64,000 bases of DNA from Nocardia sp. NBC_00416. GTDB taxonomy: Bacteria; Actinomycetota; Actinomycetes; Mycobacteriales; Mycobacteriaceae. Under the pieces are notes generated by a model. The model had not been told where the DNA came from, made no database searches, and saw only the letters and a program-made list of their open reading frames with translations. The DNA lies in the NCBI RefSeq assembly GCF_036032445.1, contig NZ_CP107932.1, positions 1,490,501-1,554,500 of the forward strand. The letters run 5' to 3'. A program made the translations under genes and the position numbers. Shown piece after piece: positions 1 through 64,000 of this stretch (its first letter is position 1; the number at the start of each line of letters is the position of its first letter).

Positions 1-536
1 GGCGTGTTCGTCGAGCGCCGGTGACGCGCTCAGGACGGATTTGCCGGATTCACCCCTGCGTCCTGCTGTGACGACAGCCGAATTCGTTATCCGGTGTTCG
101 TGAGATCTCCAGTTCCAGCGCGTACGCGTCCGGAATGCGGTCGATCACCGTACTGTCGGTGCAGCTCCTACCGCGAAAAGGGCACTGCAGCGGGTGAATC
201 GGACAGCGCGGTTCTCCAGGGAGACCCCTGCGACCATGGCGCACCGGTGACGGCGGCACGCTGTGACCGGGTAATGAACGGGTGCGTTCCGGGCCGGCCG
301 GCTCGACTCCGCTGATCGGTTCGGTACGCACACGGCCGCCGCACGGGCCGAGTACGGAATATCCGCCTCATATTTCGTGCGCATCCGCCCGGCCCGGCGG
401 CATCGAGCCCACCGAGTGGCATACCGACCGCTCGGGCCACCCGGTGGGTTCGCCGGGTCGGAACCCATCCGCCGGCCCGGCTGCCGAAGCCACCGGTTCC
501 GAACCGCGTCCGGGCCGGCGGCTCCGGCCGGTCGCC
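1..536. other. Left-edge stretch without a supported gene
   Basis: The plus frame from base 1 reads seven sense codons and stops at 22-24, so bases 1-24 could be the tail of a gene outside the window. The remaining ~510 bases have only short overlapping open frames without recognisable protein character. No strong hairpin or promoter was seen. Confidence 0.4.
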
Positions 537-2123
537 CTATCCGCGGGTAAGGAAATCGGCGGCTTGTGCGCCGATGAACATGGTGGGCGCGTGGGTGTGC
601 CCGCGGACCAGTACCGGCATGATCGACGCGTCGGCCACGCGCAGTCCCCGGACGCCGCGGACCCGGAGTTGCGGATCCACCACACTGTTCTCGTCCGACC
701 CCATCCTGCAGGTACCGGCCGGATGGTAGAGGGTGTGCGCGTAGCCGTCGAGGGCGCGGGCCCGGGTCGCCTCCGACGCACCGTCCGCGGGTGCGTCCGG
801 CGGGTAGCAGAGTGGGCCGAGTACATCCTTCATGGCGGCGGTATCGGCGATTTCGGCGCAGTACTTCAGCCCGGCCATCAACGCTGCCCGGTCGATGCCG
901 TTCTCGTCGGAGAGGTACTTCGGGTCGATCACCGCCTTGGCCAGGGGGTCTTTGGAGGCAAGGGTGATCGTGCCGCGACTGTGCGGGCGCAGCAATACGG
1001 TCGCCAGGATGACGCCGTGCGCCGTCGGGTCGATCAGTCCCTCGTGATAGAAGGGCGCGGGCGCGTAGACCAGCTCGAGATCGGGGTGCGCGAGGTCTGC
1101 GTTGCTGCGCACGAATCCGTATGCCTCACCGACATTGGAGGTGAGCATGCCGCGGTGCCGCAGCAGGTAGTTGACCAGCTGAGCGGGTTTCTCGGCGTCG
1201 AACAGCGAATCGGCACTCACCCCGTAGCCGAGGCCGGTGACCAGATGGTCCTGCAGATTGGCGCCGACCTCGGGCGCGTGGTGGCGCACCTCGATCCCGT
1301 GCCGTTCGAGTTCGGCGCGGTCGCCGATGCCGGACAGCATGAGCAATTGCGGGGTGTTGATCGCGCCGCCGCAGAGGATCACTTCCTTGCGGGCGGTCAC
1401 CCTCTGGAGGTGGCCGCCCCGCGAGTATTCGACACCCACGGCCCGGTCACCGTCGAACAGCACCCGGGTGACGGTCGCCTCGGCGTGCACAGCGAAATTG
1501 CGCCGCTTCATGGCCGGTCGCAGGTAAGCGTCCGCGGTGCTCCAGCGCCGGCCTTTGTACTGGGTGACCATGGTCTGGGTGAAACCCTGCGGTTCCGCGA
1601 GGTTCGGTTCCTCTACGGTGAAGCCGCGTTCGGCAACGGCCCGCAGATAGGCGGCTGTCGAGGCGCGCGGACTGCGCTGGCGCGAGATGTGCAGGGGGCC
1701 GCCGGTGCCGTGCTCGGCGCTGGTGGCGCCCTCGACGTCCTCGATCCGGCGGAAGTGTTCGACCGCCTTGTCGAAACCCCAGTCCGATCCCGCGGCGGCC
1801 GACCACTCCTCGTAGTCTGCCCGGAATCCGCGCACCCACATCTGGGCGTTCATCGACGACGAGCCGCCGAAGGTCTTGCCGCGCGGCCAGTAGATCTGCC
1901 GGTTGTCGAGCTGGGGCTGTGGTTCGGTGAGATAGTCCCAGTCGTAGCCGGTGCGGAAGAGCTTGGAGAACGCGGCGGGTATGTGGATGAACTTGTCCTT
2001 GTCGGCCGCACCGGCCTCGAGCAGGATCACCGAGTGACCTGGATCCGCGCTGAGCCGGTCTCCCAGCAGGGCGCCCGCCGATCCCGACCCGACGATCACA
2101 TAGTCCGCACTGTTTTCGGTCAC
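537..2123 (-). CDS. GMC family FAD-dependent oxidoreductase (choline/alcohol dehydrogenase-like)
   Basis: A 528-residue flavoprotein of the glucose-methanol-choline family, predicted to oxidise a primary or secondary alcohol to the carbonyl using FAD in the cytoplasm. The N-terminal dinucleotide-binding motif GSGSAG is at residues 12-17, followed by the acidic ribose-binding end of strand 2 (LLEAG). The first GMC signature (RGKTFGGSSSMNAQMW) is at about 81-96. A C-terminal YHPAGTCRMG segment carries the conserved active-site histidine region. Length matches the family. I chose the GTG at 2123 because the flavin fold begins eight residues later and an AAGG-type ribosome site precedes it; the frame stays open upstream but reads as non-protein. 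It is divergent from the membrane-protein gene at 2322. The substrate cannot be read from sequence. Confidence 0.88.
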   Translation of the reverse strand: MTENSADYVIVGSGSAGALLGDRLSADPGHSVILLEAGAADKDKFIHIPAAFSKLFRTGYDWDYLTEPQPQLDNRQIYWPRGKTFGGSSSMNAQMWVRGFRADYEEWSAAAGSDWGFDKAVEHFRRIEDVEGATSAEHGTGGPLHISRQRSPRASTAAYLRAVAERGFTVEEPNLAEPQGFTQTMVTQYKGRRWSTADAYLRPAMKRRNFAVHAEATVTRVLFDGDRAVGVEYSRGGHLQRVTARKEVILCGGAINTPQLLMLSGIGDRAELERHGIEVRHHAPEVGANLQDHLVTGLGYGVSADSLFDAEKPAQLVNYLLRHRGMLTSNVGEAYGFVRSNADLAHPDLELVYAPAPFYHEGLIDPTAHGVILATVLLRPHSRGTITLASKDPLAKAVIDPKYLSDENGIDRAALMAGLKYCAEIADTAAMKDVLGPLCYPPDAPADGASEATRARALDGYAHTLYHPAGTCRMGSDENSVVDPQLRVRGVRGLRVADASIMPVLVRGHTHAPTMFIGAQAADFLTRG

Positions 2124-2321
2124 CTTCGCACCTTTCGATCTCGTGTATCCGCAAACATACGAGAGCAAGGCGCGATGCGGGCCGTCTTCGGCGGCCCGTC
2201 CGGAATCGCATCGGCTCGGCGTGCCGGGTCCGTCGGCGAGCCGGGATCGACCGGGTCGGCGCCGTTCGGGAAATCGCGGTTTCGGAGTACTGGTTGCGCG
2301 CGGCCGGGGTATAACCACGGC

Positions 2322-2963
2322 ATGAGTTACCCGGTGGATTTCGGGGTGCTGCAGGCCGGTTCGATCATCGCGATCATCATCGGTGTGGCCCTGGTGATTT
2401 CGGCATTGGTCGCATTTCGTAAGAGGGGGGCGCGAACGCTGGTCGCGCGGGGGGTGAGCGGCACCGCGGTGCTGGTCGCCGCGGCCTTGCTGCTGTGGAT
2501 CGCGACTCTCGTCCAGACCTACCTGGGATTGACGGGTGAGGTCCGCGCCGCCCATGTGGTGGTGTCGCAGGTATCCGGTGCGGAGCACGAGCTCGAGGTC
2601 GAGCTGACACTCTACGACGACGAGGGTGGTACCGCGCAGCGCAGTAGTCATCGTGTCGAGGGCGACATGTGGGTGCTGCAGGCGCAGATCGTGGAGCTCG
2701 AACCCTGGGTGAACGCGCTCGGCTTCCATTCGGGGTACAAGGTGTCACGGCTGTACGGGCAACGACTCGACGGTGTGGCGACCGACCAGAACCACATCTT
2801 CCTCAACGGCGGTGACCGGGACTTCTTCCAGGACATGAACGAAGACCGCTGGTTCACCTCACCGTTCGTTCGTTCGGCCTACGGGAACGCGGTGATCGCG
2901 ACTCCCGGCGAATACGATGTCTTCATTTCCCGCGATGCCATCAAGACGCGTCCGGTGGAGTGA
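2322..2963 (+). CDS. Hypothetical membrane protein with two N-terminal helices and a large soluble domain
   Basis: 213 residues. Two hydrophobic segments at about 13-32 and 46-66 are separated by an Arg/Lys-rich loop, followed by ~145 polar residues with beta-strand character (HELEVELTLYDDE) and many aromatics. The topology suggests a membrane-anchored domain, but I do not recognise the family. The ATG at 2322 is chosen because everything upstream in this frame is antisense to the GMC gene. The 3' end overlaps the convergent TetR gene by 23 bases, so the two genes share their terminal codons. Confidence 0.7.
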   Translation: MSYPVDFGVLQAGSIIAIIIGVALVISALVAFRKRGARTLVARGVSGTAVLVAAALLLWIATLVQTYLGLTGEVRAAHVVVSQVSGAEHELEVELTLYDDEGGTAQRSSHRVEGDMWVLQAQIVELEPWVNALGFHSGYKVSRLYGQRLDGVATDQNHIFLNGGDRDFFQDMNEDRWFTSPFVRSAYGNAVIATPGEYDVFISRDAIKTRPVE

Positions 2964-3558
2964 GTGAGCGGCCGGTGCGTCCGGCCTCGACCGCGACCCG
3001 GCACAGCTCGCCGAGTTCCTCGACCACCGTGTCCAGTGCGGCCGGGCTGCGTTCGGTCCGGGCGACGATCAGTGCTCCCTCGAGCGCGCTGATCACCGTG
3101 ACAGCGATCGAGCGGGCCCGCTGCGGGCGGGCGCCGTCGGCGACGAGTTTCGCGGCGATGAGGTCGCGCAGCGTGTCGAATGCCGATCCGGCGGCGGCCA
3201 CGGCGCCGGGTTCGTTGCCCAGTGCCGCCGCGGCGATCGGGCAGCCGACCGCGTAGTCGTCCTTGTCGAGACCGCGGGCCAGCATATCGGCCAGCGCGCG
3301 GAGTGCGGCCGACGTGGCCGGGGTGGCCAATGCCCGGGTGACCCCGGCGGCGACCCGGCTGCTGGCGACCTCGGTCGCCTCGGTCATCAGCTGTGCGCGG
3401 CCGCGGGGAAAGTGGTGGTACACCGAGCCGCGGGGTGCGCCACTGGCGTCGAGTACATCGGCGAACGAGACGGCCGCGACTCCGCGCCGCCGGATCAGCG
3501 AGATGGCGCTGTTGATCATCGCCGCCCGCGGGCCGTCCGGATCCCTGTGCCGTGGCAT
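2941..3558 (-). CDS. TetR family transcriptional repressor
   Basis: 205 residues. The N-terminal 60 residues form the TetR three-helix DNA-binding domain, with the recognition helix region SGAPRGSVYHHFPRG typical of the AcrR/LmrA branch (GSxYHHF). The rest is an Ala-rich all-helical ligand domain with a CPIAAAALG segment. It is divergently transcribed from the thioesterase at 3649 across a 90-base gap containing nested inverted repeats, so it most likely represses that gene and itself. The ATG at 3558 lies next to a purine-rich ribosome site (GGAGGG). The ligand is unknown; an acyl-CoA or fatty acid would fit the neighbour. Confidence 0.88.
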   Translation of the reverse strand: MPRHRDPDGPRAAMINSAISLIRRRGVAAVSFADVLDASGAPRGSVYHHFPRGRAQLMTEATEVASSRVAAGVTRALATPATSAALRALADMLARGLDKDDYAVGCPIAAAALGNEPGAVAAAGSAFDTLRDLIAAKLVADGARPQRARSIAVTVISALEGALIVARTERSPAALDTVVEELGELCRVAVEAGRTGRSLTPPDAS

Positions 3559-3585
3559 ACCCCGCCCTCCTTGCCTGTTGATTCC

Positions 3586-3609
3586 TATGTATGTTGTCAT
3601 ACTTACATA
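3586..3609. promoter_or_regulatory. Nested inverted repeats, likely TetR operator
   Basis: TATGTA at 3586-3591 pairs with TACATA at 3604-3609. Inside it, GTATG at 3589-3593 pairs with CATAC at 3598-3602. The A/T-rich block lies between the divergent TetR and thioesterase starts, as expected for an autoregulated operator. Confidence 0.6.
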
Positions 3610-3648
3610 CGACCGCCGCCGGAAACGGCCCAACTTCCAGGAGGATCT

Positions 3649-4482
3649 GTGACCGGGATCGACGCGCCGCCGCACCCCTTCGATACCGCGATCGCCACGG
3701 AGTACGTCGGCACGCACCAACTGGCCGGTCACACCTGCCCGGATTACGCGAACATGGTCGGCCCGTTCGGCGGGGTGACCGCGGCGGCGCTGCTGCGGGC
3801 GATCGAACGTCACCCGGAGCGGCTGGGCGACCCGCTCTCGCTCACCGTCAACTACGCCGGTCCGATCGCCGACGGTCCGTTCGAGATCACCGCGCGCCCG
3901 GTCCGCACCAACCGCACGAATCAGCACTGGCAGCTGGAACTGGCCCAGGACGGCGCGATCGCCACCACCGCGACCGCGGTTTTCGGGATCCGGCGCGACA
4001 CCTGGTCGGCTCTGGAACTCGCCATGCCCTCAGTGCCCGGCCCGGAGGAGGCGGACCCGCAGGTCTTTCCCGAGTTCATCGCATGGGGCCGCAATTACGA
4101 ACTGCGGTTCGTCGCCGGCGCGGTACCCGATATCGCGGCCGCCGGGGCGGAGCCCGGCCACCCGGATTCGGTGAGCACGCTGTGGCTACGGGACAGTCCG
4201 GCCCGCCCGCTGGACTTCGCGTCCCTCGCCGCACTCTCGGACGCCTTCTTCCCGCGGGTGTTCCTGCGGCGCGGGCGCTACCTCGCGGCCGGCACGATCT
4301 CGCTCACCGTCTACTTTCACGCCACGGCCGACGAGTTGGCCGCTCAGGGCACGGAATACCTGCTGGGCAGTGCGCGCGCGAACCGTTTCGGGCATGGTCA
4401 TTTCGACCAGAACGCCCACCTGTGGGGTCACGACGGCACGTTGCTGGCGACCAGTCACCAGCTCGTCTACTACAAGGACTGA
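3649..4482 (+). CDS. Acyl-CoA thioesterase family protein (double hotdog)
   Basis: 277 residues resembling the TesB-like acyl-CoA thioesterase family, which hydrolyses acyl-CoA to free acid and CoA. The N-terminal hotdog has the MVGPFGGVTAAALLRAI helix entry typical of these proteins (about residues 33-49) and strand GPFEITARPVRTNR. The C-terminal hotdog contains the ALSDAFFPRVF helix and ends with the strand DGTLLATSHQLVYYK, a hallmark of the family. The GTG at 3649 is preceded by a near-perfect AGGAGG at 3639-3644. Its position between the TetR operator and the ChoD-like oxidase suggests lipid or sterol side-chain metabolism; that link is inferred. Confidence 0.82.
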   Translation: MTGIDAPPHPFDTAIATEYVGTHQLAGHTCPDYANMVGPFGGVTAAALLRAIERHPERLGDPLSLTVNYAGPIADGPFEITARPVRTNRTNQHWQLELAQDGAIATTATAVFGIRRDTWSALELAMPSVPGPEEADPQVFPEFIAWGRNYELRFVAGAVPDIAAAGAEPGHPDSVSTLWLRDSPARPLDFASLAALSDAFFPRVFLRRGRYLAAGTISLTVYFHATADELAAQGTEYLLGSARANRFGHGHFDQNAHLWGHDGTLLATSHQLVYYKD

Positions 4483-4492
4483 GCCGGCCGGA

Positions 4493-6211
4493 TCAGCCGG
4501 CGGCGGGGTCGGTGACCGGGATGATCGGCAACCGCAGAGCGCCCGGCGCCGAGGCCGGTACCACCGGGGACTTCGGCGCCACCGGAGCGATCCGGCGGTA
4601 GGGCGCGCCCTGTGCGGGGCGGGTGTCCTGTTCGCCTTTGTTCGGCCAGTACGCGGCGGCCCGTTCGGCCTGTGCGGTAATGGTCAGTGAGGGGTTGACG
4701 CCGAGATTGGCCGAGACCGCGGCCCCGTCCACGACGCTGAGGGTCGGGTAGCCGAACACCCGGTGATAGGCGTCGATCACTCCGGTGCCGGGGTCGGCGC
4801 CGATCGCGGCGCCGCCGAGGAAATGCGCGGTGAGCGGGATGTTGAACACTTCGCCCCAGGTCCCGCCGGCGATTCCGCCGATCTGTTCGGCGACTCGGCG
4901 GGTCGCCTCGTTGCCCGCCGGGATCCAGGTCGGATTCGGTTCACCGTGGCCCTGCTTACTGGTCAGCTTCCGGCCGAACAGCCCGCGCGTGGTGTAGGTG
5001 GTGATGGAGTTGTCCAGATGCTGCATCACCAGCGAGATGATGGTGCGCTCGCTCCAGTTGCGGACGCTCATGAAGCTCAGCAGTAGCAGCGGATGCCGCA
5101 GCGCGATACCGAGGAACCGCAGCCAGCGCGGTACCCGGCCGCCGCCGTCGACCATGAGTGTCTGCAGCAGCCCCATCGCGTTCGAACCTCGCCCGTAGCG
5201 GACCGGCTCGATATGGGTGTCCGGGGTCGGATGGATCGACGAGGTGATCGCGACGCCGCGGGTGAAATCCTGTCCTGGGGCGAGCTTCTTGGTGGCCGCG
5301 CCGACAATGGATTCGGAGTTGGTCCGGGTGAGCAGCCCGAGCCGGTCCGACAGTTCCGGCAGGACACGCCGATCCCGCATGGCGTGCAGCAGGCGCTGGG
5401 TCCCCAGCGTGCCCGCGGCCACCACGACATGTCGTGCGGTGTAGGTGGTGCGGCGGGTGCGTACCCATGCGCCGGTCCGCTGCGCCGAGACTGCCCAGCC
5501 GCCGTCGGCCTGGGGCCGCAGTTCGGTCACCGTGGTCATCGGGACGACCTGAGCCCCGGCTTGCTCAGCCAGGTAGAGGTAGTTCTTCACGAGGGTGTTC
5601 TTGGCGCCGAATTTGCAGCCGACCATGCAGTCCCCGCACTCCAGGCAGCCGGTGCGGGCCGGGCCGACACCGCCGAAATAGGGGTCGTCCACGGTTTCGC
5701 CGGCTTCGCCGAAGAACACCCCGACCGGGGTGCGGACGAAGGTGTCGCCGACGCCCATATCTTCGGCGACCTGTCGGAAGACCTCGTCGGCCGGTGTCAT
5801 ATGCGGGTTCTGCACCACTCCGAGCATCCGTTTCGCCTGCTCGTAGTAGGGGGTGAGCTCGTCGCGCCAGTCGGTGATATCGCGCCACTGCGGGTCCTGG
5901 AAGAACGGCTCCGGCGGCACGTAGAGAGTGTTGGCGTAGTTGAGCGAACCGCCGCCGACGCCCGCGCCGCCGAGGATGAGCACATTGCGCAGCGGGTGGA
6001 TCCGCTGGATCCCGTAGCAGCCGAGTTTCGGCGCCCACAGGAATTTGCGCAGGTCCCAACTGGTTTTCGGGAGTTCGTCGTCGGCGTAGCGCCGTCCCGC
6101 CTCCAGAACTCCGACGGTATAACCCTTCTCGACCAGACGCAGTGCGCTGACACTGCCGCCGAACCCGGAGCCGACGATGAGTACATCGAAATCCGTGGCC
6201 GCCTCGGACAT
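4493..6211 (-). CDS. choD: ChoD-like cholesterol oxidase / GMC oxidoreductase
   Basis: 572 residues. By motif recall it is very close to the mycobacterial ChoD family (about 578 residues): FAD motif GSGFGGS at 12-18, then TSWDLRKFLWAPKLGCYGIQ, GAGVGGGSLNYANTLYVPPE, the Cys-rich GCLECGDCMVGC, and HFLGGAAIG with the active-site histidine near the C-terminus. The reaction known for characterised cholesterol oxidases is oxidation of the 3-beta-hydroxyl of sterols, with isomerisation. For mycobacterial ChoD itself the physiological role is debated. There is no classical signal peptide. The ATG at 6211 has AAGGAGA upstream. It is divergent from the TetR gene at 6329 and its stop is 10 bases from that of the convergent thioesterase gene. 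Gene identity is firm; true sterol oxidase activity is inferred. Confidence 0.88.
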   Translation of the reverse strand: MSEAATDFDVLIVGSGFGGSVSALRLVEKGYTVGVLEAGRRYADDELPKTSWDLRKFLWAPKLGCYGIQRIHPLRNVLILGGAGVGGGSLNYANTLYVPPEPFFQDPQWRDITDWRDELTPYYEQAKRMLGVVQNPHMTPADEVFRQVAEDMGVGDTFVRTPVGVFFGEAGETVDDPYFGGVGPARTGCLECGDCMVGCKFGAKNTLVKNYLYLAEQAGAQVVPMTTVTELRPQADGGWAVSAQRTGAWVRTRRTTYTARHVVVAAGTLGTQRLLHAMRDRRVLPELSDRLGLLTRTNSESIVGAATKKLAPGQDFTRGVAITSSIHPTPDTHIEPVRYGRGSNAMGLLQTLMVDGGGRVPRWLRFLGIALRHPLLLLSFMSVRNWSERTIISLVMQHLDNSITTYTTRGLFGRKLTSKQGHGEPNPTWIPAGNEATRRVAEQIGGIAGGTWGEVFNIPLTAHFLGGAAIGADPGTGVIDAYHRVFGYPTLSVVDGAAVSANLGVNPSLTITAQAERAAAYWPNKGEQDTRPAQGAPYRRIAPVAPKSPVVPASAPGALRLPIIPVTDPAAG

Positions 6212-6328
6212 GGGACTTCTCCTTGGTTCGGAAGGGTCATCAGTGACTGGCGGTAACATTAACATAATGAATGGGGAGCGGCGATCACTTTTGTTGACAG
6301 TGCTCTCGAAATTGGTCAGGCTGCTCTG

Positions 6329-7027
6329 GTGACCACCCCACGCGCTCGCGCCCGAGTCCAGACGATGACCGATATCAAGCGCATCGCGCGCGAACATCTT
6401 GCCACCGACGGCGCCGCGGCCCTGTCGTTACGCGCGGTCGCCCGCGATCTGGGTGTCGTGTCCTCGGCGGTATACCGCTACGTGCGCAGCCGTGACGAAC
6501 TGCTGACCTTGCTGGTGGTCGACGGCTACGACGCGCTGGGCGACGCCGTCGACACGGCCCTCGCCGCGGCGCCGGACGACCCGATCGAACAGTTCCGTGT
6601 CACCGCCCGCGCCGTCCGCGCCTGGGGGTTGGCCGAACCGGCCTGGTACGGACTGTTGTTCGGCACCCCCGTGCCCGGGTACGCCGCTCCCGCCGACCGC
6701 ACCGTCACTCCCGGAACCCGTGTGATCGCCACGCTGCTGCGTCTGTTCGACCAGGCGCATCGCCGGGATCTGCTCACCCCGCCGGCCGAGGCGCTGCCCC
6801 TCGCCGGGCCGATCGTCCGCGATTTCACCCGGATCCGCGACGAATTCGGCCTCGAGCTGCCGGACTGGTTGCTCGGCCGCGGGCTCACCGTGTGGTGCGC
6901 GTTGTTCGGCGCGGTGAGCTTCGACGTCTTCGATATGTACGGTGCGCACACCTTCACCGACCGCGCGCAGGTCTTCGAAACCCATATCGCGGAATGGGAA
7001 ATCCTGCTCGGCATGCGACCGGCATAG
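6329..7027 (+). CDS. TetR family transcriptional regulator (WHG-type C-terminal domain)
   Basis: 232 residues. The TetR DNA-binding helices occupy about residues 15-62 (ALSLRAVARDLGVVSSAVYRYVRSR). The C-terminal domain resembles the WHG/TetR_C_33 class (RAWGLAEPAWYGLLFGTPVPGY). The GTG at 6329 gives an N-terminal Arg-rich extension; internal ATG 6365 is an alternative. The gene is divergent from the choD-like gene. The 117-base gap has an A/T-rich segment (about 6254-6273) and a TTGACA at 6294 but no clean palindrome. It probably regulates the divergent oxidase. Confidence 0.85.
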   Translation: MTTPRARARVQTMTDIKRIAREHLATDGAAALSLRAVARDLGVVSSAVYRYVRSRDELLTLLVVDGYDALGDAVDTALAAAPDDPIEQFRVTARAVRAWGLAEPAWYGLLFGTPVPGYAAPADRTVTPGTRVIATLLRLFDQAHRRDLLTPPAEALPLAGPIVRDFTRIRDEFGLELPDWLLGRGLTVWCALFGAVSFDVFDMYGAHTFTDRAQVFETHIAEWEILLGMRPA

Positions 7028-7029
7028 CC

Positions 7030-8226
7030 CTACTTCTCGAGGGTTCCGGTGGGCTCGTCGGTCGTCGCCGGTTCCGGCTCGCCGCCGGTCTCGTCGTCGG
7101 GGCCGGACCGCGCGACCGCCTCGTCGATCTGCTCGCTGATATAGCGAATCACCACCGCCACCACAGCGACCACCGGCACCGCCAGGAACGCGCCGGTGAT
7201 CCCGTACAGCGTGCCGCCACCGGTGACGGCCAGCAGCACGACCACCGCATGCAATTTCATGGTCCGGCTCTGCAGCACCGGCTGCAGCACATTTCCCTCG
7301 AGCTGCTGGACCGCGACAATGATGGCGAGCACGATCAGAGCGGTGGTGAACCCGTTGCCGACCAGCGCCACCAGCACCGCCAGCGCACCGGCCACGAACG
7401 CGCCGACCATCGGGATGAACCCGCCCAGGAAGGTCAGCGCCGTCAGCACGCCCCACAGCGGCACACCGAGCAGTACCAGCCCGAGCCCGATGAAGAAGGC
7501 ATCGATGAAGCTGACCAGTGCCTGGGTGCGGATGAAGCCGCCCAGCACATCCCAGACTCGCACCAGCACCTGCTCGAAGTGCCGTCCGCTGCGGCCGCCC
7601 AGCACCTGATGCATCCACGGCAGGAACCTCGGCCCGTCCTTGACGAAGAAGAACGTGAGCACCAGCACGAGGAAAATGGTGACCAGCACCGAGGTGGCGG
7701 TGCTGACTCCGGTGAACACACCGGACGCGATCTGCTCGGCACTGGACTGCAGCCGGGACACCATCGCGTCGACCGCCGAATCCAGCTGCTCGTCGCGGAT
7801 GTTCAACGGCGGACCCTGCAACCAGTCCCGCACGGTGTTGATGCCCGTGGTGGCTTTGTCGGACAGTTCGGGCATCTGATCCACGACCGAGGGCACGATC
7901 AGCGCGATACCGCCCGCCAGCACGCCCACGAATCCGATCAGCGTCAACGATGCGGCCGCGGCGGGCGGTAACCCGGCTTTCACCAGCAGCCGAGTGGGCG
8001 GCCACAGCACCGTGGCGACCACGATCGCCAGCAACACCGGCAACAGCACCACCCACAGCCGGGCCGCCACGAACCCGAGCACCCACGCTCCGGCCGCGAT
8101 GGCAACCACGCACACCGCCCATTTCGCCAGCCACATCAACCCGGAGCCGAGTACGTCCCCCCGGTCGGGCCGGGTGGCGGCGGAAGGGCGGTCGCTCTCG
8201 TCGCGGATTTCCTTCTCCCCGTTCAC
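7030..8226 (-). CDS. AI-2E family (PF01594) transporter / permease
   Basis: 398 residues with about seven to eight hydrophobic helices in the PF01594 pattern: two N-terminal helices (WAVCVVAIAAGAWVLGF, VVLLPVLLAIVVATV), a helix around LTLIGFVGVLAGGIALIVPSVV, a long soluble loop, then the paired signature regions LTFLGGFIPMVGAFVAGALAVLVAL and QQLEGNVLQPVLQSRTMKLHAVVVLLAV. The family includes the AI-2 exporter TqsA and Na+/H+ antiporters, so the substrate cannot be assigned. The C-terminal tail is acidic and cytoplasmic. The GTG at 8226 removes an unlikely Pro/Gly-rich extension. The stop lies 2 bases from the convergent TetR stop. Confidence 0.85.
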   Translation of the reverse strand: MNGEKEIRDESDRPSAATRPDRGDVLGSGLMWLAKWAVCVVAIAAGAWVLGFVAARLWVVLLPVLLAIVVATVLWPPTRLLVKAGLPPAAAASLTLIGFVGVLAGGIALIVPSVVDQMPELSDKATTGINTVRDWLQGPPLNIRDEQLDSAVDAMVSRLQSSAEQIASGVFTGVSTATSVLVTIFLVLVLTFFFVKDGPRFLPWMHQVLGGRSGRHFEQVLVRVWDVLGGFIRTQALVSFIDAFFIGLGLVLLGVPLWGVLTALTFLGGFIPMVGAFVAGALAVLVALVGNGFTTALIVLAIIVAVQQLEGNVLQPVLQSRTMKLHAVVVLLAVTGGGTLYGITGAFLAVPVVAVVAVVIRYISEQIDEAVARSGPDDETGGEPEPATTDEPTGTLEK

Positions 8227-8286
8227 CCGGCCAGTCTTGCACGACCCGCCCGCCCTCGGCAGCGTGCCGGGCTCGGGCGGCACGGC

Positions 8287-9663
8287 TCAGAGCACGACCC
8301 CCGGGTTGAGGATGCCGCGGGGATCGAAGGTGCGGCGCAACTCGCGCTGCACCGCGATGTTCACCGGGTCGAGTTCACGGGTGAGCCAGGTCGCTTTGAG
8401 CCGGCCGACTCCGTGCTCGCCGGTGATGGTGCCCCCGAGTTCGAGCGCGGCCGCGGTGATCGCGTCGAAGGCGACCGTCGCGGCGGCCACCGAAACATCG
8501 TCGGACCGGTCGAATATGACGGTGGGGTGCAGGTTCCCGTCCCCGGCGTGGCCGAAGACCCCGATGGTGAGGCCGGTATCGGCGGCGACCCGTTCGACCG
8601 CCTCGATCAGCTCGACGACTTTCGCGCGTGGCACGCAGACATCGTCGAGCAGCCAGTCGCCGAGTTGTTCGAGCGCGGGGAGCGCGAGTCGCCGTGCCTC
8701 CAGCAGCATCTCCGATTCCTCGGGTGAATCGCTGCGCCCCACCTCGGCGCCCGCGGCCAGGCAGAGCTCGGCGACCTGCGTGAGCAGTGCGTCGGCGTCG
8801 GGCGAGTCGGCCTGTACCAGTAGCATCGCCGCCGCGTCGCCCAGGCCCATCTTCGCGTACCCGTCCACCGCCCGCAGTGTCGTCCGGTCCAGGATCTCCA
8901 CCGCCGAACACGACACTCCCGCCGCCGTGATCGCGGCGACCGCCGCACCGGCCGCCGCCAGGTCGGTGAACGTCGCCACCACGGTCGCGGCCGGCCCGGG
9001 TGCGGGTACCAGCCGGACGGTGATCTCGGTGACGACGCCCAGCGTCCCTTCCGAACCGACGAACAGGCCGGTCAGGTCGTAACCCGCGACGCCTTTGACG
9101 GTGCGGGTGCCCGTCCGCATCACCCGGCCGTCGGCCAGCACCACCTCCAGCGCCACCACGAAGTCTCCGGTGACCCCGTACTTCACACAACACATACCGC
9201 CCGCGCCGGTGGCGACATTGCCGCCGAGCGTGCAGAATGCGACCGAGCCGGGATCGGGCGGATACAGCAGACCTTGCGCGGCGACCGCGGCCCGCAGATC
9301 CCCGGTCACCACACCGGGCTGCGCGACGGCGAGCCGTTCGACCGGATCGATTTCCAGGATCGCGTTCATCCGGTGCAGGGACAGCACCACACCGCCCGTC
9401 ACGGCGTTGGCGCCGCCGCTCAACCCGCTGCCCGCGCCCCGAGGCACCACCGGGATGCCGAGTTCGTGGCACGCCCGCAGGCACGCCGCCACCTCATCGG
9501 TGCACCGCGGGGTGAGCACCGCCAGCGGCACCGCGGCCTCGGTGAATCGCGACTCGTCCCGTGTGTACGCGGCCATGATGTCGGGGTCGCTGATCACGAT
9601 CTCGTCGGCCGGTCGACCCAGGGCGCCGAGCAACCCGGCCCGGATATCGACCACCGATGTCAT
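8287..9663 (-). CDS. FAD-binding oxidase, glycolate/D-lactate dehydrogenase type (GlcD-like)
   Basis: 458 residues, the usual size for GlcD/LDH-D proteins, which oxidise 2-hydroxy acids to 2-oxo acids with FAD. The PCMH FAD domain carries PRGAGSGLSGGANAV (about 75-89), PPDPGSVAFCTLGGNVATGAGG and GSEGTLGVVTEIT. The C-terminal cap has VFGHAGDGNLHPT and GTITGEHGVGRLK, with the metal/substrate histidines, ending FDPRGILNPG as in the family. The start codon ATG overlaps the upstream ligase stop (ATGA), giving translational coupling in a three-gene operon with ligase and thiolase. The hydroxyacid substrate is unknown. Confidence 0.9.
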   Translation of the reverse strand: MTSVVDIRAGLLGALGRPADEIVISDPDIMAAYTRDESRFTEAAVPLAVLTPRCTDEVAACLRACHELGIPVVPRGAGSGLSGGANAVTGGVVLSLHRMNAILEIDPVERLAVAQPGVVTGDLRAAVAAQGLLYPPDPGSVAFCTLGGNVATGAGGMCCVKYGVTGDFVVALEVVLADGRVMRTGTRTVKGVAGYDLTGLFVGSEGTLGVVTEITVRLVPAPGPAATVVATFTDLAAAGAAVAAITAAGVSCSAVEILDRTTLRAVDGYAKMGLGDAAAMLLVQADSPDADALLTQVAELCLAAGAEVGRSDSPEESEMLLEARRLALPALEQLGDWLLDDVCVPRAKVVELIEAVERVAADTGLTIGVFGHAGDGNLHPTVIFDRSDDVSVAAATVAFDAITAAALELGGTITGEHGVGRLKATWLTRELDPVNIAVQRELRRTFDPRGILNPGVVL

Positions 9664-11279
9664 GGGCGCGCTCCGGCGGGCGCCGCGGCACCGGGCACGG
9701 ATCCCGCGGTCGCCGGCGGCCAGCCCCGGGCCAGCAACATCTCGCGCAGTGTCCGTTTCACGATCTTGCCGTAACCGGATTTGGGCAGCTCGCGCCACAC
9801 CACGACGTGCCGGGGCACCTTGTAACCCGCCAGCTTCCCGCGCAGGAAGTCCCGCAATTCCTCGCCGTCGAGCACCCCGTCGCCGCGCGGCACCACGACC
9901 GCGACCCCTGCCTCACCCCATTTGGGATCGGGCATACCGAATACCGCGGCTTCGGCCACCCGTGGATGTTGCAGAAGTTTCTCCTCGATATCGCGCGGAA
10001 AGATGTTCGACCCGCCCGAGATGTACATATCCGAGGCCCGTCCGGTGACGTACAGATAGCCCTCGTCGTCGAGCATGCCCAGGTCGCCGGTGCGAAACCA
10101 GCCGTCCCGGAACGCCGCCGCGTTCGCGTCCGGATTGTCGAGGTAACCGTGGCACACCGCCGGTCCGGCGACGCAGATCTCGCCGCGCATCCCCGGCGGC
10201 AGTTCGCCGCCGTCGTCGTCCTGGATGCTGACCTGGATTCCGGTGCGCGGGAATCCGCAGGTGCCGAATTCCACGCCCGCGGGCCGTGCATGGTCGTGCG
10301 CATGCGGCGGCAGGACCGTGATATTGCCGGTGACCTCGCCCAGCCCGTAGTACTGCACCAGCACGTCACCGAGCACCCGACGCGCGTGCTGTTGATCGGC
10401 GATGGCCATCGGCGCCCCGGCGTAGATCACGTACCGCAGCGAGGAGTGGTCGCGCGTCTGCGCGGCCGGATGTTCGGCCAGCATTTTCAGAATCGTCGGC
10501 ACGGTGAACATATTGGTCACCCGTTCCTGTTCGACCAGCCGCCAGACCTCGTCGCCGTCGAGGCCGGCGGCCACCGGGATCACCGTGCGCGCGCCCCGCG
10601 CGATCTGCGGCAGCAGATGGATGCCGGCGCCGTGCGACAGCGGCGCCACCACGAGCGAGGCATCGTCCACGCCGGTGCCCGGCATCAGATCGCACAGGTG
10701 ATTGAGCGTGACGAAACCCATCTGCTCGTGGGTGAGCACCGCGGCTTTCGGCGGTCCCGACGTTCCGGAAGTGAAGAAATACCAGGCGTGCTGTCCCACG
10801 GTGACGTCCTGGTCGCCCAGCCGCGGCCCGTCCTGCGGTAACGCGCCGACGGCGTCGGGACCGGTGCCGTCGATGACCATCGTCGCGCAGTCCGGCCCGC
10901 CGGCCGCCGTGATCTCGGGTGCCTGGTCGGTCAGACTCGTGTGCACCAGCAGCAGTCGCGGCTTGCACACGCGCGCGATCACCGAGACGTCGGCGGCTGT
11001 CAGCCGGAAATTGGTGGGCGCCAGCACCGCCCCGACCCGCCAGGTCGCGAGCATCGCCTGCACGAATTCGGGATGATTCGGGCTGTGCAGCATCACGCAG
11101 TCGCCGGCGCGGATGCCGCGGCTGCGCATATGCGCGGCGAGCAGCGACACCCGGTCGTCCAGTTCGCGCCATGACCAGCGGGTATCGCCATGGACGACGG
11201 CCTCCCGATCGCCGAACCGGCGCGCGGTCTGGGTGAGGAAATGCGCGAGGTTCATCGCCCGGTTCGACGGTGTCCCCAT
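9660..11279 (-). CDS. AMP-forming acyl-CoA synthetase (class I adenylate-forming ligase)
   Basis: 539 residues. It activates a carboxylic acid with ATP to an acyl-AMP and then transfers it to CoA. The adenylation loop FFTSGTSGPPKAA is at about 168-180. A5 is YYGLGEVTGNIT, A7 is GWFRTGDLGMLDDEGYLYVTGRASDMYISGGSNIFP, and the C-terminal catalytic lysine is in PKSGYGKIVKR. The A5 motif reads YGLGE rather than the common YGxTE. The ATG at 11279 overlaps the stop of the thiolase (TGATG), and its own stop overlaps the next start (ATGA). The substrate is not predictable; linkage to a thiolase and hydroxyacid oxidase suggests carboxylic-acid catabolism. Confidence 0.9.
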   Translation of the reverse strand: MGTPSNRAMNLAHFLTQTARRFGDREAVVHGDTRWSWRELDDRVSLLAAHMRSRGIRAGDCVMLHSPNHPEFVQAMLATWRVGAVLAPTNFRLTAADVSVIARVCKPRLLLVHTSLTDQAPEITAAGGPDCATMVIDGTGPDAVGALPQDGPRLGDQDVTVGQHAWYFFTSGTSGPPKAAVLTHEQMGFVTLNHLCDLMPGTGVDDASLVVAPLSHGAGIHLLPQIARGARTVIPVAAGLDGDEVWRLVEQERVTNMFTVPTILKMLAEHPAAQTRDHSSLRYVIYAGAPMAIADQQHARRVLGDVLVQYYGLGEVTGNITVLPPHAHDHARPAGVEFGTCGFPRTGIQVSIQDDDGGELPPGMRGEICVAGPAVCHGYLDNPDANAAAFRDGWFRTGDLGMLDDEGYLYVTGRASDMYISGGSNIFPRDIEEKLLQHPRVAEAAVFGMPDPKWGEAGVAVVVPRGDGVLDGEELRDFLRGKLAGYKVPRHVVVWRELPKSGYGKIVKRTLREMLLARGWPPATAGSVPGAAAPAGARP

Positions 11280-12451
11280 CACGCGACCTCCAGCACCGAC
11301 GCGTAGTTCGCCACCGCGGCGCCACCCATGTTGAACACTGCCGCCCGGTCCGCCTTCGGCAGCTGCATGTCGCCGGCCTCTCCGGTCAACTGCAGCGCGG
11401 CCATCACATGCTGCGACACTCCCGTCGCACCGACCGGATGCCCCTTGGACTTGAGGCCCCCGGAGACGTTCACCGGCAGCCGTCCGTCCCGGTCGGTGAC
11501 ACCCTCGGCGAGCACCGTGGCGCCCTTGCCCGGTTCGGCCAGGCCGAACGCCTCGTACTGGATCAGCTCCGCCAGCGTGAAGCAATCATGGGTTTCGATG
11601 AGGTCGAGCCCGTCCAGTCCGATCCCCGCATCCGCCAGCGCGCGACCGAATGCCCGCCGTGCCCCGTCGAAAGCGATCGGATCCTCGCGGTTCGCGACGG
11701 CGAAGACATCGTTGGCGTGCGCTCGCGCCGCGACCCGCACCCGCCGCCGCGCGCTGCGGGCGATATCGGCGGAGGCCACCACCAGCGCCGCCGCACCGTC
11801 GGACACCAGCGAACAGTCGGTGCGCAACAGCCGTCCCGCGGTCACCGGATTCTTCTCCGAGGGTGCCGAACAGAATTCGAAGCCCAGGTCGCGCCGCATC
11901 TGTGCCCACGGGTTGGCGACCCCGTTGCGGTGGTTCTTCGCCGCGATCTGCGCCAGCGCCACCCGCGGATCGCCGTATCTGTCGGCGTAGATATCGGCGA
12001 GCCGCCCGAAGATCGCGGCGAAACTTCCGGCGTCCTCTTCGGTGCGGCGGTAACTGGCGCCGAGCAGGGCGTCGTTGACCACCTCCGCGCCGACACCGGT
12101 CATCTTCTCCGCGCCGACCACCAGGGCGACCCGCCCGCGCCCGGACTGGATATGGTCCATCGCGGCGTGCAGGGCGGCGCTGCCGGTGGCGCACGCGTTC
12201 TCCTGGCGGGCGGCGGGCACCCGGGCCAGTTCAGGACGGCCCGCGCCCAGTAGTGCGGCCTCGAAGGACTGACGGGAGAACCCCGAGTTGAATACGCCCA
12301 CGAACGCCGCGTCCACATCGTCGGCCGACAGCCCGGCGTCGGCGACTGCGGCGCCGGAGACCTCGGCCATGAGGTCCTCGACGGTGATCTCGGGAGCCGT
12401 TTTGCCGAAAACGGTGTGCGCCCACCCGATCAGGAAGGGATCTGTGCTCAT
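11279..12451 (-). CDS. Thiolase family protein (acetyl-CoA acetyltransferase / SCP2-thiolase-like)
   Basis: 390 residues. The nucleophilic cysteine is C87 in ENACATGSAALHAA. The other catalytic elements are ETHDCFTLAELI and GGLKSKGHPVGATGVSQ. The motif variants (HDCFT, SKGHPVGATG) place it with SCP2/lipid-transfer-like thiolases of actinobacteria rather than classical biosynthetic thiolases. It is the first gene of a translationally coupled operon with an acyl-CoA ligase and FAD oxidase. The ATG at 12451 begins MSTDPFLIGWAHTVFG, a typical N-terminus. It probably cleaves or condenses a specific 3-ketoacyl-CoA. Confidence 0.9.
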   Translation of the reverse strand: MSTDPFLIGWAHTVFGKTAPEITVEDLMAEVSGAAVADAGLSADDVDAAFVGVFNSGFSRQSFEAALLGAGRPELARVPAARQENACATGSAALHAAMDHIQSGRGRVALVVGAEKMTGVGAEVVNDALLGASYRRTEEDAGSFAAIFGRLADIYADRYGDPRVALAQIAAKNHRNGVANPWAQMRRDLGFEFCSAPSEKNPVTAGRLLRTDCSLVSDGAAALVVASADIARSARRRVRVAARAHANDVFAVANREDPIAFDGARRAFGRALADAGIGLDGLDLIETHDCFTLAELIQYEAFGLAEPGKGATVLAEGVTDRDGRLPVNVSGGLKSKGHPVGATGVSQHVMAALQLTGEAGDMQLPKADRAAVFNMGGAAVANYASVLEVA

Positions 12452-12556
12452 ACCGCCCAGTGTGTGAGACGCGTTACTCCGCGCACCACCGCATCGGGAA
12501 GGGATATCGCGGGGCCCGTTCCTCGCTTTGTAGGAAGCCGGTGGGACAGTGAGGTC

Positions 12557-13762
12557 ATGGCGGAACGAGAACTACAACGCCTCGTCGACACCCTCGCCGA
12601 ACAACTCGGCCGGTCGGTGGTGCTCGACGATCCCGAGGTGAACCTCATCGTCGCGAGCCGCCACTTCGGCGACGCGGACGAACAGCGGGTGCGCGCGGTC
12701 TTGCAGCGCGACGTCGGCGGCGCCGCGATCGGCTACATCCTCGGGCAGGGGGTCACCCGCTGGAACGCGCCCGGCGTGATCCCTGCCCGCGACGACCTGG
12801 GCATGAAGAGCCGCTTGTGCCAACCGATCCGCTGGCAGGGGCAGCTCCTGGGGCTGCTCCTGGTGATCGACGGCGACCAGTCCATCACCGAGATGGAGAA
12901 GCAGGAGGTGGTCCGCACCGGCCGCGAGATCGGCGTTCTGCTGCTGGGTGAGCTGCTCGGCCAGGACCGGCTGCGCCGGGAGTTGGAGGCCACGGTCGCA
13001 GACCTGCTGGGACCGGATCCGGCCCGCCGTGCCGCGACGATTCGCGAGCTGGAGCGCCACGGCGCCCTCCGGCAGGCTCCGCATGTCTCGGTGACCGCGA
13101 TGGAGCCGGTCCGGGACAGCACCTCCGCCGACGCCACCGAAACGGCTCTGGCCCTGCGGATCGCCACCTCCGGGGTGGCTCGCGCCCGGTCCGGATACGC
13201 AGTCGGCGTGGTGCTGGACAGCCGGGGGGTGCTACTGCAGACCTGGGACCGGCCCCCGGGCCCGGACCGGCTGTGCGAGCAGGCCGGCGCACTGCGTGAC
13301 GCGTTCACCAGAGTGCTCGGCGAGGGAACGGCCTCGCTCGTGGGTATCGGCCGGACGCGTGACCAGTTGCTCGATGCTCATCGTGCCTACTCCGAGGCCG
13401 AGATCGCGCTGCGCGCCGCCGACCGGGTGGCCGTGTTCCGAGGAACCGCGCTGGCCGAGGAACTCGGCCCGCTGGAACTGATCCTGAAGATCCCCGACAG
13501 CGAGCTCACCGAATCGCTGCTGCCCGAGCCGCTGGTGCGGTTGCGCGCCCATGACCCGCACGGGCGTCTCGTGCACACCCTGCGCTGCTATCTCGATCAC
13601 GCCGGCTCGTCACCGGCGACGGCCGAAGCGCTGCACCTGCACCGCACCTCGCTCTACTACCGGCTACAGCGCATCGAGGAGTTCAGCGGTGTCGATCTGG
13701 CCGACGGCCGCGTCCGCCTGACGCTGCATCTCGGAATGCACGTCCTGGACGTTCTCGGCTGA
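12557..13762 (+). CDS. PucR/CdaR-type helix-turn-helix transcriptional activator
   Basis: 401 residues. The N-terminal ~140 residues look like a ligand-sensing GAF/CdaR-like domain. The middle region is GGDEF-like (HVSVTAMEPV...LVGIGRTRDQLLDAHRAYSEAEIALRAA), as in CdaR proteins. The C-terminus has the HTH_30 signature: LRCYLDHAGSSPATAEALHLHRTSLYYRLQRIEEFSGVDL, at roughly 345-385. ATG 12557 is preceded by a GTGAGG-like site. It is transcribed divergently from the thiolase-ligase-oxidase operon, with only 105 bases between starts, and is the obvious candidate to control it and possibly the downstream dehydrogenase/MFS genes. The inducer is likely a small carboxylate or hydroxyacid (inferred). 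Confidence 0.85.
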   Translation: MAERELQRLVDTLAEQLGRSVVLDDPEVNLIVASRHFGDADEQRVRAVLQRDVGGAAIGYILGQGVTRWNAPGVIPARDDLGMKSRLCQPIRWQGQLLGLLLVIDGDQSITEMEKQEVVRTGREIGVLLLGELLGQDRLRRELEATVADLLGPDPARRAATIRELERHGALRQAPHVSVTAMEPVRDSTSADATETALALRIATSGVARARSGYAVGVVLDSRGVLLQTWDRPPGPDRLCEQAGALRDAFTRVLGEGTASLVGIGRTRDQLLDAHRAYSEAEIALRAADRVAVFRGTALAEELGPLELILKIPDSELTESLLPEPLVRLRAHDPHGRLVHTLRCYLDHAGSSPATAEALHLHRTSLYYRLQRIEEFSGVDLADGRVRLTLHLGMHVLDVLG

Positions 13763-13842
13763 TGACCGTCGTTTTCCTACAGAGAGTGGAAAAAGCCCGG
13801 CCAGATCCCGACGCCTGACGGTCGTGACCCCGATCACATGCG

Positions 13843-14772
13843 ATGCACGATCGTGACGTGACGCAAACCGACCCCTTTCTCCGGCCGAGCCCGGACCGCG
13901 CCGCCCCGCCGACCGTGGGCATCGTCGGCGTGGGCGCCATGGGCTTGCCCATGGCCCGCAGGCTGCACGCACACGGGTTCTCCGTCCGGGCCGTCGATAT
14001 CTCGCCCGCCCGGGTCGCGCAGTGCCGTGCCGAGGGTATGCAGGCCGACGACGATCTCGGCATCGTCGCCGGCAGCGATATCGTGCTGGCGATGGTCGCC
14101 ACCGGCGCCCAGCTCCGAGAGCTGCTCACCGCCCCGGTCGTCACGGGCGGCGGCCTGCGCGGCGCGGTACTGGTCGTGATGAGCACGGTCGGTCCCGAAT
14201 TGCTCCGCGACGCGGCCTCGGTATCGGAGCGCCACGGCCTGCGCCTGCTCGACTGCCCGGTCACCGGCGGGGTCGCCGGTGCCGCCGACGGGACGCTCAC
14301 ATTGTTCGCTGCCGGTGCGGAGGAAACATTGACCGACGCGCGCCGGGCGCTCGAGGTCGTGGGCACCGTCCACCTGGTCGGACCGCGACTCGGTGACGGT
14401 CAATCCTTCAAGCTGGTGAACCAGATGCTGGCCGGCATCCACTTGGCCGCCGCGGGCGAGGCGATCGCGTTCGCCGAGCGGCTCGGTCTCGACCCGGTCC
14501 TGGTGCAGCGACTACTGCCGACCGGCGCCGCATCGTCGTGGATGCTCGCCGATCGTGGTCCGCGCATGTGCCTGCCCGCGCAGCAGCGCCCTACCGAGAC
14601 CCGGCTGTCGGTGTTCGTCAAGGACAGCGGTCTGGTGCGCGCCGCCGCCGAGGACAGTGGCGCGCACGCCCCGCTCACCCGCGCGGCCGGCCGGGCCTGG
14701 GCACAGGCCGCCGAGCTCGGGTTCGGCGACGGCGACGATTCCGGGATCGTCGAGGTCTTCCGCCGCGGCTGA
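13843..14772 (+). CDS. NAD(P)-dependent beta-hydroxyacid dehydrogenase (3-hydroxyisobutyrate dehydrogenase-like)
   Basis: 309 residues. The Rossmann motif GIVGVGAMGLPMARRL is at about 26-41. The substrate motif LDCPVTGGVAGAADGTLTLFAAG follows at about 142-164. The catalytic lysine is in the FKLVNQMLAGIHLAAAGEAIAFAERLG segment. Length and motif spacing match MmsB/GarR/tartronate-semialdehyde reductases. ATG 13843 gives a disordered 20-residue N-terminal tail, so an internal GTG could be the real start. It follows the PucR gene by 80 bases and precedes the MFS gene by 67 bases on the same strand, consistent with a shared hydroxyacid pathway. Exact substrate unknown. Confidence 0.87.
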   Translation: MHDRDVTQTDPFLRPSPDRAAPPTVGIVGVGAMGLPMARRLHAHGFSVRAVDISPARVAQCRAEGMQADDDLGIVAGSDIVLAMVATGAQLRELLTAPVVTGGGLRGAVLVVMSTVGPELLRDAASVSERHGLRLLDCPVTGGVAGAADGTLTLFAAGAEETLTDARRALEVVGTVHLVGPRLGDGQSFKLVNQMLAGIHLAAAGEAIAFAERLGLDPVLVQRLLPTGAASSWMLADRGPRMCLPAQQRPTETRLSVFVKDSGLVRAAAEDSGAHAPLTRAAGRAWAQAAELGFGDGDDSGIVEVFRRG

Positions 14773-14839
14773 GCGCCGCCCTCGTCCGCCACGCCGCGTG
14801 CGACCCCGCGGACCCGCCTACCTACCATCGAAAGTCACA

Positions 14840-16204
14840 ATGATGTCCCTTTCCACTGCCGCCGCGCTGCGCCCTGTCGTTCGCCGCAAGGTGCTGGTCC
14901 GGCTGATGCCGTTCCTGCTGCTCTGCTATTTCGTCAACTATCTCGATCGCAGCAATATCGGTATCGCCGGTCCGAACGGTATGAACGACGCGCTGGGGCT
15001 CACCGCGACGATGTTCGGCATCGCCTCGGGAATCTTCTTCATCGGTTACATCCTGTTGGAGGTCCCCAGCAATCTGGCGCTGCACAAGTTCGGCGCCCGG
15101 GTCTGGATCGCCCGCATCCTCATCACCTGGGGGATAGTGGCCGCGCTGACCGCCTTCGTGCAGAACGCCACGATGCTGTACTGCCTGCGGTTCCTGCTCG
15201 GTGTGGCCGAGGCCGGTTTCACCCCGGGCATCCTGCTGTATCTCACCTACTGGTTCGCGCAGCGGGATCGGGCCCAGGCTTTCGCGCTCTTCCTGGTCGG
15301 CATCCCGTTGTCGTCGACGATCGGCTCGCCGCTGGCCTCCTGGCTGGTGCAGAGCGGTGAGGGCTTGTTCGGCCTGGAGGGTTGGCGGTTCATGATCTTG
15401 GTGACCGGGGTACCCGCGATGCTGCTCGGTGTGGCGTGTCTGTTCCTGCTGCCCGATCGTCCCGCGAACGCCCGGTGGCTGACCGCCGCCGAACGCGAAG
15501 TACTGGAAGCCGATGTCGCGGCAGACGCCGGCGAGGAGAAGTCCGGTCACAGCGTCCGCGGTGTGCTGGGTAATCGCAAGGTCTGGTTGCTCGGGCTGGG
15601 CTATTTCGGTCTGGTCTACGGCCTGTACGCGATCAGTTTCTTCCTGCCCACGATCATCGACGGATTCCAGAACCGCTTCGACGTCGAGTACTCGATCTTC
15701 GAAGTCGGATTGCTGACGGCGGTTCCCTACGGGTGCGCGGTGGTCTTCACCCTGTTCTGGGCGTGGCATTCGCGTGCCAAGGACGAGGTTCCGCTGCATG
15801 TGGCGGGTTCCGCGCTGCTGGGCACGGTGGGTATCCTGCTCGCGATCTGGGTCGATTCCCCCTACGGCATCCTCGTGGGCGTCGCGATCGCCGCGATGGG
15901 CCTGTGCTCGGGTATACCGCTGTGCTTCGGCATGTCGACGAAATTTCTCGCGGGCACCGCGGCGGCAGCGGGCCTGGCGTTGGTCAACACGGTGGGAAAC
16001 CTGGGCGGTTTCGCGGGGCCCTACCTCTTCGGGTGGGTGAAGGACCTCACCGGCAGCGACGATATGGGCCTGTACCTGATCGCCGGCCTGTCGGCGATGT
16101 CGGCGGTGATCGCGTGGGTGGTGTCGCGGTGGCGATCGCTCGGTGACGCCGCCGCAGAATCCGGGAGTCTCCCGACCGCTCCCACTCCGGTGCAGGTCCA
16201 CTAG
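14840..16204 (+). CDS. MFS transporter, anion:cation symporter (ACS) family
   Basis: 454 residues with twelve hydrophobic helices in the usual 6+6 arrangement. The N-terminal RLMPFLLLCYFVNYLDRSNIGIAG, the RFLLGVAEAGFTPGILLYLTYWF segment (helix 4) and the central loop with LLPDRPANARWLTAAERE are diagnostic of the ACS family (tartrate, phthalate, hydroxyphenylacetate permeases). Tandem ATGs at 14840 and 14843; I use the first. It follows the hydroxyacid dehydrogenase, so import of an organic acid feeding that enzyme is likely. The next gene is convergent, with two hairpins in between. Confidence 0.9.
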   Translation: MMSLSTAAALRPVVRRKVLVRLMPFLLLCYFVNYLDRSNIGIAGPNGMNDALGLTATMFGIASGIFFIGYILLEVPSNLALHKFGARVWIARILITWGIVAALTAFVQNATMLYCLRFLLGVAEAGFTPGILLYLTYWFAQRDRAQAFALFLVGIPLSSTIGSPLASWLVQSGEGLFGLEGWRFMILVTGVPAMLLGVACLFLLPDRPANARWLTAAEREVLEADVAADAGEEKSGHSVRGVLGNRKVWLLGLGYFGLVYGLYAISFFLPTIIDGFQNRFDVEYSIFEVGLLTAVPYGCAVVFTLFWAWHSRAKDEVPLHVAGSALLGTVGILLAIWVDSPYGILVGVAIAAMGLCSGIPLCFGMSTKFLAGTAAAAGLALVNTVGNLGGFAGPYLFGWVKDLTGSDDMGLYLIAGLSAMSAVIAWVVSRWRSLGDAAAESGSLPTAPTPVQVH

Positions 16205-16216
16205 GCCGCTCTGCCT

Positions 16217-16236
16217 CCCGCTCGGAATCGAGCGGG
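16217..16236. terminator. Hairpin after MFS gene
   Basis: CCCGCTCG at 16217-16224 and CGAGCGGG at 16229-16236 form a perfect 8-bp stem with a GAAT loop, 12 bases after the MFS stop. No U-tract follows, which is common for actinobacterial terminators. Confidence 0.65.
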
Positions 16237-16250
16237 GGAGCGGGGATGGA

Positions 16251-16296
16251 GATCAGGTCACCGTATCGCGGATCAGCGCGGTACGGTGACCTGATC
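16251..16296. terminator. 15-bp perfect inverted repeat covering the 3' end of the GH1 gene
   Basis: GATCAGGTCACCGTA (16251-16265) and TACGGTGACCTGATC (16282-16296) are exact complements. The 16-base loop contains an inner CGCG/CGCG stem. The right arm encodes the last residues of the GH1 protein and the left arm lies beyond its stop codon, so the stop sits in the loop. It is placed to terminate both convergent transcripts. Confidence 0.7.
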
Positions 16297-17598
16297 TGTA
16301 CAGCTGGCGAGCCCGTCCGCGATCGAGCAGCGGGCCGGGGCCCGGGTGGGCCGGTAGTCTCCGGGCACGCCGCCCGCGCGGGTGATGGCGGTATAGGCCG
16401 CTACAGCGTCGGTGCGACGGCGGGTGAGGCCGGGATCGTTGCGGACATCGACCGTGTACAGCCCGAACCGCGGTGTGTAGGAACCCCATTCGTAGTTGTC
16501 GGTGAGGCTCCAGTAGTTGTAGCCCATGAGGTTCATGCCGTCGGCGGCCGCGCGCTGTAACCAGTAGACGGTGTCGCGGAGCAGATCGGCCCGGGTGTAC
16601 CCGTCGGCGCGCGGCCGGCCGTTCTCGGTCGGCATCCCGTTCTCGACGATGTAGAGAGGTTTGCCGGGGAAACGGCGCGCGTAGTGGTCGAGCGCGTAGT
16701 AGATACCCTCCGATTGCAATGACAGCGTCCATAGTTTCCCGGGGTCGGGGAACTGGGCGAGCACACTTTCGGGGGAGAAGCCGTAGTAGTAATCGATCCC
16801 CACATAGTCGATTTTCGCGCCGATACGGTCCAGGAATGCCCCGTTCACGACATCTTCGGCGGTCGGGATGTAGGGGACGTTACTGCTGACCATCGCCCCC
16901 GGCTGCACCTGATGGATGTGGTCGTAGACGGCGTTGTGCGCGGCTGCCATCCGATCCTGCACGGCGGGAATGTCGATCACCCCGATGCCGCCGTGTCGCG
17001 CCTCGTTCATCAGATAGGCCGCGGGTTCGTTGAACGTTATCCACAGCGGGTCGTGGGGCGCGTACCGGTCGACGACAGTCCGGGCGTTCGCCAGCCAGTC
17101 GTCGACCATTCCCGCGCGCCGCCAGCCGCCCCGGTCGAACTCCCAGCCCGGATACACCCAGTGGTCGAGGGTCAGCATCGGCCGCATGCCGGCCGCGCGG
17201 ATGGCGCCGATGACATCGTCGTAGAACCGGAATCCGTTCTCGTCCCATTCGCCGGGCCGCGGTTGTACTCGCGCCCATTCGATCCCGATTCGGTACACCC
17301 GCACTCCGAGTTCCGCGGCGAGTTCGACATCGGACCGGTAGCGCGTGTAGAAATCGACGGAATCGAGGTAGGGGTCCTCGGTCTTCCCGGCGGCGATATA
17401 GCGCGTCCAGTTGCTGTCCGGCGCCCGTCCCTCGGACTGGAACCCCGAAGACGCGACGCCCCACAGGAAGTCGGGACCCAGCGCAGCGACCTCGACCGGG
17501 GGAGCGGGCCGGGCCGCGGCCCGGCCGGCGCCGAAGGCGAGGACGCCGGCGGCGGTAGCGCTGGTGGTCAGAAATCGACGACGGTTCAGTGAACCCAT
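16273..17598 (-). CDS. Tat-exported glycoside hydrolase family 1 (beta-glucosidase-like)
   Basis: 441 residues. A twin-arginine signal is visible: RRRFL at 6-10, then a hydrophobic segment to about residue 24 and an Ala-rich cleavage region near 29-30. The GH1 fold follows: FLWGVASSGFQSEG at 44-57, general acid/base E191 in TFNEP, nucleophile E319 in YIVENG, and GYNYWSLTDNYEWGSYTPRFGLY near the C-terminus. Retaining beta-glycosidase activity outside the membrane is expected; the sugar is unknown. ATG 17598 is chosen because it begins the Tat signal directly. It is convergent with the MFS gene. The C-terminal ~35 residues after the GH1 core include two Cys that could form a disulfide. Confidence 0.9.
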   Translation of the reverse strand: MGSLNRRRFLTTSATAAGVLAFGAGRAAARPAPPVEVAALGPDFLWGVASSGFQSEGRAPDSNWTRYIAAGKTEDPYLDSVDFYTRYRSDVELAAELGVRVYRIGIEWARVQPRPGEWDENGFRFYDDVIGAIRAAGMRPMLTLDHWVYPGWEFDRGGWRRAGMVDDWLANARTVVDRYAPHDPLWITFNEPAAYLMNEARHGGIGVIDIPAVQDRMAAAHNAVYDHIHQVQPGAMVSSNVPYIPTAEDVVNGAFLDRIGAKIDYVGIDYYYGFSPESVLAQFPDPGKLWTLSLQSEGIYYALDHYARRFPGKPLYIVENGMPTENGRPRADGYTRADLLRDTVYWLQRAAADGMNLMGYNYWSLTDNYEWGSYTPRFGLYTVDVRNDPGLTRRRTDAVAAYTAITRAGGVPGDYRPTRAPARCSIADGLASCTDQVTVPR

Positions 17599-18144
17599 CG
17601 GATCGGTCTCCTGTTCTGTGCTCGGTCGCCGCCTCCTCCCCGCGGCGCTCTTGCCATCGAACAGCCTAACCGCACAGTCGGAATCGGAAGCCGGGTCCAA
17701 CGCACGGGCGACTACCCACCGCGGCCGGTTCGGAACACTCAGACGGGCAGACGTCCCGGAATTCGCGTGCGCTGCGGCGCGTCCGTATGGGCCTTCCCCT
17801 AACTCCCGCGCCACCGGTCAACCCCCCGATCTCCGTGCCTCGGGAGGAGCAAATAACAGTGCGGCTATGTAAATATGCGCATTGAAACATGTATTCAGCC
17901 ATATGTCGGGTCGCGGCGGAGGGTCGCCGCGATCTATCACGGGAAGAAGGGGGAGATGACCCGAACCTGTTACGAGGGCATGGAAGATCAACTGCACGGG
18001 TTCTATCGATGGCCACCACGCCTTCCACCTGCCCGATCTCGCCGGCGCACACCGCAGGTTGCGTGATCCCGATGCTCGAGACAACGATCAACCGGGTGTG
18101 CTGTCGGTGACCGGGGTGTGAACGGGTGCAGCGCACCGGCGAAC
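17599..18144. other. Intergenic region upstream of the GH1 gene
   Basis: About 545 bases. A locally A/T-rich patch at about 17850-17910 could hold the GH1 promoter. Short frames here (for example a 63-codon frame from 17875) have no recognisable character and poor third-position bias. No strong palindrome was seen. Confidence 0.4.
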
Positions 18145-18621
18145 TCAGACGTCGGGGCCGGTGCGGCCGCCGTAGGTGGCGATCTTGTACTCCGTCGCGG
18201 CGAGCGACAGGGTCAGTGCGCGGATACGGCGGCGGATCATGTCGCGGTGCTCGATCAGCATGTCGAGCCGCTCCGGCGCAGTGTTCTCCCCGGCGTCGAC
18301 GAGCCCGATGTAGTGCTGAAGATCGCGCATCGGCATGCCGGACAGCCGCATCCGGGTCAGGAACACCAACCTCCGTACCGCTTCGGTGTCGTAGGCGCGG
18401 TAACCGCTGCTGTCGCGGCCGACCTCGATCAGCCCCACACGCTCGTAGTAGCGCAGGGTGTGGGGCGAGACGTCGAGCATGCCCGCGACCTCGGCGATGG
18501 TCATCGGCGCCTCGATGTCCGCGGCATTCGAGAGACGGTGGATCACCTCGATCGAGGCCGGGTCGTCGTCCTCGTCGCCGAGCATTGCCAGTGCCCGTTC
18601 CATCAATTCGTCTGTCGCCAC
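18145..18621 (-). CDS. MerR family transcriptional regulator
   Basis: 158 residues. The winged-helix MerR domain (MTIAEVAGMLDVSPHTLRYYERVGLIEVGRDSSGYRAYDTEAVRRLVFL) lies at about 41-90, followed by the dimerisation helix RMRLSGMPMRDLQHYIGLVDAG and a C-terminal helix. No metal-binding cysteines are present, so it is of the organic-effector/SDR-associated type. GTG 18621 starts one base after the stop of the decayed SDR gene, suggesting former translational coupling; ATG at 18603 is an alternative. Its ancestral partner gene is now a remnant, so its present target is uncertain. Confidence 0.85.
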   Translation of the reverse strand: MATDELMERALAMLGDEDDDPASIEVIHRLSNAADIEAPMTIAEVAGMLDVSPHTLRYYERVGLIEVGRDSSGYRAYDTEAVRRLVFLTRMRLSGMPMRDLQHYIGLVDAGENTAPERLDMLIEHRDMIRRRIRALTLSLAATEYKIATYGGRTGPDV

Positions 18622-18622
18622 G

Positions 18623-19138
18623 TTATCCAGCCTGAACGGGGCGAACCGAGGAGACGGCGTCGTCGAAATCGGCGCTGCGGGCGGTCTCGGCCCACTGCTC
18701 GACCTCGTGCAGGCCACGACGATAGACGCCGGTCAGCCGTTCGACCGCCTCCTATCCGAGCGGCAGGCGCAGCGGGACGTCCTCGCTGTGCGCGAGGCGC
18801 ACGATGATGTCGGCCGCTCGCACCGGATCGTCCTCCTGGATGCCGTCGGCGCCGGCCATGTCGGCCCGCAGCGCGACGAGCGTGTCACGGTAGCTTTCCG
18901 ACACCGTGCTGAACTCGAGCTCCGCGTTGAACGCGGTACGGAACCGGCTCGGCTCGACGATCATCACGCGCACCCCGAACGGCGCGACCTCGGCCGCGAG
19001 GGATTCGGACCAGCCTTCGAGCGCGAACTTCGAGGAGCAATAGGCCAACACGCCGGGAAACGCGACCCGTCCGCCCTGACTGCTCATCTGCACGATCGTG
19101 CCACTACCCTGGCCGCGCAGCACAGGCAGCGCGGCCGG
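18623..19138 (-). pseudogene. Short-chain dehydrogenase remnant: N-terminus missing, internal TAG
   Basis: The fragment begins inside an SDR (PAALPVLRGQGSGTIVQMSS) and keeps the catalytic YCSSK motif, but lacks roughly the first 90-100 residues including the NAD-binding glycine motif. The frame is stopped by TAG at 18752-18754 after RLPLG. The same frame then continues for 42 more codons (EAVERLTGVYRRGLHEVEQW...) to TAA at 18623-18625, which reads as the genuine C-terminus of this SDR class. The frame is also continuous with the stop of the upstream MarR gene, so the deletion joined the MarR 3' end to the SDR middle. Both a 5' deletion and a nonsense mutation make it nonfunctional. Confidence 0.8.
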
Positions 19139-19162
19139 CGGTCCGATGTCGACGCGGTGCGA

Positions 19163-19600
19163 TCAGCGCTCTCGCTCCAGCTGGGCGAGTCGGGTGAGGG
19201 CGGGCAGCGCAGCGGCGAGTGCCCGCTGGTGTGCGGGGCTGAGCTCGCGCACCAGCGGAGTCAGATGCCGGACCCGGTCGTCGTGACGGGTTCGCCGGAC
19301 CTGCCTGCCTGCGTCGGTGAGGTGCACGATCACGGCTCGTCCATCGCTGGGGTCGCGGCGGCGCAGCACCAGCCCGTCGCGCTCCAGGCGCGCGATGAGT
19401 TGGGTGATGCCCGGCTGGGTCAGCTGCTCGGTCTCGGTCAGCTCGATCAGCCGCGCCGGGCCCCGATCTGCCAGGGTGTCGAGCACCGACAATGTGGTGA
19501 ACGGCAGCTTCTCCCGTGTCGGGATTCGGATGTAGACGCGGTTGAAGTCCTCTATCGCCGCGGCGAAGGTGTCCACGTCGAAGGCGTCAGTGTCATCCAC
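19163..19600 (-). CDS. MarR family transcriptional regulator
   Basis: 145 residues. The MarR winged helix is clear: LTQPGITQLIARLERDGLVLRRRDPSDGRAVIVHLTDAGR, with the DxRxxxVxLT wing at about 88-100 and flanking dimerisation helices. It is divergent from the epoxide hydrolase at 19686, with an A/T-rich repeat block between them that probably contains its operator. The ATG at 19600 is supported by the start of MarR-like sequence. The C-terminal end abuts the SDR remnant and could have been trimmed by that deletion, though the length is normal for the family. Confidence 0.87.
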   Translation of the reverse strand: MDDTDAFDVDTFAAAIEDFNRVYIRIPTREKLPFTTLSVLDTLADRGPARLIELTETEQLTQPGITQLIARLERDGLVLRRRDPSDGRAVIVHLTDAGRQVRRTRHDDRVRHLTPLVRELSPAHQRALAAALPALTRLAQLERER

Positions 19601-19619
19601 GCGAGCAACTATATCCTGG

Positions 19620-19656
19620 ACTTATATAAATTGCTTAGATAAGTATCTTATATAAA
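19620..19656. promoter_or_regulatory. A/T-rich repeat block between MarR and epoxide hydrolase genes
   Basis: Three related decamers occur: CTTATATAAA (19621-19630), CTTAGATAAG (19634-19643) and CTTATATAAA (19647-19656). TTAGATAAG and CTTATATAA form an inverted repeat with one mismatch around TAT. This fits a MarR operator overlapping divergent promoters. Confidence 0.6.
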
Positions 19657-19685
19657 GTGGGGTACCACATGGCTCAGGAGGACAG

Positions 19686-20927
19686 ATGAGCGACAGAACC
19701 TGCGATGCCCGACCGTTCCCTTTGACGCCGTCGACGATTCACGTCCCCGATAGCGTGCTCAGCGATCTGCGGCAGCGCCTGGAGTTGACCCGCCTGCCCG
19801 ACGATGTCGGCAATGAAGACTGGTATTACGGCGTGCCGCGCAGCTACCTCCAGGAGCTCGTCGACTACTGGCACAGCGGATACGATTGGCGCGCAGCCGA
19901 AGCCGAGATCAACACCTACCAGCACTACAAGACCGAAATCGAACAAGTGCCAGTGCATTTCATGCGCAGGCCGGGCGTAGGCCCGAATCCGACACCGCTG
20001 ATTCTGACGCACGGCTGGCCCTGGACGTTCTGGCACTGGTCCAAGGTCGCCGACTTGCTGGCGGATCCGGGGGCGCACGGCGGTGATCCGGCCGAGGCGT
20101 TCGACGTGATCGCGCCCTCGTTTCCCGGCTTCGGGTTCTCCAGCCCGCTGGCGACCCGCCCCGATATGAACTTCTGGAAGGTCGCAGACCTCTGGCACAC
20201 GCTCATGACCGATGTCCTGGGCTACGAGAAGTATGGTGCCGCCGGCTGCGACGTGGGCGCGCTGGTCACCGCGCAGCTGGGCCACAAGTACGCCGACGAG
20301 TTGTATGCCATCCATATCGGATCCGGACTGAAACTCACCATGTTCAACGGCGATCGTGCCTGGGATTTCAGTGGTGGACGGTCGATTCCCGACGGCTTAC
20401 CGGCCGAGGCGCGCGCACGAATCGTGGAGCTGGACAGGCGTTTCGCCGTCCATCTGGCCGCACACCTCCTCGCCCCCAGCACTCTCGGCCACGCGCTGTC
20501 CGATTCCCCGGCGGGCATGCTGGCATGGATCCTGGAACGCTGGTTCAAGTGGAGCGATAACGGCGGCGATATCGAAACCGTGTTCAGCAGAGACGATCTA
20601 CTCACGCACGCCACAATCTATTGGGCAACCAATACCATCGGCACCTCGATACGTCTCTACGCCAACCACAATCGCTACCCTTGGACGCCTTCCCACGATC
20701 GTCTCCCGGTCGTGCAGGCCCCCACCGGCATCACCTTCGTCGGCTACGAGAATCCACCCGGCATCAGCACCGCCCAACGCGTCGAAGACTTCCGCACCGG
20801 CGACCGCGCCGAGTGGTACAATCACGTCAACCTCACCGTGCACGAGCGCGGCGGCCACTTCATCCCCTGGGAGATTCCCGACCGATGGTCCGCCGATCTA
20901 CGCCGGACCTTCCGGGGACGGCGCTGA
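19686..20927 (+). CDS. Epoxide hydrolase, alpha/beta-hydrolase fold with EHN domain
   Basis: 413 residues. The N-terminal EHN cap (about 10-115) is followed by the alpha/beta core. The oxyanion motif HGWPWTFWHW is at 109-118, the nucleophile is D189 in AGCDVGAL, and the catalytic histidine is in ERGGHFIPWE near the C-terminus. These are the hallmarks of microsomal-type epoxide hydrolases, which open epoxides to diols through an alkyl-enzyme ester. AGGAGGA lies just before ATG 19686. It is divergent from the MarR gene and probably derepressed by its effector. It fits the detoxification theme of the surrounding region. Confidence 0.9.
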   Translation: MSDRTCDARPFPLTPSTIHVPDSVLSDLRQRLELTRLPDDVGNEDWYYGVPRSYLQELVDYWHSGYDWRAAEAEINTYQHYKTEIEQVPVHFMRRPGVGPNPTPLILTHGWPWTFWHWSKVADLLADPGAHGGDPAEAFDVIAPSFPGFGFSSPLATRPDMNFWKVADLWHTLMTDVLGYEKYGAAGCDVGALVTAQLGHKYADELYAIHIGSGLKLTMFNGDRAWDFSGGRSIPDGLPAEARARIVELDRRFAVHLAAHLLAPSTLGHALSDSPAGMLAWILERWFKWSDNGGDIETVFSRDDLLTHATIYWATNTIGTSIRLYANHNRYPWTPSHDRLPVVQAPTGITFVGYENPPGISTAQRVEDFRTGDRAEWYNHVNLTVHERGGHFIPWEIPDRWSADLRRTFRGRR

Positions 20928-21106
20928 CACCTGGCAACTCGACACCGGCCGAATATCCCGCGTACCGCATGGCGGATCCGGCCATCAGTAGCCTCAGTCG
21001 AGCTGGTGCGATGGCAGGCCCACACCGACTCCGCCACGCGGCGGCGGCGATAAAGCCAGCCGTATCTACGCGAATCCCGTCCGCACCCCGGTGCCCACCC
21101 CTCACC

Positions 21107-21529
21107 TCAGTGCGGCAGCGCTTCCGGCTCCACTTGCGCCTTTTCATCGAATTCCGTACGCGCGGAGAGAATCTGATTGTGATTCCGCAGCGCCCACTCG
21201 CCCATGGCCTGAGTGACGCGACCCAAGTCCGCGCCCAGATCGGTGAGCGAGTACTCGACTCGGGGAGGTAACGTCGGGTACACGGCGCGCCGGACCAAGC
21301 CGTCGCGCTCCAGATTGCGCAGCGTGCGTGTGAGCATTTTCTGCGTAATGCCATCGAGCCGTCGGCGCAGATCGTTGAACCGGACCGGACCGTCACTGGC
21401 GCGCAACGTGCCGAGCACCAGCAACACCCACTTGTCCGCTAAGACGCCGAGTACGTCGCGGGCGGGACAGCGCCGGAGGTAACTTTCGACCGGGTTGGGA
21501 GAGGATGCCAGCTCAGAGACGGTATACAT
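21107..21529 (-). CDS. HxlR family transcriptional regulator
   Basis: 140 residues from ATG 21529, which has GAGG six bases upstream; ATG 21547 would add six residues. The HxlR core is clear: CPARDVLGVLADKWVLLVLGTLRASDGPVRFNDLRRRLDGITQKMLTRTLRNLERDGLVRRAVYPTLPPRVEYSLTDLG. The conserved cysteine before the HTH (as in YodB/HypR redox sensors) is present. It is divergent from the quinone oxidoreductase at 21597. The short gap contains a small TTAG-ATA-CTAA inverted repeat at 21566-21576. A repressor sensing quinones or electrophiles is the natural inference. Confidence 0.88.
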   Translation of the reverse strand: MYTVSELASSPNPVESYLRRCPARDVLGVLADKWVLLVLGTLRASDGPVRFNDLRRRLDGITQKMLTRTLRNLERDGLVRRAVYPTLPPRVEYSLTDLGADLGRVTQAMGEWALRNHNQILSARTEFDEKAQVEPEALPH

Positions 21530-21596
21530 CAGGTACCTCGGGATCATAAGAGTGCCTTCTTGCCATTAGATACTAACGGTTGGAAAAATCAAGATC

Positions 21597-22496
21597 GTGA
21601 AAACAGTAAGTCAGCGAACTGTGGGCGGTCCCGATGTCCTCCGGACCGTGGAGACGGAAATGCCGCAGCCGGCGGCCGGCGAGGTACTGGTGCGAGTGGT
21701 CGCCACCTCGATCAACGCGGCGGATTGGAAACTCCGTAGCGGAGTGGTGGACCGGCTCGGGCCCCCGCCGTTCACGCTGGGACTCGACGTATCGGGAGTT
21801 GTCGCCGAGGTGGGACCGGAGGTGAGTGAATTCCGGCCGCATGACGCGGTATTCGGCATGGTCTTCGGAGCGAACGCGGAGTACGTGGTGGCGCCGGTGA
21901 CCGCGCTGGCCCCGAAATCCCCCGGCCTGGACCACACCAACGCCGCGGCGTTGCCCACCGCCGCCCTCACGGCCTGGCAGGCGCTGACCGATGTCCGCCC
22001 CGGCGACCGGGTGCTCGTGCACGCCGCCGCAGGCGGTGTGGGGCACCTGGCGGTACAGCTGGCCAAGGCCCGTGGCGCCTACGTGATCGGCACCGCCCGC
22101 ACCATCAATCACGAGCATCTGCGCAGGCTCGGGTCCGACGAGGTGATCGACTACACGACAACGGATTTCACCACCGCCGTTGCCCCGGTCGATATCGTGC
22201 TGGACCTGGTGGGCGGAGAGTACGGGGCGCGCTCACTGCGAGTGCTGAAGCCCGACGGTCGCCTCATAGACGCCCAGGGCAACAACGCCGCGGACGACCC
22301 GCGCTACCGGCGGCACTACGTGCGGCCGTCGGGAGCGGACCTGCGCGAGATCGCGACCATGGTCACCGCCGGTCGCCTGAGTGTCGATATCGACCGGGTG
22401 ATGTCGCTGGCCGATATCGCCGAAGCGCACCGCCTGAGCGAGTCCGGCCGAGTGCGCGGCAAAATCGTGCTGACAGCATGGAATACCCCCACCTAA
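21597..22496 (+). CDS. NADPH:quinone oxidoreductase / zinc-independent MDR family
   Basis: 299 residues. The GroES-like N-terminal domain (ATSINAADWKLRSG, LGLDVSGVVAEVG) precedes the Rossmann domain with AAAGGVGHLAVQLAKARGAYVIGTA at about 141-165. It lacks the cysteine and histidine zinc ligands of alcohol dehydrogenases, so it belongs to the QOR branch, reducing quinones or enones with NADPH. The GTG at 21597 has no good Shine-Dalgarno and may be translated from a nearly leaderless message. It is divergent from HxlR. A homologous pair with the same arrangement is carried in the transposon at 31.6-33.1 kb. Confidence 0.88.
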   Translation: MKTVSQRTVGGPDVLRTVETEMPQPAAGEVLVRVVATSINAADWKLRSGVVDRLGPPPFTLGLDVSGVVAEVGPEVSEFRPHDAVFGMVFGANAEYVVAPVTALAPKSPGLDHTNAAALPTAALTAWQALTDVRPGDRVLVHAAAGGVGHLAVQLAKARGAYVIGTARTINHEHLRRLGSDEVIDYTTTDFTTAVAPVDIVLDLVGGEYGARSLRVLKPDGRLIDAQGNNAADDPRYRRHYVRPSGADLREIATMVTAGRLSVDIDRVMSLADIAEAHRLSESGRVRGKIVLTAWNTPT

Positions 22497-22849
22497 CCCA
22501 GGTCTTTCGTCTGATCACGCATGGCGAGGTAGGTGTCGAGATGGCCTGAGCCGGTGAGAAGGTTGCAGCTGCGCGGGTCAGCCGGGCTTGCCGGTATTCA
22601 GATTCTGGCTGTTCGCGGAACCATTTACCGGAGACCTCGTCCATCTGCTCCTACCAAGCAATCACGCGACCAGCATGAAGGTCGTGGGGATGAGCGTGCC
22701 GGTTGGCGGTGGGGCGCTATTACACCCGCCCCCGCCCCGCGCCCAAAACCTGCGGTATCGGTGGGAGAAACCAGCCGCACCCGGACGATCGACCCCGGCC
22801 CGCGTCCGGCGAGGGTTCCGGAACATCCGCGCCGCGCCCGGTGATGGCG
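22497..22849. other. Intergenic region between convergent genes
   Basis: About 350 bases between the quinone oxidoreductase and the frameshifted flavoprotein. Only short unsupported frames are present. No clear hairpin terminator was identified. Confidence 0.35.
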
Positions 22850-24054
22850 TCAACCGAACTCTACGGCGGTCGGCCTCACCGAACCGGCGCTACGCTCGGC
22901 CCGCAGTAGTTCCCGGCGCTTGTCGTCCTTCGACCACCAGGTGTGCGAGCCGGGACGGCGTGCCTCGTACGTCAATTGCCAGACAGTGCTCTTGCAGACG
23001 AGTTCCTTGAGTGCCGCACCTGGGCGGCCGCCGACGTAGTACCTGTTGGCTGCGTCGTCCTTGGACGCGAACTGGAAGATGCCCATGTTGCGGCCCAGGC
23101 TGATGCACTGTCCGGCGAACCCGACGTCGATCGGCGTGGGCTGGGTACCGGCAAGTTGCTGAGCACCGTCTCGGCTGCCTGTGGGCCCAGTTGTACCGCG
23201 GACTGGCAGCCCATTCGGAACGGTAGATCGGACGGCGCGGCCGAATCTCCGGCCGCAATGATCCGGGGGTCGTCCACGCTGGTCAGCGTCTCGTCGGTCA
23301 GCAGGCGTCCGACAGCATCGGTGGTCAGCCCGCTGCGGGCGGCCAGATCTGGTACGCCGAAGCCGGCGGTCCAGATGGTGGCGGCGCTCGGCAGGGTGCG
23401 GCCGTCGCTCAGCTGTACGCCGCCGTCGACCACACCGGCCACCCTCGCGCCGGCGCCTTCGATTACGCGCACGCCGAGTTTCTCCAGTCGCCGCGCCACC
23501 GAACGTCGCCCTCGCGGGTGCAGATACGGGTTGAGTACTTCGCCGCAGATGAGGGTCACGTTGCGGCCTCGCTCGGCCAGTTCCGCCGCGGTTTCGATAC
23601 CGCTCGGACCCGCGCCGACCACCGTCACCGCCGCAGCGGCCGGCGTGGCGGCGAGGACCGGTCGCAGTCGTTGTGCGTCTTCGAGACTCGCGAGGGGATA
23701 GGCGAACTCGGCGGCGCCGGGGACGCGTGGATCGGCGCTGCCGCTGCCGACCGCGTAGATCAGATAGTCGTAGCCGAGGGCGCCTCCGCAGGTCAGCGTG
23801 ATTTCGCGGGCGGGCGCGTCGATCCGCGTCACGGTGTCGACCACCAGGCCGACTCCGTCGGCCAGGATCTTTCCGAAGTCGGCGACCGCGCTGTGCGATC
23901 CGCCCACCAGTTGGTGCAGGCGGATTCGTTCGACGAAGTTCGCCCGCGGGTTGATCAGGGTAACTGTCACGTCGTCGCGCTGGGTCATACGGTTGGCGGC
24001 CATCACGCCGGCGTATCCGCCGCCGATCACGACCACACGGATGTTCTCGGTCAT
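22850..24054 (-). pseudogene. NDH-2/AIF-like FAD pyridine-nucleotide oxidoreductase, frameshifted near the C-terminus
   Basis: The first ~300 residues from ATG 24054 (GGAGGAGA upstream) form a type-II NADH dehydrogenase-like flavoprotein: GGGYAGVMAANRM at the N-terminus for FAD, VVGAGPSGIETAAELAERG for NAD(P)H, and IIAAGDSAA near the FAD phosphate. After ETVLSNL the frame turns to Ser/Arg-rich nonsense, while the frame one base away reads AGTQPTPIDVGFAGQCISLG and then MGIFQFASKDDAANRYYVGG to a stop at 22850. A single missing base near 23150-23157 restores one ~400-residue protein. Either the gene is broken or the base was lost in sequencing. Confidence 0.82.
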
Positions 24055-24421
24055 GGTGTCTCCTCCGTAGCGGGGTTCGGTCACAAGACGCCGCGCGGTC
24101 GATTGCTGTGACACCGAATGGCCCAGATCACTCCCGGGGGACCGTGCGGGGCGGTCGGGTAGGCGAGCCCGCACAGATGCTCACCCCGGTGGGGTAGGGA
24201 AGTGCCGGTCCGCCGGCGCGCACAGGAACTGGCGAGGCGTGCGAGTGAGAGCTGTGGATTGCACACCGGGCTGTTATGCGAAGGGGCGAGCTCGACTACC
24301 CGAACACCCGGCTCCCCACAAGAAAAACACGAGGATACCTAGATATGCGCATCTATACATGAATCAGATTACCCATCCTTCAAGTCGCCATCCACCTCAA
24401 AAACCACAGAGAGGGGAGGGC
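24055..24421. other. Intergenic region upstream of the flavoprotein gene
   Basis: About 365 bases between the flavoprotein start and the SDR stop, both on the minus strand. It is A/T-rich at about 24320-24410. No operator-like palindrome was identified. Confidence 0.35.
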
Positions 24422-25219
24422 TCAGGCGTCGGTGGCTCCGTTCGCCGCCGACATGTCGGCGATCCGCTCGATGATGTTCGGGTAACGCATCGTGTGGGCG
24501 CCGCCGTTGAGGTCGATCGCCGAACCTGTCATCCAGCTCGCCGCGTCGGAGGTGAGGAAGCCGATCGTCTGCGCGACGTCCTCGGGTGTGCCTGCGCGTC
24601 CGAGTGGCGTGTTCTCGACGTACTCCTCGACCAGTCCAGGAACCAGGCCTGCACCGGATGTGAGCGGCGTGTGTACGAATCCCGGGTTCACCGCGTTGAC
24701 GCGGATCCGCCGGGGCGCGAGTTCCATGGCGGCGACTTCGGTGAGCATGAGCACTCCGGCTTTCGCCGAACAGTACGCGCTCATCGCCACGCCCGGCTGC
24801 CGCCCGTTGAGCGAGGCGACGAGGACGACGGAGCCGCCGTCCCGAACCGTTCGGGTGGCCTCCTTGACCGACAGGAACGCGCCGGTCAGGCAGACGTCGA
24901 TAGTGGCCTTCCAGTCGGCGAGAGAGAGGTCGGCAATGGTTCCCGGCCGGGAAATTCCTGCGCAATCGACGACCGCGCCGATCGCGCCGTGGCGCTCGGT
25001 GATCGTGTCGAACACGGTTCGCATACTGTGCTCGTCGGTGACCTGCACTCGGTGACCGCTGGTGCGCCCGCCGAGTTCGGCGGCGCGAGCGGTCGCGGCG
25101 TCGCCGTCGAGGTCGGCGATGGCGACGGTATCGCCGCGGGCGGCCATGAGCTGCGCCGTGGCCCAGCCGATCCCGGACGCTCCGCCGATGACGACCGCGA
25201 TATCCGGTGATGTGCTCAT
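24422..25219 (-). CDS. Short-chain dehydrogenase/reductase (classical SDR)
   Basis: 265 residues. The NAD(P) motif is slightly atypical, VVIGGASGIGWATA (about 9-22), with acidic IADLDG suggesting NAD preference. The catalytic residues are S in VVLVASLNG and YCSAK. The C-terminal part contains VNAVNPGFVHTPL and the tetramer motif AIDLNGGAHTM. ATG 25219 has GAGGATC upstream. It stands alone on the minus strand with the MFS gene divergent. Substrate unknown. Confidence 0.88.
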   Translation of the reverse strand: MSTSPDIAVVIGGASGIGWATAQLMAARGDTVAIADLDGDAATARAAELGGRTSGHRVQVTDEHSMRTVFDTITERHGAIGAVVDCAGISRPGTIADLSLADWKATIDVCLTGAFLSVKEATRTVRDGGSVVLVASLNGRQPGVAMSAYCSAKAGVLMLTEVAAMELAPRRIRVNAVNPGFVHTPLTSGAGLVPGLVEEYVENTPLGRAGTPEDVAQTIGFLTSDAASWMTGSAIDLNGGAHTMRYPNIIERIADMSAANGATDA

Positions 25220-25553
25220 GGTTGATCCTCCAGTGCTCTCGGTGGTCGTGTGAGCCCATCCGGCCAGTGCGGGACACGCATCGATACAGGTGTCTAGCAC
25301 CCGGCGGTGGTTTTGGCCAGCATGCAGCGATGACCAGGGGTCCGGTAGTAGTCGTGCGAAACAGCAACCAGGGCTTGACCAGCCATGGTCGCGGCCAGCT
25401 ATGAGGATGTCTTGCCGAGGTGGCGACGGAAGACGAACTCGCACAACATACGGTTGTGTCTCACCGCCGCCTCAGTTGTTTGATTCCGCCCGTTCGGCCT
25501 TGCTTTGATCACAACCGTCGACAGCGAGTCGTTCGAAGCGGGAGGTACGGAGC
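25220..25553. other. Divergent promoter region between SDR and MFS genes
   Basis: About 335 bases between divergent starts. Both promoters should lie here. I see no extended palindrome, only short repeats such as GGTG..CACC around 25290-25304. Confidence 0.35.
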
Positions 25554-26837
25554 TTGAGGCGCAGAAGGTCGCTGGGTCGGCAGTTCGGATGGCTGTGGGC
25601 GTCCTACGCAGTCAGCGCCTACGGCTCCGGGTTGGGGTTCGGTGCGTTACCGCTGATCACCGTGTTGGTCTTGCACGCCAGCCCCATGCAGGTGTCCACG
25701 CTGTCGGCGGTGGGGCCGGCAGTGGGTGCGCTGATCGCGTTGCCGCTCGGGCCGTGGGTGGAGTTTCGCCGCAAGCGGCCGGTGATGATCGCGATGGATC
25801 TGGCGCGGTTCGCGGCCATGATGACGATCCCGGTCGCCTATGCCTTCGGCCGGCTCAGTTTCGTTCAGTTGCTGGTCGTCTCCGCTGTGGTTGCCGCGGG
25901 CAAGATCGCCTTCAATGCGGCGAGCGGCGCCTACCTCAAAGCTCTCATCCGGCCGGACGACCTGCTCGTGGCCAACGCGCGGTTCGAGTCGACGAACTGG
26001 AGTTCCATCGCTGTCGGGCCACCACTGGGCGGGGCGGCGATCGGCCTGTTCGGGCCGGTCATCACCGTGGTGGCCGACGCGCTCAGCTACCTGCTCTCCG
26101 CGCTGGGGGTCACGGCGATCCGCGGCCGAGAACAACACCCGCAGCGCACCGGCAAACGCCAGCTCCGGGCCGGAGATCTGCTCGATGGGTGGCGGCATCT
26201 CTTGGCCCATCCCGGCCTACGGGCGCTCTACCTCAACCAGTTGGTCGTCAGTGGTCTGATCATGGCCACCGAGCCGCTGTTGGCCGTGCTGCTATTGCGC
26301 CAGCTCGGGTTCCCACCCTGGCAGTACGCGCTCGCCTTCGCCGCCCCCTGCCTCGGCGGACTCATCGGCTCACGCCTTGCCGGCCATGCCGTGGCACGGT
26401 ACGGCCAACACCGGATCCTCCGTGCCGTCGGCACGTTGCGAGCGGTCTGGCTGATCGGCCTCGCATTCGTCCAGCCCGGTGTCGTCGGCCTCGCGACGGT
26501 GATCGCTGTCGAGCTGGCGATCATCATCAGCATGAGCCTGTACAACCCGGTACTGGCCACCTATCGACTCGAGCACACACCCGACGACCGCGTGACCCGG
26601 ACCCTGTCGGCCTGGTCGATCAGCAGCAGCGCCTCCATTGCCATCCTCAGTGCGCTGGCCGGGCTGCTCGCGGAGGCCACCAGCCCCCGCGCTGCTATCA
26701 CGGTCGCAGGACTGCTGATCCTCGCCAGCCCGCTGCTGCTACCCCGCCGCGAGGGTTCCTCGCTCGCACCCGACCCTGCGGTGGCAACAGCCCATGCCCA
26801 ACCTCAGGCAGCAGGCGTTTCGCATGAAGCCAAGTGA
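25554..26837 (+). CDS. MFS exporter (MFS_3 / enterobactin-exporter-like)
   Basis: 427 residues and about 12 hydrophobic segments. The pattern FGALPLITVLVLHASPMQVSTLSAVGPAVGALIALPLGPWVEFRRKRPVMIAMDLAR matches drug or siderophore exporters of the MFS_3 group. The start is TTG 25554, seven residues before the first helix, preceded by GGGAGG at 25540-25545; no ATG or GTG fits better. The central loop is short (REQHPQRTGKRQLRAG). It probably exports a small lipophilic compound. No adjacent regulator is present. Confidence 0.85.
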   Translation: MRRRRSLGRQFGWLWASYAVSAYGSGLGFGALPLITVLVLHASPMQVSTLSAVGPAVGALIALPLGPWVEFRRKRPVMIAMDLARFAAMMTIPVAYAFGRLSFVQLLVVSAVVAAGKIAFNAASGAYLKALIRPDDLLVANARFESTNWSSIAVGPPLGGAAIGLFGPVITVVADALSYLLSALGVTAIRGREQHPQRTGKRQLRAGDLLDGWRHLLAHPGLRALYLNQLVVSGLIMATEPLLAVLLLRQLGFPPWQYALAFAAPCLGGLIGSRLAGHAVARYGQHRILRAVGTLRAVWLIGLAFVQPGVVGLATVIAVELAIIISMSLYNPVLATYRLEHTPDDRVTRTLSAWSISSSASIAILSALAGLLAEATSPRAAITVAGLLILASPLLLPRREGSSLAPDPAVATAHAQPQAAGVSHEAK

Positions 26838-27501
26838 AATTGGCCGCCAACAGCTTTCAGGTGCAGCCATGCGGCAAACTCGTGCGGACGGATCGACCGA
26901 CGCCATGGCCGGTGACCCGTGGCCTTGGGGCGTTGGCAGGCCGGGACCGATACCGCCTTCCGCCGAAAACCGCCGCTGACGGGGATGCGGCGGCGCTCTC
27001 GGTTACGTTTTCGTCGACGGTGCCGGCCGGCTACGAGCGGTCGATCCAGACTGTGGCTGCGGTATCGGCGACCGGCTCGCAGCGAGCCGCCGATACCTCT
27101 CGCATCAGGCCGGTGACATAGCGGCCCGGCCGAGGTGGACCTCACCCACCGTGAAGTCGCGTCGACGACACCGCTCGACGATGTCTCCGCAGTGAAATGC
27201 GCAGAATGACGCGGACGGACAATCGCGACGTGGGAACGCCGGCTGCGACCTTCGGCGCGCTTGGTGATGATGGCGGGCGTCGAACACGGTGCGTTCCCAC
27301 GCGAGGTATTGCCGACCATGGTCGGCAATATCGATGCGATCGGCGGGTAGCGGGCCGAATGTCGGGTCACGGCGGGTGGCTCGCGTGACTCTTGCGGGTT
27401 TACCCGGCCGCCGTGGCGTGGCGGAGTGGGCGCGCTTTCCGGAATGTTTCGACGTGGTTTGAAGTTCATCAAACCGTATCGTCGTGATGGAAGGTTCCGG
27501 G
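26838..27501. other. Intergenic region containing a 24-bp perfect palindrome
   Basis: About 660 bases with only overlapping short frames on both strands and no recognisable protein. The notable content is the palindrome at 27307-27330 and the A/T-richer stretch before the SDR start (about 27450-27485). Confidence 0.45.
27307..27330. repeat. 24-bp perfect palindrome
   Basis: TATTGCCGACCA is followed directly by its exact complement, with no spacer. It lies in a gene-free region 170 bases before the SDR start. It could be a repressor operator or a recombination or protein-binding dyad. Without a loop it is a poor terminator. Confidence 0.65.
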
Positions 27502-28272
27502 ATGCCCACTGATATGTCTCGATTCGATGGCAAGACCGCGCTGGTGACCGGCGGTAGCAGCGGTATCGGCCTGGCTGCCGCTCGCCGACTGCTCGACGAG
27601 GGTGCGCGGGTGATCATCACCGGCCGCGGGCAAGCCGGTCTCGACAGCGCGGTGCGCGATCTCGATGCCGGCGATCGTCTCGTCGCAGTCCGTGGCGACG
27701 TCGCCGAGCCGACCGACCTCGATGTACTCGTGGAGGTGATCCGAAGCCGCTTCGGTCACCTGGATGTGCTGTTCGCCAACGCCGGTCTCGCCGCTTTCCT
27801 GCCCACGGCCGAGATCACCGAGGCGTATTTCGACCGTGCGGTGGCCACCAACTTCAAAGGTGTCTTTTTCACCGTCCAGAAGGCCCTGCCTGTGCTCGCG
27901 GATCACAGTGCGATCGTGCTCAACTCCTCCTGGGCGGTGCACCGCGGGGTCCCGGCCGCGGCGCTGTATTCGGCGACCAAGGCCGCTGTGCGCAGTCTCG
28001 CGCAGTCGTTGGCCGCCGAGCTGGCCCCGCGCGGGATTCGCGTCAATTCCCTCAGTCCCGGATATATCGAGACGCCGTCGTACGAGGCGAATGTTTCGGC
28101 AGCGGCCAAAGCGGCGGCGATCTCTGCAGTTGCCGCCGGCCGACTGGGCACGCCGGAGGATATCGCCGCCGCGGTCGCCTTCCTGGCTTCGGGCGAGGCG
28201 TCCTATGTCAACGGCCAGGACCTTCTCGTCGATGGCGGGCTGATCGGCGCGACGCCCGCGACTTCGCTGTGA
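27502..28272 (+). CDS. Short-chain dehydrogenase/reductase
   Basis: 256 residues. ALVTGGSSGIGLAAARRLL (about 13-31) binds the cofactor. The NAG motif is FANAGLAAF. The catalytic serine is in VLNSSWA, and the catalytic pair is YSATK. The C-terminal motif GIRVNSLSPGYIETPS and the end YVNGQDLLVDGG are typical. ATG 27502 is chosen because GGAAGG lies eight bases upstream; GTG 27484 and ATG 27514 are possible. The monoxygenase beyond is convergent. Substrate unknown. Confidence 0.88.
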   Translation: MPTDMSRFDGKTALVTGGSSGIGLAAARRLLDEGARVIITGRGQAGLDSAVRDLDAGDRLVAVRGDVAEPTDLDVLVEVIRSRFGHLDVLFANAGLAAFLPTAEITEAYFDRAVATNFKGVFFTVQKALPVLADHSAIVLNSSWAVHRGVPAAALYSATKAAVRSLAQSLAAELAPRGIRVNSLSPGYIETPSYEANVSAAAKAAAISAVAAGRLGTPEDIAAAVAFLASGEASYVNGQDLLVDGGLIGATPATSL

Positions 28273-28772
28273 CCGTGCGGGAAATCCACGAGGCGGCCCC
28301 GCCTGTCCGAGCCGTGTGGTGGATCCACGGGCAGTATATTGATGCGAATTCGATCGCTCTGCCGGTGTAATACGACCTGTGGCGCGGCTCGTCGATGACA
28401 ACACGCCGGGATTATCAAAAGCGCAACTGTGAGTTGTCTTGATTGCTTATTCCGGAATCCGTGGCGTGAGGTGCCGGTAAGAGTCGTGTCACCTGGTGCA
28501 TGACGCGGTGACGGGGCCCTACGCGTGCGAGGCCCCGAGGAGTGCATCCTCACCGGCGCGCTACTCCTCGGATTCGCCGGCGGCGCGCTCCGGGCGCCGC
28601 ACCGGTTTCCGGGGAGAGCCGGAGAGGCTGACGGTGGGTAGGCAACGTTCGTTTTCGACCCATCGCGTCGTGCGGTATGCGGCTAGAAGAGTGCATTCGT
28701 CGGGAACGGATTCAGGGCGGGCAATGAGCTCGGCAGAGGCGGAACCGAGACCGGGCAGCCAACCAATGCCTT
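28273..28772. other. Intergenic region between convergent SDR and monooxygenase
   Basis: About 500 bases. It contains the hairpin at 28535-28571 and a smaller GGGGCC/GGCCCC pair just upstream. A minus-strand frame ending at 28561 has weak coding bias and no start, and is not called. Confidence 0.4.
28535..28571. terminator. Inverted repeat, possible bidirectional terminator
   Basis: CCGAGGAGT (28535-28543) and ACTCCTCGG (28563-28571) are exact complements around a 19-base loop. It lies in the gap between two convergent genes. Confidence 0.5.
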
Positions 28773-29858
28773 TCAGTAGTCTGGTTGTGTCGATGCAGCT
28801 TGGGCGGCGGCGCCGAACGTCGCTGCGGCCCGGTAGCCCTTCATCTGGTTGTCCGTGACATAGGGACGTAGCTCTGTTTCGTATGCGGTGAAAGCGTATT
28901 CGTGGTCGCCTGTCGTCTCGACCAGGTGGTGGGCAAGGGTCCGAGCGCCGATCAGCGCCTGGGAGGTGCCCATGCCGCTGGTCGGGGCGGCGCAATATCC
29001 GGCGTCCCCGACCAGCGCGACCCGTCCGCGTGACCACGCGTCGAGATGAACCTGGCAGGACGAGCCGAAGTAGAAATCCTCGGCGTCGGCCATCGCGTCC
29101 AGCAGGCGGGGCACTTCCCAGCCCTGCCCGGCAAAGGCTGTCCGCACCGCCTGCTCTTGTTCGGCACGGCTGCACCGGTCCCACTCCGGGGAGACGGTGG
29201 CGAAGGAAAGACTCACCGTCAACCGGTCCGAGTCCTGCGTGCTGAACAGGTAGACAGCGGTGCCCTGTCCTGACTGCAGCAGTCCCTGGCGGTCCAGTCC
29301 GAGGTAGTTGGCGGTAGTGAACCCGGTACCGGACATTCCCAAATGCCGCAGCTCGCCAACGGCCGGGCCGAACGCCAGTCGCCGGACGTTGGAGTGCACC
29401 CCGTCCGCGCCGAACACGAGATCGAACTTCCCGGCCGCGCCACGTTCGAACTCGACCGCGATATCGGACCCGGTCGGAGCCAACGCGGTGATCGAGTCGC
29501 CGAATATGTATTCCACGTCATCAGCTGTGATCTCGTGCAAGATTCGAGTCAGTGCGCTCTTGGGCACTTCGAGCTCGCCGGCGAAGGACTCGGTGGGTAG
29601 TTGCCCTATTTCGGTGCCACTGTCGTCTACCAAGGTGGTGCCGCGCATCTTCGTATCGTGCCCGCGGATTTCGTCGAGGATCGCCATCTCCGCCAGCACC
29701 TCGAACGCCGCCCCGCGGAAATCCACGGCGTACCCGCTGTCTCGGACCAGTGGCGCGCGCTCGACAACGGTCACGTCGTACCCGCTGCGGTGCAGGAAGT
29801 AGGCAAGAGCGGGTCCAGCCACGCTGGCACCCGAGATCAGAACCTTCGGCTTGGTCAT
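28773..29858 (-). CDS. FAD-dependent monooxygenase (PHBH fold, tetracycline-monooxygenase-like)
   Basis: 361 residues. The GxGxxG-type motif reads GASVAGPALAYFLHRSGYDVTVVERA (9-34). The DG motif is FDLVFGADGVHSNVRR. The GD motif is RVALVGDAGYCAAPTSGMGTSQALIGARTLA. This is the class A flavoprotein hydroxylase fold of aromatic hydroxylases and TetX-like drug-inactivating enzymes. It is slightly short at the C-terminus compared with the ~390 residues usual for relatives, but ends cleanly. ATG 29858 is divergent from a TetR gene, with inverted repeats between, so induction by its substrate is likely. Confidence 0.86.
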   Translation of the reverse strand: MTKPKVLISGASVAGPALAYFLHRSGYDVTVVERAPLVRDSGYAVDFRGAAFEVLAEMAILDEIRGHDTKMRGTTLVDDSGTEIGQLPTESFAGELEVPKSALTRILHEITADDVEYIFGDSITALAPTGSDIAVEFERGAAGKFDLVFGADGVHSNVRRLAFGPAVGELRHLGMSGTGFTTANYLGLDRQGLLQSGQGTAVYLFSTQDSDRLTVSLSFATVSPEWDRCSRAEQEQAVRTAFAGQGWEVPRLLDAMADAEDFYFGSSCQVHLDAWSRGRVALVGDAGYCAAPTSGMGTSQALIGARTLAHHLVETTGDHEYAFTAYETELRPYVTDNQMKGYRAAATFGAAAQAASTQPDY

Positions 29859-29876
29859 GGACAGGACCGTATCCGA

Positions 29877-29919
29877 GGTTTATCCGCATGGTCAATCCAT
29901 TTGGATAAACCATATGGTT
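29877..29919. promoter_or_regulatory. Operator-like inverted repeats between monooxygenase and TetR genes
   Basis: GGTTTATCC (29877-29885) and GGATAAACC (29903-29911) are exact complements 17 bases apart. Overlapping the right arm is a perfect palindrome AACCATATGGTT (29908-29919). The block fills the 84-base divergent gap. Confidence 0.65.
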
Positions 29920-29942
29920 AAGCCTGCCGGTATGCTCACACC

Positions 29943-30434
29943 ATGGGAAACCGAGAGGCCTTGTTGGCCGGAGCGAAGCAATGCCTGATCGACTGTGGTT
30001 GGGCCCGCACCACGGTCCGGGACATCGCAACCGCCGCCGGGGTAAACCACGCGGCCATTGGTTACCACTTCGGTTCGCGGGAAGCGCTTCTCACCCAGGC
30101 GCTGGTGCATGCGGTGGACGAGCTCAGCGCCGAACTCGCTCACCGCGCCCCCACGGACACCCCGGAACAGGCCTGGCAGGGACTGATCGACACCTTCACC
30201 ACCCACCGGACCCTGTGGGTGGCTCAACTCGAAGCCGTTGTACAAGCCGAAAGGTCACCGGACATCCGCGAACACCTCGCCCGCGCACAACGCGAGGGAC
30301 GAGCAGGACTCGGTGGTTCGGTACCACTCGCGCTGCTGACCGGCTTGATGCTGCAATCTCTGGTGGACCCGCAACACGCACCTACCGGCAACGAGGTGAT
30401 CGCCGAACTTCGTTCTCTCACCACAACTCCCTGA
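29943..30434 (+). CDS. TetR family transcriptional regulator
   Basis: 163 residues. The TetR HTH is clear: TTVRDIATAAGVNHAAIGYHFGSREALLTQAL at about 23-54. The ligand domain is shorter than average (usual total about 190), which may be natural. It is divergent from the FAD monooxygenase with operator repeats between them, and is probably its repressor. The transposon lies 54 bases beyond its stop codon, so the element did not interrupt it. Confidence 0.86.
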   Translation: MGNREALLAGAKQCLIDCGWARTTVRDIATAAGVNHAAIGYHFGSREALLTQALVHAVDELSAELAHRAPTDTPEQAWQGLIDTFTTHRTLWVAQLEAVVQAERSPDIREHLARAQREGRAGLGGSVPLALLTGLMLQSLVDPQHAPTGNEVIAELRSLTTTP

Positions 30435-30487
30435 CCGCGGCAGCACCCGTCATCCGCAGCAGCCAGCTTTCGCGGCATCCGCTATTC

Positions 30488-30536
30488 CGGCCTCGGGGAA
30501 CATCGGTACAGCGGATATCGGTGAGAACGATCATGG
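30488..30536 (+). repeat. Left terminal inverted repeat of the Tn3-family element
   Basis: Begins CGGCCTCGGGGAACATCGG and is complementary to 35098-35146 over 49 bases, with mismatches only at the 23rd and 28th positions. Preceded by TATTC. Confidence 0.93.
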
Positions 30537-30569
30537 TCGGCCCTGTACTCGTGAAGCTGCCGTTGCCCG

Positions 30570-31310
30570 TCATGTAGCGGAGCGTGACTGACTTCCGAGG
30601 TTCGTAGCGGGGGCATGCAGGTTGACCCGGTTCTCGTACTCGCGACGGGCCTTGCGCTGGGCCGGGACCGCCGCGGTGCCGTCGAGGGCTTGGCGGAGGT
30701 CGAGGAGTCGGCGGTGGATCGCGGGCACGGCGGTGACGCGCAGGGTGTAGCCCTGTCCGCGCCGGACGGTCACGCCCTGGTCGAGTGTGGTGCGTTCGGC
30801 GGGCTCCAGTTCGGTGGCGCGGAGGAAGTCGGCGACCTTGCCTGGCATGTCGAGGACGACCGGCAGTTCAGGGGTTGAGGTGTCCGGGTCGGCGGCCGTG
30901 TACTCGGGCAGGAGGTCGGCGACGGCGGCGAGGGTCTGCACCATGAACTTCACGGTGGACAGCAGCTCGCCGGTACGTGGGTGGCGGGCGGTGAGGTCCA
31001 TCGCGGAGAACGCGCCGTCGTGGATGCGCAGGGCGAGACGGTCGCGGTGGAGGACGTCGAGCACGTCGAGGATGTGCCCGGTGCCGCGCACGAGCCGGAA
31101 CATCTCGGAGATGTGGACGGTGTCGCCCGGCCGCGCGTACACGAGCAGTTCGGCGAACTTCGGGCGCTGGAGCGGGTGGAGGCGGCTGGAGGTGCCCGCG
31201 GCTTCTTCGAAGGCGACCGGGTCCTCGATCCCGGCCTCGGCCAGGACGAGGTTCTGGCGGTCGGTCGACTGCTGGTCGGTCGACACCCGTTTGTAGACCA
31301 GGTTGGCCAT
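30570..31310 (-). CDS. Chimeric serine resolvase: catalytic domain fused to an unrelated C-terminus
   Basis: 246 residues. Residues 1-130 are a serine-recombinase catalytic domain: VYKRVSTDQQSTDRQN with catalytic Ser10, SEMFRLVRGTGHILDVLDVL, and the end of the domain STVKFMVQTLAAVA. In intact resolvases this helix continues into a DNA-binding HTH (E-R-x-L-x-x-R-T). Here it switches to DLLPEYTAADPDTSTPELPV and then about 90 residues with no HTH that I recognise (TLDQGVTVRRGQGYTLRVTA, RKARREYENRV). So the protein keeps catalysis but lacks the normal DNA-binding domain. It may be defective, or use its new tail. ATG 31310. Confidence 0.78.
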   Translation of the reverse strand: MANLVYKRVSTDQQSTDRQNLVLAEAGIEDPVAFEEAAGTSSRLHPLQRPKFAELLVYARPGDTVHISEMFRLVRGTGHILDVLDVLHRDRLALRIHDGAFSAMDLTARHPRTGELLSTVKFMVQTLAAVADLLPEYTAADPDTSTPELPVVLDMPGKVADFLRATELEPAERTTLDQGVTVRRGQGYTLRVTAVPAIHRRLLDLRQALDGTAAVPAQRKARREYENRVNLHAPATNLGSQSRSAT

Positions 31311-31444
31311 GCCGCTCCCCGTGTCGGTGCTGGCATTCGACCCTAGCTGTCAGCAAACCCTGTCAGCAGCCGTCATCGGATCTGATTGGATCTGCACGGC
31401 CGTCGGGACCCGGAAAGCCTGGGTTCATTGGACGCCCGCCGTGC

Positions 31445-31472
31445 CTGTCGTCATTCGATCGTTTTCCGACAG
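31445..31472. promoter_or_regulatory. Candidate res subsite of the transposon
   Basis: CTGTCG (31445-31450) and CGACAG (31467-31472) enclose a 16-base core with CGATCG at its centre. The 28-bp length is that of a resolvase subsite I. Two direct copies of CTGTCAG (31347-31353, 31360-31366) lie between it and the resolvase start. Confidence 0.4.
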
Positions 31473-31596
31473 GGGCAGATGCTTTCTCCGACGGTTCAAC
31501 ATCGATCTCATCAACGGGCCTCAGACGTGGGGCTCTGGCGGGAAGCCAGTCCAGCGGAGCTCGGCGGGGAGGTGGCCGGTGTCGGCCTCTGCGTCG

Positions 31597-32580
31597 TCAG
31601 ATCACACGCAAGACTGTCTTCCCGCGTGCCCCGGTCTCCGCATAGGTGTGGGCGTCGGCAGCAGCGTCGAGAGGGAAGACCTTGTCGAGGTGAACGGCCA
31701 GCGCGCCGGCCTCCACCAGCCGGGCGATCTTCTGGAGACCGTGTCCGTCGGGTTCAACCAGCGGTTCGGGCGCGAGGTGGACGCCGGCTGCTGCGGCTGC
31801 CTCGGTGAAGCCTGCCGGCCGGCCGGGAGCCACACCCAGGAAGAGCCCGCCGGGCTTCAGGACGGTGAGGGAGCGGGTAGCGGTATCTGGCTGGGCGATA
31901 CCGACGAGGTCGAGCACCACGTCGATGTTTCCGGTGGCCTCCTCGAATGGCGTGGCCCGGTAGTCGATCACCTCGTCGGCCCCCAGAGCGCGCAGCCAGT
32001 CGTGCTTGCCGGCGGTAGCGGTGGCGATGACGTGCGCCCCAAGGTGCTTGGCCATCTGGACGGCGAGGTGGCCGACACCTCCCCCCGCGGCATGGATCAG
32101 TACGCGCTCGCCGCCGTCGAGCTGGGCGATGTCTGTCAGGGACTGCCAGGCCGTCAGCCCGGCCAGGGGCAGTGCGGCAGCGTGGTCGTGGTCGATGCTC
32201 GCGGGCTTCCGAGCAAACTGCCGTGAGGGTGCGGTGACGTACTGCGCGTAGGCGCCGGCGGGCCGGGGCAGCCAGAGCAGGCCGAAGACCTCGTCGCCGG
32301 GCGCGTAGAGGAACTCACCTGGTCCGATCCCCACCACTGTGCCCGAAACGTCCCAGCCCAAGATGTGCGGCCCCGTTCCGAGGGCCGCCCTGGCGGGGGT
32401 AGGGAAACCAGCCCGGGTGCGCAGGTCCAGCGGGTTAATCCCAGCAGCGTGCACCCGAACCAGAACCTCAGTGGGCAGAGGTTCCGGGCGTGGCACCGTC
32501 GTCGGCACCAGAACCTCCGGGCCGCCGAAGTCGGTGAAGACCACGGCCCGCATCGCGGAACCGACGTTCTGATCAGACAT
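31597..32580 (-). CDS. Transposon-borne NADPH:quinone oxidoreductase (MDR family)
   Basis: 327 residues. The N-terminal GroES-like domain (VHAAGINPLDLRTRAG, LGWDVSGTVVGIG) and the Rossmann domain AAGGGVGHLAVQMAKHLGAHVIATA match quinone/enone reductases; no zinc ligands are seen. It is clearly homologous to the chromosomal protein at 21597 (shared DEVIDY, DVVLDLVG, SLTVLKPGG/SLRVLKPDG). ATG 32580 has GGAAGAG upstream; ATG 32553 is an alternative. It is divergent from the HxlR gene inside the same transposon, so enzyme and regulator travel together. Likely role: NADPH-dependent reduction of quinones or reactive carbonyls. Confidence 0.88.
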   Translation of the reverse strand: MSDQNVGSAMRAVVFTDFGGPEVLVPTTVPRPEPLPTEVLVRVHAAGINPLDLRTRAGFPTPARAALGTGPHILGWDVSGTVVGIGPGEFLYAPGDEVFGLLWLPRPAGAYAQYVTAPSRQFARKPASIDHDHAAALPLAGLTAWQSLTDIAQLDGGERVLIHAAGGGVGHLAVQMAKHLGAHVIATATAGKHDWLRALGADEVIDYRATPFEEATGNIDVVLDLVGIAQPDTATRSLTVLKPGGLFLGVAPGRPAGFTEAAAAAGVHLAPEPLVEPDGHGLQKIARLVEAGALAVHLDKVFPLDAAADAHTYAETGARGKTVLRVI

Positions 32581-32652
32581 GTACGACTCTTCCAGTAAGG
32601 GCGGCAACAATCCTCGGGCGATCGCAGTGGTGATGCGGTCCACGGTAGGTCG

Positions 32653-32681
32653 GCACCCTTGGTGACCCGCAAGCACCCTTG
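32653..32681. promoter_or_regulatory. Direct repeats in the QOR/HxlR divergent promoter
   Basis: GCACCCTTG occurs at 32653-32661 and again at 32673-32681, exactly 20 bases apart (two helical turns), between the divergent starts. This suits tandem binding of a dimeric regulator such as HxlR. Confidence 0.45.
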
Positions 32682-32720
32682 CTTCCCTTTGGGTAGAGTC
32701 GCAGGCAGGAGGCATCTTTC

Positions 32721-33074
32721 ATGACAACGACACCCGTCGAACCCCTCAGCCGCACCGCAGACGTCTATGCCGCGCTCTGCCCGGCTCGCGACGTCCTGGA
32801 CGTTCTGTCCGGCAAGTGGTCGGCCCTGGCCATCGGAGCCCTCGAAGAAGGCCCGCGCCGGTTCACCAGCCTTCAGAACTGCCTGCAGGGCGTCAGCCCG
32901 AAAGTTCTGACCCGGACCCTGCGCCAACTGGAGGACTACGGGTTCATCACCCGCACTGTGATCGCGCAAGTCCCGGTCCGCGTCGACTATGCCCTCACGG
33001 ACCTCGGACACGGTGCTGCAGCCCCGCTGGCACACCTGCGTCACTGGGTCGAGACGAACACCCAGATCAGGTAA
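32721..33074 (+). CDS. Transposon-borne HxlR family regulator
   Basis: 117 residues. CPARDVLDVLSGKWSALAIGALEEGPRRFTSLQNCLQGVSPKVLTRTLRQLEDYGFITRTVIAQVPVRVDYALTDLG is a complete HxlR winged helix with the N-terminal redox-type cysteine conserved. AGGAGG at 32707-32712 precedes ATG 32721. It is divergent from the quinone oxidoreductase. The same domain order and geometry occurs in the chromosomal pair at 21.1-22.5 kb, though the two regulators are diverged, not recent copies. Confidence 0.88.
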   Translation: MTTTPVEPLSRTADVYAALCPARDVLDVLSGKWSALAIGALEEGPRRFTSLQNCLQGVSPKVLTRTLRQLEDYGFITRTVIAQVPVRVDYALTDLGHGAAAPLAHLRHWVETNTQIR

Positions 33075-33168
33075 TCCCCGATTTCAGCGTCGGCCTCTCT
33101 GGAAGTGCATCGGATGCCAAACAGGCACTCAAGCCGATCAGCGCGTTGCAAGGTTTGCACGACGTGTC

Positions 33169-35013
33169 TTAATCCTCGCCGCCGTCGTCCTCGTCCAGCT
33201 CCGGCGTGTCCGGATCGCGCAGTGGTCGCAGGACGCCAGCGGCCGGGACGCTTGCGGTGAAGCTGTAGCGGCCGAGCAGGTTCAGGTTTCGGTGCTTGAG
33301 CGGGGACAGGCGGGTGATGTCCGCGTCGCGGATCTCGTGGCCCTCGGCGCGGAGCTGGGTGACGGCGGCGTCGATGTACTTCGTGGTCCAGAGCACGATG
33401 GCGTTGAGGACCAGGCCGAGCGCGCCGAGCTGGTCCTCCATGCCGTCGCGGTACGCCTGGTGGATGGTGCCGCGCTTGCCGTGGCATACGTCCCGGGCGA
33501 GCTTGTGGCGGGATTCCTGCACGGTGAGCTGCCGGTTCATCTGCCGGCGGTAGGTGTCGTCGACCGGGTCGACGACGCGCAGCAGGTGTTCGGTCTTGGC
33601 GATCCGCCCGTACTCCGCGAACGCGGCGCCCAGCGGGGTGGGGCGGCCGTCGCGGCCGAACATGCGCAGCAGGTCGTAGGCGCGGACCTGGTTGGTGACC
33701 AGGGAACCGGCGATCTTCAGCATGTCCGGCCAGTGCGTGATCACCTTGTTCAGGTTCACGCGGTTGCGGGCCAGGTCCTCCACCGCGCCGTACCTGCCGG
33801 TTTCGACGCCGGGCATGGTGGCCCGCCAGAACCGCTGATCGTCCAGGTCGCGGAACCGGGGGCTGAAGTTGTAGCCGAGGATCTTGAACAGGCCGAACAC
33901 CATGTCGGAGTACGAGGCGTTGTCGGTCGCCACCATCTCCGGCTTGACCCCGCCATCGAGGTTCAGCAGGGCGTCCAGGATGTGCAGGGAGTCGCGTGGG
34001 GTGCCGGGCACGACCATCTGCCCGATGCCCGCGACCTGGTCGTTGACGGCGTTGAGCCAGGTGATGCCCCGCTTGAACCCGAAGTACTTCGGCGACGGGG
34101 CAGCGTTGATGGTGCGCACCGGCACCTGGAAGCGCAGCCCGTCCACGGAGGCGAGTAGTCCGTCGCCCCAGTAACGCACGATCGGGATGCTGGCCTGGGC
34201 GGCGATCAGCCGCGCGTTCGCCGCGGCGATGGTGTCGGCGCGCAGGTAGTACTGGTCGACGTTCAGCTTCACCCGCCCGTCGTCCTGGACCTCGATGGAG
34301 ACCTTCGCCGCCGGCCCCGCATCCTCCAGGCGTTCGGCGAGCTGCTTCCATCCGACGTCCAGGCCCCGCACCAGCTCCGCCAGGTGCTCGGTGACGGGCA
34401 TGTCCAGGCTCAGGGCCGCCAGGACGTCCTCCTCGACCGCATCCCAGTCGGGCCCGTCCAGCAGGCGGGCCCGCGGGTTGGACCAGCGGTGCGAGGGCGA
34501 GGCGAAGACGTCGCGGTTGTTCAAGGCCCGGTGCAGCTACTCCAGCACGCACACCACGTACGCGTCCCGGTCCACCGCGCCCTGCGGCAGATCCGGATTG
34601 GCGTACACCGCCTTGCGCCACGCCAGCGGCACGAGCTTGTCGTCGACCTCGCGCGGCAGCAGCGGCTTGACCCCCACCTTCCGCCGGGCCAGCGCCGGAA
34701 GACCCCGGACCCCGGCCAGGACGCGTTTCCCGGCGCTCGCCGCGTTCAGAGCCTTCGACTCACCCAGCAACGCGAGGAACGGGCGCACGGTGGCGTACCG
34801 GCTCGCGAGCGCGGCCCGCATGGCGACCTCGGCCGAGTTCTCGTCCTCGGGCACCAGGGTCACCACGGTGGCCGCCGCGGTCATCACGGCGGCGCGCGGG
34901 GCGACTTCCTCCACAGCTGCCCAGAGCGCGGCCACGTCCAGGTCCGTCTCCTGCTCCTCGGCGAACGTCCCGTACGCCTCGGCCTGCTCATCGCTCAGAA
35001 ATTCCACCGGCAC
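33169..35013 (-). pseudogene. tnpA: Tn3-family transposase, amber-interrupted and internally shortened
   Basis: The C-terminal DDE domain is well preserved: VDGLRFQVPVRTINAAPSPKY, ATDNASYSDMVFGLFKILGY, LTVQESRHKLARD and the VLWTTKYIDAA end. Upstream the frame is stopped by TAG at 34537-34539 between YVVCVLE and LHRALNNRDVFASPS, a point where intact relatives have a continuous helix. The same frame continues upstream to VPVEFLSDEQAEAYGTFAEE, which looks like the authentic N-terminus (GTG 35013), then jumps directly into middle-domain sequence. The total of ~614 codons is several hundred short of the ~1000 usual, so a large in-frame internal deletion is inferred. Confidence 0.85.
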
Positions 35014-35097
35014 GAGCCGGACCGTAGCCAGCCCCGGACCGGGCCCGGAGGCGTTTCGCCGAACCCCAGCGGCGAAGTGGATCACTGTGCTAGGCGG

Positions 35098-35146
35098 CCA
35101 TGATCGTTCTCACCGATAACCGCCGTACCGATGTTCCCCGAGGCCG
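35098..35146 (-). repeat. Right terminal inverted repeat of the Tn3-family element
   Basis: The exact partner of 30488-30536 apart from two mismatches. The last 11 bases, CCCCGAGGCCG, are followed directly by the target duplication TATTC at 35147-35151. Confidence 0.93.
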
Positions 35147-35217
35147 TATTCGGCTACTTACAGCTGCACTGACCGGAGGTCGGTCTGGTCGAACAGGGAT
35201 GTGTGGTCGAAAGATGT

Positions 35218-35643
35218 TCACCGACGAGCGGTGTCGCCGCCCTCATCGAGATGGCCTGAGCCCAGCAGATAGCTGATGTCGCGATCGAAGGTGAGTTCAC
35301 GCAGGATCGTGGTCGGCTGCCCGTCCTTCATCCGCCAGATGAAGGTGTAGAGCACCGGGGCGCCGCCCTTGACTCGTCGCATCATGACTGCGGCCTGGTC
35401 GCCGAGGTCGGTGGTCGCCGGGAAGGTCACATCGTCGACGGACTCACCGATCTTCCGATCTTGCTCGCGCAGCGCCCGGAAGCGGGCCATGAACTGCTCC
35501 TTGGTCAAGGTAACCGTCTGCCCGGCCTGGTCGACCCGCACGTTCTGAAACTCGGGATCGTACAGCCGATCCAGCGCATCCACGTCCATGGCCAATCCGG
35601 CGTTCAGGTAGGTCCACATGCTGTCCACGAGTGCCTGATTCAC
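35218..35643 (-). CDS. SnoaL/NTF2-like small protein
   Basis: 141 residues with the NTF2/SnoaL cone-fold pattern: an N-terminal helix pair (VDSMWTYLNAGLAMDVDALDRLYDPEFQNVRVD), a central FMARFRALREQ helix and beta strands VMMRRVKGG and YTFIWRMKDGQPTTILRELTFD. Such proteins are small-molecule-binding cyclases, isomerases or hydrolases, or orphan ligand binders. The start is GTG 35643. It is divergent from the TetR gene at 35697, with two operator palindromes between, so it is probably the repressed target. Catalytic activity cannot be inferred. Confidence 0.78.
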   Translation of the reverse strand: MNQALVDSMWTYLNAGLAMDVDALDRLYDPEFQNVRVDQAGQTVTLTKEQFMARFRALREQDRKIGESVDDVTFPATTDLGDQAAVMMRRVKGGAPVLYTFIWRMKDGQPTTILRELTFDRDISYLLGSGHLDEGGDTARR

Positions 35644-35656
35644 GACAACACCTCTC

Positions 35657-35698
35657 TATAACGTTGTTATATTCTGCTGAAATATAACACGGTTATAT
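35657..35698. promoter_or_regulatory. Two TetR-type operators
   Basis: Operator 1 is TATAAC-GTT-GTTATA at 35657-35671. Operator 2 is ATATAAC-ACG-GTTATAT at 35682-35698. They share the half-site TATAAC with a 3-base spacer. The second overlaps the TetR start codon region. Confidence 0.8.
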
Positions 35699-36299
35699 GG
35701 TGGTGTCCGTGGATGCAGAGACGATCACCGGCCAGGGCCTGGCGCTGCTGAAGCAGCACGGATTGGCCGGTGTGACCTTCCGCAAGCTCACCGCCGACCT
35801 CCAGGTCAAGGCGCCGGCCATCTACTGGCGATTCAAGGACAAGCGCGAGTTGCTGGAAGCCATGGCCGAGGCGATGCTGCAACAGCAGTTCGGCGAGCTG
35901 TCGCCGATGCCGCCCGGCCTGGACTGGCGGCCGTGGCTGCGCGAGATGCTGCACTGCCTGCGCCGGGCCATGCTCGCTTACCCCGACGGCGCCCGGGTCG
36001 TGGCCGGCGCTCGGCCACCGAATACCCCCACGCTCGCCCGCATCCCCGAATACGGGTTGCGCGCACTGGAAGACAGCGGACTATCCCTGCCGCAGGCGGC
36101 CACCGTCATCTACACCGCTGTCCACTACACCTTCGGCCACGTCATCGAGGAACAGGACTCCGTCGACGCCCAGCCCACCGCGGAGTTCGCGCTGGCCTAC
36201 CCGACCGTGGCCCGCACCATGCACGAGGGCCGCCACGCCGGCCTGACCGCCACGGACATCTTCGACGCCGGTCTGTCCCTGATCATCGGGAATCAGTGA
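35697..36299 (+). CDS. TetR family repressor with TetR_C (tetracycline-repressor-like) domain
   Basis: 200 residues. The HTH VTFRKLTADLQVKAPAIYWRFKDKRELLEAMAEAM (about 27-61) is the pattern of the classic TetR subgroup (APALYWHxxxK). The C-terminal part (WLREMLHCLRRAMLAYPDGARVVAGARPP, AVHYTFGHVIEEQ) is TetR_C-like. ATG 35697 lies within the second operator; GTGs at 35700, 35703 or 35709 could be the real start. It is divergent from the SnoaL-like gene. The ligand is unknown; homology to TetR does not imply tetracycline. Confidence 0.86.
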   Translation: MVVSVDAETITGQGLALLKQHGLAGVTFRKLTADLQVKAPAIYWRFKDKRELLEAMAEAMLQQQFGELSPMPPGLDWRPWLREMLHCLRRAMLAYPDGARVVAGARPPNTPTLARIPEYGLRALEDSGLSLPQAATVIYTAVHYTFGHVIEEQDSVDAQPTAEFALAYPTVARTMHEGRHAGLTATDIFDAGLSLIIGNQ

Positions 36300-36469
36300 G
36301 TATGGCCTGCCGTACTCGATCAGGCTGGCGCCACTCGCCTCGACATCCGTCGGAGACTCACTGCAGACCCGAGTGGCCGCAGCCATGGCCGCGGCACCGT
36401 AGACGCGATTCGTATCGGCCTCGCCCCGTGGCCGGTGTGTCCCAGGGGCGCGTCACCGGCTCATGAGAA

Positions 36470-36507
36470 CGGGGTCCGGTGAACTGGTTCGAGTTCACCG
36501 GACCCCG
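36470..36507. terminator. 16-bp perfect stem, terminator of the Gln-rich gene
   Basis: CGGGGTCCGGTGAACT (36470-36485) pairs exactly with 36492-36507 around a six-base loop GGTTCG. It lies 33 bases after the stop of the minus-strand gene at 36541. Confidence 0.8.
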
Positions 36508-36540
36508 CGCCTGCGCCGCCGGGACGAGCCCGGCGGAATG

Positions 36541-37050
36541 CTAGCCCGTCTGCATCTGGCGGACCTGCTGGCGGACCTGGTGCAGCTGCAGTTCCCACTG
36601 CATGGCGCGGTCCTGCGACCGGCTGGACTGCTCCTCGGCCTGCTGGGCGAGCTGGGCGGCCTGATCGGCCTGGTCCTGCGCCGACTGGCACCGCTGGTTG
36701 GCCTGGTTGGCCTCGCTCTGGGCCTGCTGCGCCTGTCCCTGGGCGCGGTCGGCTTCGCTCTGAGCCTGCTGCGCCTGGTTCTGCGCCTGTTGTGCCTGCT
36801 GGCGGGCCTGTTGGGCCTGCTGGTTGGCCTGGTTGGCCGCATTCTGGGCGACCTGGGACTGGTGCTGGACCTGGCGGGCCTGCTGTTGCACCTGCCGAGC
36901 AAGGTTCTGCGCCTGCTGGGCGTACTGCCGAGCGCTCTGCGCTTCCTGCCGGATCTCATCCAGACCCAGCCGCAGCATCTCCAGGTTCTGGATATCCTGG
37001 CCGACGCCGTTGTTGCTGGTGCGGGTGGCAGTACTGGTGTCTTGCGCCAT
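36541..37050 (-). CDS. Gln/Ala-rich coiled-coil protein
   Basis: 169 residues, extraordinarily rich in Gln and Ala. After a 20-residue polar head the sequence is a nearly uninterrupted helix of AQQAQxQ heptad-like units (for example QAQQARQQAQQAQNQAQQ) from about residue 38 to 140, with one Cys near 124. No signal peptide or membrane segment. ATG 37050 is preceded by a GAAAGGAT-like ribosome site, and a strong terminator follows the stop, which supports a real gene despite its low complexity. It lies directly downstream of the recombinase on the same strand, with a 240-base gap. Function unknown; a scaffold or DNA/phase-separating protein is only a guess. Confidence 0.75.
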   Translation of the reverse strand: MAQDTSTATRTSNNGVGQDIQNLEMLRLGLDEIRQEAQSARQYAQQAQNLARQVQQQARQVQHQSQVAQNAANQANQQAQQARQQAQQAQNQAQQAQSEADRAQGQAQQAQSEANQANQRCQSAQDQADQAAQLAQQAEEQSSRSQDRAMQWELQLHQVRQQVRQMQTG

Positions 37051-37292
37051 CTGAGCATCCTTTCAAAGGGGGGGTTTGAAACGGACCTACTCGTGGAGCG
37101 CTCATATCCTCGCACAGGCCGATACCGCACCACCCGTCACGTTTTGAGAAACACGGGGGAAATATTTTCCGGCGGCGCTGCCGGTCGCGGTTATCGGCCG
37201 CGACCGGGGTGTGACGGCGTCCGATGCGGTGTCCGTGAGGTCGCCGGATGCCGGACCGAGATCGCACCGTCACCATGGAGCCTGTTCTGTGT

Positions 37293-38495
37293 TCACAGTC
37301 CGAGCTTGGTGACGGCGTTGTCGGCGAGCGGGTCCGCGGTGCGAATGTAGCGGTGCACTGTGCGGGGGTTGCTCCATCGTCCCTGGCGCATGATCTCGCG
37401 GTCGGCCGCGCCGCCGAGGGCGGCCTGGGTGGCGAATCCGGCGCGCAGGGAGTGGCCGGAGAACAGTGCGGGGTCGAGTCCGGCCCGGGCGGCGTAGCGT
37501 TTGACGATTTCGGCGACTGCCCGCCCGGACAGGGGTGTCGTGCCCAGTCCGCCGTGTCGGTTGATCGCGGGGAACAGGGCTCGGTCGGGGGCGAGGCGGG
37601 TGTCGAGGGCGTATCCGTGGCACCGGTGGATGTGGGGGTCGCCGGTGGGAAGGTCGGCGATCCAGTCGCGTACACGCCGCGGGTTTTCGGTGTGTGCGGC
37701 GAGTAGGCGCAGCCAGTCGGCGCAGGCGCAGATGGGGCAGGTGGGCGCCTGCCGGCCCCTGGGCAGCGCGACCTGTTGTTCGGTGATGCCGGTGGGGTCG
37801 GTTTTGGTGGTGGGCAGGTGGATCACCAGGAGGGGTTCGCCGGTGCCGTGGTCGGTGCCGAACTGGATATCGGCGATCCGCAGTCCGGCGAGTTCGCTGC
37901 GGCGCAGTGCTCCGGCGAATCCGAGTAGTAGCAGCAGGGTGTCGCGGCGGCGGGCGGGTTCGCCGGGCCATCCCGGTTCGGGGAGTCCGGCGAGGAGTTC
38001 GGTGAGGGTGTGCAGCAGGATGGGCCGTTTGCGGTCGGGGCGGGCGCGGCGGGTGCGGCGGATTCCGCGCAGGGTGAGGCGGACGACGTCGCTGCGGGTG
38101 GGTGCGGGTAATCCGTTGGCGGCGTGGACGGCGGCTATGGCGGCGGATTTGCGTTCGAGTGTGGCGGGTCCGTAGGCGTGGCGTCCGTCGGTGGTGCGGG
38201 CGTCGGCGGCCGCGGCGAGGTAGACGGCGATGTCGAGGGGGTCGGCGGGGAGGGCGCAGCGGCTTTCGGTGGCGCACCAGGCTGCCCAGGCGATCCAGTC
38301 GGTGCGGTAGGCGCGCAGGGTGTTCGGGGATTGGGAGGCGGTGAGGTAGCGGCCGAGCGCGGTGGATTGTTCGGTGTCGAAGCGTTCGCGGACCTGGCGC
38401 AGGGCGGCGGTGTCGACGAGAACGCTGGTGACTCCGCGGCGGAGTTCGGTGCGGACGGTGTCGGGCAGTGCGTGGTCGATGTCGAAGTCGGTCAA
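37293..38495 (-). CDS. Tyrosine recombinase / integrase
   Basis: 400 residues. The N-terminal SAM-like domain (ALGRYLTASQSPNTLRAYRTDWIAWAAWC) is at about 45-73. Catalytic motifs follow: GALRRSELAGLRIADI (first Arg), HSLRAGFATQAALGG (HxxR), GRWSNPRTVHRYIR (His/Trp region and the Tyr nucleophile). The start is TTG 38495 with GAGGGG upstream; no ATG fits. There is a CPICAC cysteine cluster (about 255-260) between the motifs. No tRNA or flanking att repeats are seen, so it may act on a local site. The lox-like repeat at 38593 lies 98 bases upstream of its start. Confidence 0.9.
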   Translation of the reverse strand: MTDFDIDHALPDTVRTELRRGVTSVLVDTAALRQVRERFDTEQSTALGRYLTASQSPNTLRAYRTDWIAWAAWCATESRCALPADPLDIAVYLAAAADARTTDGRHAYGPATLERKSAAIAAVHAANGLPAPTRSDVVRLTLRGIRRTRRARPDRKRPILLHTLTELLAGLPEPGWPGEPARRRDTLLLLLGFAGALRRSELAGLRIADIQFGTDHGTGEPLLVIHLPTTKTDPTGITEQQVALPRGRQAPTCPICACADWLRLLAAHTENPRRVRDWIADLPTGDPHIHRCHGYALDTRLAPDRALFPAINRHGGLGTTPLSGRAVAEIVKRYAARAGLDPALFSGHSLRAGFATQAALGGAADREIMRQGRWSNPRTVHRYIRTADPLADNAVTKLGL

Positions 38496-38592
38496 CGGGG
38501 CCCCTCGGCAATTAAGTAGCGGAATACGTTTGGTTGGCGCAAACGAAACGAAATGTATTGAAAACGAAGCGGTCTTCTCGAACCCTACCGCC

Positions 38593-38627
38593 CTAACCTC
38601 CGATAATGTTCACTTATCGGAGGTTAG
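38593..38627. repeat. 14-7-14 perfect inverted repeat, lox/FRT-like geometry
   Basis: CTAACCTCCGATAA (38593-38606) and its exact complement (38614-38627) flank a 7-base asymmetric spacer TGTTCAC. This is the arm-and-overlap geometry of tyrosine-recombinase crossover sites. It lies between the divergent recombinase and zinc-knuckle genes. A regulatory operator is the alternative. Confidence 0.7.
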
Positions 38628-38674
38628 GAACCAGGCGTCTCCGTCGAAGCAATTCGGGCCCAATTGGCATTCCG

Positions 38675-38705
38675 TTACGTTTAAATACGTAGAACGCCAA
38701 CGTAA
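38675..38705. promoter_or_regulatory. TTACGTT/AACGTAA inverted repeat before the coiled-coil gene
   Basis: TTACGTT (38675-38681) and AACGTAA (38699-38705) are exact complements 17 bases apart, ending 18 bases before GTG 38724. A/T content is high here, so promoter and operator are likely. Confidence 0.5.
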
Positions 38706-38723
38706 TAACGCTACGATTCATCG

Positions 38724-39866
38724 GTGCCCACAGTCTGCAACTACCCCGGCTGCACCCGCCCGCTCGCTCGCCCTACGGGTCCCGGCCGCCCCTCCGAATA
38801 CTGCGACCTCCCGGACCACACTCGATGGCGCGCATGGCGTGAACGGCAACGCCTGCAACAGGAGTCCATCACCCCCGCTGAGAACGTCACTGTGACGACC
38901 CAGGGTCCGGTGACCACCGCCCGGCTGCGGGCCGACGAGCTGCTCACCCAGTTCCGCACTCTCGCCGACCAGCTCGGCACCACCCTCAACGCCGCGGTCA
39001 CCGAGATGTCCACTCTCGCCGACCCATCGGCGGCGGAAGCGCAGGTGCAAGCCGTGCAGGCCGATGCGTCGCGCCGGATCGCCGAAGCCGAGATGGCGGC
39101 CGCCGCGGCCGAAGGGTCACGCCGTGAAGCGCACGAGGCCCGAACCCTGGCGGAGGAAGCTGCCGAGGACGCCGCGCATACCGCCGAGACCGCGGAAGCG
39201 AATATCGCCGAAGCCCGTTCACACACAGCCGCGGCGAGGCGTGACCGCGACGAGGCGCTACGCGAGATCGAAAACGTCACCACCCAGGCCGCCGAGGACG
39301 TCTTCGCCGCCCGCACCGCAGCGGAGGAAGAGATCCGGGCCGCCCGTAGCGCGGCCGAGGCCGAGCGAGAACACCTCGAAGAGCGCTGCGCGCAGGAGGT
39401 GGCGCGGGCCCAGCGTGACGCCGCGGCCGAGGTCGAGCGAATGCGGCGCGAGTTCACCCAGCGTGAATCCGCCGCTGTCGCCGAACGAGACCTGGCGATA
39501 CAGCGAGCCGCCGATATCGAACGTGCTCTCGAACGTGCGGAGCAGTCCGCCGCCGAACGCGCGCAGACGGCGCAGGAGATGCGCACGGAACTGCAGCGGT
39601 TACGCGCCGAGGCCGACTCGTTCCGTAGCGAACTCGCCGAATCCCGGCGTGGCGCGGCGGCGGACCTTTCCGCGGTCCGCGCCGAGGCCGGGACCCGGTT
39701 GGACAAAGCCCGGGAGGAGGCCGCGCAACGGATCGATGCGCTCGAACACGCCCGCGCTCAGACACTGGCCCGCGCCGAACGCGCGGAACGTCAACTCGAT
39801 GATCTGCTCGCCGATCGACGGCCCCGGGCGGCGCATACGCCGGTCGCCGCCGGCGACGCGAGCTGA
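38724..39866 (+). CDS. Zinc-knuckle plus long coiled-coil protein (KfrA-like architecture)
   Basis: 380 residues. The N-terminus has C5-x4-C10-x16-C27-x4-H32 (VCNYPGC ... YCDLPDH), a probable CCCH zinc site next to a basic helix WRAWRERQRLQQE. From about residue 60 to 365 it is an Ala/Glu/Arg-rich coiled coil without transmembrane segments. This arrangement resembles KfrA-type DNA-binding filament proteins in outline only. GTG 38724 begins directly at the zinc motif. It is divergent from the tyrosine recombinase, with the lox-like site between them, so a joint role in recombination or DNA organisation is plausible. No close family is recognised. Confidence 0.75.
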   Translation: MPTVCNYPGCTRPLARPTGPGRPSEYCDLPDHTRWRAWRERQRLQQESITPAENVTVTTQGPVTTARLRADELLTQFRTLADQLGTTLNAAVTEMSTLADPSAAEAQVQAVQADASRRIAEAEMAAAAAEGSRREAHEARTLAEEAAEDAAHTAETAEANIAEARSHTAAARRDRDEALREIENVTTQAAEDVFAARTAAEEEIRAARSAAEAEREHLEERCAQEVARAQRDAAAEVERMRREFTQRESAAVAERDLAIQRAADIERALERAEQSAAERAQTAQEMRTELQRLRAEADSFRSELAESRRGAAADLSAVRAEAGTRLDKAREEAAQRIDALEHARAQTLARAERAERQLDDLLADRRPRAAHTPVAAGDAS

Positions 39867-39884
39867 CGGGGCAGAATCTCCACT

Positions 39885-40514
39885 ATGGCTGTCATCCACC
39901 GCACGACTTTGGATCCGTCGAAAATGGAACTGCTGGCCCGCTGGCTACCGAGCCGACCGTGGTATTCCGGCCCCGGTAGGGCGGAGGACCTGCGCCGGGT
40001 GGGCGGGTTCCGCCTCGATGACCCGGCGGGCGCGGTGGGAATCGAGCTGTTGGCGGTATTCGATACCGGCAGCGCCGAGCCGATGACCTACTTCGTGCCG
40101 CTCGGTTACCGGGAGGGCGAACTGGCGAACGCCGCCGACGGGCTGCTCGGTACCGCCGAGCACGGGGTGTTGGGAACACGCTGGATCTATGACGGCAGCC
40201 GTGACCCGGTGGTCGTCGACCGGATGGTGGCGCTGCTGGCCGGCGGTGCCACACCGCAGCACGGCACCGACAGCGACACCCCCGATACGACCGTTCTCGT
40301 AGCCGCCGCCGATCTGCCCGCGGGTGGGTCGGCGGCGGTGTCGGCGGCGGAGAACCCGGTGGGCACCGATATCACCGTCGCCGACGGGATGCTGCGGGTG
40401 CACCGGGTGCTGGGCCGCGGGGAACCGGTGTTGCGGACCGGTCAGGTTCTGCTGCCCTGGACCGCTCCCGATGGCGCCACAGTACGCAGTGTGGTCCTCT
40501 CGGAGCTGCGATAG
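39885..40514 (+). CDS. Maltokinase N-terminal cap-like / CG0192-related protein
   Basis: 209 residues. The pattern ELLARWLPSRPWYSG ... GIELLAVFDTG..MTYFVPLGYREGEL and LLGTAEHGVLGTRWIYDGSRDPVV resembles the N-cap domain found on actinobacterial maltokinases, where it occurs as a stand-alone CG0192-family protein. No kinase catalytic motif is present, so it is not a kinase by itself. It starts 18 bases after the coiled-coil gene, suggesting an operon, although the functional link is obscure. A strong terminator follows. Confidence 0.6.
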   Translation: MAVIHRTTLDPSKMELLARWLPSRPWYSGPGRAEDLRRVGGFRLDDPAGAVGIELLAVFDTGSAEPMTYFVPLGYREGELANAADGLLGTAEHGVLGTRWIYDGSRDPVVVDRMVALLAGGATPQHGTDSDTPDTTVLVAAADLPAGGSAAVSAAENPVGTDITVADGMLRVHRVLGRGEPVLRTGQVLLPWTAPDGATVRSVVLSELR

Positions 40515-40537
40515 GGTTCCCCCGCCCCTGAACGCGT

Positions 40538-40576
40538 TTGGTGGTGTCCCGCCGGTGACCGGCGGGACACCACCAA
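40538..40576. terminator. 18-bp perfect stem, bidirectional terminator
   Basis: TTGGTGGTGTCCCGCCGG (40538-40555) and its exact complement (40559-40576) surround TGA. It sits between the convergent genes ending at 40514 and 40590. Confidence 0.88.
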
Positions 40577-40589
40577 GCGATTCCTGTGA

Positions 40590-41270
40590 TTACTTCACGT
40601 ACACGGTGTCGTAGAACTGCAGCGCCGCCGCGATCCCGACCGGGACGCCGATGAGCACAACGCCCGCGGCGACACCCAGGGTGACACCCACGGCCGCGCC
40701 GGTGATGCACAGACCGATCGGGCCGGCGAGGAAGGTCGGGACGACCAGCGGCAGCCCGATGACCGCGCCGGCGACACAGCCGAGTGCGCCGCCGATGAGG
40801 CTGCCCAGCAGCGTGCCAATACCGGTGGCCAGACCGAATTGGGTGGCCGCGGTGCTCAGGGCGCTGTCGAAATCTTCCGCCGCCACCGGTGCGAGCATGG
40901 CGGCGGGGCGGGCCAGAGCAGGATCGGTGCTGGGGGTGAAGGTCGCGGTGTTGCCGTCGACCTGCGCGGCGATCGGCCATTCCTTTCCGTCTTTGAGGTA
41001 GGTGAGCGGAAGCCCGGAGACGAGGCGGCCCTGGTCGTCGAGTACCTGGAACTGGTTGCCCTGCACGGTCAGCGACCCGGCGTCGGTGCGGAGTACGACC
41101 GAGCCGTCGACGATGCTGGCGGTGTAGTGGATACCGGGCAGGATGTCGGTCTGCAGGGTGGAGCCGTTGTCGGGCGCGGTCGGAACCGGCGCGGCGTAGG
41201 CGGTGGCGCTCGTGGCGCCGAGTGCGGCGACGGCGAGCAGGGAAGCGGCGATGTACCGGCGTGTTTGCAT
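40590..41270 (-). CDS. Secreted or surface protein with C-terminal Gly/Ala hydrophobic region
   Basis: 226 residues. A signal peptide MQTRRYIAASLLAVAALG... ends near AYA-AP (about residue 27). The mature part has beta-rich repeats (SIVDGSVVLRTDAGSLTVQG) and then a long Gly/Ala/Val-rich hydrophobic stretch (GIGTLLGSLIGGALGCVAGA, LAGPIGLCITGAAVGVTLGV) with two cysteines and glycine-zipper spacing, from about 148 to 215. Similar small secreted proteins are common in Nocardia, but I know no function. ATG 41270 starts the signal peptide. Confidence 0.75.
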   Translation of the reverse strand: MQTRRYIAASLLAVAALGATSATAYAAPVPTAPDNGSTLQTDILPGIHYTASIVDGSVVLRTDAGSLTVQGNQFQVLDDQGRLVSGLPLTYLKDGKEWPIAAQVDGNTATFTPSTDPALARPAAMLAPVAAEDFDSALSTAATQFGLATGIGTLLGSLIGGALGCVAGAVIGLPLVVPTFLAGPIGLCITGAAVGVTLGVAAGVVLIGVPVGIAAALQFYDTVYVK

Positions 41271-41482
41271 GTGTCTACAGCCTTTGTCTTGCACAGCGAA
41301 TGGACGTCGAGTCACACCTGCACAATCCTCATCCAGGGTGTACTCGCTGGTCCGTACCGGCATACGCACCTGCCAGTTGATGGTCGGCGTGTTGTGTTGC
41401 CCGTGGTTACCCGCTGTGTTCCCATCGCGTTAACGTGTTAGCGAATTGTTGTGTGCCCGTTAACTTTGCGCTGCGCCGGTGA

Positions 41483-42700
41483 TCACATCCGCAGGGGCAG
41501 ACCGGCTTCGATGCGGGCGACTCGGTCGGCGTGGACGATATGGGCGCGTTCGAGCAGCGCGATGAGTCCGGTTTCGCCCTCGCGGATGCGGCGGGTGTAT
41601 TTGCGCGGGAGCCGCGCGATCGTGCCCTCTTCGCCGATCATCTCGGCGTAGGTGCGTTCCCGCAGCGCCTGGTCGGCTTCGTAGCCGAGGTCGAGGTAGC
41701 GGGTGGCGTGCCGGCGGGCGTTGGACACCGCGGTCTGGGCGCGGCCGGCGGGACTGAGCAGGGATACCGCGACGGTCGCCAGCAGCACGACGACGATCAC
41801 CGCCAGGGAGGCGCCGGTGGAGATTTCGGTGACCGGCACCGGGTCGCCGTGGTTGATGAACGGCACATTGTTCTCGTGCAGTGCCTGCAGCACCAGTTTG
41901 ACCCCGATGAAGGCGAGGATCGCGGCCAGGCCGTAACCGAGGTAGATGAGCCGGTCCAGGAGTCCTTCGAGGAGGAAGAACAGCTGGCGTAGACCGAGCA
42001 GCGAGAACGCGGTCGCGGTGAAGACGATGAAGACGTTCTGGGTGAGGCCGAAAATGGCGGGTATCGAGTCGAGGGCGAACAGGACGTCGGTACCGCCGAT
42101 GGCGACCATGGCCAGCAGCATCGGTGTCATCCGGCGGCGGCCGTCGATCATGGTGAACAATTTGTCGCCGTCGTAGTTGTCGCTGGTGCGCAGGAATCGG
42201 CGGGCCAGCCGGAGCACGATGTTGTCGCCGGCGTGGCTGTCCTCGCTCTCCGGTTTCAGCATGTTCCCGGCGGTGATCAGCAGTGCCGCGCCGAACACGT
42301 AGAACACCCAGGAGAACTGGTTGATGAGGGTGGCGCCGACGAATATGAAGCCGGTACGCACCACCAGCGAGAACACGATGCCGACGAGCAGAACTTTCTG
42401 CTGGGCGGCGCTGGGCACCCGGAAGGTGGTCATGAGGATGAGGAAGACGAACAGGTTGTCCACCGACAGTGCTTTCTCGGTGATGTATCCGGCGAAGTAT
42501 TCGACCCCCATGGTGGTTCCGCCGAACCCCCAGACGGCGAATCCGAACGCGACCGCGACACCGATATAGGCGGCCGACCAGACCGCCGCCTCGGTGAGCG
42601 AGGGTGTGTGTGCGGTGCGGACATGGAAGAAGAAGTCGAACAGCAGCAGGGCCACGATCAATGCGAGCGCACACACCCATGCCAGCGCGGGAACGGACAC
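41483..42700 (-). CDS. TerC family integral membrane protein
   Basis: 405 residues with about nine membrane helices. TerC motifs are clear: ITEKALSVDNLFVFLILMTTFRVP, GIVFSLVVRTGFIFVGATLI, and AIGGTDVLFALDSIPAIFGLTQNVFIVFTATAFSLLGLRQLFFLL, with conserved Asp residues in the membrane. The family is tied to tellurite resistance and to metal (manganese) export or protein metalation at the membrane. The GTG at 42700 has AGGAGG just upstream. A C-terminal cytoplasmic tail of ~80 residues (LRERTYAEMIGEEGTIARLP) is longer than in short TerC proteins, as in other actinobacterial members. Confidence 0.88.
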   Translation of the reverse strand: MSVPALAWVCALALIVALLLFDFFFHVRTAHTPSLTEAAVWSAAYIGVAVAFGFAVWGFGGTTMGVEYFAGYITEKALSVDNLFVFLILMTTFRVPSAAQQKVLLVGIVFSLVVRTGFIFVGATLINQFSWVFYVFGAALLITAGNMLKPESEDSHAGDNIVLRLARRFLRTSDNYDGDKLFTMIDGRRRMTPMLLAMVAIGGTDVLFALDSIPAIFGLTQNVFIVFTATAFSLLGLRQLFFLLEGLLDRLIYLGYGLAAILAFIGVKLVLQALHENNVPFINHGDPVPVTEISTGASLAVIVVVLLATVAVSLLSPAGRAQTAVSNARRHATRYLDLGYEADQALRERTYAEMIGEEGTIARLPRKYTRRIREGETGLIALLERAHIVHADRVARIEAGLPLRM

Positions 42701-42813
42701 GACGAGCCTCCTGACTGGTGCGCGTGTGAGGGGGTCGGGGCGACTGTAGCCCGGGACCGGCTCGCGGCAGCGGGTTTGCGCAGGTGGTGTCGGACGGTAG
42801 CGGTGTGGCCGGG

Positions 42814-43149
42814 TTACTCCGGGTGCGCCGGTTCCGGCGAGTCGGTGTGGGAGCGCACGGTGACCCGGTTGGCGGCGGGGTCGAACGCGAGCAGCGGTGG
42901 CGCGGCGTCGCTGTCTTCCGCGCGGTGCATGAGGGTGTGCTGCCGCTGTTCGAACTCGATGTGTTTCGACCCCTGGAACAGCGCGGAGACCTGTTCGAAG
43001 CCGGTGGCGGCCGCGGTGCGTGAGCCGTGGCGCCGGTTCCAGGGCAGGACACGGCCGCCGGTGAGCCGGTTGACGGCGACTTCGGCGAAGGCCAGACCGA
43101 TCAGCAGGCATACCAGCCCGGGCACGGTCATCGCCCATACGATCCCCAT
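42814..43149 (-). CDS. Small membrane protein, DUF6191-like
   Basis: 111 residues. One N-terminal transmembrane segment (MTVPGLVCLLIGLAFAEVAV) precedes a basic soluble tail containing GFEQVSALFQGSKHIEFEQRQHTLMHRAEDSDAAPP. This pattern recalls the actinobacterial DUF6191 family, recognised from memory. It lies 113 bases upstream of TerC on the same strand. Function unknown. Confidence 0.65.
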   Translation of the reverse strand: MGIVWAMTVPGLVCLLIGLAFAEVAVNRLTGGRVLPWNRRHGSRTAAATGFEQVSALFQGSKHIEFEQRQHTLMHRAEDSDAAPPLLAFDPAANRVTVRSHTDSPEPAHPE

Positions 43150-43232
43150 GGCCGGAGTCTACGGCAGCGCGATGGGCGGACACTCTCGGCAAACGGGCGG
43201 CAATCAGAGCCTTCGGCCCATATCATTCTGCT

Positions 43233-43871
43233 ATGCCGACCTACGAGGAAGCGGACGCTGCTCCGATGTTCGGCCGTGGTGTACGCCAGACGATGCTGGC
43301 GATGGGCGTGTGTTCGGTGGTGATCGGCGTCGCGACGGTGATCTGGCCGGACAAATCGCTGGGCACGGTCGGCAATCTGTTCATGTTCTCGCTGTTGTGC
43401 AGTGCGGTGACGTTGGCGGCGGTGGCGTTCGGGAGTCGGCTCGGGCGATTCCCGCGGTTTCTGTTGCTGGTCGCGGCGCTGGTATCGCTGGTGACCGCGA
43501 CGCTGTGTTTCCGGGCGGGTGACTGGACGCTGCTGCTGGCGATGTGGCTGGGGCTGGCGTGGTCGGTGCGGGGGATCGCGCACGCGGTGGCCGGGGTGTG
43601 GGACGACGATGATGTGACCGGCCGCGGTAAGCAGGAGGTGTTCGGTCTGCTGACGCTCACTGCGGGCTTGGTGATCGCGATCGCCCCGTTCGACGATATT
43701 CAGACGTTGGCGCTGGTCGCCGGGTGCTGTATCACGGCATTCGGGGCGCTGGAGGTGTGGACGGCGGTGCGTTCACCGCTGGCCGTGCTCGGCGCTTCCC
43801 TGACTCCGGACGAGCATCTGACGACGGTGATCGCGAGTGCCGGCGGTTCCGGGGGACGCACCCGCGACTGA
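43233..43871 (+). CDS. HdeD/DUF308 family membrane protein
   Basis: 212 residues with six hydrophobic segments in three pairs (LAMGVCSVVIGVATVIWP, LFMFSLLCSAVTLAAVAFG, FLLLVAALVSLVTATLCF, LLLAMWLGLAWSVRGIAHAV, FGLLTLTAGLVIAIAPF, LALVAGCCITAFGALEVWTAV). The P-D/P-F ends after segments 1 and 5 match the HdeD repeat. HdeD is linked to acid resistance in E. coli; the role here is not established. Divergent from the DUF6191-like gene. Confidence 0.8.
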   Translation: MPTYEEADAAPMFGRGVRQTMLAMGVCSVVIGVATVIWPDKSLGTVGNLFMFSLLCSAVTLAAVAFGSRLGRFPRFLLLVAALVSLVTATLCFRAGDWTLLLAMWLGLAWSVRGIAHAVAGVWDDDDVTGRGKQEVFGLLTLTAGLVIAIAPFDDIQTLALVAGCCITAFGALEVWTAVRSPLAVLGASLTPDEHLTTVIASAGGSGGRTRD

Positions 43872-43909
43872 CGCGCCGGATCGGCTTCGGTTTCGATACC
43901 CTTCCGGGT

Positions 43910-44449
43910 ATGGCGATCATTACGAGCCATCGGATCATGCGCCTGCGTGCTCTCATCGAGCACCCCAATACCGGCGCCGACGAACGGGCGACAGCCCAGC
44001 GCATGCTGGACCGGATGCTGGACCGCTCCGGTTATTCGCCGACCGGTGACCGTACGTACGGTAATCGCCATCATCGGGTCGGCAAGCACGCCGATCTGCC
44101 GTCGGTGGCGGAGATGATCCGCGCCGATATCGCGTTGGGCCGGATCATGTTCGCGCCGCAGACACGCCTGGGTGAGCCGGCGATCCGCGATCCGCTCGGC
44201 GACGCCCCTGTGCAGATCGATATCTCGGTGGATCTGCCGCACCACGGATGCATCGATATCACCATCGACAACGTTCCCCGGGATTGGGGTTGGGTGATCG
44301 AGGACAGTATCGAGTGTGTCGGACCGCAGTTGCAGGAGTTGGCGACCGAGCTGGCCGACATCATGAACGGCTACAACTGCGACGGCAGTGATATCGCGAA
44401 ACGTTTCTTCGGTCGTGTCCGCATCCCCGACATCACGCTCGTCTGGTAG
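43910..44449 (+). CDS. Hypothetical protein, N-terminus DUF2786-like
   Basis: 179 residues. The first ~40 residues (RIMRLRALIEHPNTGADERATAQRMLDRMLDRSG) resemble the short helical motif of DUF2786 proteins. The remainder is soluble with a VQIDISVDLPHHGCIDITID strand pair and an acidic helix ECVGPQLQELATELADIM. No signal or membrane segment. ATG 43910 was chosen over upstream codons because these overlap the HdeD gene. Function unknown. Confidence 0.65.
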   Translation: MAIITSHRIMRLRALIEHPNTGADERATAQRMLDRMLDRSGYSPTGDRTYGNRHHRVGKHADLPSVAEMIRADIALGRIMFAPQTRLGEPAIRDPLGDAPVQIDISVDLPHHGCIDITIDNVPRDWGWVIEDSIECVGPQLQELATELADIMNGYNCDGSDIAKRFFGRVRIPDITLVW

Positions 44450-44502
44450 AGCTGTCCGGTGGCGGCGGAATGAAACACCGACTGGGGTGGATCCGAGGTG
44501 CC

Positions 44503-45150
44503 TCAGGGGTTGTTCAGGTAGGTGAGGACGGCGAGGACGCGGCGGTTGTTGGTGCCGTCGTCGGTGATGCCGAGTTTGCCGAACAGGGAGGTCGTGTATT
44601 TGCTGATGGCGCTTTCGCTGAGGAAGAGCCGTTGGCCGATGGCCTGGTTGGACAGTCCTTCGGCCATGAGGCTGAGCACGGAGTGTTCGCGTTCGGTGAG
44701 CCGTTCGAGCCGTCGGTTCGAGGATCCGCTGCACAGTAGTTTGGCGATGACGGCCGGGTCCATGGCGGTCCCGCCGGCGGCGACGCGTTCCAGGGCGTCG
44801 ATGAACTGATCGGCGTCGAAGACGCTCTCTTTGAGGAAGTAGCCGATGCCACCGGCGCCGTCGGCCAGGAGTTCGCGAGCGTACAACTGCTCGACGTACT
44901 GGGACAGGATGAGGACCGGCAGTCCGGGCAGTTCGCTGCGGGCGGCACGAGCCGCCCGCAGGCCCTCGTCCGACTGGGTCGGTGGCATGCGAACGTCGAC
45001 GACGGCAACATCAGGCCGCCACGTCAACAGCGCGTGCAGCGTCTCGGGTCCGGTGGCTGCGGTCGCCACCACCTGGTGTCCGTATGCCTCGATGAGGCGA
45101 ACGAGGCCGTCACGCAGGAGGTAGAGGTCTTCGGCTACAACGATTCGCAC
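44503..45150 (-). CDS. NarL/LuxR-type response regulator
   Basis: 215 residues. The receiver has the acidic pair ED at 7-8, phospho-acceptor D52 in VAVVDVRMPP, and K107-like lysine in GYFLKES. The C-terminal LuxR HTH is LTEREHSVLSLMAEGLSNQAIGQRLFLSESAISKYTTSLFGKLGI. GTG 45150 overlaps the 3' end of the upstream histidine-kinase gene by 16 bases, so the two are co-translated. It probably controls the divergent membrane gene at 46546. Confidence 0.92.
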   Translation of the reverse strand: MRIVVAEDLYLLRDGLVRLIEAYGHQVVATAATGPETLHALLTWRPDVAVVDVRMPPTQSDEGLRAARAARSELPGLPVLILSQYVEQLYARELLADGAGGIGYFLKESVFDADQFIDALERVAAGGTAMDPAVIAKLLCSGSSNRRLERLTEREHSVLSLMAEGLSNQAIGQRLFLSESAISKYTTSLFGKLGITDDGTNNRRVLAVLTYLNNP

Positions 45151-46394
45151 GGCACCATCATCCTCACCCGGGTCGGGCCGCCTTCCGGACTGGTGATCTC
45201 CAGAGTCCCGTCGAAGGCCGCGAGGCGTCGGCGCAGCCCCGAGATGCCGCCGTCGGCTCGCGGGCCGGCTCCGCCGCGGCCGTTGTCTTCGACATCGATG
45301 ACGATGCCGGTGTCGTCCCGGGTGATGGAGATCCGGGCCTGGGTCGCACGGGCGTGCTTGACCGAGTTGGTCAGCAGTTCGGCGATGGCGAAGTACAGGG
45401 CGGACTCGATCGGCGGGTCCAGGCTGAGTTGAAGGTCTGCGCTGACAGCCGCTTCGAGCGGGCTGTCCAGGGCAAGAGCGCGAACGGCATCGATGAGCCC
45501 GCGGTCGTTCAGCACGGGCGGGTTGATTCCCCGGACCAGTTCGCGGAGCTCGGTCAGTGATGCGGTGGCTCCGGCTCGCGCTTCCCGCATCAGCGTCCTG
45601 GCCTGTTCAGGGTCGGTTTCCATCAGCTTCTCCGCAGTCGCCAAAGAGAGCCCGAGCCCGACCAGGCGGGCCTGCGCCCCGTCGTGCAGGTCTCGCTCGA
45701 TCCGGCGGATCTCTGCGGTCTGAGCGACCGTCGCGTCCGCGCGCTGGGCGGTCAGCTCGTCCACCCGGTCCGCCAGCGCCGTCGCCGGCGACGGGCGCAG
45801 GAAGCGGACGGCCACTGGCTCGACACACCGCCAGGCATACGGAGCGCCGGCGACGGCCACGACCAGGCCGAGCGCCCCGACGACCTGCGCGGCGAGCCCC
45901 GGCCGGCCGAACCCGAAGACCGCCACGGCCACCCCGGCCGGCGGGAAGGACGCGACCACGCCCGCGGTGAGCGGCGCGATCGCCGTGAACCGCAGGTCGC
46001 GCCAGTTGGCGGGGTCGCTCCACCGGACCCGCCACTTCTGATCCAAGAGGGCATCGCGGCGGCTGCGGTTGTAGCTGAAGCCGTTCCACCAGTACCCGGT
46101 GGACATCCGCGTCACCGGCCCGGCCTGCCGGTATCCCGCGGGGATGACGGTGGCCGTCCACCTCGCGACGAGGAAGCGGACCATCCGGCAGACCGGGCGG
46201 GACAGGGCGAGCGTGCCCACGCACACCAGCACGGCCGGCGCGACCCACGACCACAGGTTTCCCGCCCCCCACCAGATCCCCAGCGCGACAGCGCCGACCC
46301 ACACAGCCGGGACCAGCATGCTGATGACCGCCACGACGCACGCCCGTACGAACCCCACGCCGACGCGCGCCGGCCACGACCCCAGTTGTCTCAT
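45135..46394 (-). CDS. Sensor histidine kinase (HisKA_3) with putative sensor membrane domain
   Basis: 419 residues. Four or more N-terminal membrane helices form a PF13796-like sensor region (residues ~15-205). The dimerisation H-box RRIERDLHDGAQARLVGLGLSLATAEKL carries the phospho-acceptor His. The HATPase domain has AIAELLTNSVKHARAT (N box) and VEDNGRGGAG...GGISGLRRRLAAFDG (G boxes). Co-transcribed with the NarL-type regulator it overlaps. Ligand unknown; kinases of this class often sense membrane stress. Confidence 0.92.
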   Translation of the reverse strand: MRQLGSWPARVGVGFVRACVVAVISMLVPAVWVGAVALGIWWGAGNLWSWVAPAVLVCVGTLALSRPVCRMVRFLVARWTATVIPAGYRQAGPVTRMSTGYWWNGFSYNRSRRDALLDQKWRVRWSDPANWRDLRFTAIAPLTAGVVASFPPAGVAVAVFGFGRPGLAAQVVGALGLVVAVAGAPYAWRCVEPVAVRFLRPSPATALADRVDELTAQRADATVAQTAEIRRIERDLHDGAQARLVGLGLSLATAEKLMETDPEQARTLMREARAGATASLTELRELVRGINPPVLNDRGLIDAVRALALDSPLEAAVSADLQLSLDPPIESALYFAIAELLTNSVKHARATQARISITRDDTGIVIDVEDNGRGGAGPRADGGISGLRRRLAAFDGTLEITSPEGGPTRVRMMVPCESL

Positions 46395-46444
46395 GATTCT
46401 TCCTTCGCATTCCGTTCGGTGCTCCCACTGTGCACCACGCGGAG

Positions 46445-46476
46445 CCCACTACCGCCCTGGTCAGCCCGATAGTGGG
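46445..46476. promoter_or_regulatory. Inverted repeat in the divergent promoter of the two-component system
   Basis: CCCACTA (46445-46451) and TAGTGGG (46470-46476) are exact complements 18 bases apart, between starts at 46394 and 46546. A second small dyad GGGGCTGGCCCC follows. It could be the response-regulator binding site. Confidence 0.45.
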
Positions 46477-46545
46477 GCTGGCCCCACCCACCTGTGGGTC
46501 GAGACGGATAACGCGTCGGCCCGGCGCTTCCTAGCGTCGGTGAGC

Positions 46546-46980
46546 ATGGAAACCGACAAGCACACGACTGAGGCGGCACTCGACGGCCCGCGCACCCGGA
46601 AAGCCTTCGCCACGGCGAAGAACAGCGTCAAGGTCTACGGCGCACTCGGCGCCGCCGCCCTCTTGGTGGTCATCGCGGTGTCGACCAGCGGTCAACCGGT
46701 GAACACGTTCATGTGGGTCCGGGCAGTCCTGCTGCCTGTAATCGCCGTGCTGATCTACCGGATGACCGTCTCCGCTTCGCGGGGATCCCGACGGTCCTTC
46801 GAGCGGGTGAGCGCGCTCTCCGTGATCATGCCGATCGCGATCATCGCCGTCGACCTGATCCCGGGTGTCTGCCCGCCGTGGTACACGGTCATGCAGGCCG
46901 TCTGCATGCTGCCCATCATCCAAGTCGCGTTCCTCACCCGGTGCTCCGCATTGCGCGCGGCCTTCCCCAAGTCACGCTGA
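46546..46980 (+). CDS. Small four-helix membrane protein
   Basis: 144 residues with four hydrophobic helices (VYGALGAAALLVVIAV, FMWVRAVLLPVIAVLIYRM, ALSVIMPIAIIAVDLIPGV, YTVMQAVCMLPIIQVAFLT) after a polar 25-residue head. No family recognised. ATG 46546 follows a GTGAGC leader. It is divergent from the histidine kinase operon and is likely its target or an accessory sensor component. Confidence 0.7.
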   Translation: METDKHTTEAALDGPRTRKAFATAKNSVKVYGALGAAALLVVIAVSTSGQPVNTFMWVRAVLLPVIAVLIYRMTVSASRGSRRSFERVSALSVIMPIAIIAVDLIPGVCPPWYTVMQAVCMLPIIQVAFLTRCSALRAAFPKSR

Positions 46981-47081
46981 CCGGCGCGGATGTCATAGAT
47001 GCCCGAGATTGCCCGCTCGTGCGCCGTTCAACTGGTGAACTCCCTCGAAACCACACATAGCCGTGTCGTGCTCAACGACGG

Positions 47082-47106
47082 CCGCCGCCCGGGTGGTGGG
47101 CGGCGG
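47082..47106. terminator. GC-rich hairpin
   Basis: CCGCCGCCC (47082-47090) pairs with GGGCGGCGG (47098-47106) around GGGTGGT. An outer CAACGAC/GTCGTTG pair extends the structure. It separates the membrane gene ending at 46980 from the convergent VOC gene. Confidence 0.65.
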
Positions 47107-47211
47107 CGGTGGGCCACTCGTCGTTGCCTCGTCGTCATCGAGATCGACGGCGGGTCACGCAGGGGCCGCAGCCCGTCGCGCGGGACGAAGGCGGTGAGCT
47201 GCAGTGACGGG

Positions 47212-47676
47212 TCAGGAGGCGCAGAATTCGTTGCCTTCCGGATCTCGCATGACCCACCAGTGTCCCGCGGGTCCCTGGTCGAATTCCGCGACTCTGGTCG
47301 CCCCGAGCTGTTCGAGGCGCATCACGAGTTCGTCGAGACCGCCGGGCGCGCCGTGGATATCGATATGTAGCCGGTTCTTGACGGTTTTGGGTTCGGGAAC
47401 ATCGTGGAAGAGCAGTCGGCGGCCCTGTCCGATACCGGTGACGGGGTCGAACGGATCGTCGGGGTGGCGGACGGCGGCGAGGCCGCGGAACAACTTCCGG
47501 CCGCCGTGGTCGATAACGGCAGCGGGATCGATGTGCCCGGCGTCGAGCAGCTGTCCGATCAGGGTGCTCTGATCCTCCGGTTCGTATTCCAGTGCCGCGG
47601 CCCAGAAGCCCGCGATGGTGGGGGCGTCCGTGCTGTCGATGACGAGCTTCCAACCCAAGGTCATGTAACTAGTCAT
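47212..47676 (-). CDS. VOC family protein (glyoxalase/bleomycin-resistance fold)
   Basis: 154 residues. Two beta-alpha-beta-beta-beta modules are visible: KLVIDSTDAPTIAGFWAAALEYEP and RLHIDIHGAPGGLDELVMRLEQLGATRV, ending in WWVMRDPEGNEFCAS, the classic VOC C-terminal strand. Metal ligands of true glyoxalase (H/E) are only partly present, so it is probably a general VOC protein rather than a lactoylglutathione lyase. ATG 47676; internal ATG 47664 is possible. Confidence 0.82.
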   Translation of the reverse strand: MTSYMTLGWKLVIDSTDAPTIAGFWAAALEYEPEDQSTLIGQLLDAGHIDPAAVIDHGGRKLFRGLAAVRHPDDPFDPVTGIGQGRRLLFHDVPEPKTVKNRLHIDIHGAPGGLDELVMRLEQLGATRVAEFDQGPAGHWWVMRDPEGNEFCAS

Positions 47677-47990
47677 AATGGTTACCTGGATTCAGGTGCA
47701 ACCCCCGGCCTGGCACTGCGCTCCCATACCGGTGCCGACTATCGCTTCGACCCCGGCGCCCTGTGCCTGGAACTACGACACGTTTTTTGAACAGTCGTCG
47801 TTTTCGGCCGACCTGGGCGTTCCCGTGTCCGAGCCCGTTTCGGACCGAGTGTTCAAGAAACGATCGATTGTTGGGCAATGCCCGGCCCCACAGAAGTCCG
47901 AGAAAATTCCGTGGGGCGAAGCCGGCGGACGAGGATCTCGCCGACCTGGACGATTCCGGGAACGCGGACATGGTGTGGCGGGGGTGGCGT
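47677..47990. other. Intergenic region between VOC and alpha/beta-hydrolase genes
   Basis: About 310 bases. A T-rich run at 47783-47788 and several GAACA/TGTTC-like segments are seen but no convincing gene or strong hairpin. Confidence 0.35.
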
Positions 47991-48788
47991 TCAGACTGCG
48001 GTCTCGCGGACGGCGTCGGCGACCGCGGGGGAATCCTTGCGCAGGATCTTGGAGTGGTTACTGGCGACCTTCGCGCTGATCGTGATGTTCGAGTTGTGCG
48101 CGATGATCGGGTCGAGTACCTTCCGACCCTCTTCCATCTCATCGTTCTCGCTGCCGAGGCTATCTCCGGTGGCCAGGACGAACCGCACCGGGCGGGTCGC
48201 GCGTTCGAGCACCGGCACGCTGGCTGCGGCGATCTCGTTGAGTTCGATATTGGACTCGGCATGCTGGGCGGCGCTCATCCGCGCGGCCATCCCGAACGGG
48301 CGCGCCAGCGGCAACAGGAACCGCATCTTGTGGAACAGCTTGCGGATCCGCTCGGCGCCTTCTTCGCCGGTCAGGCCGTGCGGGAAGGCGTCCACGGTCA
48401 CCACTCCCAGGATGCGGTCGGGGTTGCGGTCGGCCCAGTGCCAGCTCAGCACCCCGCCGTAGGACCAGCCCACCAGGATGATCGGCCCCGCCACGCCCCT
48501 GGCCGCGAGCACCGCATCGATATCGCGCAGGCACGCCTCGAAGGAGTAGTCCGCGGATTGCTTCGATTTGCCGCGGGCCCGCTCATCGAAGGTGATATGC
48601 CGGTAACCGGGGCCCAGATCGGCGATCACTTTCTTCCAGTGCGACCGGTCGGCGTAGGCGCCGTTCAAGTAGACGACCGGCCGGCCGGAGCCGCCGGTAT
48701 CGGACACCGCCAGCGCGGTGTCCTCGACCGGCACCATGCCGGTCCACGCCGAAGTGGTCGAGTTATTGCTGATCCCTGCGTTGCTCAT
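47991..48788 (-). CDS. Alpha/beta hydrolase
   Basis: 265 residues. The oxyanion region is VVYLNGAYADRSHW. The nucleophile elbow is VGWSYGGVLSW with Ser in GWSYGG. The acid and histidine are in the C-terminal part (VLATGDSLGSEND; SNHSKILRKDS). The elbow GWSYGG suggests an esterase, lactonase or similar small-substrate hydrolase. ATG 48788 begins an extension of about 20 residues before the fold. No secretion signal. Substrate unknown. Confidence 0.86.
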   Translation of the reverse strand: MSNAGISNNSTTSAWTGMVPVEDTALAVSDTGGSGRPVVYLNGAYADRSHWKKVIADLGPGYRHITFDERARGKSKQSADYSFEACLRDIDAVLAARGVAGPIILVGWSYGGVLSWHWADRNPDRILGVVTVDAFPHGLTGEEGAERIRKLFHKMRFLLPLARPFGMAARMSAAQHAESNIELNEIAAASVPVLERATRPVRFVLATGDSLGSENDEMEEGRKVLDPIIAHNSNITISAKVASNHSKILRKDSPAVADAVRETAV

Positions 48789-48978
48789 ATGAATACAGTC
48801 GCTGGACCGGCTGACACCGGCCTGACAGCGCTCTGACACACCACCCTGACACACCGGCCCGGCACGTACAGCGTCGGACATGCCCAAATCCCCGTCTCGA
48901 AACCTTGGTAATGAGACTGCGGCCAGTCATCCTCGGGCTGATTTTCGGAGTGTCAGATCGCTACGGCATCATCCACAG

Positions 48979-49775
48979 ATGCAGTCGTTCTCGGAACGCC
49001 ACGGTTACGTCAAAGTCCGGTCCGTAGCCCAGGTCGAGGAGATGGATACCCCTCTTCGCACGGCCCGACCTTCCTTGTCTACGTGGAGCCCGTCCGAGCC
49101 AGCTACGGACAGAGCTATAAGCACTTCCAGTTCATCTGGTCTGGACTGATGGGTGGGGAGCTGGATCGGTTCCCCACCTTTTTCAACCAGTCGCTGAAGG
49201 ATTGGATTCTGAATGAACCGTGGCACAGGGTCTATGACCTTCTCGACTACCTGAACAGCTACGAGGATCAGAGCAAGCTCTACAACGCGGTGCTCGAACA
49301 GCACCTCGCGGGATACCGATTGCTGAACGGACGCATCATCCCGATCTCCGACAGCCACGAGCTCACGGAGATCGAGTCGGCCGTGACGCTTGGGAGCGAC
49401 CCGGTAAAACACCATCTGCAGCAGGCAATCCAGCTGCTATCCGACCGAGATACGCCGGATTACCCGAACTCGATCAAAGAATCGATCAGCGCTCTTGAGG
49501 CATTCCTCTTGCCGATCACGGGCAAGAACACCCTCGGCCAGGCATTGGCCGAGCTGAAGGCCAAGCGGGTTGCGGCTGGTCGGTTCGAACACAAGGCGCT
49601 GCTCGGTGCCTGGGCCCAGCTCTACGGCTGGAGCAGCGACGAAAGCGGTATTCGCCATGGCGGGGAGACTGTCCCGCACGAGGCCATCACCCAGTCGCTG
49701 GCTCGCTACATCCTCATCACTTGCGCGGCGTTCATCAACCTCATGACCGCCGAACAGGCTGTTTCCGCGCTGTAG
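48979..49775 (+). pseudogene. AbiJ-like abortive infection gene, frameshifted near the N-terminus
   Basis: From ATG 48979 the frame reads MQSFSERHGYVKVRSVAQVE and then EMDTPLRT, which recalls the AbiJ N-terminal domain (FSERxGY..P...Q.ESMD..LR). It then loses sense. One base away, another frame reads TFLVYVEPVRASYGQSYKHF, FIWSGLMGGELDRF, and on to 49775 through IKESISALEAFLLPITGKNT, LGQALAEL and a SDESGIRHGGE segment typical of Abi C-termini. A single-base shift between about 49045 and 49070 joins the two. The downstream frame alone could start at GTG 49083. The gene is phage-defence related by homology; it is broken unless the shift is an assembly error or programmed. Confidence 0.68.
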
Positions 49776-49818
49776 GGCACTCGTGCCCCGGTCGGTTGTC
49801 GACCGAGATTGCGCGGGG

Positions 49819-50700
49819 TCAGTTCCGCGTCGGAACCTCGCGCAGATCCGATCCGATCGGCGTGATGTCCGGGATCTCCCCGGCTGCCAGCACCGCGTGT
49901 GTCAATGGGCGCAGTAGTCGCACCAGTTCGTCGCGTTCACCGGGGGTGAGCACTTCGTACGCCGGGGCGGCCAGCGCATCGGTCCGGGCCTCGATCTCGG
50001 CTTTGACCGCTGCCCCCGCGTGCGTGGGGCCGTCGTCTCCGATCAGGCCTCTGGCCCGCAGCGAGTCCAGGCAGGTGTGCCATTCCTCGTCGTCGAAATC
50101 GCGCGACACGGTGTAGATATGGCGTGGGGTCCCGTGGGACATCGCCTGGAGTACATGCGATTCCCGGCCCTTGATTCCAGTCGCCAGCAGGGCGGCGACA
50201 TGTCCGTCGCCGCGATGTTCCCGTAACAGCGACGCGGCGTGCCACAACCGGGCGACCGGCTCGTCCGGTTCCGGTAGCGCCCGATTGGCGGCGAACAGCG
50301 CCCGCCCCTCGGTGGGCGCCGCGGCGGCCGCTCGGGAGGCCAATTCCGCCGCCGTCGCCACGTCGGGATTGTCGGCCAGCTCCCCGAACTGTCGGCGCAG
50401 CGCGGCGCTCGATCCCTTCTCCCGGGCGGTGAGCGCCGCCTCCGGCGGTGCGAACTCCCAGGCCGAGGGCAGGGCCCGGCGCACCCGTTCGACGGTGAAG
50501 TTGTAGAACAGCGCGTGCACGACCTCGGGTTGGACGGCGCCGAGCGGGGCCGCGCGGCCGGCGAAGTAACCCATCCAGAATCCCCGGTAGCCTGCCGATT
50601 TCAGGGCCTGCAACGGCTCGGGTGAGAAGTAGGTGACGGCGTGCAGGGGTTCGAGCAGGCGCCAGGCCTGCCGCGTGAACTCGGGGAGTGCGGTGCTCAT
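49819..50700 (-). CDS. SCO6745-like helix-rich conserved protein
   Basis: 293 residues. It matches, from memory, the actinobacterial SCO6745/SalK-type family: an N-terminal LEPLHAVTYFSPEPLQALKSAGYRGFWMGYFAGRAAPLG region and a C-terminal MarR/HTH-like part (RDFDDEEWHTCLDSLRARGLI, PAYEVLTPGERDELVRLLRPL). The C-terminal LxxLxxRGLI and domain shape suggest a winged helix, but the family function is unproven. No signal or membrane segment. It is followed on the same strand by the SDR gene with 50 bases between. Confidence 0.72.
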   Translation of the reverse strand: MSTALPEFTRQAWRLLEPLHAVTYFSPEPLQALKSAGYRGFWMGYFAGRAAPLGAVQPEVVHALFYNFTVERVRRALPSAWEFAPPEAALTAREKGSSAALRRQFGELADNPDVATAAELASRAAAAAPTEGRALFAANRALPEPDEPVARLWHAASLLREHRGDGHVAALLATGIKGRESHVLQAMSHGTPRHIYTVSRDFDDEEWHTCLDSLRARGLIGDDGPTHAGAAVKAEIEARTDALAAPAYEVLTPGERDELVRLLRPLTHAVLAAGEIPDITPIGSDLREVPTRN

Positions 50701-50750
50701 GGCGCCACGCTACGCGCGGGGCCGCCGATGAGCGGCCACCGCGCGAGTAT

Positions 50751-51602
50751 TCATGCCGGCCAGGTGAATTCGGGATCGGTCTCGTAGTCGCGACGCCGCT
50801 GGTCCAGTGCCATCGCGACCATTTGGTGGGCGCCGGGCCCGATGATCGTGCGCAGCGGCGGGTCGGTCATATCCACCAGTCGCAGTACCGCGGCCGCGGC
50901 GACTGCCGGGTCGGCGTCCACCCATTCCGGATCCGGCTGCTCGTCCGCGGCGACCGGCACGGCCTGCGGGTCGGGGTAGTTCGCGGTACCCAGTACCGCG
51001 GACCGCAGTTCGTCGTAGGCCGGGTTCGCGTTCGCGAATTTCATGCTCGATCCGGCCCAGTCGGTGGCGAATCCGCCCAGTTGCGCGATCGTGACGGCGA
51101 TACCGAACGGGCGCAGCTCGTCGGCAAGCGCTCCGCTGTACCCCTCCAGCGCCCATTTTCCGGCGTTGTACATGCTGAACAGCGGCATGCTGCCGACGGC
51201 GCCGACGGTGGAGATCTGCACGATATGGCCGTGGCCCTGCTCGCGCAGCCGGGGGAGTGCCGCCTGGGTGACCCATACGGCACCGTAGAAGTTGGTGTCC
51301 ATCTGGTCGCGTATCTGGGTTTCGGTGAACTCTTCGGCCGCGCCGACGAGACCGTAACCGGCATTGTTGACGATGACGTCGAGCGCTCCGGTGACGGTGA
51401 ACGCCTGCCGCACCGTCGCGTGTACGTTCTCGCGGTCCCGGACGTCGAGGGGTAGCACGGTGAGACGGTCCTGGGTGAGGTCGCGCAGGGTCTGTGGATC
51501 GCGGGCGGTGCCCACGACATGATCGCCGTGAGCGAGCGCCGCTTCGGTGAAGGCGCGGCCGAGGCCGCGGTTGGCGCCGGTGATGAACCAGGTTCTGGTC
51601 AC
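50751..51602 (-). CDS. Short-chain dehydrogenase/reductase
   Basis: 283 residues. TWFITGANRGLGRAFTEAAL (4-23) is the cofactor motif and VIVNNAGYGLVGA the NAG motif. The catalytic residues are S in VQISTVGAVG and YNAGK (Y-x-x-x-K). The C-terminal PIIGPGAHQMVAMAL-like end (TIIGPGAHQM) is typical of the oxidoreductase family with extended C-terminus. GTG 51602 has AAGGGG eight bases upstream. It is divergent from TetR 51708 with two identical operators between, one immediately beside this start. Confidence 0.89.
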   Translation of the reverse strand: MTRTWFITGANRGLGRAFTEAALAHGDHVVGTARDPQTLRDLTQDRLTVLPLDVRDRENVHATVRQAFTVTGALDVIVNNAGYGLVGAAEEFTETQIRDQMDTNFYGAVWVTQAALPRLREQGHGHIVQISTVGAVGSMPLFSMYNAGKWALEGYSGALADELRPFGIAVTIAQLGGFATDWAGSSMKFANANPAYDELRSAVLGTANYPDPQAVPVAADEQPDPEWVDADPAVAAAAVLRLVDMTDPPLRTIIGPGAHQMVAMALDQRRRDYETDPEFTWPA

Positions 51603-51619
51603 GGAGACCCCTTTCGGAA

Positions 51620-51689
51620 CGAGACGTTTCGTCTCGACAGAGAGTGCCACCGGAGCCTCGCACTGTCAAGACGAGACGTTTCGTCTCGT
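51620..51689. promoter_or_regulatory. Twin palindromic TetR operators
   Basis: CGAGACGTTTCGTCTCG at 51620-51636 and the same 17-mer inside a 19-bp palindrome at 51671-51689. Two identical sites 51 bases apart between divergent genes give strong evidence for TetR control of both promoters. Confidence 0.88.
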
Positions 51690-51707
51690 GGATGCTAGGG
51701 TCGGCGC

Positions 51708-52292
51708 ATGGCAGACACACCCGCCACCCGGCGCAGCCACCGCTCCCGCGCCGCGATCCTCTCGGCCACCACCGATCTCATCGGTGAGGTTCCCTACGCG
51801 AAACTCACCATCGAATCCATCGCCGCCCGCGCCGGAGTGGGCAAGCAGACGATCTACCGCTGGTGGCCGTCGAAAGGGGCGGTGGTGTTCGAGGCTATGC
51901 TCGAATCCGATGCCGGCCCCGAAGGCCTGGCCCTTCCCGACACCGGCGATATCGCCGTGGACCTGCGCGCACTGCTGCGCGGGTCGATCGCGGCCCTGAC
52001 GGACCCCGGTACGGAGGCCTTCTTGCGCGCGTTGTCCGTAGAGATCCAACAGGATCCCGACCTGGCCGGCACCTACCGGGAGCGGCTGCTCCTGCCGCAG
52101 CGCGCCGCCGTCGCAGTCCGACTCGCGACCGCGGTCGAGGCGGGTGAGCTGCGCCGCGACCTGGATCTCGAACTCGCGATCGATCTCCTGCTCGGGCCCA
52201 TCCAGATGCGGTGGTCCCTGGGCCTGGGCGGCCTCACCACCGCCTATGCGGACGCAGTACTGGAAGCCGCCGTCACCTACCTGCGCGCCTGA
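51708..52292 (+). CDS. TetR family transcriptional repressor
   Basis: 194 residues. The HTH is LTIESIAARAGVGKQTIYRWWPSKGAVVFEAM (about 32-63), the AcrR pattern with IYRWWxSK. The ligand domain contains FLRALSVEIQQDPDLAGTYRERLLLPQR, a TetR_C_16-like pattern. It is divergent from the SDR with twin operators and is probably autorepressed. ATG 51708 lies 19 bases after the second operator, so binding there would block its own initiation. Confidence 0.9.
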   Translation: MADTPATRRSHRSRAAILSATTDLIGEVPYAKLTIESIAARAGVGKQTIYRWWPSKGAVVFEAMLESDAGPEGLALPDTGDIAVDLRALLRGSIAALTDPGTEAFLRALSVEIQQDPDLAGTYRERLLLPQRAAVAVRLATAVEAGELRRDLDLELAIDLLLGPIQMRWSLGLGGLTTAYADAVLEAAVTYLRA

Positions 52293-52428
52293 GGGCGCAG
52301 GTCAACCTCACCCCGGAGGCTGCTGGGAATCGCGTAGGTTCCGAGGGTGCCGCCGAGGTCGAGCACGCGGAAGGAGCAGTGGTCGCCGATGCCGAGATGC
52401 ATACGGATGAACGCTGACTCGATGGACG

Positions 52429-52467
52429 ACAGCGCGCCCGGGAGTCCACGACTCCCGGGCGCGCTGT
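52429..52467. terminator. 17-bp stem after katG
   Basis: Bases 52429-52445 pair exactly with 52451-52467 (core GCGCGCCCGGGAGT) around CCACG, 28 bases beyond the katG stop. It terminates the furA-katG operon. Confidence 0.85.
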
Positions 52468-52494
52468 GGTTATCCGGTCACACGAGGGGCCGGA

Positions 52495-54702
<2,208 letters not shown>

Positions 54703-55137
54703 TCATTTCGGGCTGGGAGATGACGAACAGGTGGGGCACAGGCCCCAATAGATGACCTCGGCCTCCTCGATCGTGAAGCCGTGATCGTCGGAGGCGGTGA
54801 GGCACGGTGCGGGACCGGTGGCGCAATCGACGTCGGCGATCACGCCGCAGGACCGGCATACGAGGTGGTGATGGTTGTCGGCGACCCGGGTTTCGTATCG
54901 GGCCACGGAACCGGTGGGCTGGATACGGCGGAGCAGGCCCGCGGTAGTCAGTGCGCGCAGCACGTCGTACACGGCCTGATGTGAGACCGCACCCAGGGAT
55001 TCGCGCACGTGGCCGATGATCGCGTCGGTGTCGGCGTGGGGATGGTCGCGGACCACGCTCAGTACCGCGAGCCGCGGCGCGGTCACACGCAGCGCGGCCT
55101 CGCGCAACATGTTCTCGAACTCCGCGGTCGTGGTCAC
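54703..55137 (-). CDS. furA: FurA, Fur-family redox/metal-sensing repressor of katG
   Basis: 144 residues. The winged helix is RVTAPRLAVLSVVRDHPHADTDAIIGHVRESLGAVSHQAVYDVLRALTTAGLLRRIQP. The metal site is HHHLVCRSCG with a first C-x2-C, and a second CPTC lies near the C-terminus. It represses its own operon and responds to peroxide/metal in mycobacteria. GTG 55137; the operator-like element on the minus strand is at 55156-55174. KatG follows 24 bases downstream. Confidence 0.95.
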   Translation of the reverse strand: MTTTAEFENMLREAALRVTAPRLAVLSVVRDHPHADTDAIIGHVRESLGAVSHQAVYDVLRALTTAGLLRRIQPTGSVARYETRVADNHHHLVCRSCGVIADVDCATGPAPCLTASDDHGFTIEEAEVIYWGLCPTCSSSPSPK

Positions 55138-55155
55138 GATCCGAAACTAACACGA

Positions 55156-55194
55156 TTTTCTGGAATCAATCAAGTATCTGGTTGTATCCAGATA
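55156..55194 (-). promoter_or_regulatory. FurA operator and adjacent palindrome
   Basis: On the minus strand 55174-55156 reads CTTGATTGATTCCAGAAAA, close to the operator remembered upstream of mycobacterial furA. Beside it, TATCTGG-TTGTAT-CCAGATA (55175-55194) is a perfect 7-6-7 inverted repeat that may serve the divergent gene at 55287. Confidence 0.65.
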
Positions 55195-55286
55195 AGGTCG
55201 GGAGCCATGCGGCTCGTCGACACGACCTCGCCCGGATCGACGCGCCTCGTGAACGAACTCGATCCCGACCAGGAGGAGCAGAATAT

Positions 55287-55649
55287 ATGCGATTCACGTT
55301 CCGCCGCAGGATAATCACCGCAATCGGTGCGGCCGCCGCGATCACCGCCACGAGCGCGACCGTTCTCGCCCCGGCCGCCACGGCCCGGCCCAGCTACTAC
55401 GACCCCGAACTCACCCCGTGCGGCTATCTGTTCCGGACGCCGCTGGACCCGCCCCGGCACGGCACCTCGGTGTACTGGAGTCCGTTCGGCACCGCCGGCA
55501 TCGTCTGCTACGACAACGGAACCGGTCTTGCCGACTACTACCAACGCGACCCATCGGGCGCCTGGCACGATATGAACGAACTGGCCCGCGGTCAGTTCTT
55601 CTACAGCGTCTTCGCCACCGGAATCCCGAACGGCGCGCACTGGCGTTGA
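55287..55649 (+). CDS. Small secreted protein with two cysteines
   Basis: 120 residues. The signal peptide MRFTFRRRIITAIGAAAAIT... ends near ATA-RP (about residue 33). The mature part of ~87 residues is Tyr/Asp/Gly-rich with two Cys (TPCGYLF and GIVCYDN), probably one disulfide. RBS AGGAGGAG precedes ATG 55287. It is divergent from furA, across the same promoter region. Small secreted proteins of this kind are frequent in Nocardia; function unknown. Confidence 0.78.
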   Translation: MRFTFRRRIITAIGAAAAITATSATVLAPAATARPSYYDPELTPCGYLFRTPLDPPRHGTSVYWSPFGTAGIVCYDNGTGLADYYQRDPSGAWHDMNELARGQFFYSVFATGIPNGAHWR

Positions 55650-55759
55650 CACCACCCGCGGCCCGCGCACCGCGGGTTCGGTCCCCACCGAAACGCGGCG
55701 GCGGCCGGAGCCGGAAACACGCAGGCACGTGCCCCGCAGTTCCGCGAAGTCGCTTCGGG

Positions 55760-55775
55760 TAATACCGAGGTATTA
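55760..55775. promoter_or_regulatory. Palindrome before the toxin-antitoxin pair
   Basis: TAATACC-GA-GGTATTA is a perfect 7-2-7 palindrome ending 12 bases before GTG 55788. It has the features of an autoregulatory RHH operator. Confidence 0.7.
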
Positions 55776-55787
55776 TCGTGACCAGTC

Positions 55788-56078
55788 GTGGAGTACGAAT
55801 GGCACGCGTCCAGCGAACCGTTCCTTCGGCACTTCGAGGTCGCGGCCTGGGAAGTGGTGGAGGTGCTGTATTCGCCGCGGCGCTGGTCGCGACCGGCGAG
55901 CACCGACCAGGGACTGGCGGTCCTCACCATATGGGGCCGCACCGACGACGGACGGCCCCTGGTTGTGGTGTTGCGGCCTCGTTCGTACCCCGACCGGTGG
56001 CAGATTCTCATGGCCGCACCCATGGGAGCCCACCAGCTCGCCGAGTTCACCGCATGGGAGGCGAACCGAGATGAATAA
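55788..56078 (+). CDS. BrnT-like toxin candidate
   Basis: 96 residues. The pattern FLRHFEVAAWEVVEVLYSPRRWSRP ... DQGLAVLTIWGRTDDGRPLVVVLRPRSYPDRWQILMAAPMG recalls BrnT-type toxins (helix, then two pairs of beta strands ending in a W-x-x-x-P region). It is only a pattern-level match; catalytic residues are not certain. The start is GTG 55788 without a clear Shine-Dalgarno. It overlaps the RHH gene by 8 bases, in the toxin-first order of brnT/brnA systems. The palindrome sits right before it. Confidence 0.62.
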   Translation: MEYEWHASSEPFLRHFEVAAWEVVEVLYSPRRWSRPASTDQGLAVLTIWGRTDDGRPLVVVLRPRSYPDRWQILMAAPMGAHQLAEFTAWEANRDE

Positions 56079-56397
56079 CGAACACGAACCCGGATATCCG
56101 CGCAGCGCCGCGGACGCCGAGCAGTTCCTCAACGGCCTGACCTTCGACGACACCGCGTCGGTGCCGTCGCTGCCACCGACGACCGACGAGATCGAGCGCG
56201 GCATGGTGACCACCTCCGTGAAACTGCCGCAGGATATGCGTGACCGACTCCGCGACGCCGCCGCGGCGCATTGCGTCACCCCGTCCATGCTCATCCGGCA
56301 GTACATCGAGCTGGGCCTGTCCGGTGAACAACCGGAGCGGATGATCCCGCTGTCCGACGCTATCCGCGTCCTGTCCAGTCTCCGGCCCACCGCCTGA
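56071..56397 (+). CDS. Ribbon-helix-helix antitoxin candidate (BrnA/CopG-like)
   Basis: 108 residues. The ribbon-helix-helix is clear: MVTTSVKLPQDMRDRLRDAAAAHCVTPSMLIRQYIELGL (about 48-86). The N-terminal 45 residues are acidic and disordered (GLTFDDTASVPSLPPTTDEIE), suitable for binding a toxin. ATG 56071 has GGGAGG upstream and overlaps the toxin 3' end. It probably binds the palindrome upstream and represses the operon. Confidence 0.75.
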   Translation: MNNEHEPGYPRSAADAEQFLNGLTFDDTASVPSLPPTTDEIERGMVTTSVKLPQDMRDRLRDAAAAHCVTPSMLIRQYIELGLSGEQPERMIPLSDAIRVLSSLRPTA

Positions 56398-57617
56398 ACC
56401 TGCGCCGTCGCCCTCGCCGCATGCGGGATGCCCGGGACAGCTTCACCCGAAGGACGTGATGCTTCCCGTCCGCATCCCGGGCATTGTCACGCCGTCGAGT
56501 TGATTCCGGGCAGGAGCGGGCGCCGGCCCCGAGGTGCTGCGGCCGTGTCGCCGCCCCTGCCGTGACGATAGGACGATAGGAGGGGCAACCGGTGTTGCGC
56601 GATGGGCGACCGAACACGAACTGACTGCCCACTCCGCGGGGTCACGATGCGCCCCCCGCACAGTTCTGGACGGCCGCCGCATACGCCCGTGCCGCGCGAG
56701 GTCTGGTCGCGCACGTGGCCGATGACCACTCGGGTGCACCGGCGCCGCGCCGTGTATCGGATTCGGCTCGGTTCATCGACAGCACCCGATCATTCGCTCC
56801 GAGCCGCACCGATTGCCCGGTCCGCTGAAAAACCGCCGAAAAATCGAACCCGCTGCGCGGCCACCGCACCAGTACAGAGCGCCCTCTTTCAATACACGTT
56901 GCGGTCCTCGCTCGAACTTGCTTATCATTGGCTTCTCAAGCTGGTCGCCGAGATCGCGATGGCGCTCCGACGACTGCCGGTCCGATTGCCTTTACGAGGC
57001 AGATCGGCAAGATAGACGAATCCTCCAATTGTCGGGGTTGCGGGGAATCCGTAGCACGAATTCGACGACAGTGCGGTCGGTGAATTTATGCTGGAACAAA
57101 ACTGGTATCTGGGTACGCCACGTCCAGAAGACGATTTGGTGCAACCGATGAGTTCCCATGACGTTCGATTCCTGTTCGACGAACCCGACCCGGTTCCGAG
57201 GCAACCCGATGACCTGCGCTTACTTCCTCGCCGTGCAGGCACCGGCGTGGGCGCGCGTCCCGGGGATCCTGTCGACACCGGACCCGGGGTGCGACGCCTC
57301 AGAAGTCATCGGTTTCGCCGCAAACAAGTCCACTCGTGACGCCCACGAACATCTCGCGCAGGTAGCGGAAGCAGCTGAAATGCGACACGGATTCGGATAT
57401 TTATAACCGTCGCATCTCGTTACTTCAGGGTTATTACCGGCGCGGCCGATGGGGGCCGTCGACACAGTAATGCAATGTTGAATGCCTCGTCCCGCCGACA
57501 CTCGGTGTCATTCCAATAACCCGCAGAGGATTCGGAATTCGATGCGCGGACCTTTGGTTGTAGGGGGCGGCCTGATAGGTCGGCCGCTCTCGGAACGACG
57601 AAATATTTGGAGGTCAG
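56398..57617. other. Long gene-poor region upstream of the NRPS gene
   Basis: About 1.2 kb with only short unsupported frames. An inverted repeat ATGCCCGGGA (56428-56437) / TCCCGGGCAT (56475-56484) follows the antitoxin gene and could terminate it. Base composition is lower in G/C from about 56880 to 57130, where the NRPS promoter may lie. Confidence 0.5.
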
Positions 57618-60600
57618 GTGACCCAGTCCAAGCGCAACCTTGATATCGGTCCGCAGCGACCGAGTTCAGCGCTGTCCGGCCCATCCGGATTTTCCGGCGA
57701 TTTGGGATCGGGTAACGGTTCGGGCGCCCCTGACAACGGCAAAGAGTTCACGAGCCCGCCGTCGTACGATGTCCTCCGATTGACGGCGGCGCAACGAGGA
57801 ATCTGGTTCGCCCAGCACCTTGCGGGATCGTCTCCCATATCTGTCGCTCAATATGTAGAAATTATCGGCGAACTGAAGCAGGAATTACTGGTCGAAGCAT
57901 GCGAAACCGCCGACCGCGAGTTCGGATCCGGATATGTGCGCCTGACCGAGGTCGACGGGGAACCCTGCCAGTTCGTCGACGAAAACCATCCCGCACCGGT
58001 GTCGATCGTCGACCTCCGCCAGCACGACGAACCGGTCGCCACCGCGCACCGGCTGATGGTCGAGGACTATTCCGCGCCACTGGACCTGTTGAGCGACCAC
58101 CTCATGAAGAGTTTTATTTTCCAGGTCGGCCCGGATCATTTCCTGTGGTATCAACGCGCTCACCATATTGCCTTGGACGGATTCGCCGCGGTGACAATGC
58201 TGCGTCGGATAACCGAGTTGTACAACGCTTGGGTAAACGGTGAGGAGGCGTCGCCCGCTACGGCGAAAGAACTCGGGGACATAGTCGAGCAAGATCTGTC
58301 CTACCGTGGTTCGGAGCGTTTCGAGAACGACCGCAAATATTGGACGCAACATCTGGCGGGCGCACCGCCCGTCGCCAGTCTGGCCGGGCGTGTCAGCAAA
58401 CCGACCATCCACCCGGAGCTCGTCAGCGGACCGCTGCCGGAGAACACCGCACAGCTGCTGGACAGTGTCGTGCTGGAACGCGGTACGAGCGTCACCCCGA
58501 TCATCGTCGCGGCCTTCGCCGCCTATCTCGCCCGGATGACCGGAAGCGACGAAGTCCTGCTGAGCCTGCCGGTCTCGGGCCGGCATTCGGCGGTGCTGCG
58601 ACGTTCCGGGGGCATGGTGGCCAATGTGGTCCCACTGCGTGTGCGGGTCGCCGCCCGCAGCGTCGGTGAGGTGATCGGCGCCGCACAGGGCGAGCTGACC
58701 AGCGCCCTGCGGCGACAGCGTTACCGCCAGGAGGACATATTCCACGATATGGGGATCGCCCGCGACGAGGCGGCGTCCTTCGGGCCGGCCGTGAACCTGA
58801 TGATGATCGAGAACGAGGTCGTCTTCGGTAACACGACCGGGCGGTTGAACGTGCTGACGTCGGGCCCCACCGCCGACCTGTTCGTCAATATCTACCCGGG
58901 AGCCGGCAAGGACAGTACACATATCGATTTCCAGGGAAACCCGAACGTCTACAGTCCCGCGGAACTCCGTCGGCACCACGAGCGGTTCCTCATGTTCTTG
59001 CACGAGTTCCTCGCCGGAGGTGCGGACTGCCTCGTCAGCGGGCTGCCGCTGCTGGAGGAGCAGGAGCGGGCAGAACTGCTCCCGGTGCACGGCGCCGACG
59101 GCGTCGCAACCCGGCTGCTGCCCGATTTCCTGACCGACAGCGCGCACCGCGACCCGGCGGCCGACGCGATCTCCGCGCCGGAACAAACGGTCACCTACCG
59201 CGAACTCGACACCAGATCCTCCCGGCTGGCCCGTCGGCTGATCGCGCTGGGCTGTGGACCGGACACCGCGGTGGCGATCGTGCTGCGGCGCTCGGTCGAT
59301 TCGGTCACCGCGGCGTGGGCGGTCGCGAAATCCGGGGCGGCGATCGTGCAGGTGGACCCGGAGTATCCGCCGAAACGCATCGAACACATGATCGTGGACA
59401 GCGGCGCCCGGGTCGCGATCACCGTCGACGCGCACACCGGAAAACTTCCGCCGCAGCTGCGGAGGCTCGTTCTCGACGACCCCGCGACCGCCCGCGACAT
59501 CGCGGACGCCGGAAGCGGCCCGGTCGCCGACGACGAGCGGATCCGGCCGCTGCGGCCGTCGAACGTCGCCTACATGACCTACACGTCGGGATCCACCGGA
59601 CTCCCCAAGGGCGTGCAGGTCACCCACACCGGACTCGCGAACCTCATCGCCGACCGCAGCGAAACCTACGGGATCGACCCGGCTTCCCGGGTGTCCTACG
59701 CGCTCTCACCCAGCTTCGACGCTTCCCTGGAACAGTTCCTCACCTGTTTCGCGAACGGTTCCACCCTGGTGATCGTGCCGCCCGAGGTGATCGGCGGTGA
59801 GCAGCTCACTCGGCTGCTCGCCGACGAACACGTCACCCACCTGACTTTGACACCGGCGATGCTGGCCACTGTCGACCCGACCCCGCTGACCGATCTACGC
59901 GTCGTCGTCGTCGGCGGCGACGTATGCCCCCCGCACGTCGTCGAGCGGTGGACCCGGAGCTGGTCGATGTACAACGAATACGGGCCCACCGAAACCACCG
60001 TGACCGCCGCCGGCGCCACGATCACCCCCGACCACGATCTCACCGTCGGCGGCCCGATCCGGGGTGTGTCGGCGATGGTCCTGGACCGGGCCCTGCAACC
60101 GGTCCCGAAGGGCACCGCGGGGGAGCTGTACCTGGCCGGTCCGGGCCTGGCCCGGGGTTACAGTCATCGGTTCGCCGAAACCTCGGCCCGGTTCGTCGCC
60201 GACCCCTACGGCGAGTCGGGTGAACGGATGTACCGCACCGGCGATATCGCGCGCTGGGCCGGCGACAGCTCCGAGATGACACTGGAGTTGATGGGGCGCA
60301 GCGATTTCCAGGTCAAGATTCGCGGCTACCGGATCGAACCCGGCGAGATCGACGCGGCGCTCACCGGTCACGAGAACGTGGACCTCTCCGTCACCGTGCC
60401 CGTGCACAACAATGCCGGCGCCACCGTTCTGGCGTCCTATGTCGTTCCCGTCAGCGGCCGCCGCCTCGATCCACTCGACCTCCAGCGTTTCGCCCGCAAA
60501 CGGCTGGCGCCGCATATGGTCCCGGCCGTGATATTGCCGCTGGACAGCCTGCCCGTGAACGCGTTCGGCAAACTCGACCGCAATGCGCTGCCCGATCCCG

Positions 60601-63600
60601 AATTCGGGAACGAACCGGCGGGCCGGCCGCCGGTCACTCCCCGGGAGATCCTGATGGCGGGACTGTTCGCCGAGGTGCTGGGCGTACCGCAGGTGGGCGC
60701 CGACGACAGCTTCTTCGCCCTGGGCGGCGACAGCATCCTCTCGATTCAGCTGGTGGCACGAGCCAAGGTCGTGGGTCTGGGGTTCTCCACCCAGGATGTG
60801 TTCGAGCACAAGACCGTCGCGGGACTGGCCACCATGGCGACCGAGGCCGGCGACACCCCCCGCCTCGCCGAACTGCCCGGCGGCGGGGTGGGAACGATGC
60901 CGCTGTCGCCGATCGCGCACGCCATGCTCGGTCGCGGCCACTTCGACCGATTCGCGCAGGCGAGCCTCATCCAGCTTCCGGAGCAGGTCGATCGCGCGGA
61001 TCTCGTGCGCGCGCTGCGAACCCTGCTGGACCGCCACGACATATTGCGCGCCGTGTTGCGCGGCACCGGGTCCGTCGATCGCTATGTCGAGGTGCGCGAT
61101 CGTGGCGCGCTGGATGCCGGCGCGGTGTTGACCGACGTCGTGCTCGATCGGCGTGACGCGGACGAAGTCGACAGGCGCCTCCAGGAGGCCGCGGACAGAT
61201 TGGATCCCGGCAACGGTGTTCTCGTCCAGGCCGTCCGGATGCAGGGTCGGGACGGCCCGGGCCCCGACCTGATGTGGCTGGTGATCCACCACCTCGCCGT
61301 CGACGGGGTGTCGTGGCGGATCCTGCTGTCCGATCTGGCGCAGGCCGCCGGCGGCGACGCGCTCACCGGCGCGGGCACCACCTCTGTCCGGCGCTGGGCC
61401 CACGGCCTGGTCGAACAGGCGCCGCACCGCGCCGCCGCGGAACTCGACCGGTGGAAAGACGTCCTCGGCCGGGGCGAGCGGTTACTCGGGGCGCGGCGCC
61501 TGGACCCGGTACGCGACGTGGCATCCACCGCCGGCCGGATACAGGTGCGTATCCCGGCGGACGTCACCGAGGCAGTGCTCACCACCATCCCGGCCCGTTT
61601 TCACGGCGGCGCCAACGACGCGCTGCTGACGGCGCTGGCGCTGGCCCTGGGCCAGTGGCGGCGCGGCCGCGGCGGCATCCCGGCCGACGGTGAGCTGATC
61701 GCTCTGGAAGGGCACGGCCGCGAAGAAAACGCCGTGCCCGGCGCCGATCTCAGCGCCACGGTGGGCTGGTTCACCACCCGGTTCCCGGTCCGGCTCGAAC
61801 TCGGTGACATCGATATCGATGACGCGTTCGCCGGCGGAGCGGCCGCCGGGCAGGCGCTCAAACATGTGAAGGAGCAGCTGCGGGCGGTGCCGGACAACGG
61901 CATCGGCTACGGAATGCTGCGCAGTCTGGATTCCCGGGGCCACGCCGAGCTCGGGAGTTCACCGGAACCTCAGGTGAGTTTCAACTACCTGGGCCGGGTG
62001 GGTGTCCACGAACGCTCGGGGGCGTGGACACCCACCACCGAATTCACTTCGCTGACCGGGACGAGCGATCCGCGGATGACGCTGCCCGCCGTACTCGATA
62101 TCAACGCGATCGCCGAGCCGGGTGCCGACGGGCTCGAACTCGACGCGACATGGGAATTCGCCTCGCGTGTGCTCAGTGCCGACGAGGTCGGCGAACTGGC
62201 CGGGCTGTGGGTGCGGGCGCTGCGGGCACTCGCCGACCACATCCGTGCCGAATCCGCGGGCGGGTTCACCCCGTCGGACTTCCCGCTGGTCGCGGTATCG
62301 CAGGACGACATCGACGGCTGGTTGCGGGAATACCCGACCCTGACCGATGTGTGGCCGCTGACCGCGCTGCAGTCCGGGCTGCTGTTCCACGCCCTGTACG
62401 ACACCGCCGGCGGCGACGGTTACACCGTGCAGGCGGCACTGACGCTGGCCGGGGAGGCGGACGCCACGCGGATGCGGCAGGCCACCCAAACGCTCATCGA
62501 CCGGCACGACAGCCTGCGGACCGCGTTCGTCGAAAGCCCGGACGGGCCACGCCAGCTCGTGCTGCGTGACATTCGGGTCGAATGGGACCACTCCGATATC
62601 AGCGGGATCGGCGACGCGGGTGAACGCGACCACGAACTCCAGCGGATCGCGGCCGCGGAGGCGGCGCCGTTCGACCCGGCGCATCCGCCGCTGGTGCGTT
62701 TCCACCTCGTCCGCACCGGCGCCGCGGAACTGCAACTGCTCGTCACCAATCACCACATCGTGCTGGACGGCTGGTCGATGCCGCTGCTGATCCACGAACT
62801 GTTGTCGCTGTACACGGCCGACAACGATGCGGCCGTACTCGCGCCCCCGCGGTCCTACCGGGACTACCTGCAGTGGCTGCACACGCAGGACACCGCCGCC
62901 GCCACCGCCGCCTGGCAGCGGATGCTCGCCGGGATCGAGAACCCGACACAGGTCACGGGCCGGCCGGATCAGGCGGTCATTTCCGACAACGGCGATGTCG
63001 GTCTGAATCTGGACCCCGCGACCAGCGCCGCGGTCACCGGCCTCGGGCGCTCCCACGGTGTCACCGCGAACACGGCCGTGCAGGTGGCGTGGGCGCTGCT
63101 GCTCACCACCCTGACCGGCCGCTCGGATGTGGTGTTCGGCAATACGGTGTCCAACCGTCCGCCGCAGGTCCTGGGCGTCGAGCGCATGGTCGGCCTGTTC
63201 ATCAACACACTGCCTGTGCGTGTCCGTATCGACCCGCACGAAACCATCTCCGAACTGCTCGTGCGGGTGCAGTCCGAGCAGGCCGCCATGCTGGATCACC
63301 AGCACATCGGCCTGGCGGAGCTCCAACGAGCCACCGGGATCGCCGATATGTTCGACACGGTGACCGTGCTGGAGTCCTACCCGCTGGACCGGGAGGGCCT
63401 GAAACGCGATATCGGTGACGCCGGTCTGCGATTCGTCGATGTCGACGCCCGCGACGCCACCCCGTATCCGCTGAGCCTGCAGGTGACGCCACCGTCACCG
63501 GCTCTCGTCGAGCGACCCGAACCCGGGCAGCCCCCCGACACCCACCTGGTGACCTTGCGGTACGCCACCGACCGGTTCGGCGTGGACGAGGCCCGCACCC

Positions 63601-64000
63601 TGCTCGAACGATTCGAACTGATCCTGGCGCAGCTGGTCAGCGAACCCACTCGCCGGGTCGCCGCGATCTCCTCGTCCCGGGATTCCGGAGGCACCCGGTT
63701 GCTGCCCGTGGGCAGTGAAGCGCCGGCGCCGGACCGCACGCTGCGCGAGATCCTGTCGAGCACAGCGCACAGATATCCGGACGCGGTCGCCGTCCGCGCC
63801 GGCGAAACCGTCCTGACCTACCGTGAGCTGGAGGACCGCGCCGACCGGGTCGCCGGTCTGCTGCGTGAGCGCGGTGCGCGCCCGGAATCGTTCGTGGCGC
63901 TGCTCGTTCCCCGTTCGGCGGAGCTGGTCGTGGCGATCTGGGCGGTGGCGAAAACCGGTGCCGCCTTCGTGCCGCTGGACCCCGCCGCCCCCGCCGAGCG
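57618..64000 (+). CDS. Nonribosomal peptide synthetase, C-A-T-E-C-A..., runs off the right edge
   Basis: The frame is open for 2127 codons to the window end. Visible domains: C1 with HHIALDG at 182-188; A1 with TSGSTGLPKG at 656-665, pocket start FDASLE (D701) and the conserved lysine at 985; carrier protein with GGDS serine 1039; epimerisation domain with HHLAVDG at 1224, WFTTRFP and FNYLGR at 1455; C2 with HHIVLDG at 1712; and the start of A2 from about 2040. The E domain predicts a D-residue, so C2 should be a D-accepting condensation domain. GTG 57618 has GGAGG four bases upstream. A protein starting with C either receives a donor from another NRPS or acylates the first residue. The product is not identifiable; a Glu at the third pocket position is unusual. 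Confidence 0.95.
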   Translation, partial: MTQSKRNLDIGPQRPSSALSGPSGFSGDLGSGNGSGAPDNGKEFTSPPSYDVLRLTAAQRGIWFAQHLAGSSPISVAQYVEIIGELKQELLVEACETADREFGSGYVRLTEVDGEPCQFVDENHPAPVSIVDLRQHDEPVATAHRLMVEDYSAPLDLLSDHLMKSFIFQVGPDHFLWYQRAHHIALDGFAAVTMLRRITELYNAWVNGEEASPATAKELGDIVEQDLSYRGSERFENDRKYWTQHLAGAPPVASLAGRVSKPTIHPELVSGPLPENTAQLLDSVVLERGTSVTPIIVAAFAAYLARMTGSDEVLLSLPVSGRHSAVLRRSGGMVANVVPLRVRVAARSVGEVIGAAQGELTSALRRQRYRQEDIFHDMGIARDEAASFGPAVNLMMIENEVVFGNTTGRLNVLTSGPTADLFVNIYPGAGKDSTHIDFQGNPNVYSPAELRRHHERFLMFLHEFLAGGADCLVSGLPLLEEQERAELLPVHGADGVATRLLPDFLTDSAHRDPAADAISAPEQTVTYRELDTRSSRLARRLIALGCGPDTAVAIVLRRSVDSVTAAWAVAKSGAAIVQVDPEYPPKRIEHMIVDSGARVAITVDAHTGKLPPQLRRLVLDDPATARDIADAGSGPVADDERIRPLRPSNVAYMTYTSGSTGLPKGVQVTHTGLANLIADRSETYGIDPASRVSYALSPSFDASLEQFLTCFANGSTLVIVPPEVIGGEQLTRLLADEHVTHLTLTPAMLATVDPTPLTDLRVVVVGGDVCPPHVVERWTRSWSMYNEYGPTETTVTAAGATITPDHDLTVGGPIRGVSAMVLDRALQPVPKGTAGELYLAGPGLARGYSHRFAETSARFVADPYGESGERMYRTGDIARWAGDSSEMTLELMGRSDFQVKIRGYRIEPGEIDAALTGHENVDLSVTVPVHNNAGATVLASYVVPVSGRRLDPLDLQRFARKRLAPHMVPAVILPLDSLPVNAFGKLDRNALPDPEFGNEPAGRPPVTPREILMAGLFAEVLGVPQVGADDSFFALGGDSILSIQLVARAKVVGLGFSTQDVFEHKTVAGLATMATEAGDTPRLAELPGGGVGTMPLSPIAHAMLGRGHFDRFAQASLIQLPEQVDRADLVRALRTLLDRHDILRAVLRGTGSVDRYVEVRDRGALDAGAVLTDVVLDRRDADEVDRRLQEAADRLDPGNGVLVQAVRMQGRDGPGPDLMWLVIHHLAVDGVSWRILLSDLAQAAGGDALTGAGTTSVRRWAHGLVEQAPHRAAAELDRWKDVLGRGERLLGARRLDPVRDVASTAGRIQVRIPADVTEAVLTTIPARFHGGANDALLTALALALGQWRRGRGGIPADGELIALEGHGREENAVPGADLSATVGWFTTRFPVRLELGDIDIDDAFAGGAAAGQALKHVKEQLRAVPDNGIGYGMLRSLDSRGHAELGSSPEPQVSFNYLGRVGVHERSGAWTPTTEFTSLTGTSDPRMTLPAVLDINAIAEPGADGLELDATWEFASRVLSADEVGELAGLWVRALRALADHIRAESAGGFTPSDFPLVAVSQDDIDGWLREYPTLTDVWPLTALQSGLLFHALYDTAGGDGYTVQAALTLAGEADATRMRQATQTLIDRHDSLRTAFVESPDGPRQLVLRDIRVEWDHSDISGIGDAGERDHELQRIAAAEAAPFDPAHPPLVRFHLVRTGAAELQLLVTNHHIVLDGWSMPLLIHELLSLYTADNDAAVLAPPRSYRDYLQWLHTQDTAAATAAWQRMLAGIENPTQVTGRPDQAVISDNGDVGLNLDPATSAAVTGLGRSHGVTANTAVQVAWALLLTTLTGRSDVVFGNTVSNRPPQVLGVERMVGLFINTLPVRVRIDPHETISELLVRVQSEQAAMLDHQHIGLAELQRATGIADMFDTVTVLESYPLDREGLKRDIGDAGLRFVDVDARDATPYPLSLQVTPPSPALVERPEPGQPPDTHLVTLRYATDRFGVDEARTLLERFELILAQLVSEPTRRVAAISSSRDSGGTRLLPVGSEAPAPDRTLREILSSTAHRYPDAVAVRAGETVLTYRELEDRADRVAGLLRERGARPESFVALLVPRSAELVVAIWAVAKTGAAFVPLDPAAPAE

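Follow-up and report, generated by a model that had tools for sequence, protein, structure and literature searches.

Single-recombinase systems, namely, XerS, XerH, and XerL, have been described as alternatives to XerCD (available parts of PMC5357621 and PMC9765430). As presented there, XerL/dif of the Legionellales, XerS/difSL, and XerH/difH each combine one tyrosine recombinase with one ~30-bp terminus site that is common to mobile elements, and the Legionella dif site has perfectly symmetric 10-bp arms. The Nocardia locus analyzed here likewise combines one tyrosine recombinase with one terminus site of about this length and perfectly symmetric arms, and mobile elements may share its site as well. 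Unlike these systems, however, Nocardia also has two XerC/XerD-type recombinases and a canonical dif site, and its own enzyme is of the Cre type, with 14-bp arms, a 7-nt spacer, and a coiled-coil protein gene beside the site. P1 Cre/loxP and the VCre, SCre, Vika, Nigri, and Panto systems likewise have palindromic arms around an asymmetric spacer, but the Nocardia system is chromosomal, located at the terminus, and genus-wide. A lox site is 34 bp long with a 13-8-13 layout, while the Nocardia site is 35 bp long with a 14-7-14 layout and so falls outside the Cre/lox definition; for the same reason, a published search for lox-like sites, which used an 8-bp spacer according to the available part of its report (PMC4957104), would not return it. 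A literature search, which mostly covered papers outside subscription, gave, among the matches listed, no description of a system of this kind in either Nocardia or Rhodococcus. The locus seems to represent an undescribed second means of parting replicated chromosomes, beyond the standard one.

In the window (the whole stretch of 64,000 nt that was analyzed), a gene on the minus strand at positions 37293 to 38495 encodes a 400-amino-acid Cre-type tyrosine recombinase with a TTG start (PF00589, E = 2.9e-12), separated from the site by 97 bp. On the other side of the site, after a gap of 96 bp, the plus-strand gene at 38724 to 39866 encodes a partner protein of 380 amino acids with a Cys/His-rich head and a long predicted helix, KfrA-like in build only. 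A further minus-strand gene (36541 to 37050) encodes a Gln/Ala-rich coiled coil of the Alanine_zipper family (PF11839, E = 9.7e-7). The earlier note had placed the recombinase in a cluster with both coiled-coil proteins. The divergent zinc-knuckle protein keeps its place, but the Gln/Ala-rich one is not in the conserved set: tblastn matched it near the recombinase in only 7 of 80 named Nocardia loci, all 7 among the nearest relatives, in flanks of ~4 kb beyond which copies would be missed. It was dropped as a partner and is judged to be a neighbor outside the system. No tRNA gene was found in the window, as the earlier note had remarked, and its suspicion that this is not an ordinary integrated element is supported.

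The candidate crossover site, the proposed target of the recombinase, is a perfect palindrome of 35 bp at 38593 to 38627 (minus strand), with 14-bp arms and an asymmetric 7-nt spacer that reads GTGAACA on the minus strand and TGTTCAC on the plus strand. The perfect 14-7-14 repeat claimed previously at this position is real and extends in this window to 15-7-15 (38592 to 38628, CCTAACCTCCGATAA-TGTTCAC-TTATCGGAGGTTAGG). Among 78 distinct homologous sites, which include extra and plasmid copies, arm conservation drops sharply past 14 bases, and because it stops there we take the 14-7-14 unit of 35 bp to be the functional one. These sites were retrieved with the core GATAAGT[GA]AACNTTATC as the search string, and the constancy of that core is by construction. 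Paired arm changes occur at some positions within the 14 bp, and one arm position is paired in only 48 of the 78 sites. No second copy of the palindrome with up to 3 mismatches was found in the window, and 100 shuffles gave 0. In the genome to which the window belongs, the looser pattern CCGATAA-N7-TTATCGG has 19 matches when ≤2 mismatches are allowed, versus 2 for a reversed control, and the spacer TGTTCAC is present at only one of the 19; the search for further copies that had been proposed leaves this genome with a single site with that spacer.

Judged from its sequence, the recombinase is a Cre-type enzyme with all catalytic residues. A profile search of the PDB gave Cre as the best match (2.8e-24), with XerD at 1.4e-9. 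Membership in a Xer subfamily was considered and rejected, since scores against the family models fell far below the cutoffs (XerD, 35.8 bits against 329.6; XerC, 30.5 against 335; XerS, 21.4 against 267) and Cre is nearer in the PDB. Residues R198, K231, H348, R351, and Y383 are invariant in 22 recombinase sequences from Nocardia and relatives, and W374 is Trp in Nocardia and His in relatives; on the basis of motif positions, we take R-K-H-R-H/W-Y to be the catalytic set. The top Foldseek matches of a fold model were also Cre, but the model is poor (pLDDT of 58) and was given no weight.

The head of the partner protein carries CNYPGC..GPGRPSEYC..HTRWRAWRER, and a single helix is predicted over residues 101 to 365, with 205 of the 380 residues at a pLDDT of ≥90. 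The whole protein matched no Pfam family at an E value of 0.1 and no NCBIfam family at 0.001, the sole Pfam match of the head alone was DUF7701 at 0.18, and a Foldseek search with the coiled-coil model returned nothing. KfrA of IncP-1 and IncU plasmids, as described in the available part of PMC7821693, likewise has a head domain, a long coiled coil, and a gene adjoining a palindrome. The Nocardia partner differs from KfrA in being chromosomal, in its Cys/His-rich head, and in matching no family at these thresholds.

The site core was found in 143 of 148 Nocardia genomes and is single copy in 133, while a reversed-pattern control gave 0 matches; the spacer is GTGAACN in nearly all of the 143. 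The recombinase was found in 145 of the 148 genomes at 1e-60, with fragments as the copies in G225 and G249, and the coiled-coil protein in 145 at an E value of ≤0.001 (141 strong matches). Genomes G154, G222, and G231 are without both the site and the recombinase and have weak coiled-coil matches at most, and G225 has no site and retains both genes as fragments in several frames; in all, the site and an intact recombinase are jointly absent in four Nocardia genomes. One genome, G299, has the site and the recombinase with no coiled-coil match. This joint presence supports the set of recombinase, lox-like site, and coiled-coil protein that had been proposed. The order of coiled-coil gene (kfr), site, and recombinase, with the genes pointing away from the site, is kept in 134 of 135 and 121 of 125 scorable genomes, while distances vary. 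In 117 of 135 genomes, no more than 150 bp separate the site from the start of the partner gene; the recombinase lies 0.1 to 165 kb from it and is >500 bp away in 102 of the 125 genomes with both on one contig (≤500 bp in 23). The distances come from 139 site, 141 kfr, and 143 recombinase rows, a table that omits unlisted rows, weak kfr matches, the G225 and G249 recombinase fragments, extra sites, and the G299 C212 site. The expectation that recombinase, zinc-knuckle gene, and repeat always occur together holds nearly always for coexistence in Nocardia but fails for adjacency of the recombinase. Local inversion, which had also been raised, is not supported: because most genomes, including that of the window, have one site, inversion between two copies would be impossible in most of them, and a two-site inversion/resolution cassette, with two copies per replicon, was rejected. 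The other role then suggested, resolution, is supported as the best one.

The site lies at the replication terminus in 24 of 24 Nocardia assemblies of one or two contigs, at 0.44 to 0.535 of the circle from dnaA. These 24 were placed out of 28 genomes (G154 and G231 have no site, the site of G328 was unlisted, and G303 is in several contigs) by using rounded lengths, with a rough figure for G301, whose chromosome is apparently in two contigs. Spacer direction relative to the replication fork is constant in all 24, a pattern that can arise from symmetric inversions. A canonical dif site and two XerC/XerD-type recombinases are present in all 28 system-bearing genomes tested (24 Nocardia and 4 g27). 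The inner part of the arms, CCGATAA/TTAT, is similar to the dif site suggested for Frankia alni, CACGCCGATAATGCACATTATGTCAAGT (available part of PMC3025954). Unlike actinobacterial dif, however, the Nocardia site is symmetric, has a 7-nt spacer and probably another enzyme, and is separate, lying 11 to 988 kb (median, 173 kb) from the canonical dif site of the same 24 assemblies.

Beyond Nocardia, 21 genomes in three other genera, one of them Rhodococcus, have a site with a 7-nt spacer and other arms, and each has a recombinase relative on the contig of the site; nine further genomes, with one mismatch each, were left out of this count as chance-like. A coiled-coil protein of similar build is encoded beside 14 of the 16 site loci scanned (from 16 of the 21 genomes) and beside 0 of 28 control loci. 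All 14 are in g27 (Rhodococcus; 14 of 14), where the site is 84 to 140 kb from canonical dif in 5 of 5 genomes, and none was seen beside two g22 sites. No site was recognized in 8.5 kb around three recombinases of genus g10, though the g10 recombinase is near dif. The recombinase relatives of G128, G148, and G077 (g6, g30, and g14) lie away from dif, and a terminus location is therefore not general among the relatives.

We consider it reasonably probable that the Cre-type recombinase and the 35-bp site form a second terminus resolution system beside XerCD/dif, which is the most likely explanation of the comparative data. The comparison establishes conservation, single copy, terminus position, joint absence, arm limits, plasmid copies, and intact catalytic residues, and it argues for recombination at the site; from it we infer the action of the enzyme, its role in dimer resolution, the action of the coiled-coil protein, and the use of the enzyme by plasmids. 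The palindrome would be the crossover site of the recombinase encoded nearby: each 14-bp arm would bind one monomer, strands would be exchanged across the 7-nt spacer, and the asymmetry of that spacer would set the direction of the site. With one terminus site per chromosome, the substrates would be limited to two sisters, a chromosome dimer, or a circle that enters the cell with a copy of the site, and chromosome dimers or other linked sister termini would be turned into monomers there. The coiled-coil protein probably binds DNA at the site by its head and may organize or license the synapse, and site-bearing plasmids without a recombinase would borrow the host enzyme to resolve their own multimers. 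Against this second system, dif and XerC/XerD in the same genomes already provide for dimer resolution, which leaves the need for another system unexplained, and a distance of up to 0.99 Mb from canonical dif is large for a mechanism that works at one defined point. More tentatively, Nocardia and Rhodococcus might run two systems at once, XerCD/dif and a Cre-type recombinase that acts at a symmetric, lox-like site in the terminus. Its coiled-coil partner would replace or accompany FtsK and hold sister termini together until resolution, and spacer direction would be kept relative to the fork; plasmids would parasitize the site, some with changed spacers that let them resolve without chromosome fusion. 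A genus-wide second system beside an intact XerCD/dif would raise the questions of which tasks are beyond XerCD and whether a dedicated anchor protein is required to unlink termini. A lox-like site with a 7-nt spacer would also be a new kind of recombination tool and could flag plasmids that may make use of host recombinases.

Extra sites occur in 10 of 148 genomes; one of these sites is carried by a circular plasmid, and another adjoins plasmid-like genes, ParA among them. Certain of them have other spacers (GTGAATG, GTGAATT, and GTGATCG) or poor arms, the latter in G244 and G274 and partly in G318. The circular 5.4-kb plasmid L202 has a site without a recombinase that matches the host site in 34 of 35 bp, with unrelated flanks, and the complete Nocardia plasmid NZ_CP107850.1 also has a site without a recombinase. 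Contigs of G299, in which two left flanks meet one right flank exactly at the site, are suggestive of use of the site, or integration, by plasmids or elements. In G258, the spacer is reversed in place, and GC skew is too weak to assign the replichore. Searches with the site pattern gave no exact match in IMG/VR and none at an E value of 1 in a phage collection; seven non-Nocardia plasmid matches (Rhizobium, Paracoccus, Streptomonospora, and Hymenobacter) were taken as chance.

The extra sites on plasmids and in plasmid-like contexts speak for the strongest alternative, which we nonetheless find unlikely: a combined resolution and attachment system of plasmid origin that serves mobile elements. 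In this reading, the enzyme would resolve plasmid multimers and integrate or excise elements at the chromosomal site, which would be retained for attachment and not for any benefit to the chromosome. Relatives of the recombinase are found on 52 PLSDB plasmids at 1e-20, 46 of them from Rhodococcus, with ~38 to 43% identity among the matches listed, and Cre separates dimers of the P1 genome (available part of PMC8138268). No convincing common palindromic site was found near seven Rhodococcus plasmid recombinases. However, the 133 of 148 genomes with only one site keep the set, and service to mobile elements needs no terminus position. In a tree of 36 sequences (48 loci, of which 9 gave no reading frame and 3 were duplicates), the plasmid enzymes all fall in one group (support, 0.98), which excludes both the Nocardia enzymes (support, 1.0) and those linked to sites in other genera.

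An ordinary operator role for the palindrome, in which the coiled-coil protein, in the manner of KfrA, or else the recombinase would regulate its own divergent promoters, is improbable. Such a role would suit a site that lies between two divergent starts in this window, and the available part of PMC7821693 describes KfrA proteins as transcriptional autoregulators. Linkage of the site is also tighter with the coiled-coil gene than with the recombinase, which an operator or an anchor would predict as well. Yet the site is >1 kb from both genes in 10 genomes, and extra copies, plasmid ones included, have neither gene in flanks of ~4 to 6 kb, so the operator reading that the earlier note had held out as a refutation is not borne out. 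Moreover, a constant asymmetric GTGAACN spacer is not expected between operator halves, and the site and the recombinase are absent together.

Slightly less probable again is a single centromere-like or terminus anchor bound by the coiled-coil protein, with the recombinase merely a long-standing neighbor. This would account for the closer and more constant linkage of the coiled-coil gene to the site and for its presence at 14 of 16 loci in other genera. Against it stand the joint absence of site and recombinase, the retention of both in G299, the two g22 sites, and the 14-7-14 layout, which is the geometry of tyrosine-recombinase sites; the partner heads differ as well (Cys/His in Nocardia and the GRPRKY type in g27) without any change in the 7-nt spacer layout. 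A hairpin acting as RNA or single-stranded DNA is very improbable despite a strong predicted single-stranded DNA fold (z = −5.9) and the covarying arm positions, as no terminator-like match was found in 38450 to 38800, the site is intergenic between divergent genes here with copies in unrelated contexts, symmetry stops at the same 14 bp across sites with one arm position often unpaired, and covariation is equally expected from two equal protein half-sites.

Seven tyrosine recombinases of the genome of the window were examined for a palindrome of this type. No GATAA..TTATC palindrome was seen upstream of five of these, two have their own such palindrome 42 to 100 bp upstream, and so does a recombinase with an internal stop that is not counted among the seven.

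The perfect palindrome CCTAACCTCCGATAA-TGTTCAC-TTATCGGAGGTTAGG (window positions 38592 to 38628, arranged 15-7-15) lies on a single-contig chromosome of 7.37 Mb in Nocardia sp. NBC_00416, of which the window covers positions 1490501 to 1554500. Even when up to three mismatches are tolerated, the window contains no second copy, and 100 shuffles contained none. A minus-strand gene for a tyrosine recombinase of 400 amino acids (37293 to 38495) starts 97 bp away on one side, and a plus-strand gene for a coiled-coil protein of 380 amino acids (38724 to 39866) starts 96 bp away on the opposite side. Tyrosine-recombinase core sites consist of equal arms around an asymmetric spacer of 6 to 8 nt. On the 3' side of the recombinase gene is a Gln/Ala heptad protein with an Alanine_zipper match (36541 to 37050); of 80 named Nocardia loci examined, 7 have such a gene downstream of the recombinase, and these belong to close relatives. 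Remains of a Tn3-family element also lie beside the locus (30570 to 35085) and include a resolvase (30570 to 31310; PF00239), a DDE Tn3 transposase domain (33169 to 34524; PF01526, 6e-109), a separate adjoining ORF without a Pfam family (34537 to 35085), and further interspersed ORFs.

To define the distribution of the system, we surveyed 148 Nocardia genomes drawn evenly across the genus. The site core (GATAAGTGAACNTTATC, at most one mismatch) was present in 143 genomes, with exactly one copy in 133, two or three in 10, and none in 5; a reversed-pattern control gave no matches in the same 148. The recombinase was found in 145 genomes at E 1e-60, with a single match each, and was fragmented in two (G225 and G249). 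A query made of residues 1 to 75 of the coiled-coil protein likewise matched in 145 genomes at E 0.001, strongly in 141 and weakly or as fragments in 4. Three genomes (G154, G222, and G231) carried neither recombinase nor site, and their coiled-coil matches were weak or absent (8e-11, none, and 1e-7, respectively). In G225, the recombinase and coiled-coil genes are fragments in several frames (locus L218, contig C14) and the site is absent, apparently reflecting joint decay of the system. These four genomes may be kin and so may not represent four independent losses. G154 and G231 share the variant GATAATTGACATTATGTCAG of the canonical dif (XerCD) site (C1:195099 and C5:11039, respectively) and may form one clade with a single loss. 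G311 (88% complete) has the recombinase without a match to the site or coiled coil, and G299 has site and recombinase without a coiled-coil match.

We next aligned 78 distinct sites, chosen by core match, together with 30-bp flanks. The conserved unit spans 35 bp, CTRACCNCCGATAA-GTGAACN-TTATCGGNGGTYAG (38593 to 38627 in the window), with sharp conservation borders outside the core. Some arm positions changed jointly on both sides: pair 23/53 was matched in 74 of the 78 sites versus 55 expected, and pair 27/49 in 48 versus 24 expected. Past 14 arm base pairs, pairing fell to about the expectation for independence. Because the spacer core lies within the search string that defined this set, its constancy rests instead on the genus-wide survey, in which the spacer-containing core occurs in 143 of 148 genomes and one listed main site deviates (G272, GTAAACA). 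A recombinase profile built from 22 relatives and searched against the PDB matched Cre first (2.8e-24) and XerD far more weakly (1.4e-9). The recombinase scored far under the cut-offs of the XerC, XerD, and XerS models, and its catalytic residues are invariant in the alignment of relatives. The Cre matches of the AlphaFold model carry little weight, given its poor quality (pLDDT 58).

Positions of the site (139), the coiled-coil gene (141), and the recombinase gene (143) in Nocardia were used to score how the three parts are arranged. Site and coiled-coil gene shared a contig in 135 genomes, with distances below 150 bp in 117, 150 to 1,000 bp in 1, 1 to 20 kb in 16, and 87 kb in 1; in 134 of the 135, the gene lay on a constant side of the site and was transcribed away from it. 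Site and recombinase shared a contig in 125 genomes at a median distance of 9.0 kb (range, 0.1 to 165 kb; below 500 bp in 23), with constant side and strand in 121. The four exceptions, with the recombinase 155 to 165 kb off on the other side, appear to have a single inversion in common. Both genes lie more than 1 kb from the site in 10 genomes (G205, G237, G246, G257, G261, G265, G280, G295, G306, and G319), indicating that the site is not simply an operator of either.

For chromosomal placement, dnaA, canonical dif, and the site were all located in 24 one- or two-contig Nocardia assemblies. The site fell at 0.44 to 0.535 of the circle from dnaA, and its distance to canonical dif ranged from 11 to 988 kb (median, 173 kb); in Nocardia sp. 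NBC_00416, dif is at 1570339, outside the window and 41 kb from the site. Site direction relative to the replication fork was identical in all 24 assemblies, which we did not count as independent evidence because an inversion symmetric about the axis from origin to terminus leaves this direction unchanged for any gene. Canonical dif was present in 28 of 28 Nocardia genomes searched at up to two mismatches, with 0 or 1 in the best match of each, and two XerC/XerD-type recombinases were present in 30 of 30 genomes (4 Rhodococcus and 26 Nocardia, including G154 and G231, both without the new system). One of the pair scored above the curated cut-off in all 30 genomes and the second only in the 4 Rhodococcus genomes. 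In Nocardia sp. NBC_00416, C1:3340771 is best to XerC and C1:17986 is the better of the two to XerD, each slightly below the cut-off of its own model. The new system thus exists beside XerCD/dif.

We propose that it acts as a second, terminus-located resolution system. Where a circular replicon has just one site, the possible recombination partners are the site of a sister, the second site of a dimer, and the site of an incoming circle; for a terminus site, the natural task would be resolving dimers or otherwise linked sisters. The recombinase would bind both arms, and the dimer would be resolved by strand exchange between two sites paired with their spacers aligned. By analogy with KfrA proteins, described as forming filaments by polymerizing with their DNA sites (PMC7821693), the coiled-coil protein, whose gene is usually next to the site, may mark or hold the terminus. 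Nearest in function are XerL/dif of Legionellales, XerS, and XerH (PMC9765430, PMC5357621), the first reportedly discovered through a mobile element that borrows the symmetric terminus site (PMC9765430). All three are presented as alternatives to XerCD (PMC9765430, PMC5357621), whereas the Nocardia system coexists with it. The nearest protein is Cre, whose lox sites are given as 13-8-13 (PMC4957104), versus 14-7-14 in Nocardia. Judged by sequence, the system falls outside both the Xer protein subfamily and strict Cre/lox, and its proposed action would be like both.

Extra sites, plasmids, two individual genomes, and upstream palindromes each suggest that recombination may occur at the site. 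Ten of the 148 genomes carry extra sites, with no recombinase or coiled-coil gene in the flanks fetched except at one of two copies in G299, 9 kb from the recombinase. One contig of G194 (L202) has ends overlapping by 127 bp, indicating a 5.4-kb circle. It encodes a Rep_1 replication protein (4e-7, just below cut-off) and a TraB-like protein (2.5e-7, far below cut-off), and 34 of the 35 bases of its site, spacer included, are shared with the site on the host chromosome, while the flanks are unrelated. The complete Nocardia plasmid NZ_CP107850.1 has a site between annotated genes and no recombinase relative at 1e-20. Such plasmids could use the host enzyme, and those with changed spacers (GTGAATT, GTGAATG, and GTGATCG) would, we conjecture, resolve without chromosome fusion. 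In G299, two contigs have distinct left flanks, one with plasmid-like genes including ParA, and a common right flank starting at the site; one contig stops exactly 127 bp into the shared stretch, a suggestive fit to an assembly graph of inferred k=127 branching at the site. In G258 (C6:251031; around position 2031 of locus L273), the 7-nt spacer is inverted with respect to the coiled-coil gene, still 111 bp off, the sole case among 135 genomes scored for spacing. The coiled-coil-side flank is collinear with G303 across ~90 kb of G258, and the reversal is possibly a natural footprint of exchange. Finally, two of seven tyrosine recombinases in Nocardia sp. NBC_00416 (loci L190 and L191) and one further gene interrupted by a stop codon (L199) each have a GATAA..TTATC palindrome 42 to 100 bp upstream (CGGATAACAGACCGTTATCCG at L191 2383-2411, CAGATAACAGTGTGTTATCTG at L199 1111-1131, and CCGATAAGACCCGCTTATCGG at L190 1883-1903); the other five recombinases have none of this type upstream. 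A similar palindrome at 1589327 (L192) lies away from any recognized recombinase.

Recombinase relatives (~40% identity) are common, with matches at 1e-20 in 78 of 201 family genomes, Nocardia included. Near some of these relatives is a palindrome, TTGATCGTCATAA-N7-TTATGACGATCAA, whose right arm is the more constant of the two. The right half-site plus an ATAA-N7 core was found in 21 of the 201 genomes (14 of 14 Rhodococcus, 6 of 6 from genus g22, and the single g25 genome), all with a recombinase relative on the site's contig. In five Rhodococcus genomes tested, the site is 84 to 140 kb from canonical dif. We scanned 16 of these loci (14 Rhodococcus, 2 g22) and 28 control loci for the coiled-coil gene. 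It lay within ~200 to 500 bp of the site in all 14 Rhodococcus loci, where the head GRPRKY..ADRVRA.RE resembles the Nocardia head GRPSEY..HTRWRAWRE and is followed by 317 to 342 coiled-coil-like residues. The gene was not found in the stretch examined at the two g22 loci, and the head occurred in none of the 28 controls. In genus g10, the recombinase is 79 to 155 kb from dif (three genomes), with no site recognized in the surrounding 8.5 kb; in G128, G148, and G077, the relative is located away from dif. A FastTree tree of 36 sequences grouped the Nocardia enzymes (support, 1.0) and, in a separate group without them, all plasmid enzymes with some others (0.98). The 12 site-linked non-Nocardia enzymes fell outside the plasmid-enzyme group, with weak joint support (0.17; 0.95 for 10 of them). 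When GTGGGGA is aligned to GTGAACA, the Rhodococcus and Nocardia spacers run in opposite directions with respect to the coiled-coil gene, and direction relative to the replication fork is equal in 4 Rhodococcus chromosomes (L237, L239, L240, and L243) and the 24 Nocardia assemblies, a comparison of two lineages only. A gene of ~340 amino acids, once annotated as a recombinase, lies directly 3' of the recombinase relative in four of seven Rhodococcus plasmid stretches (L221, L222, L224, and L225).
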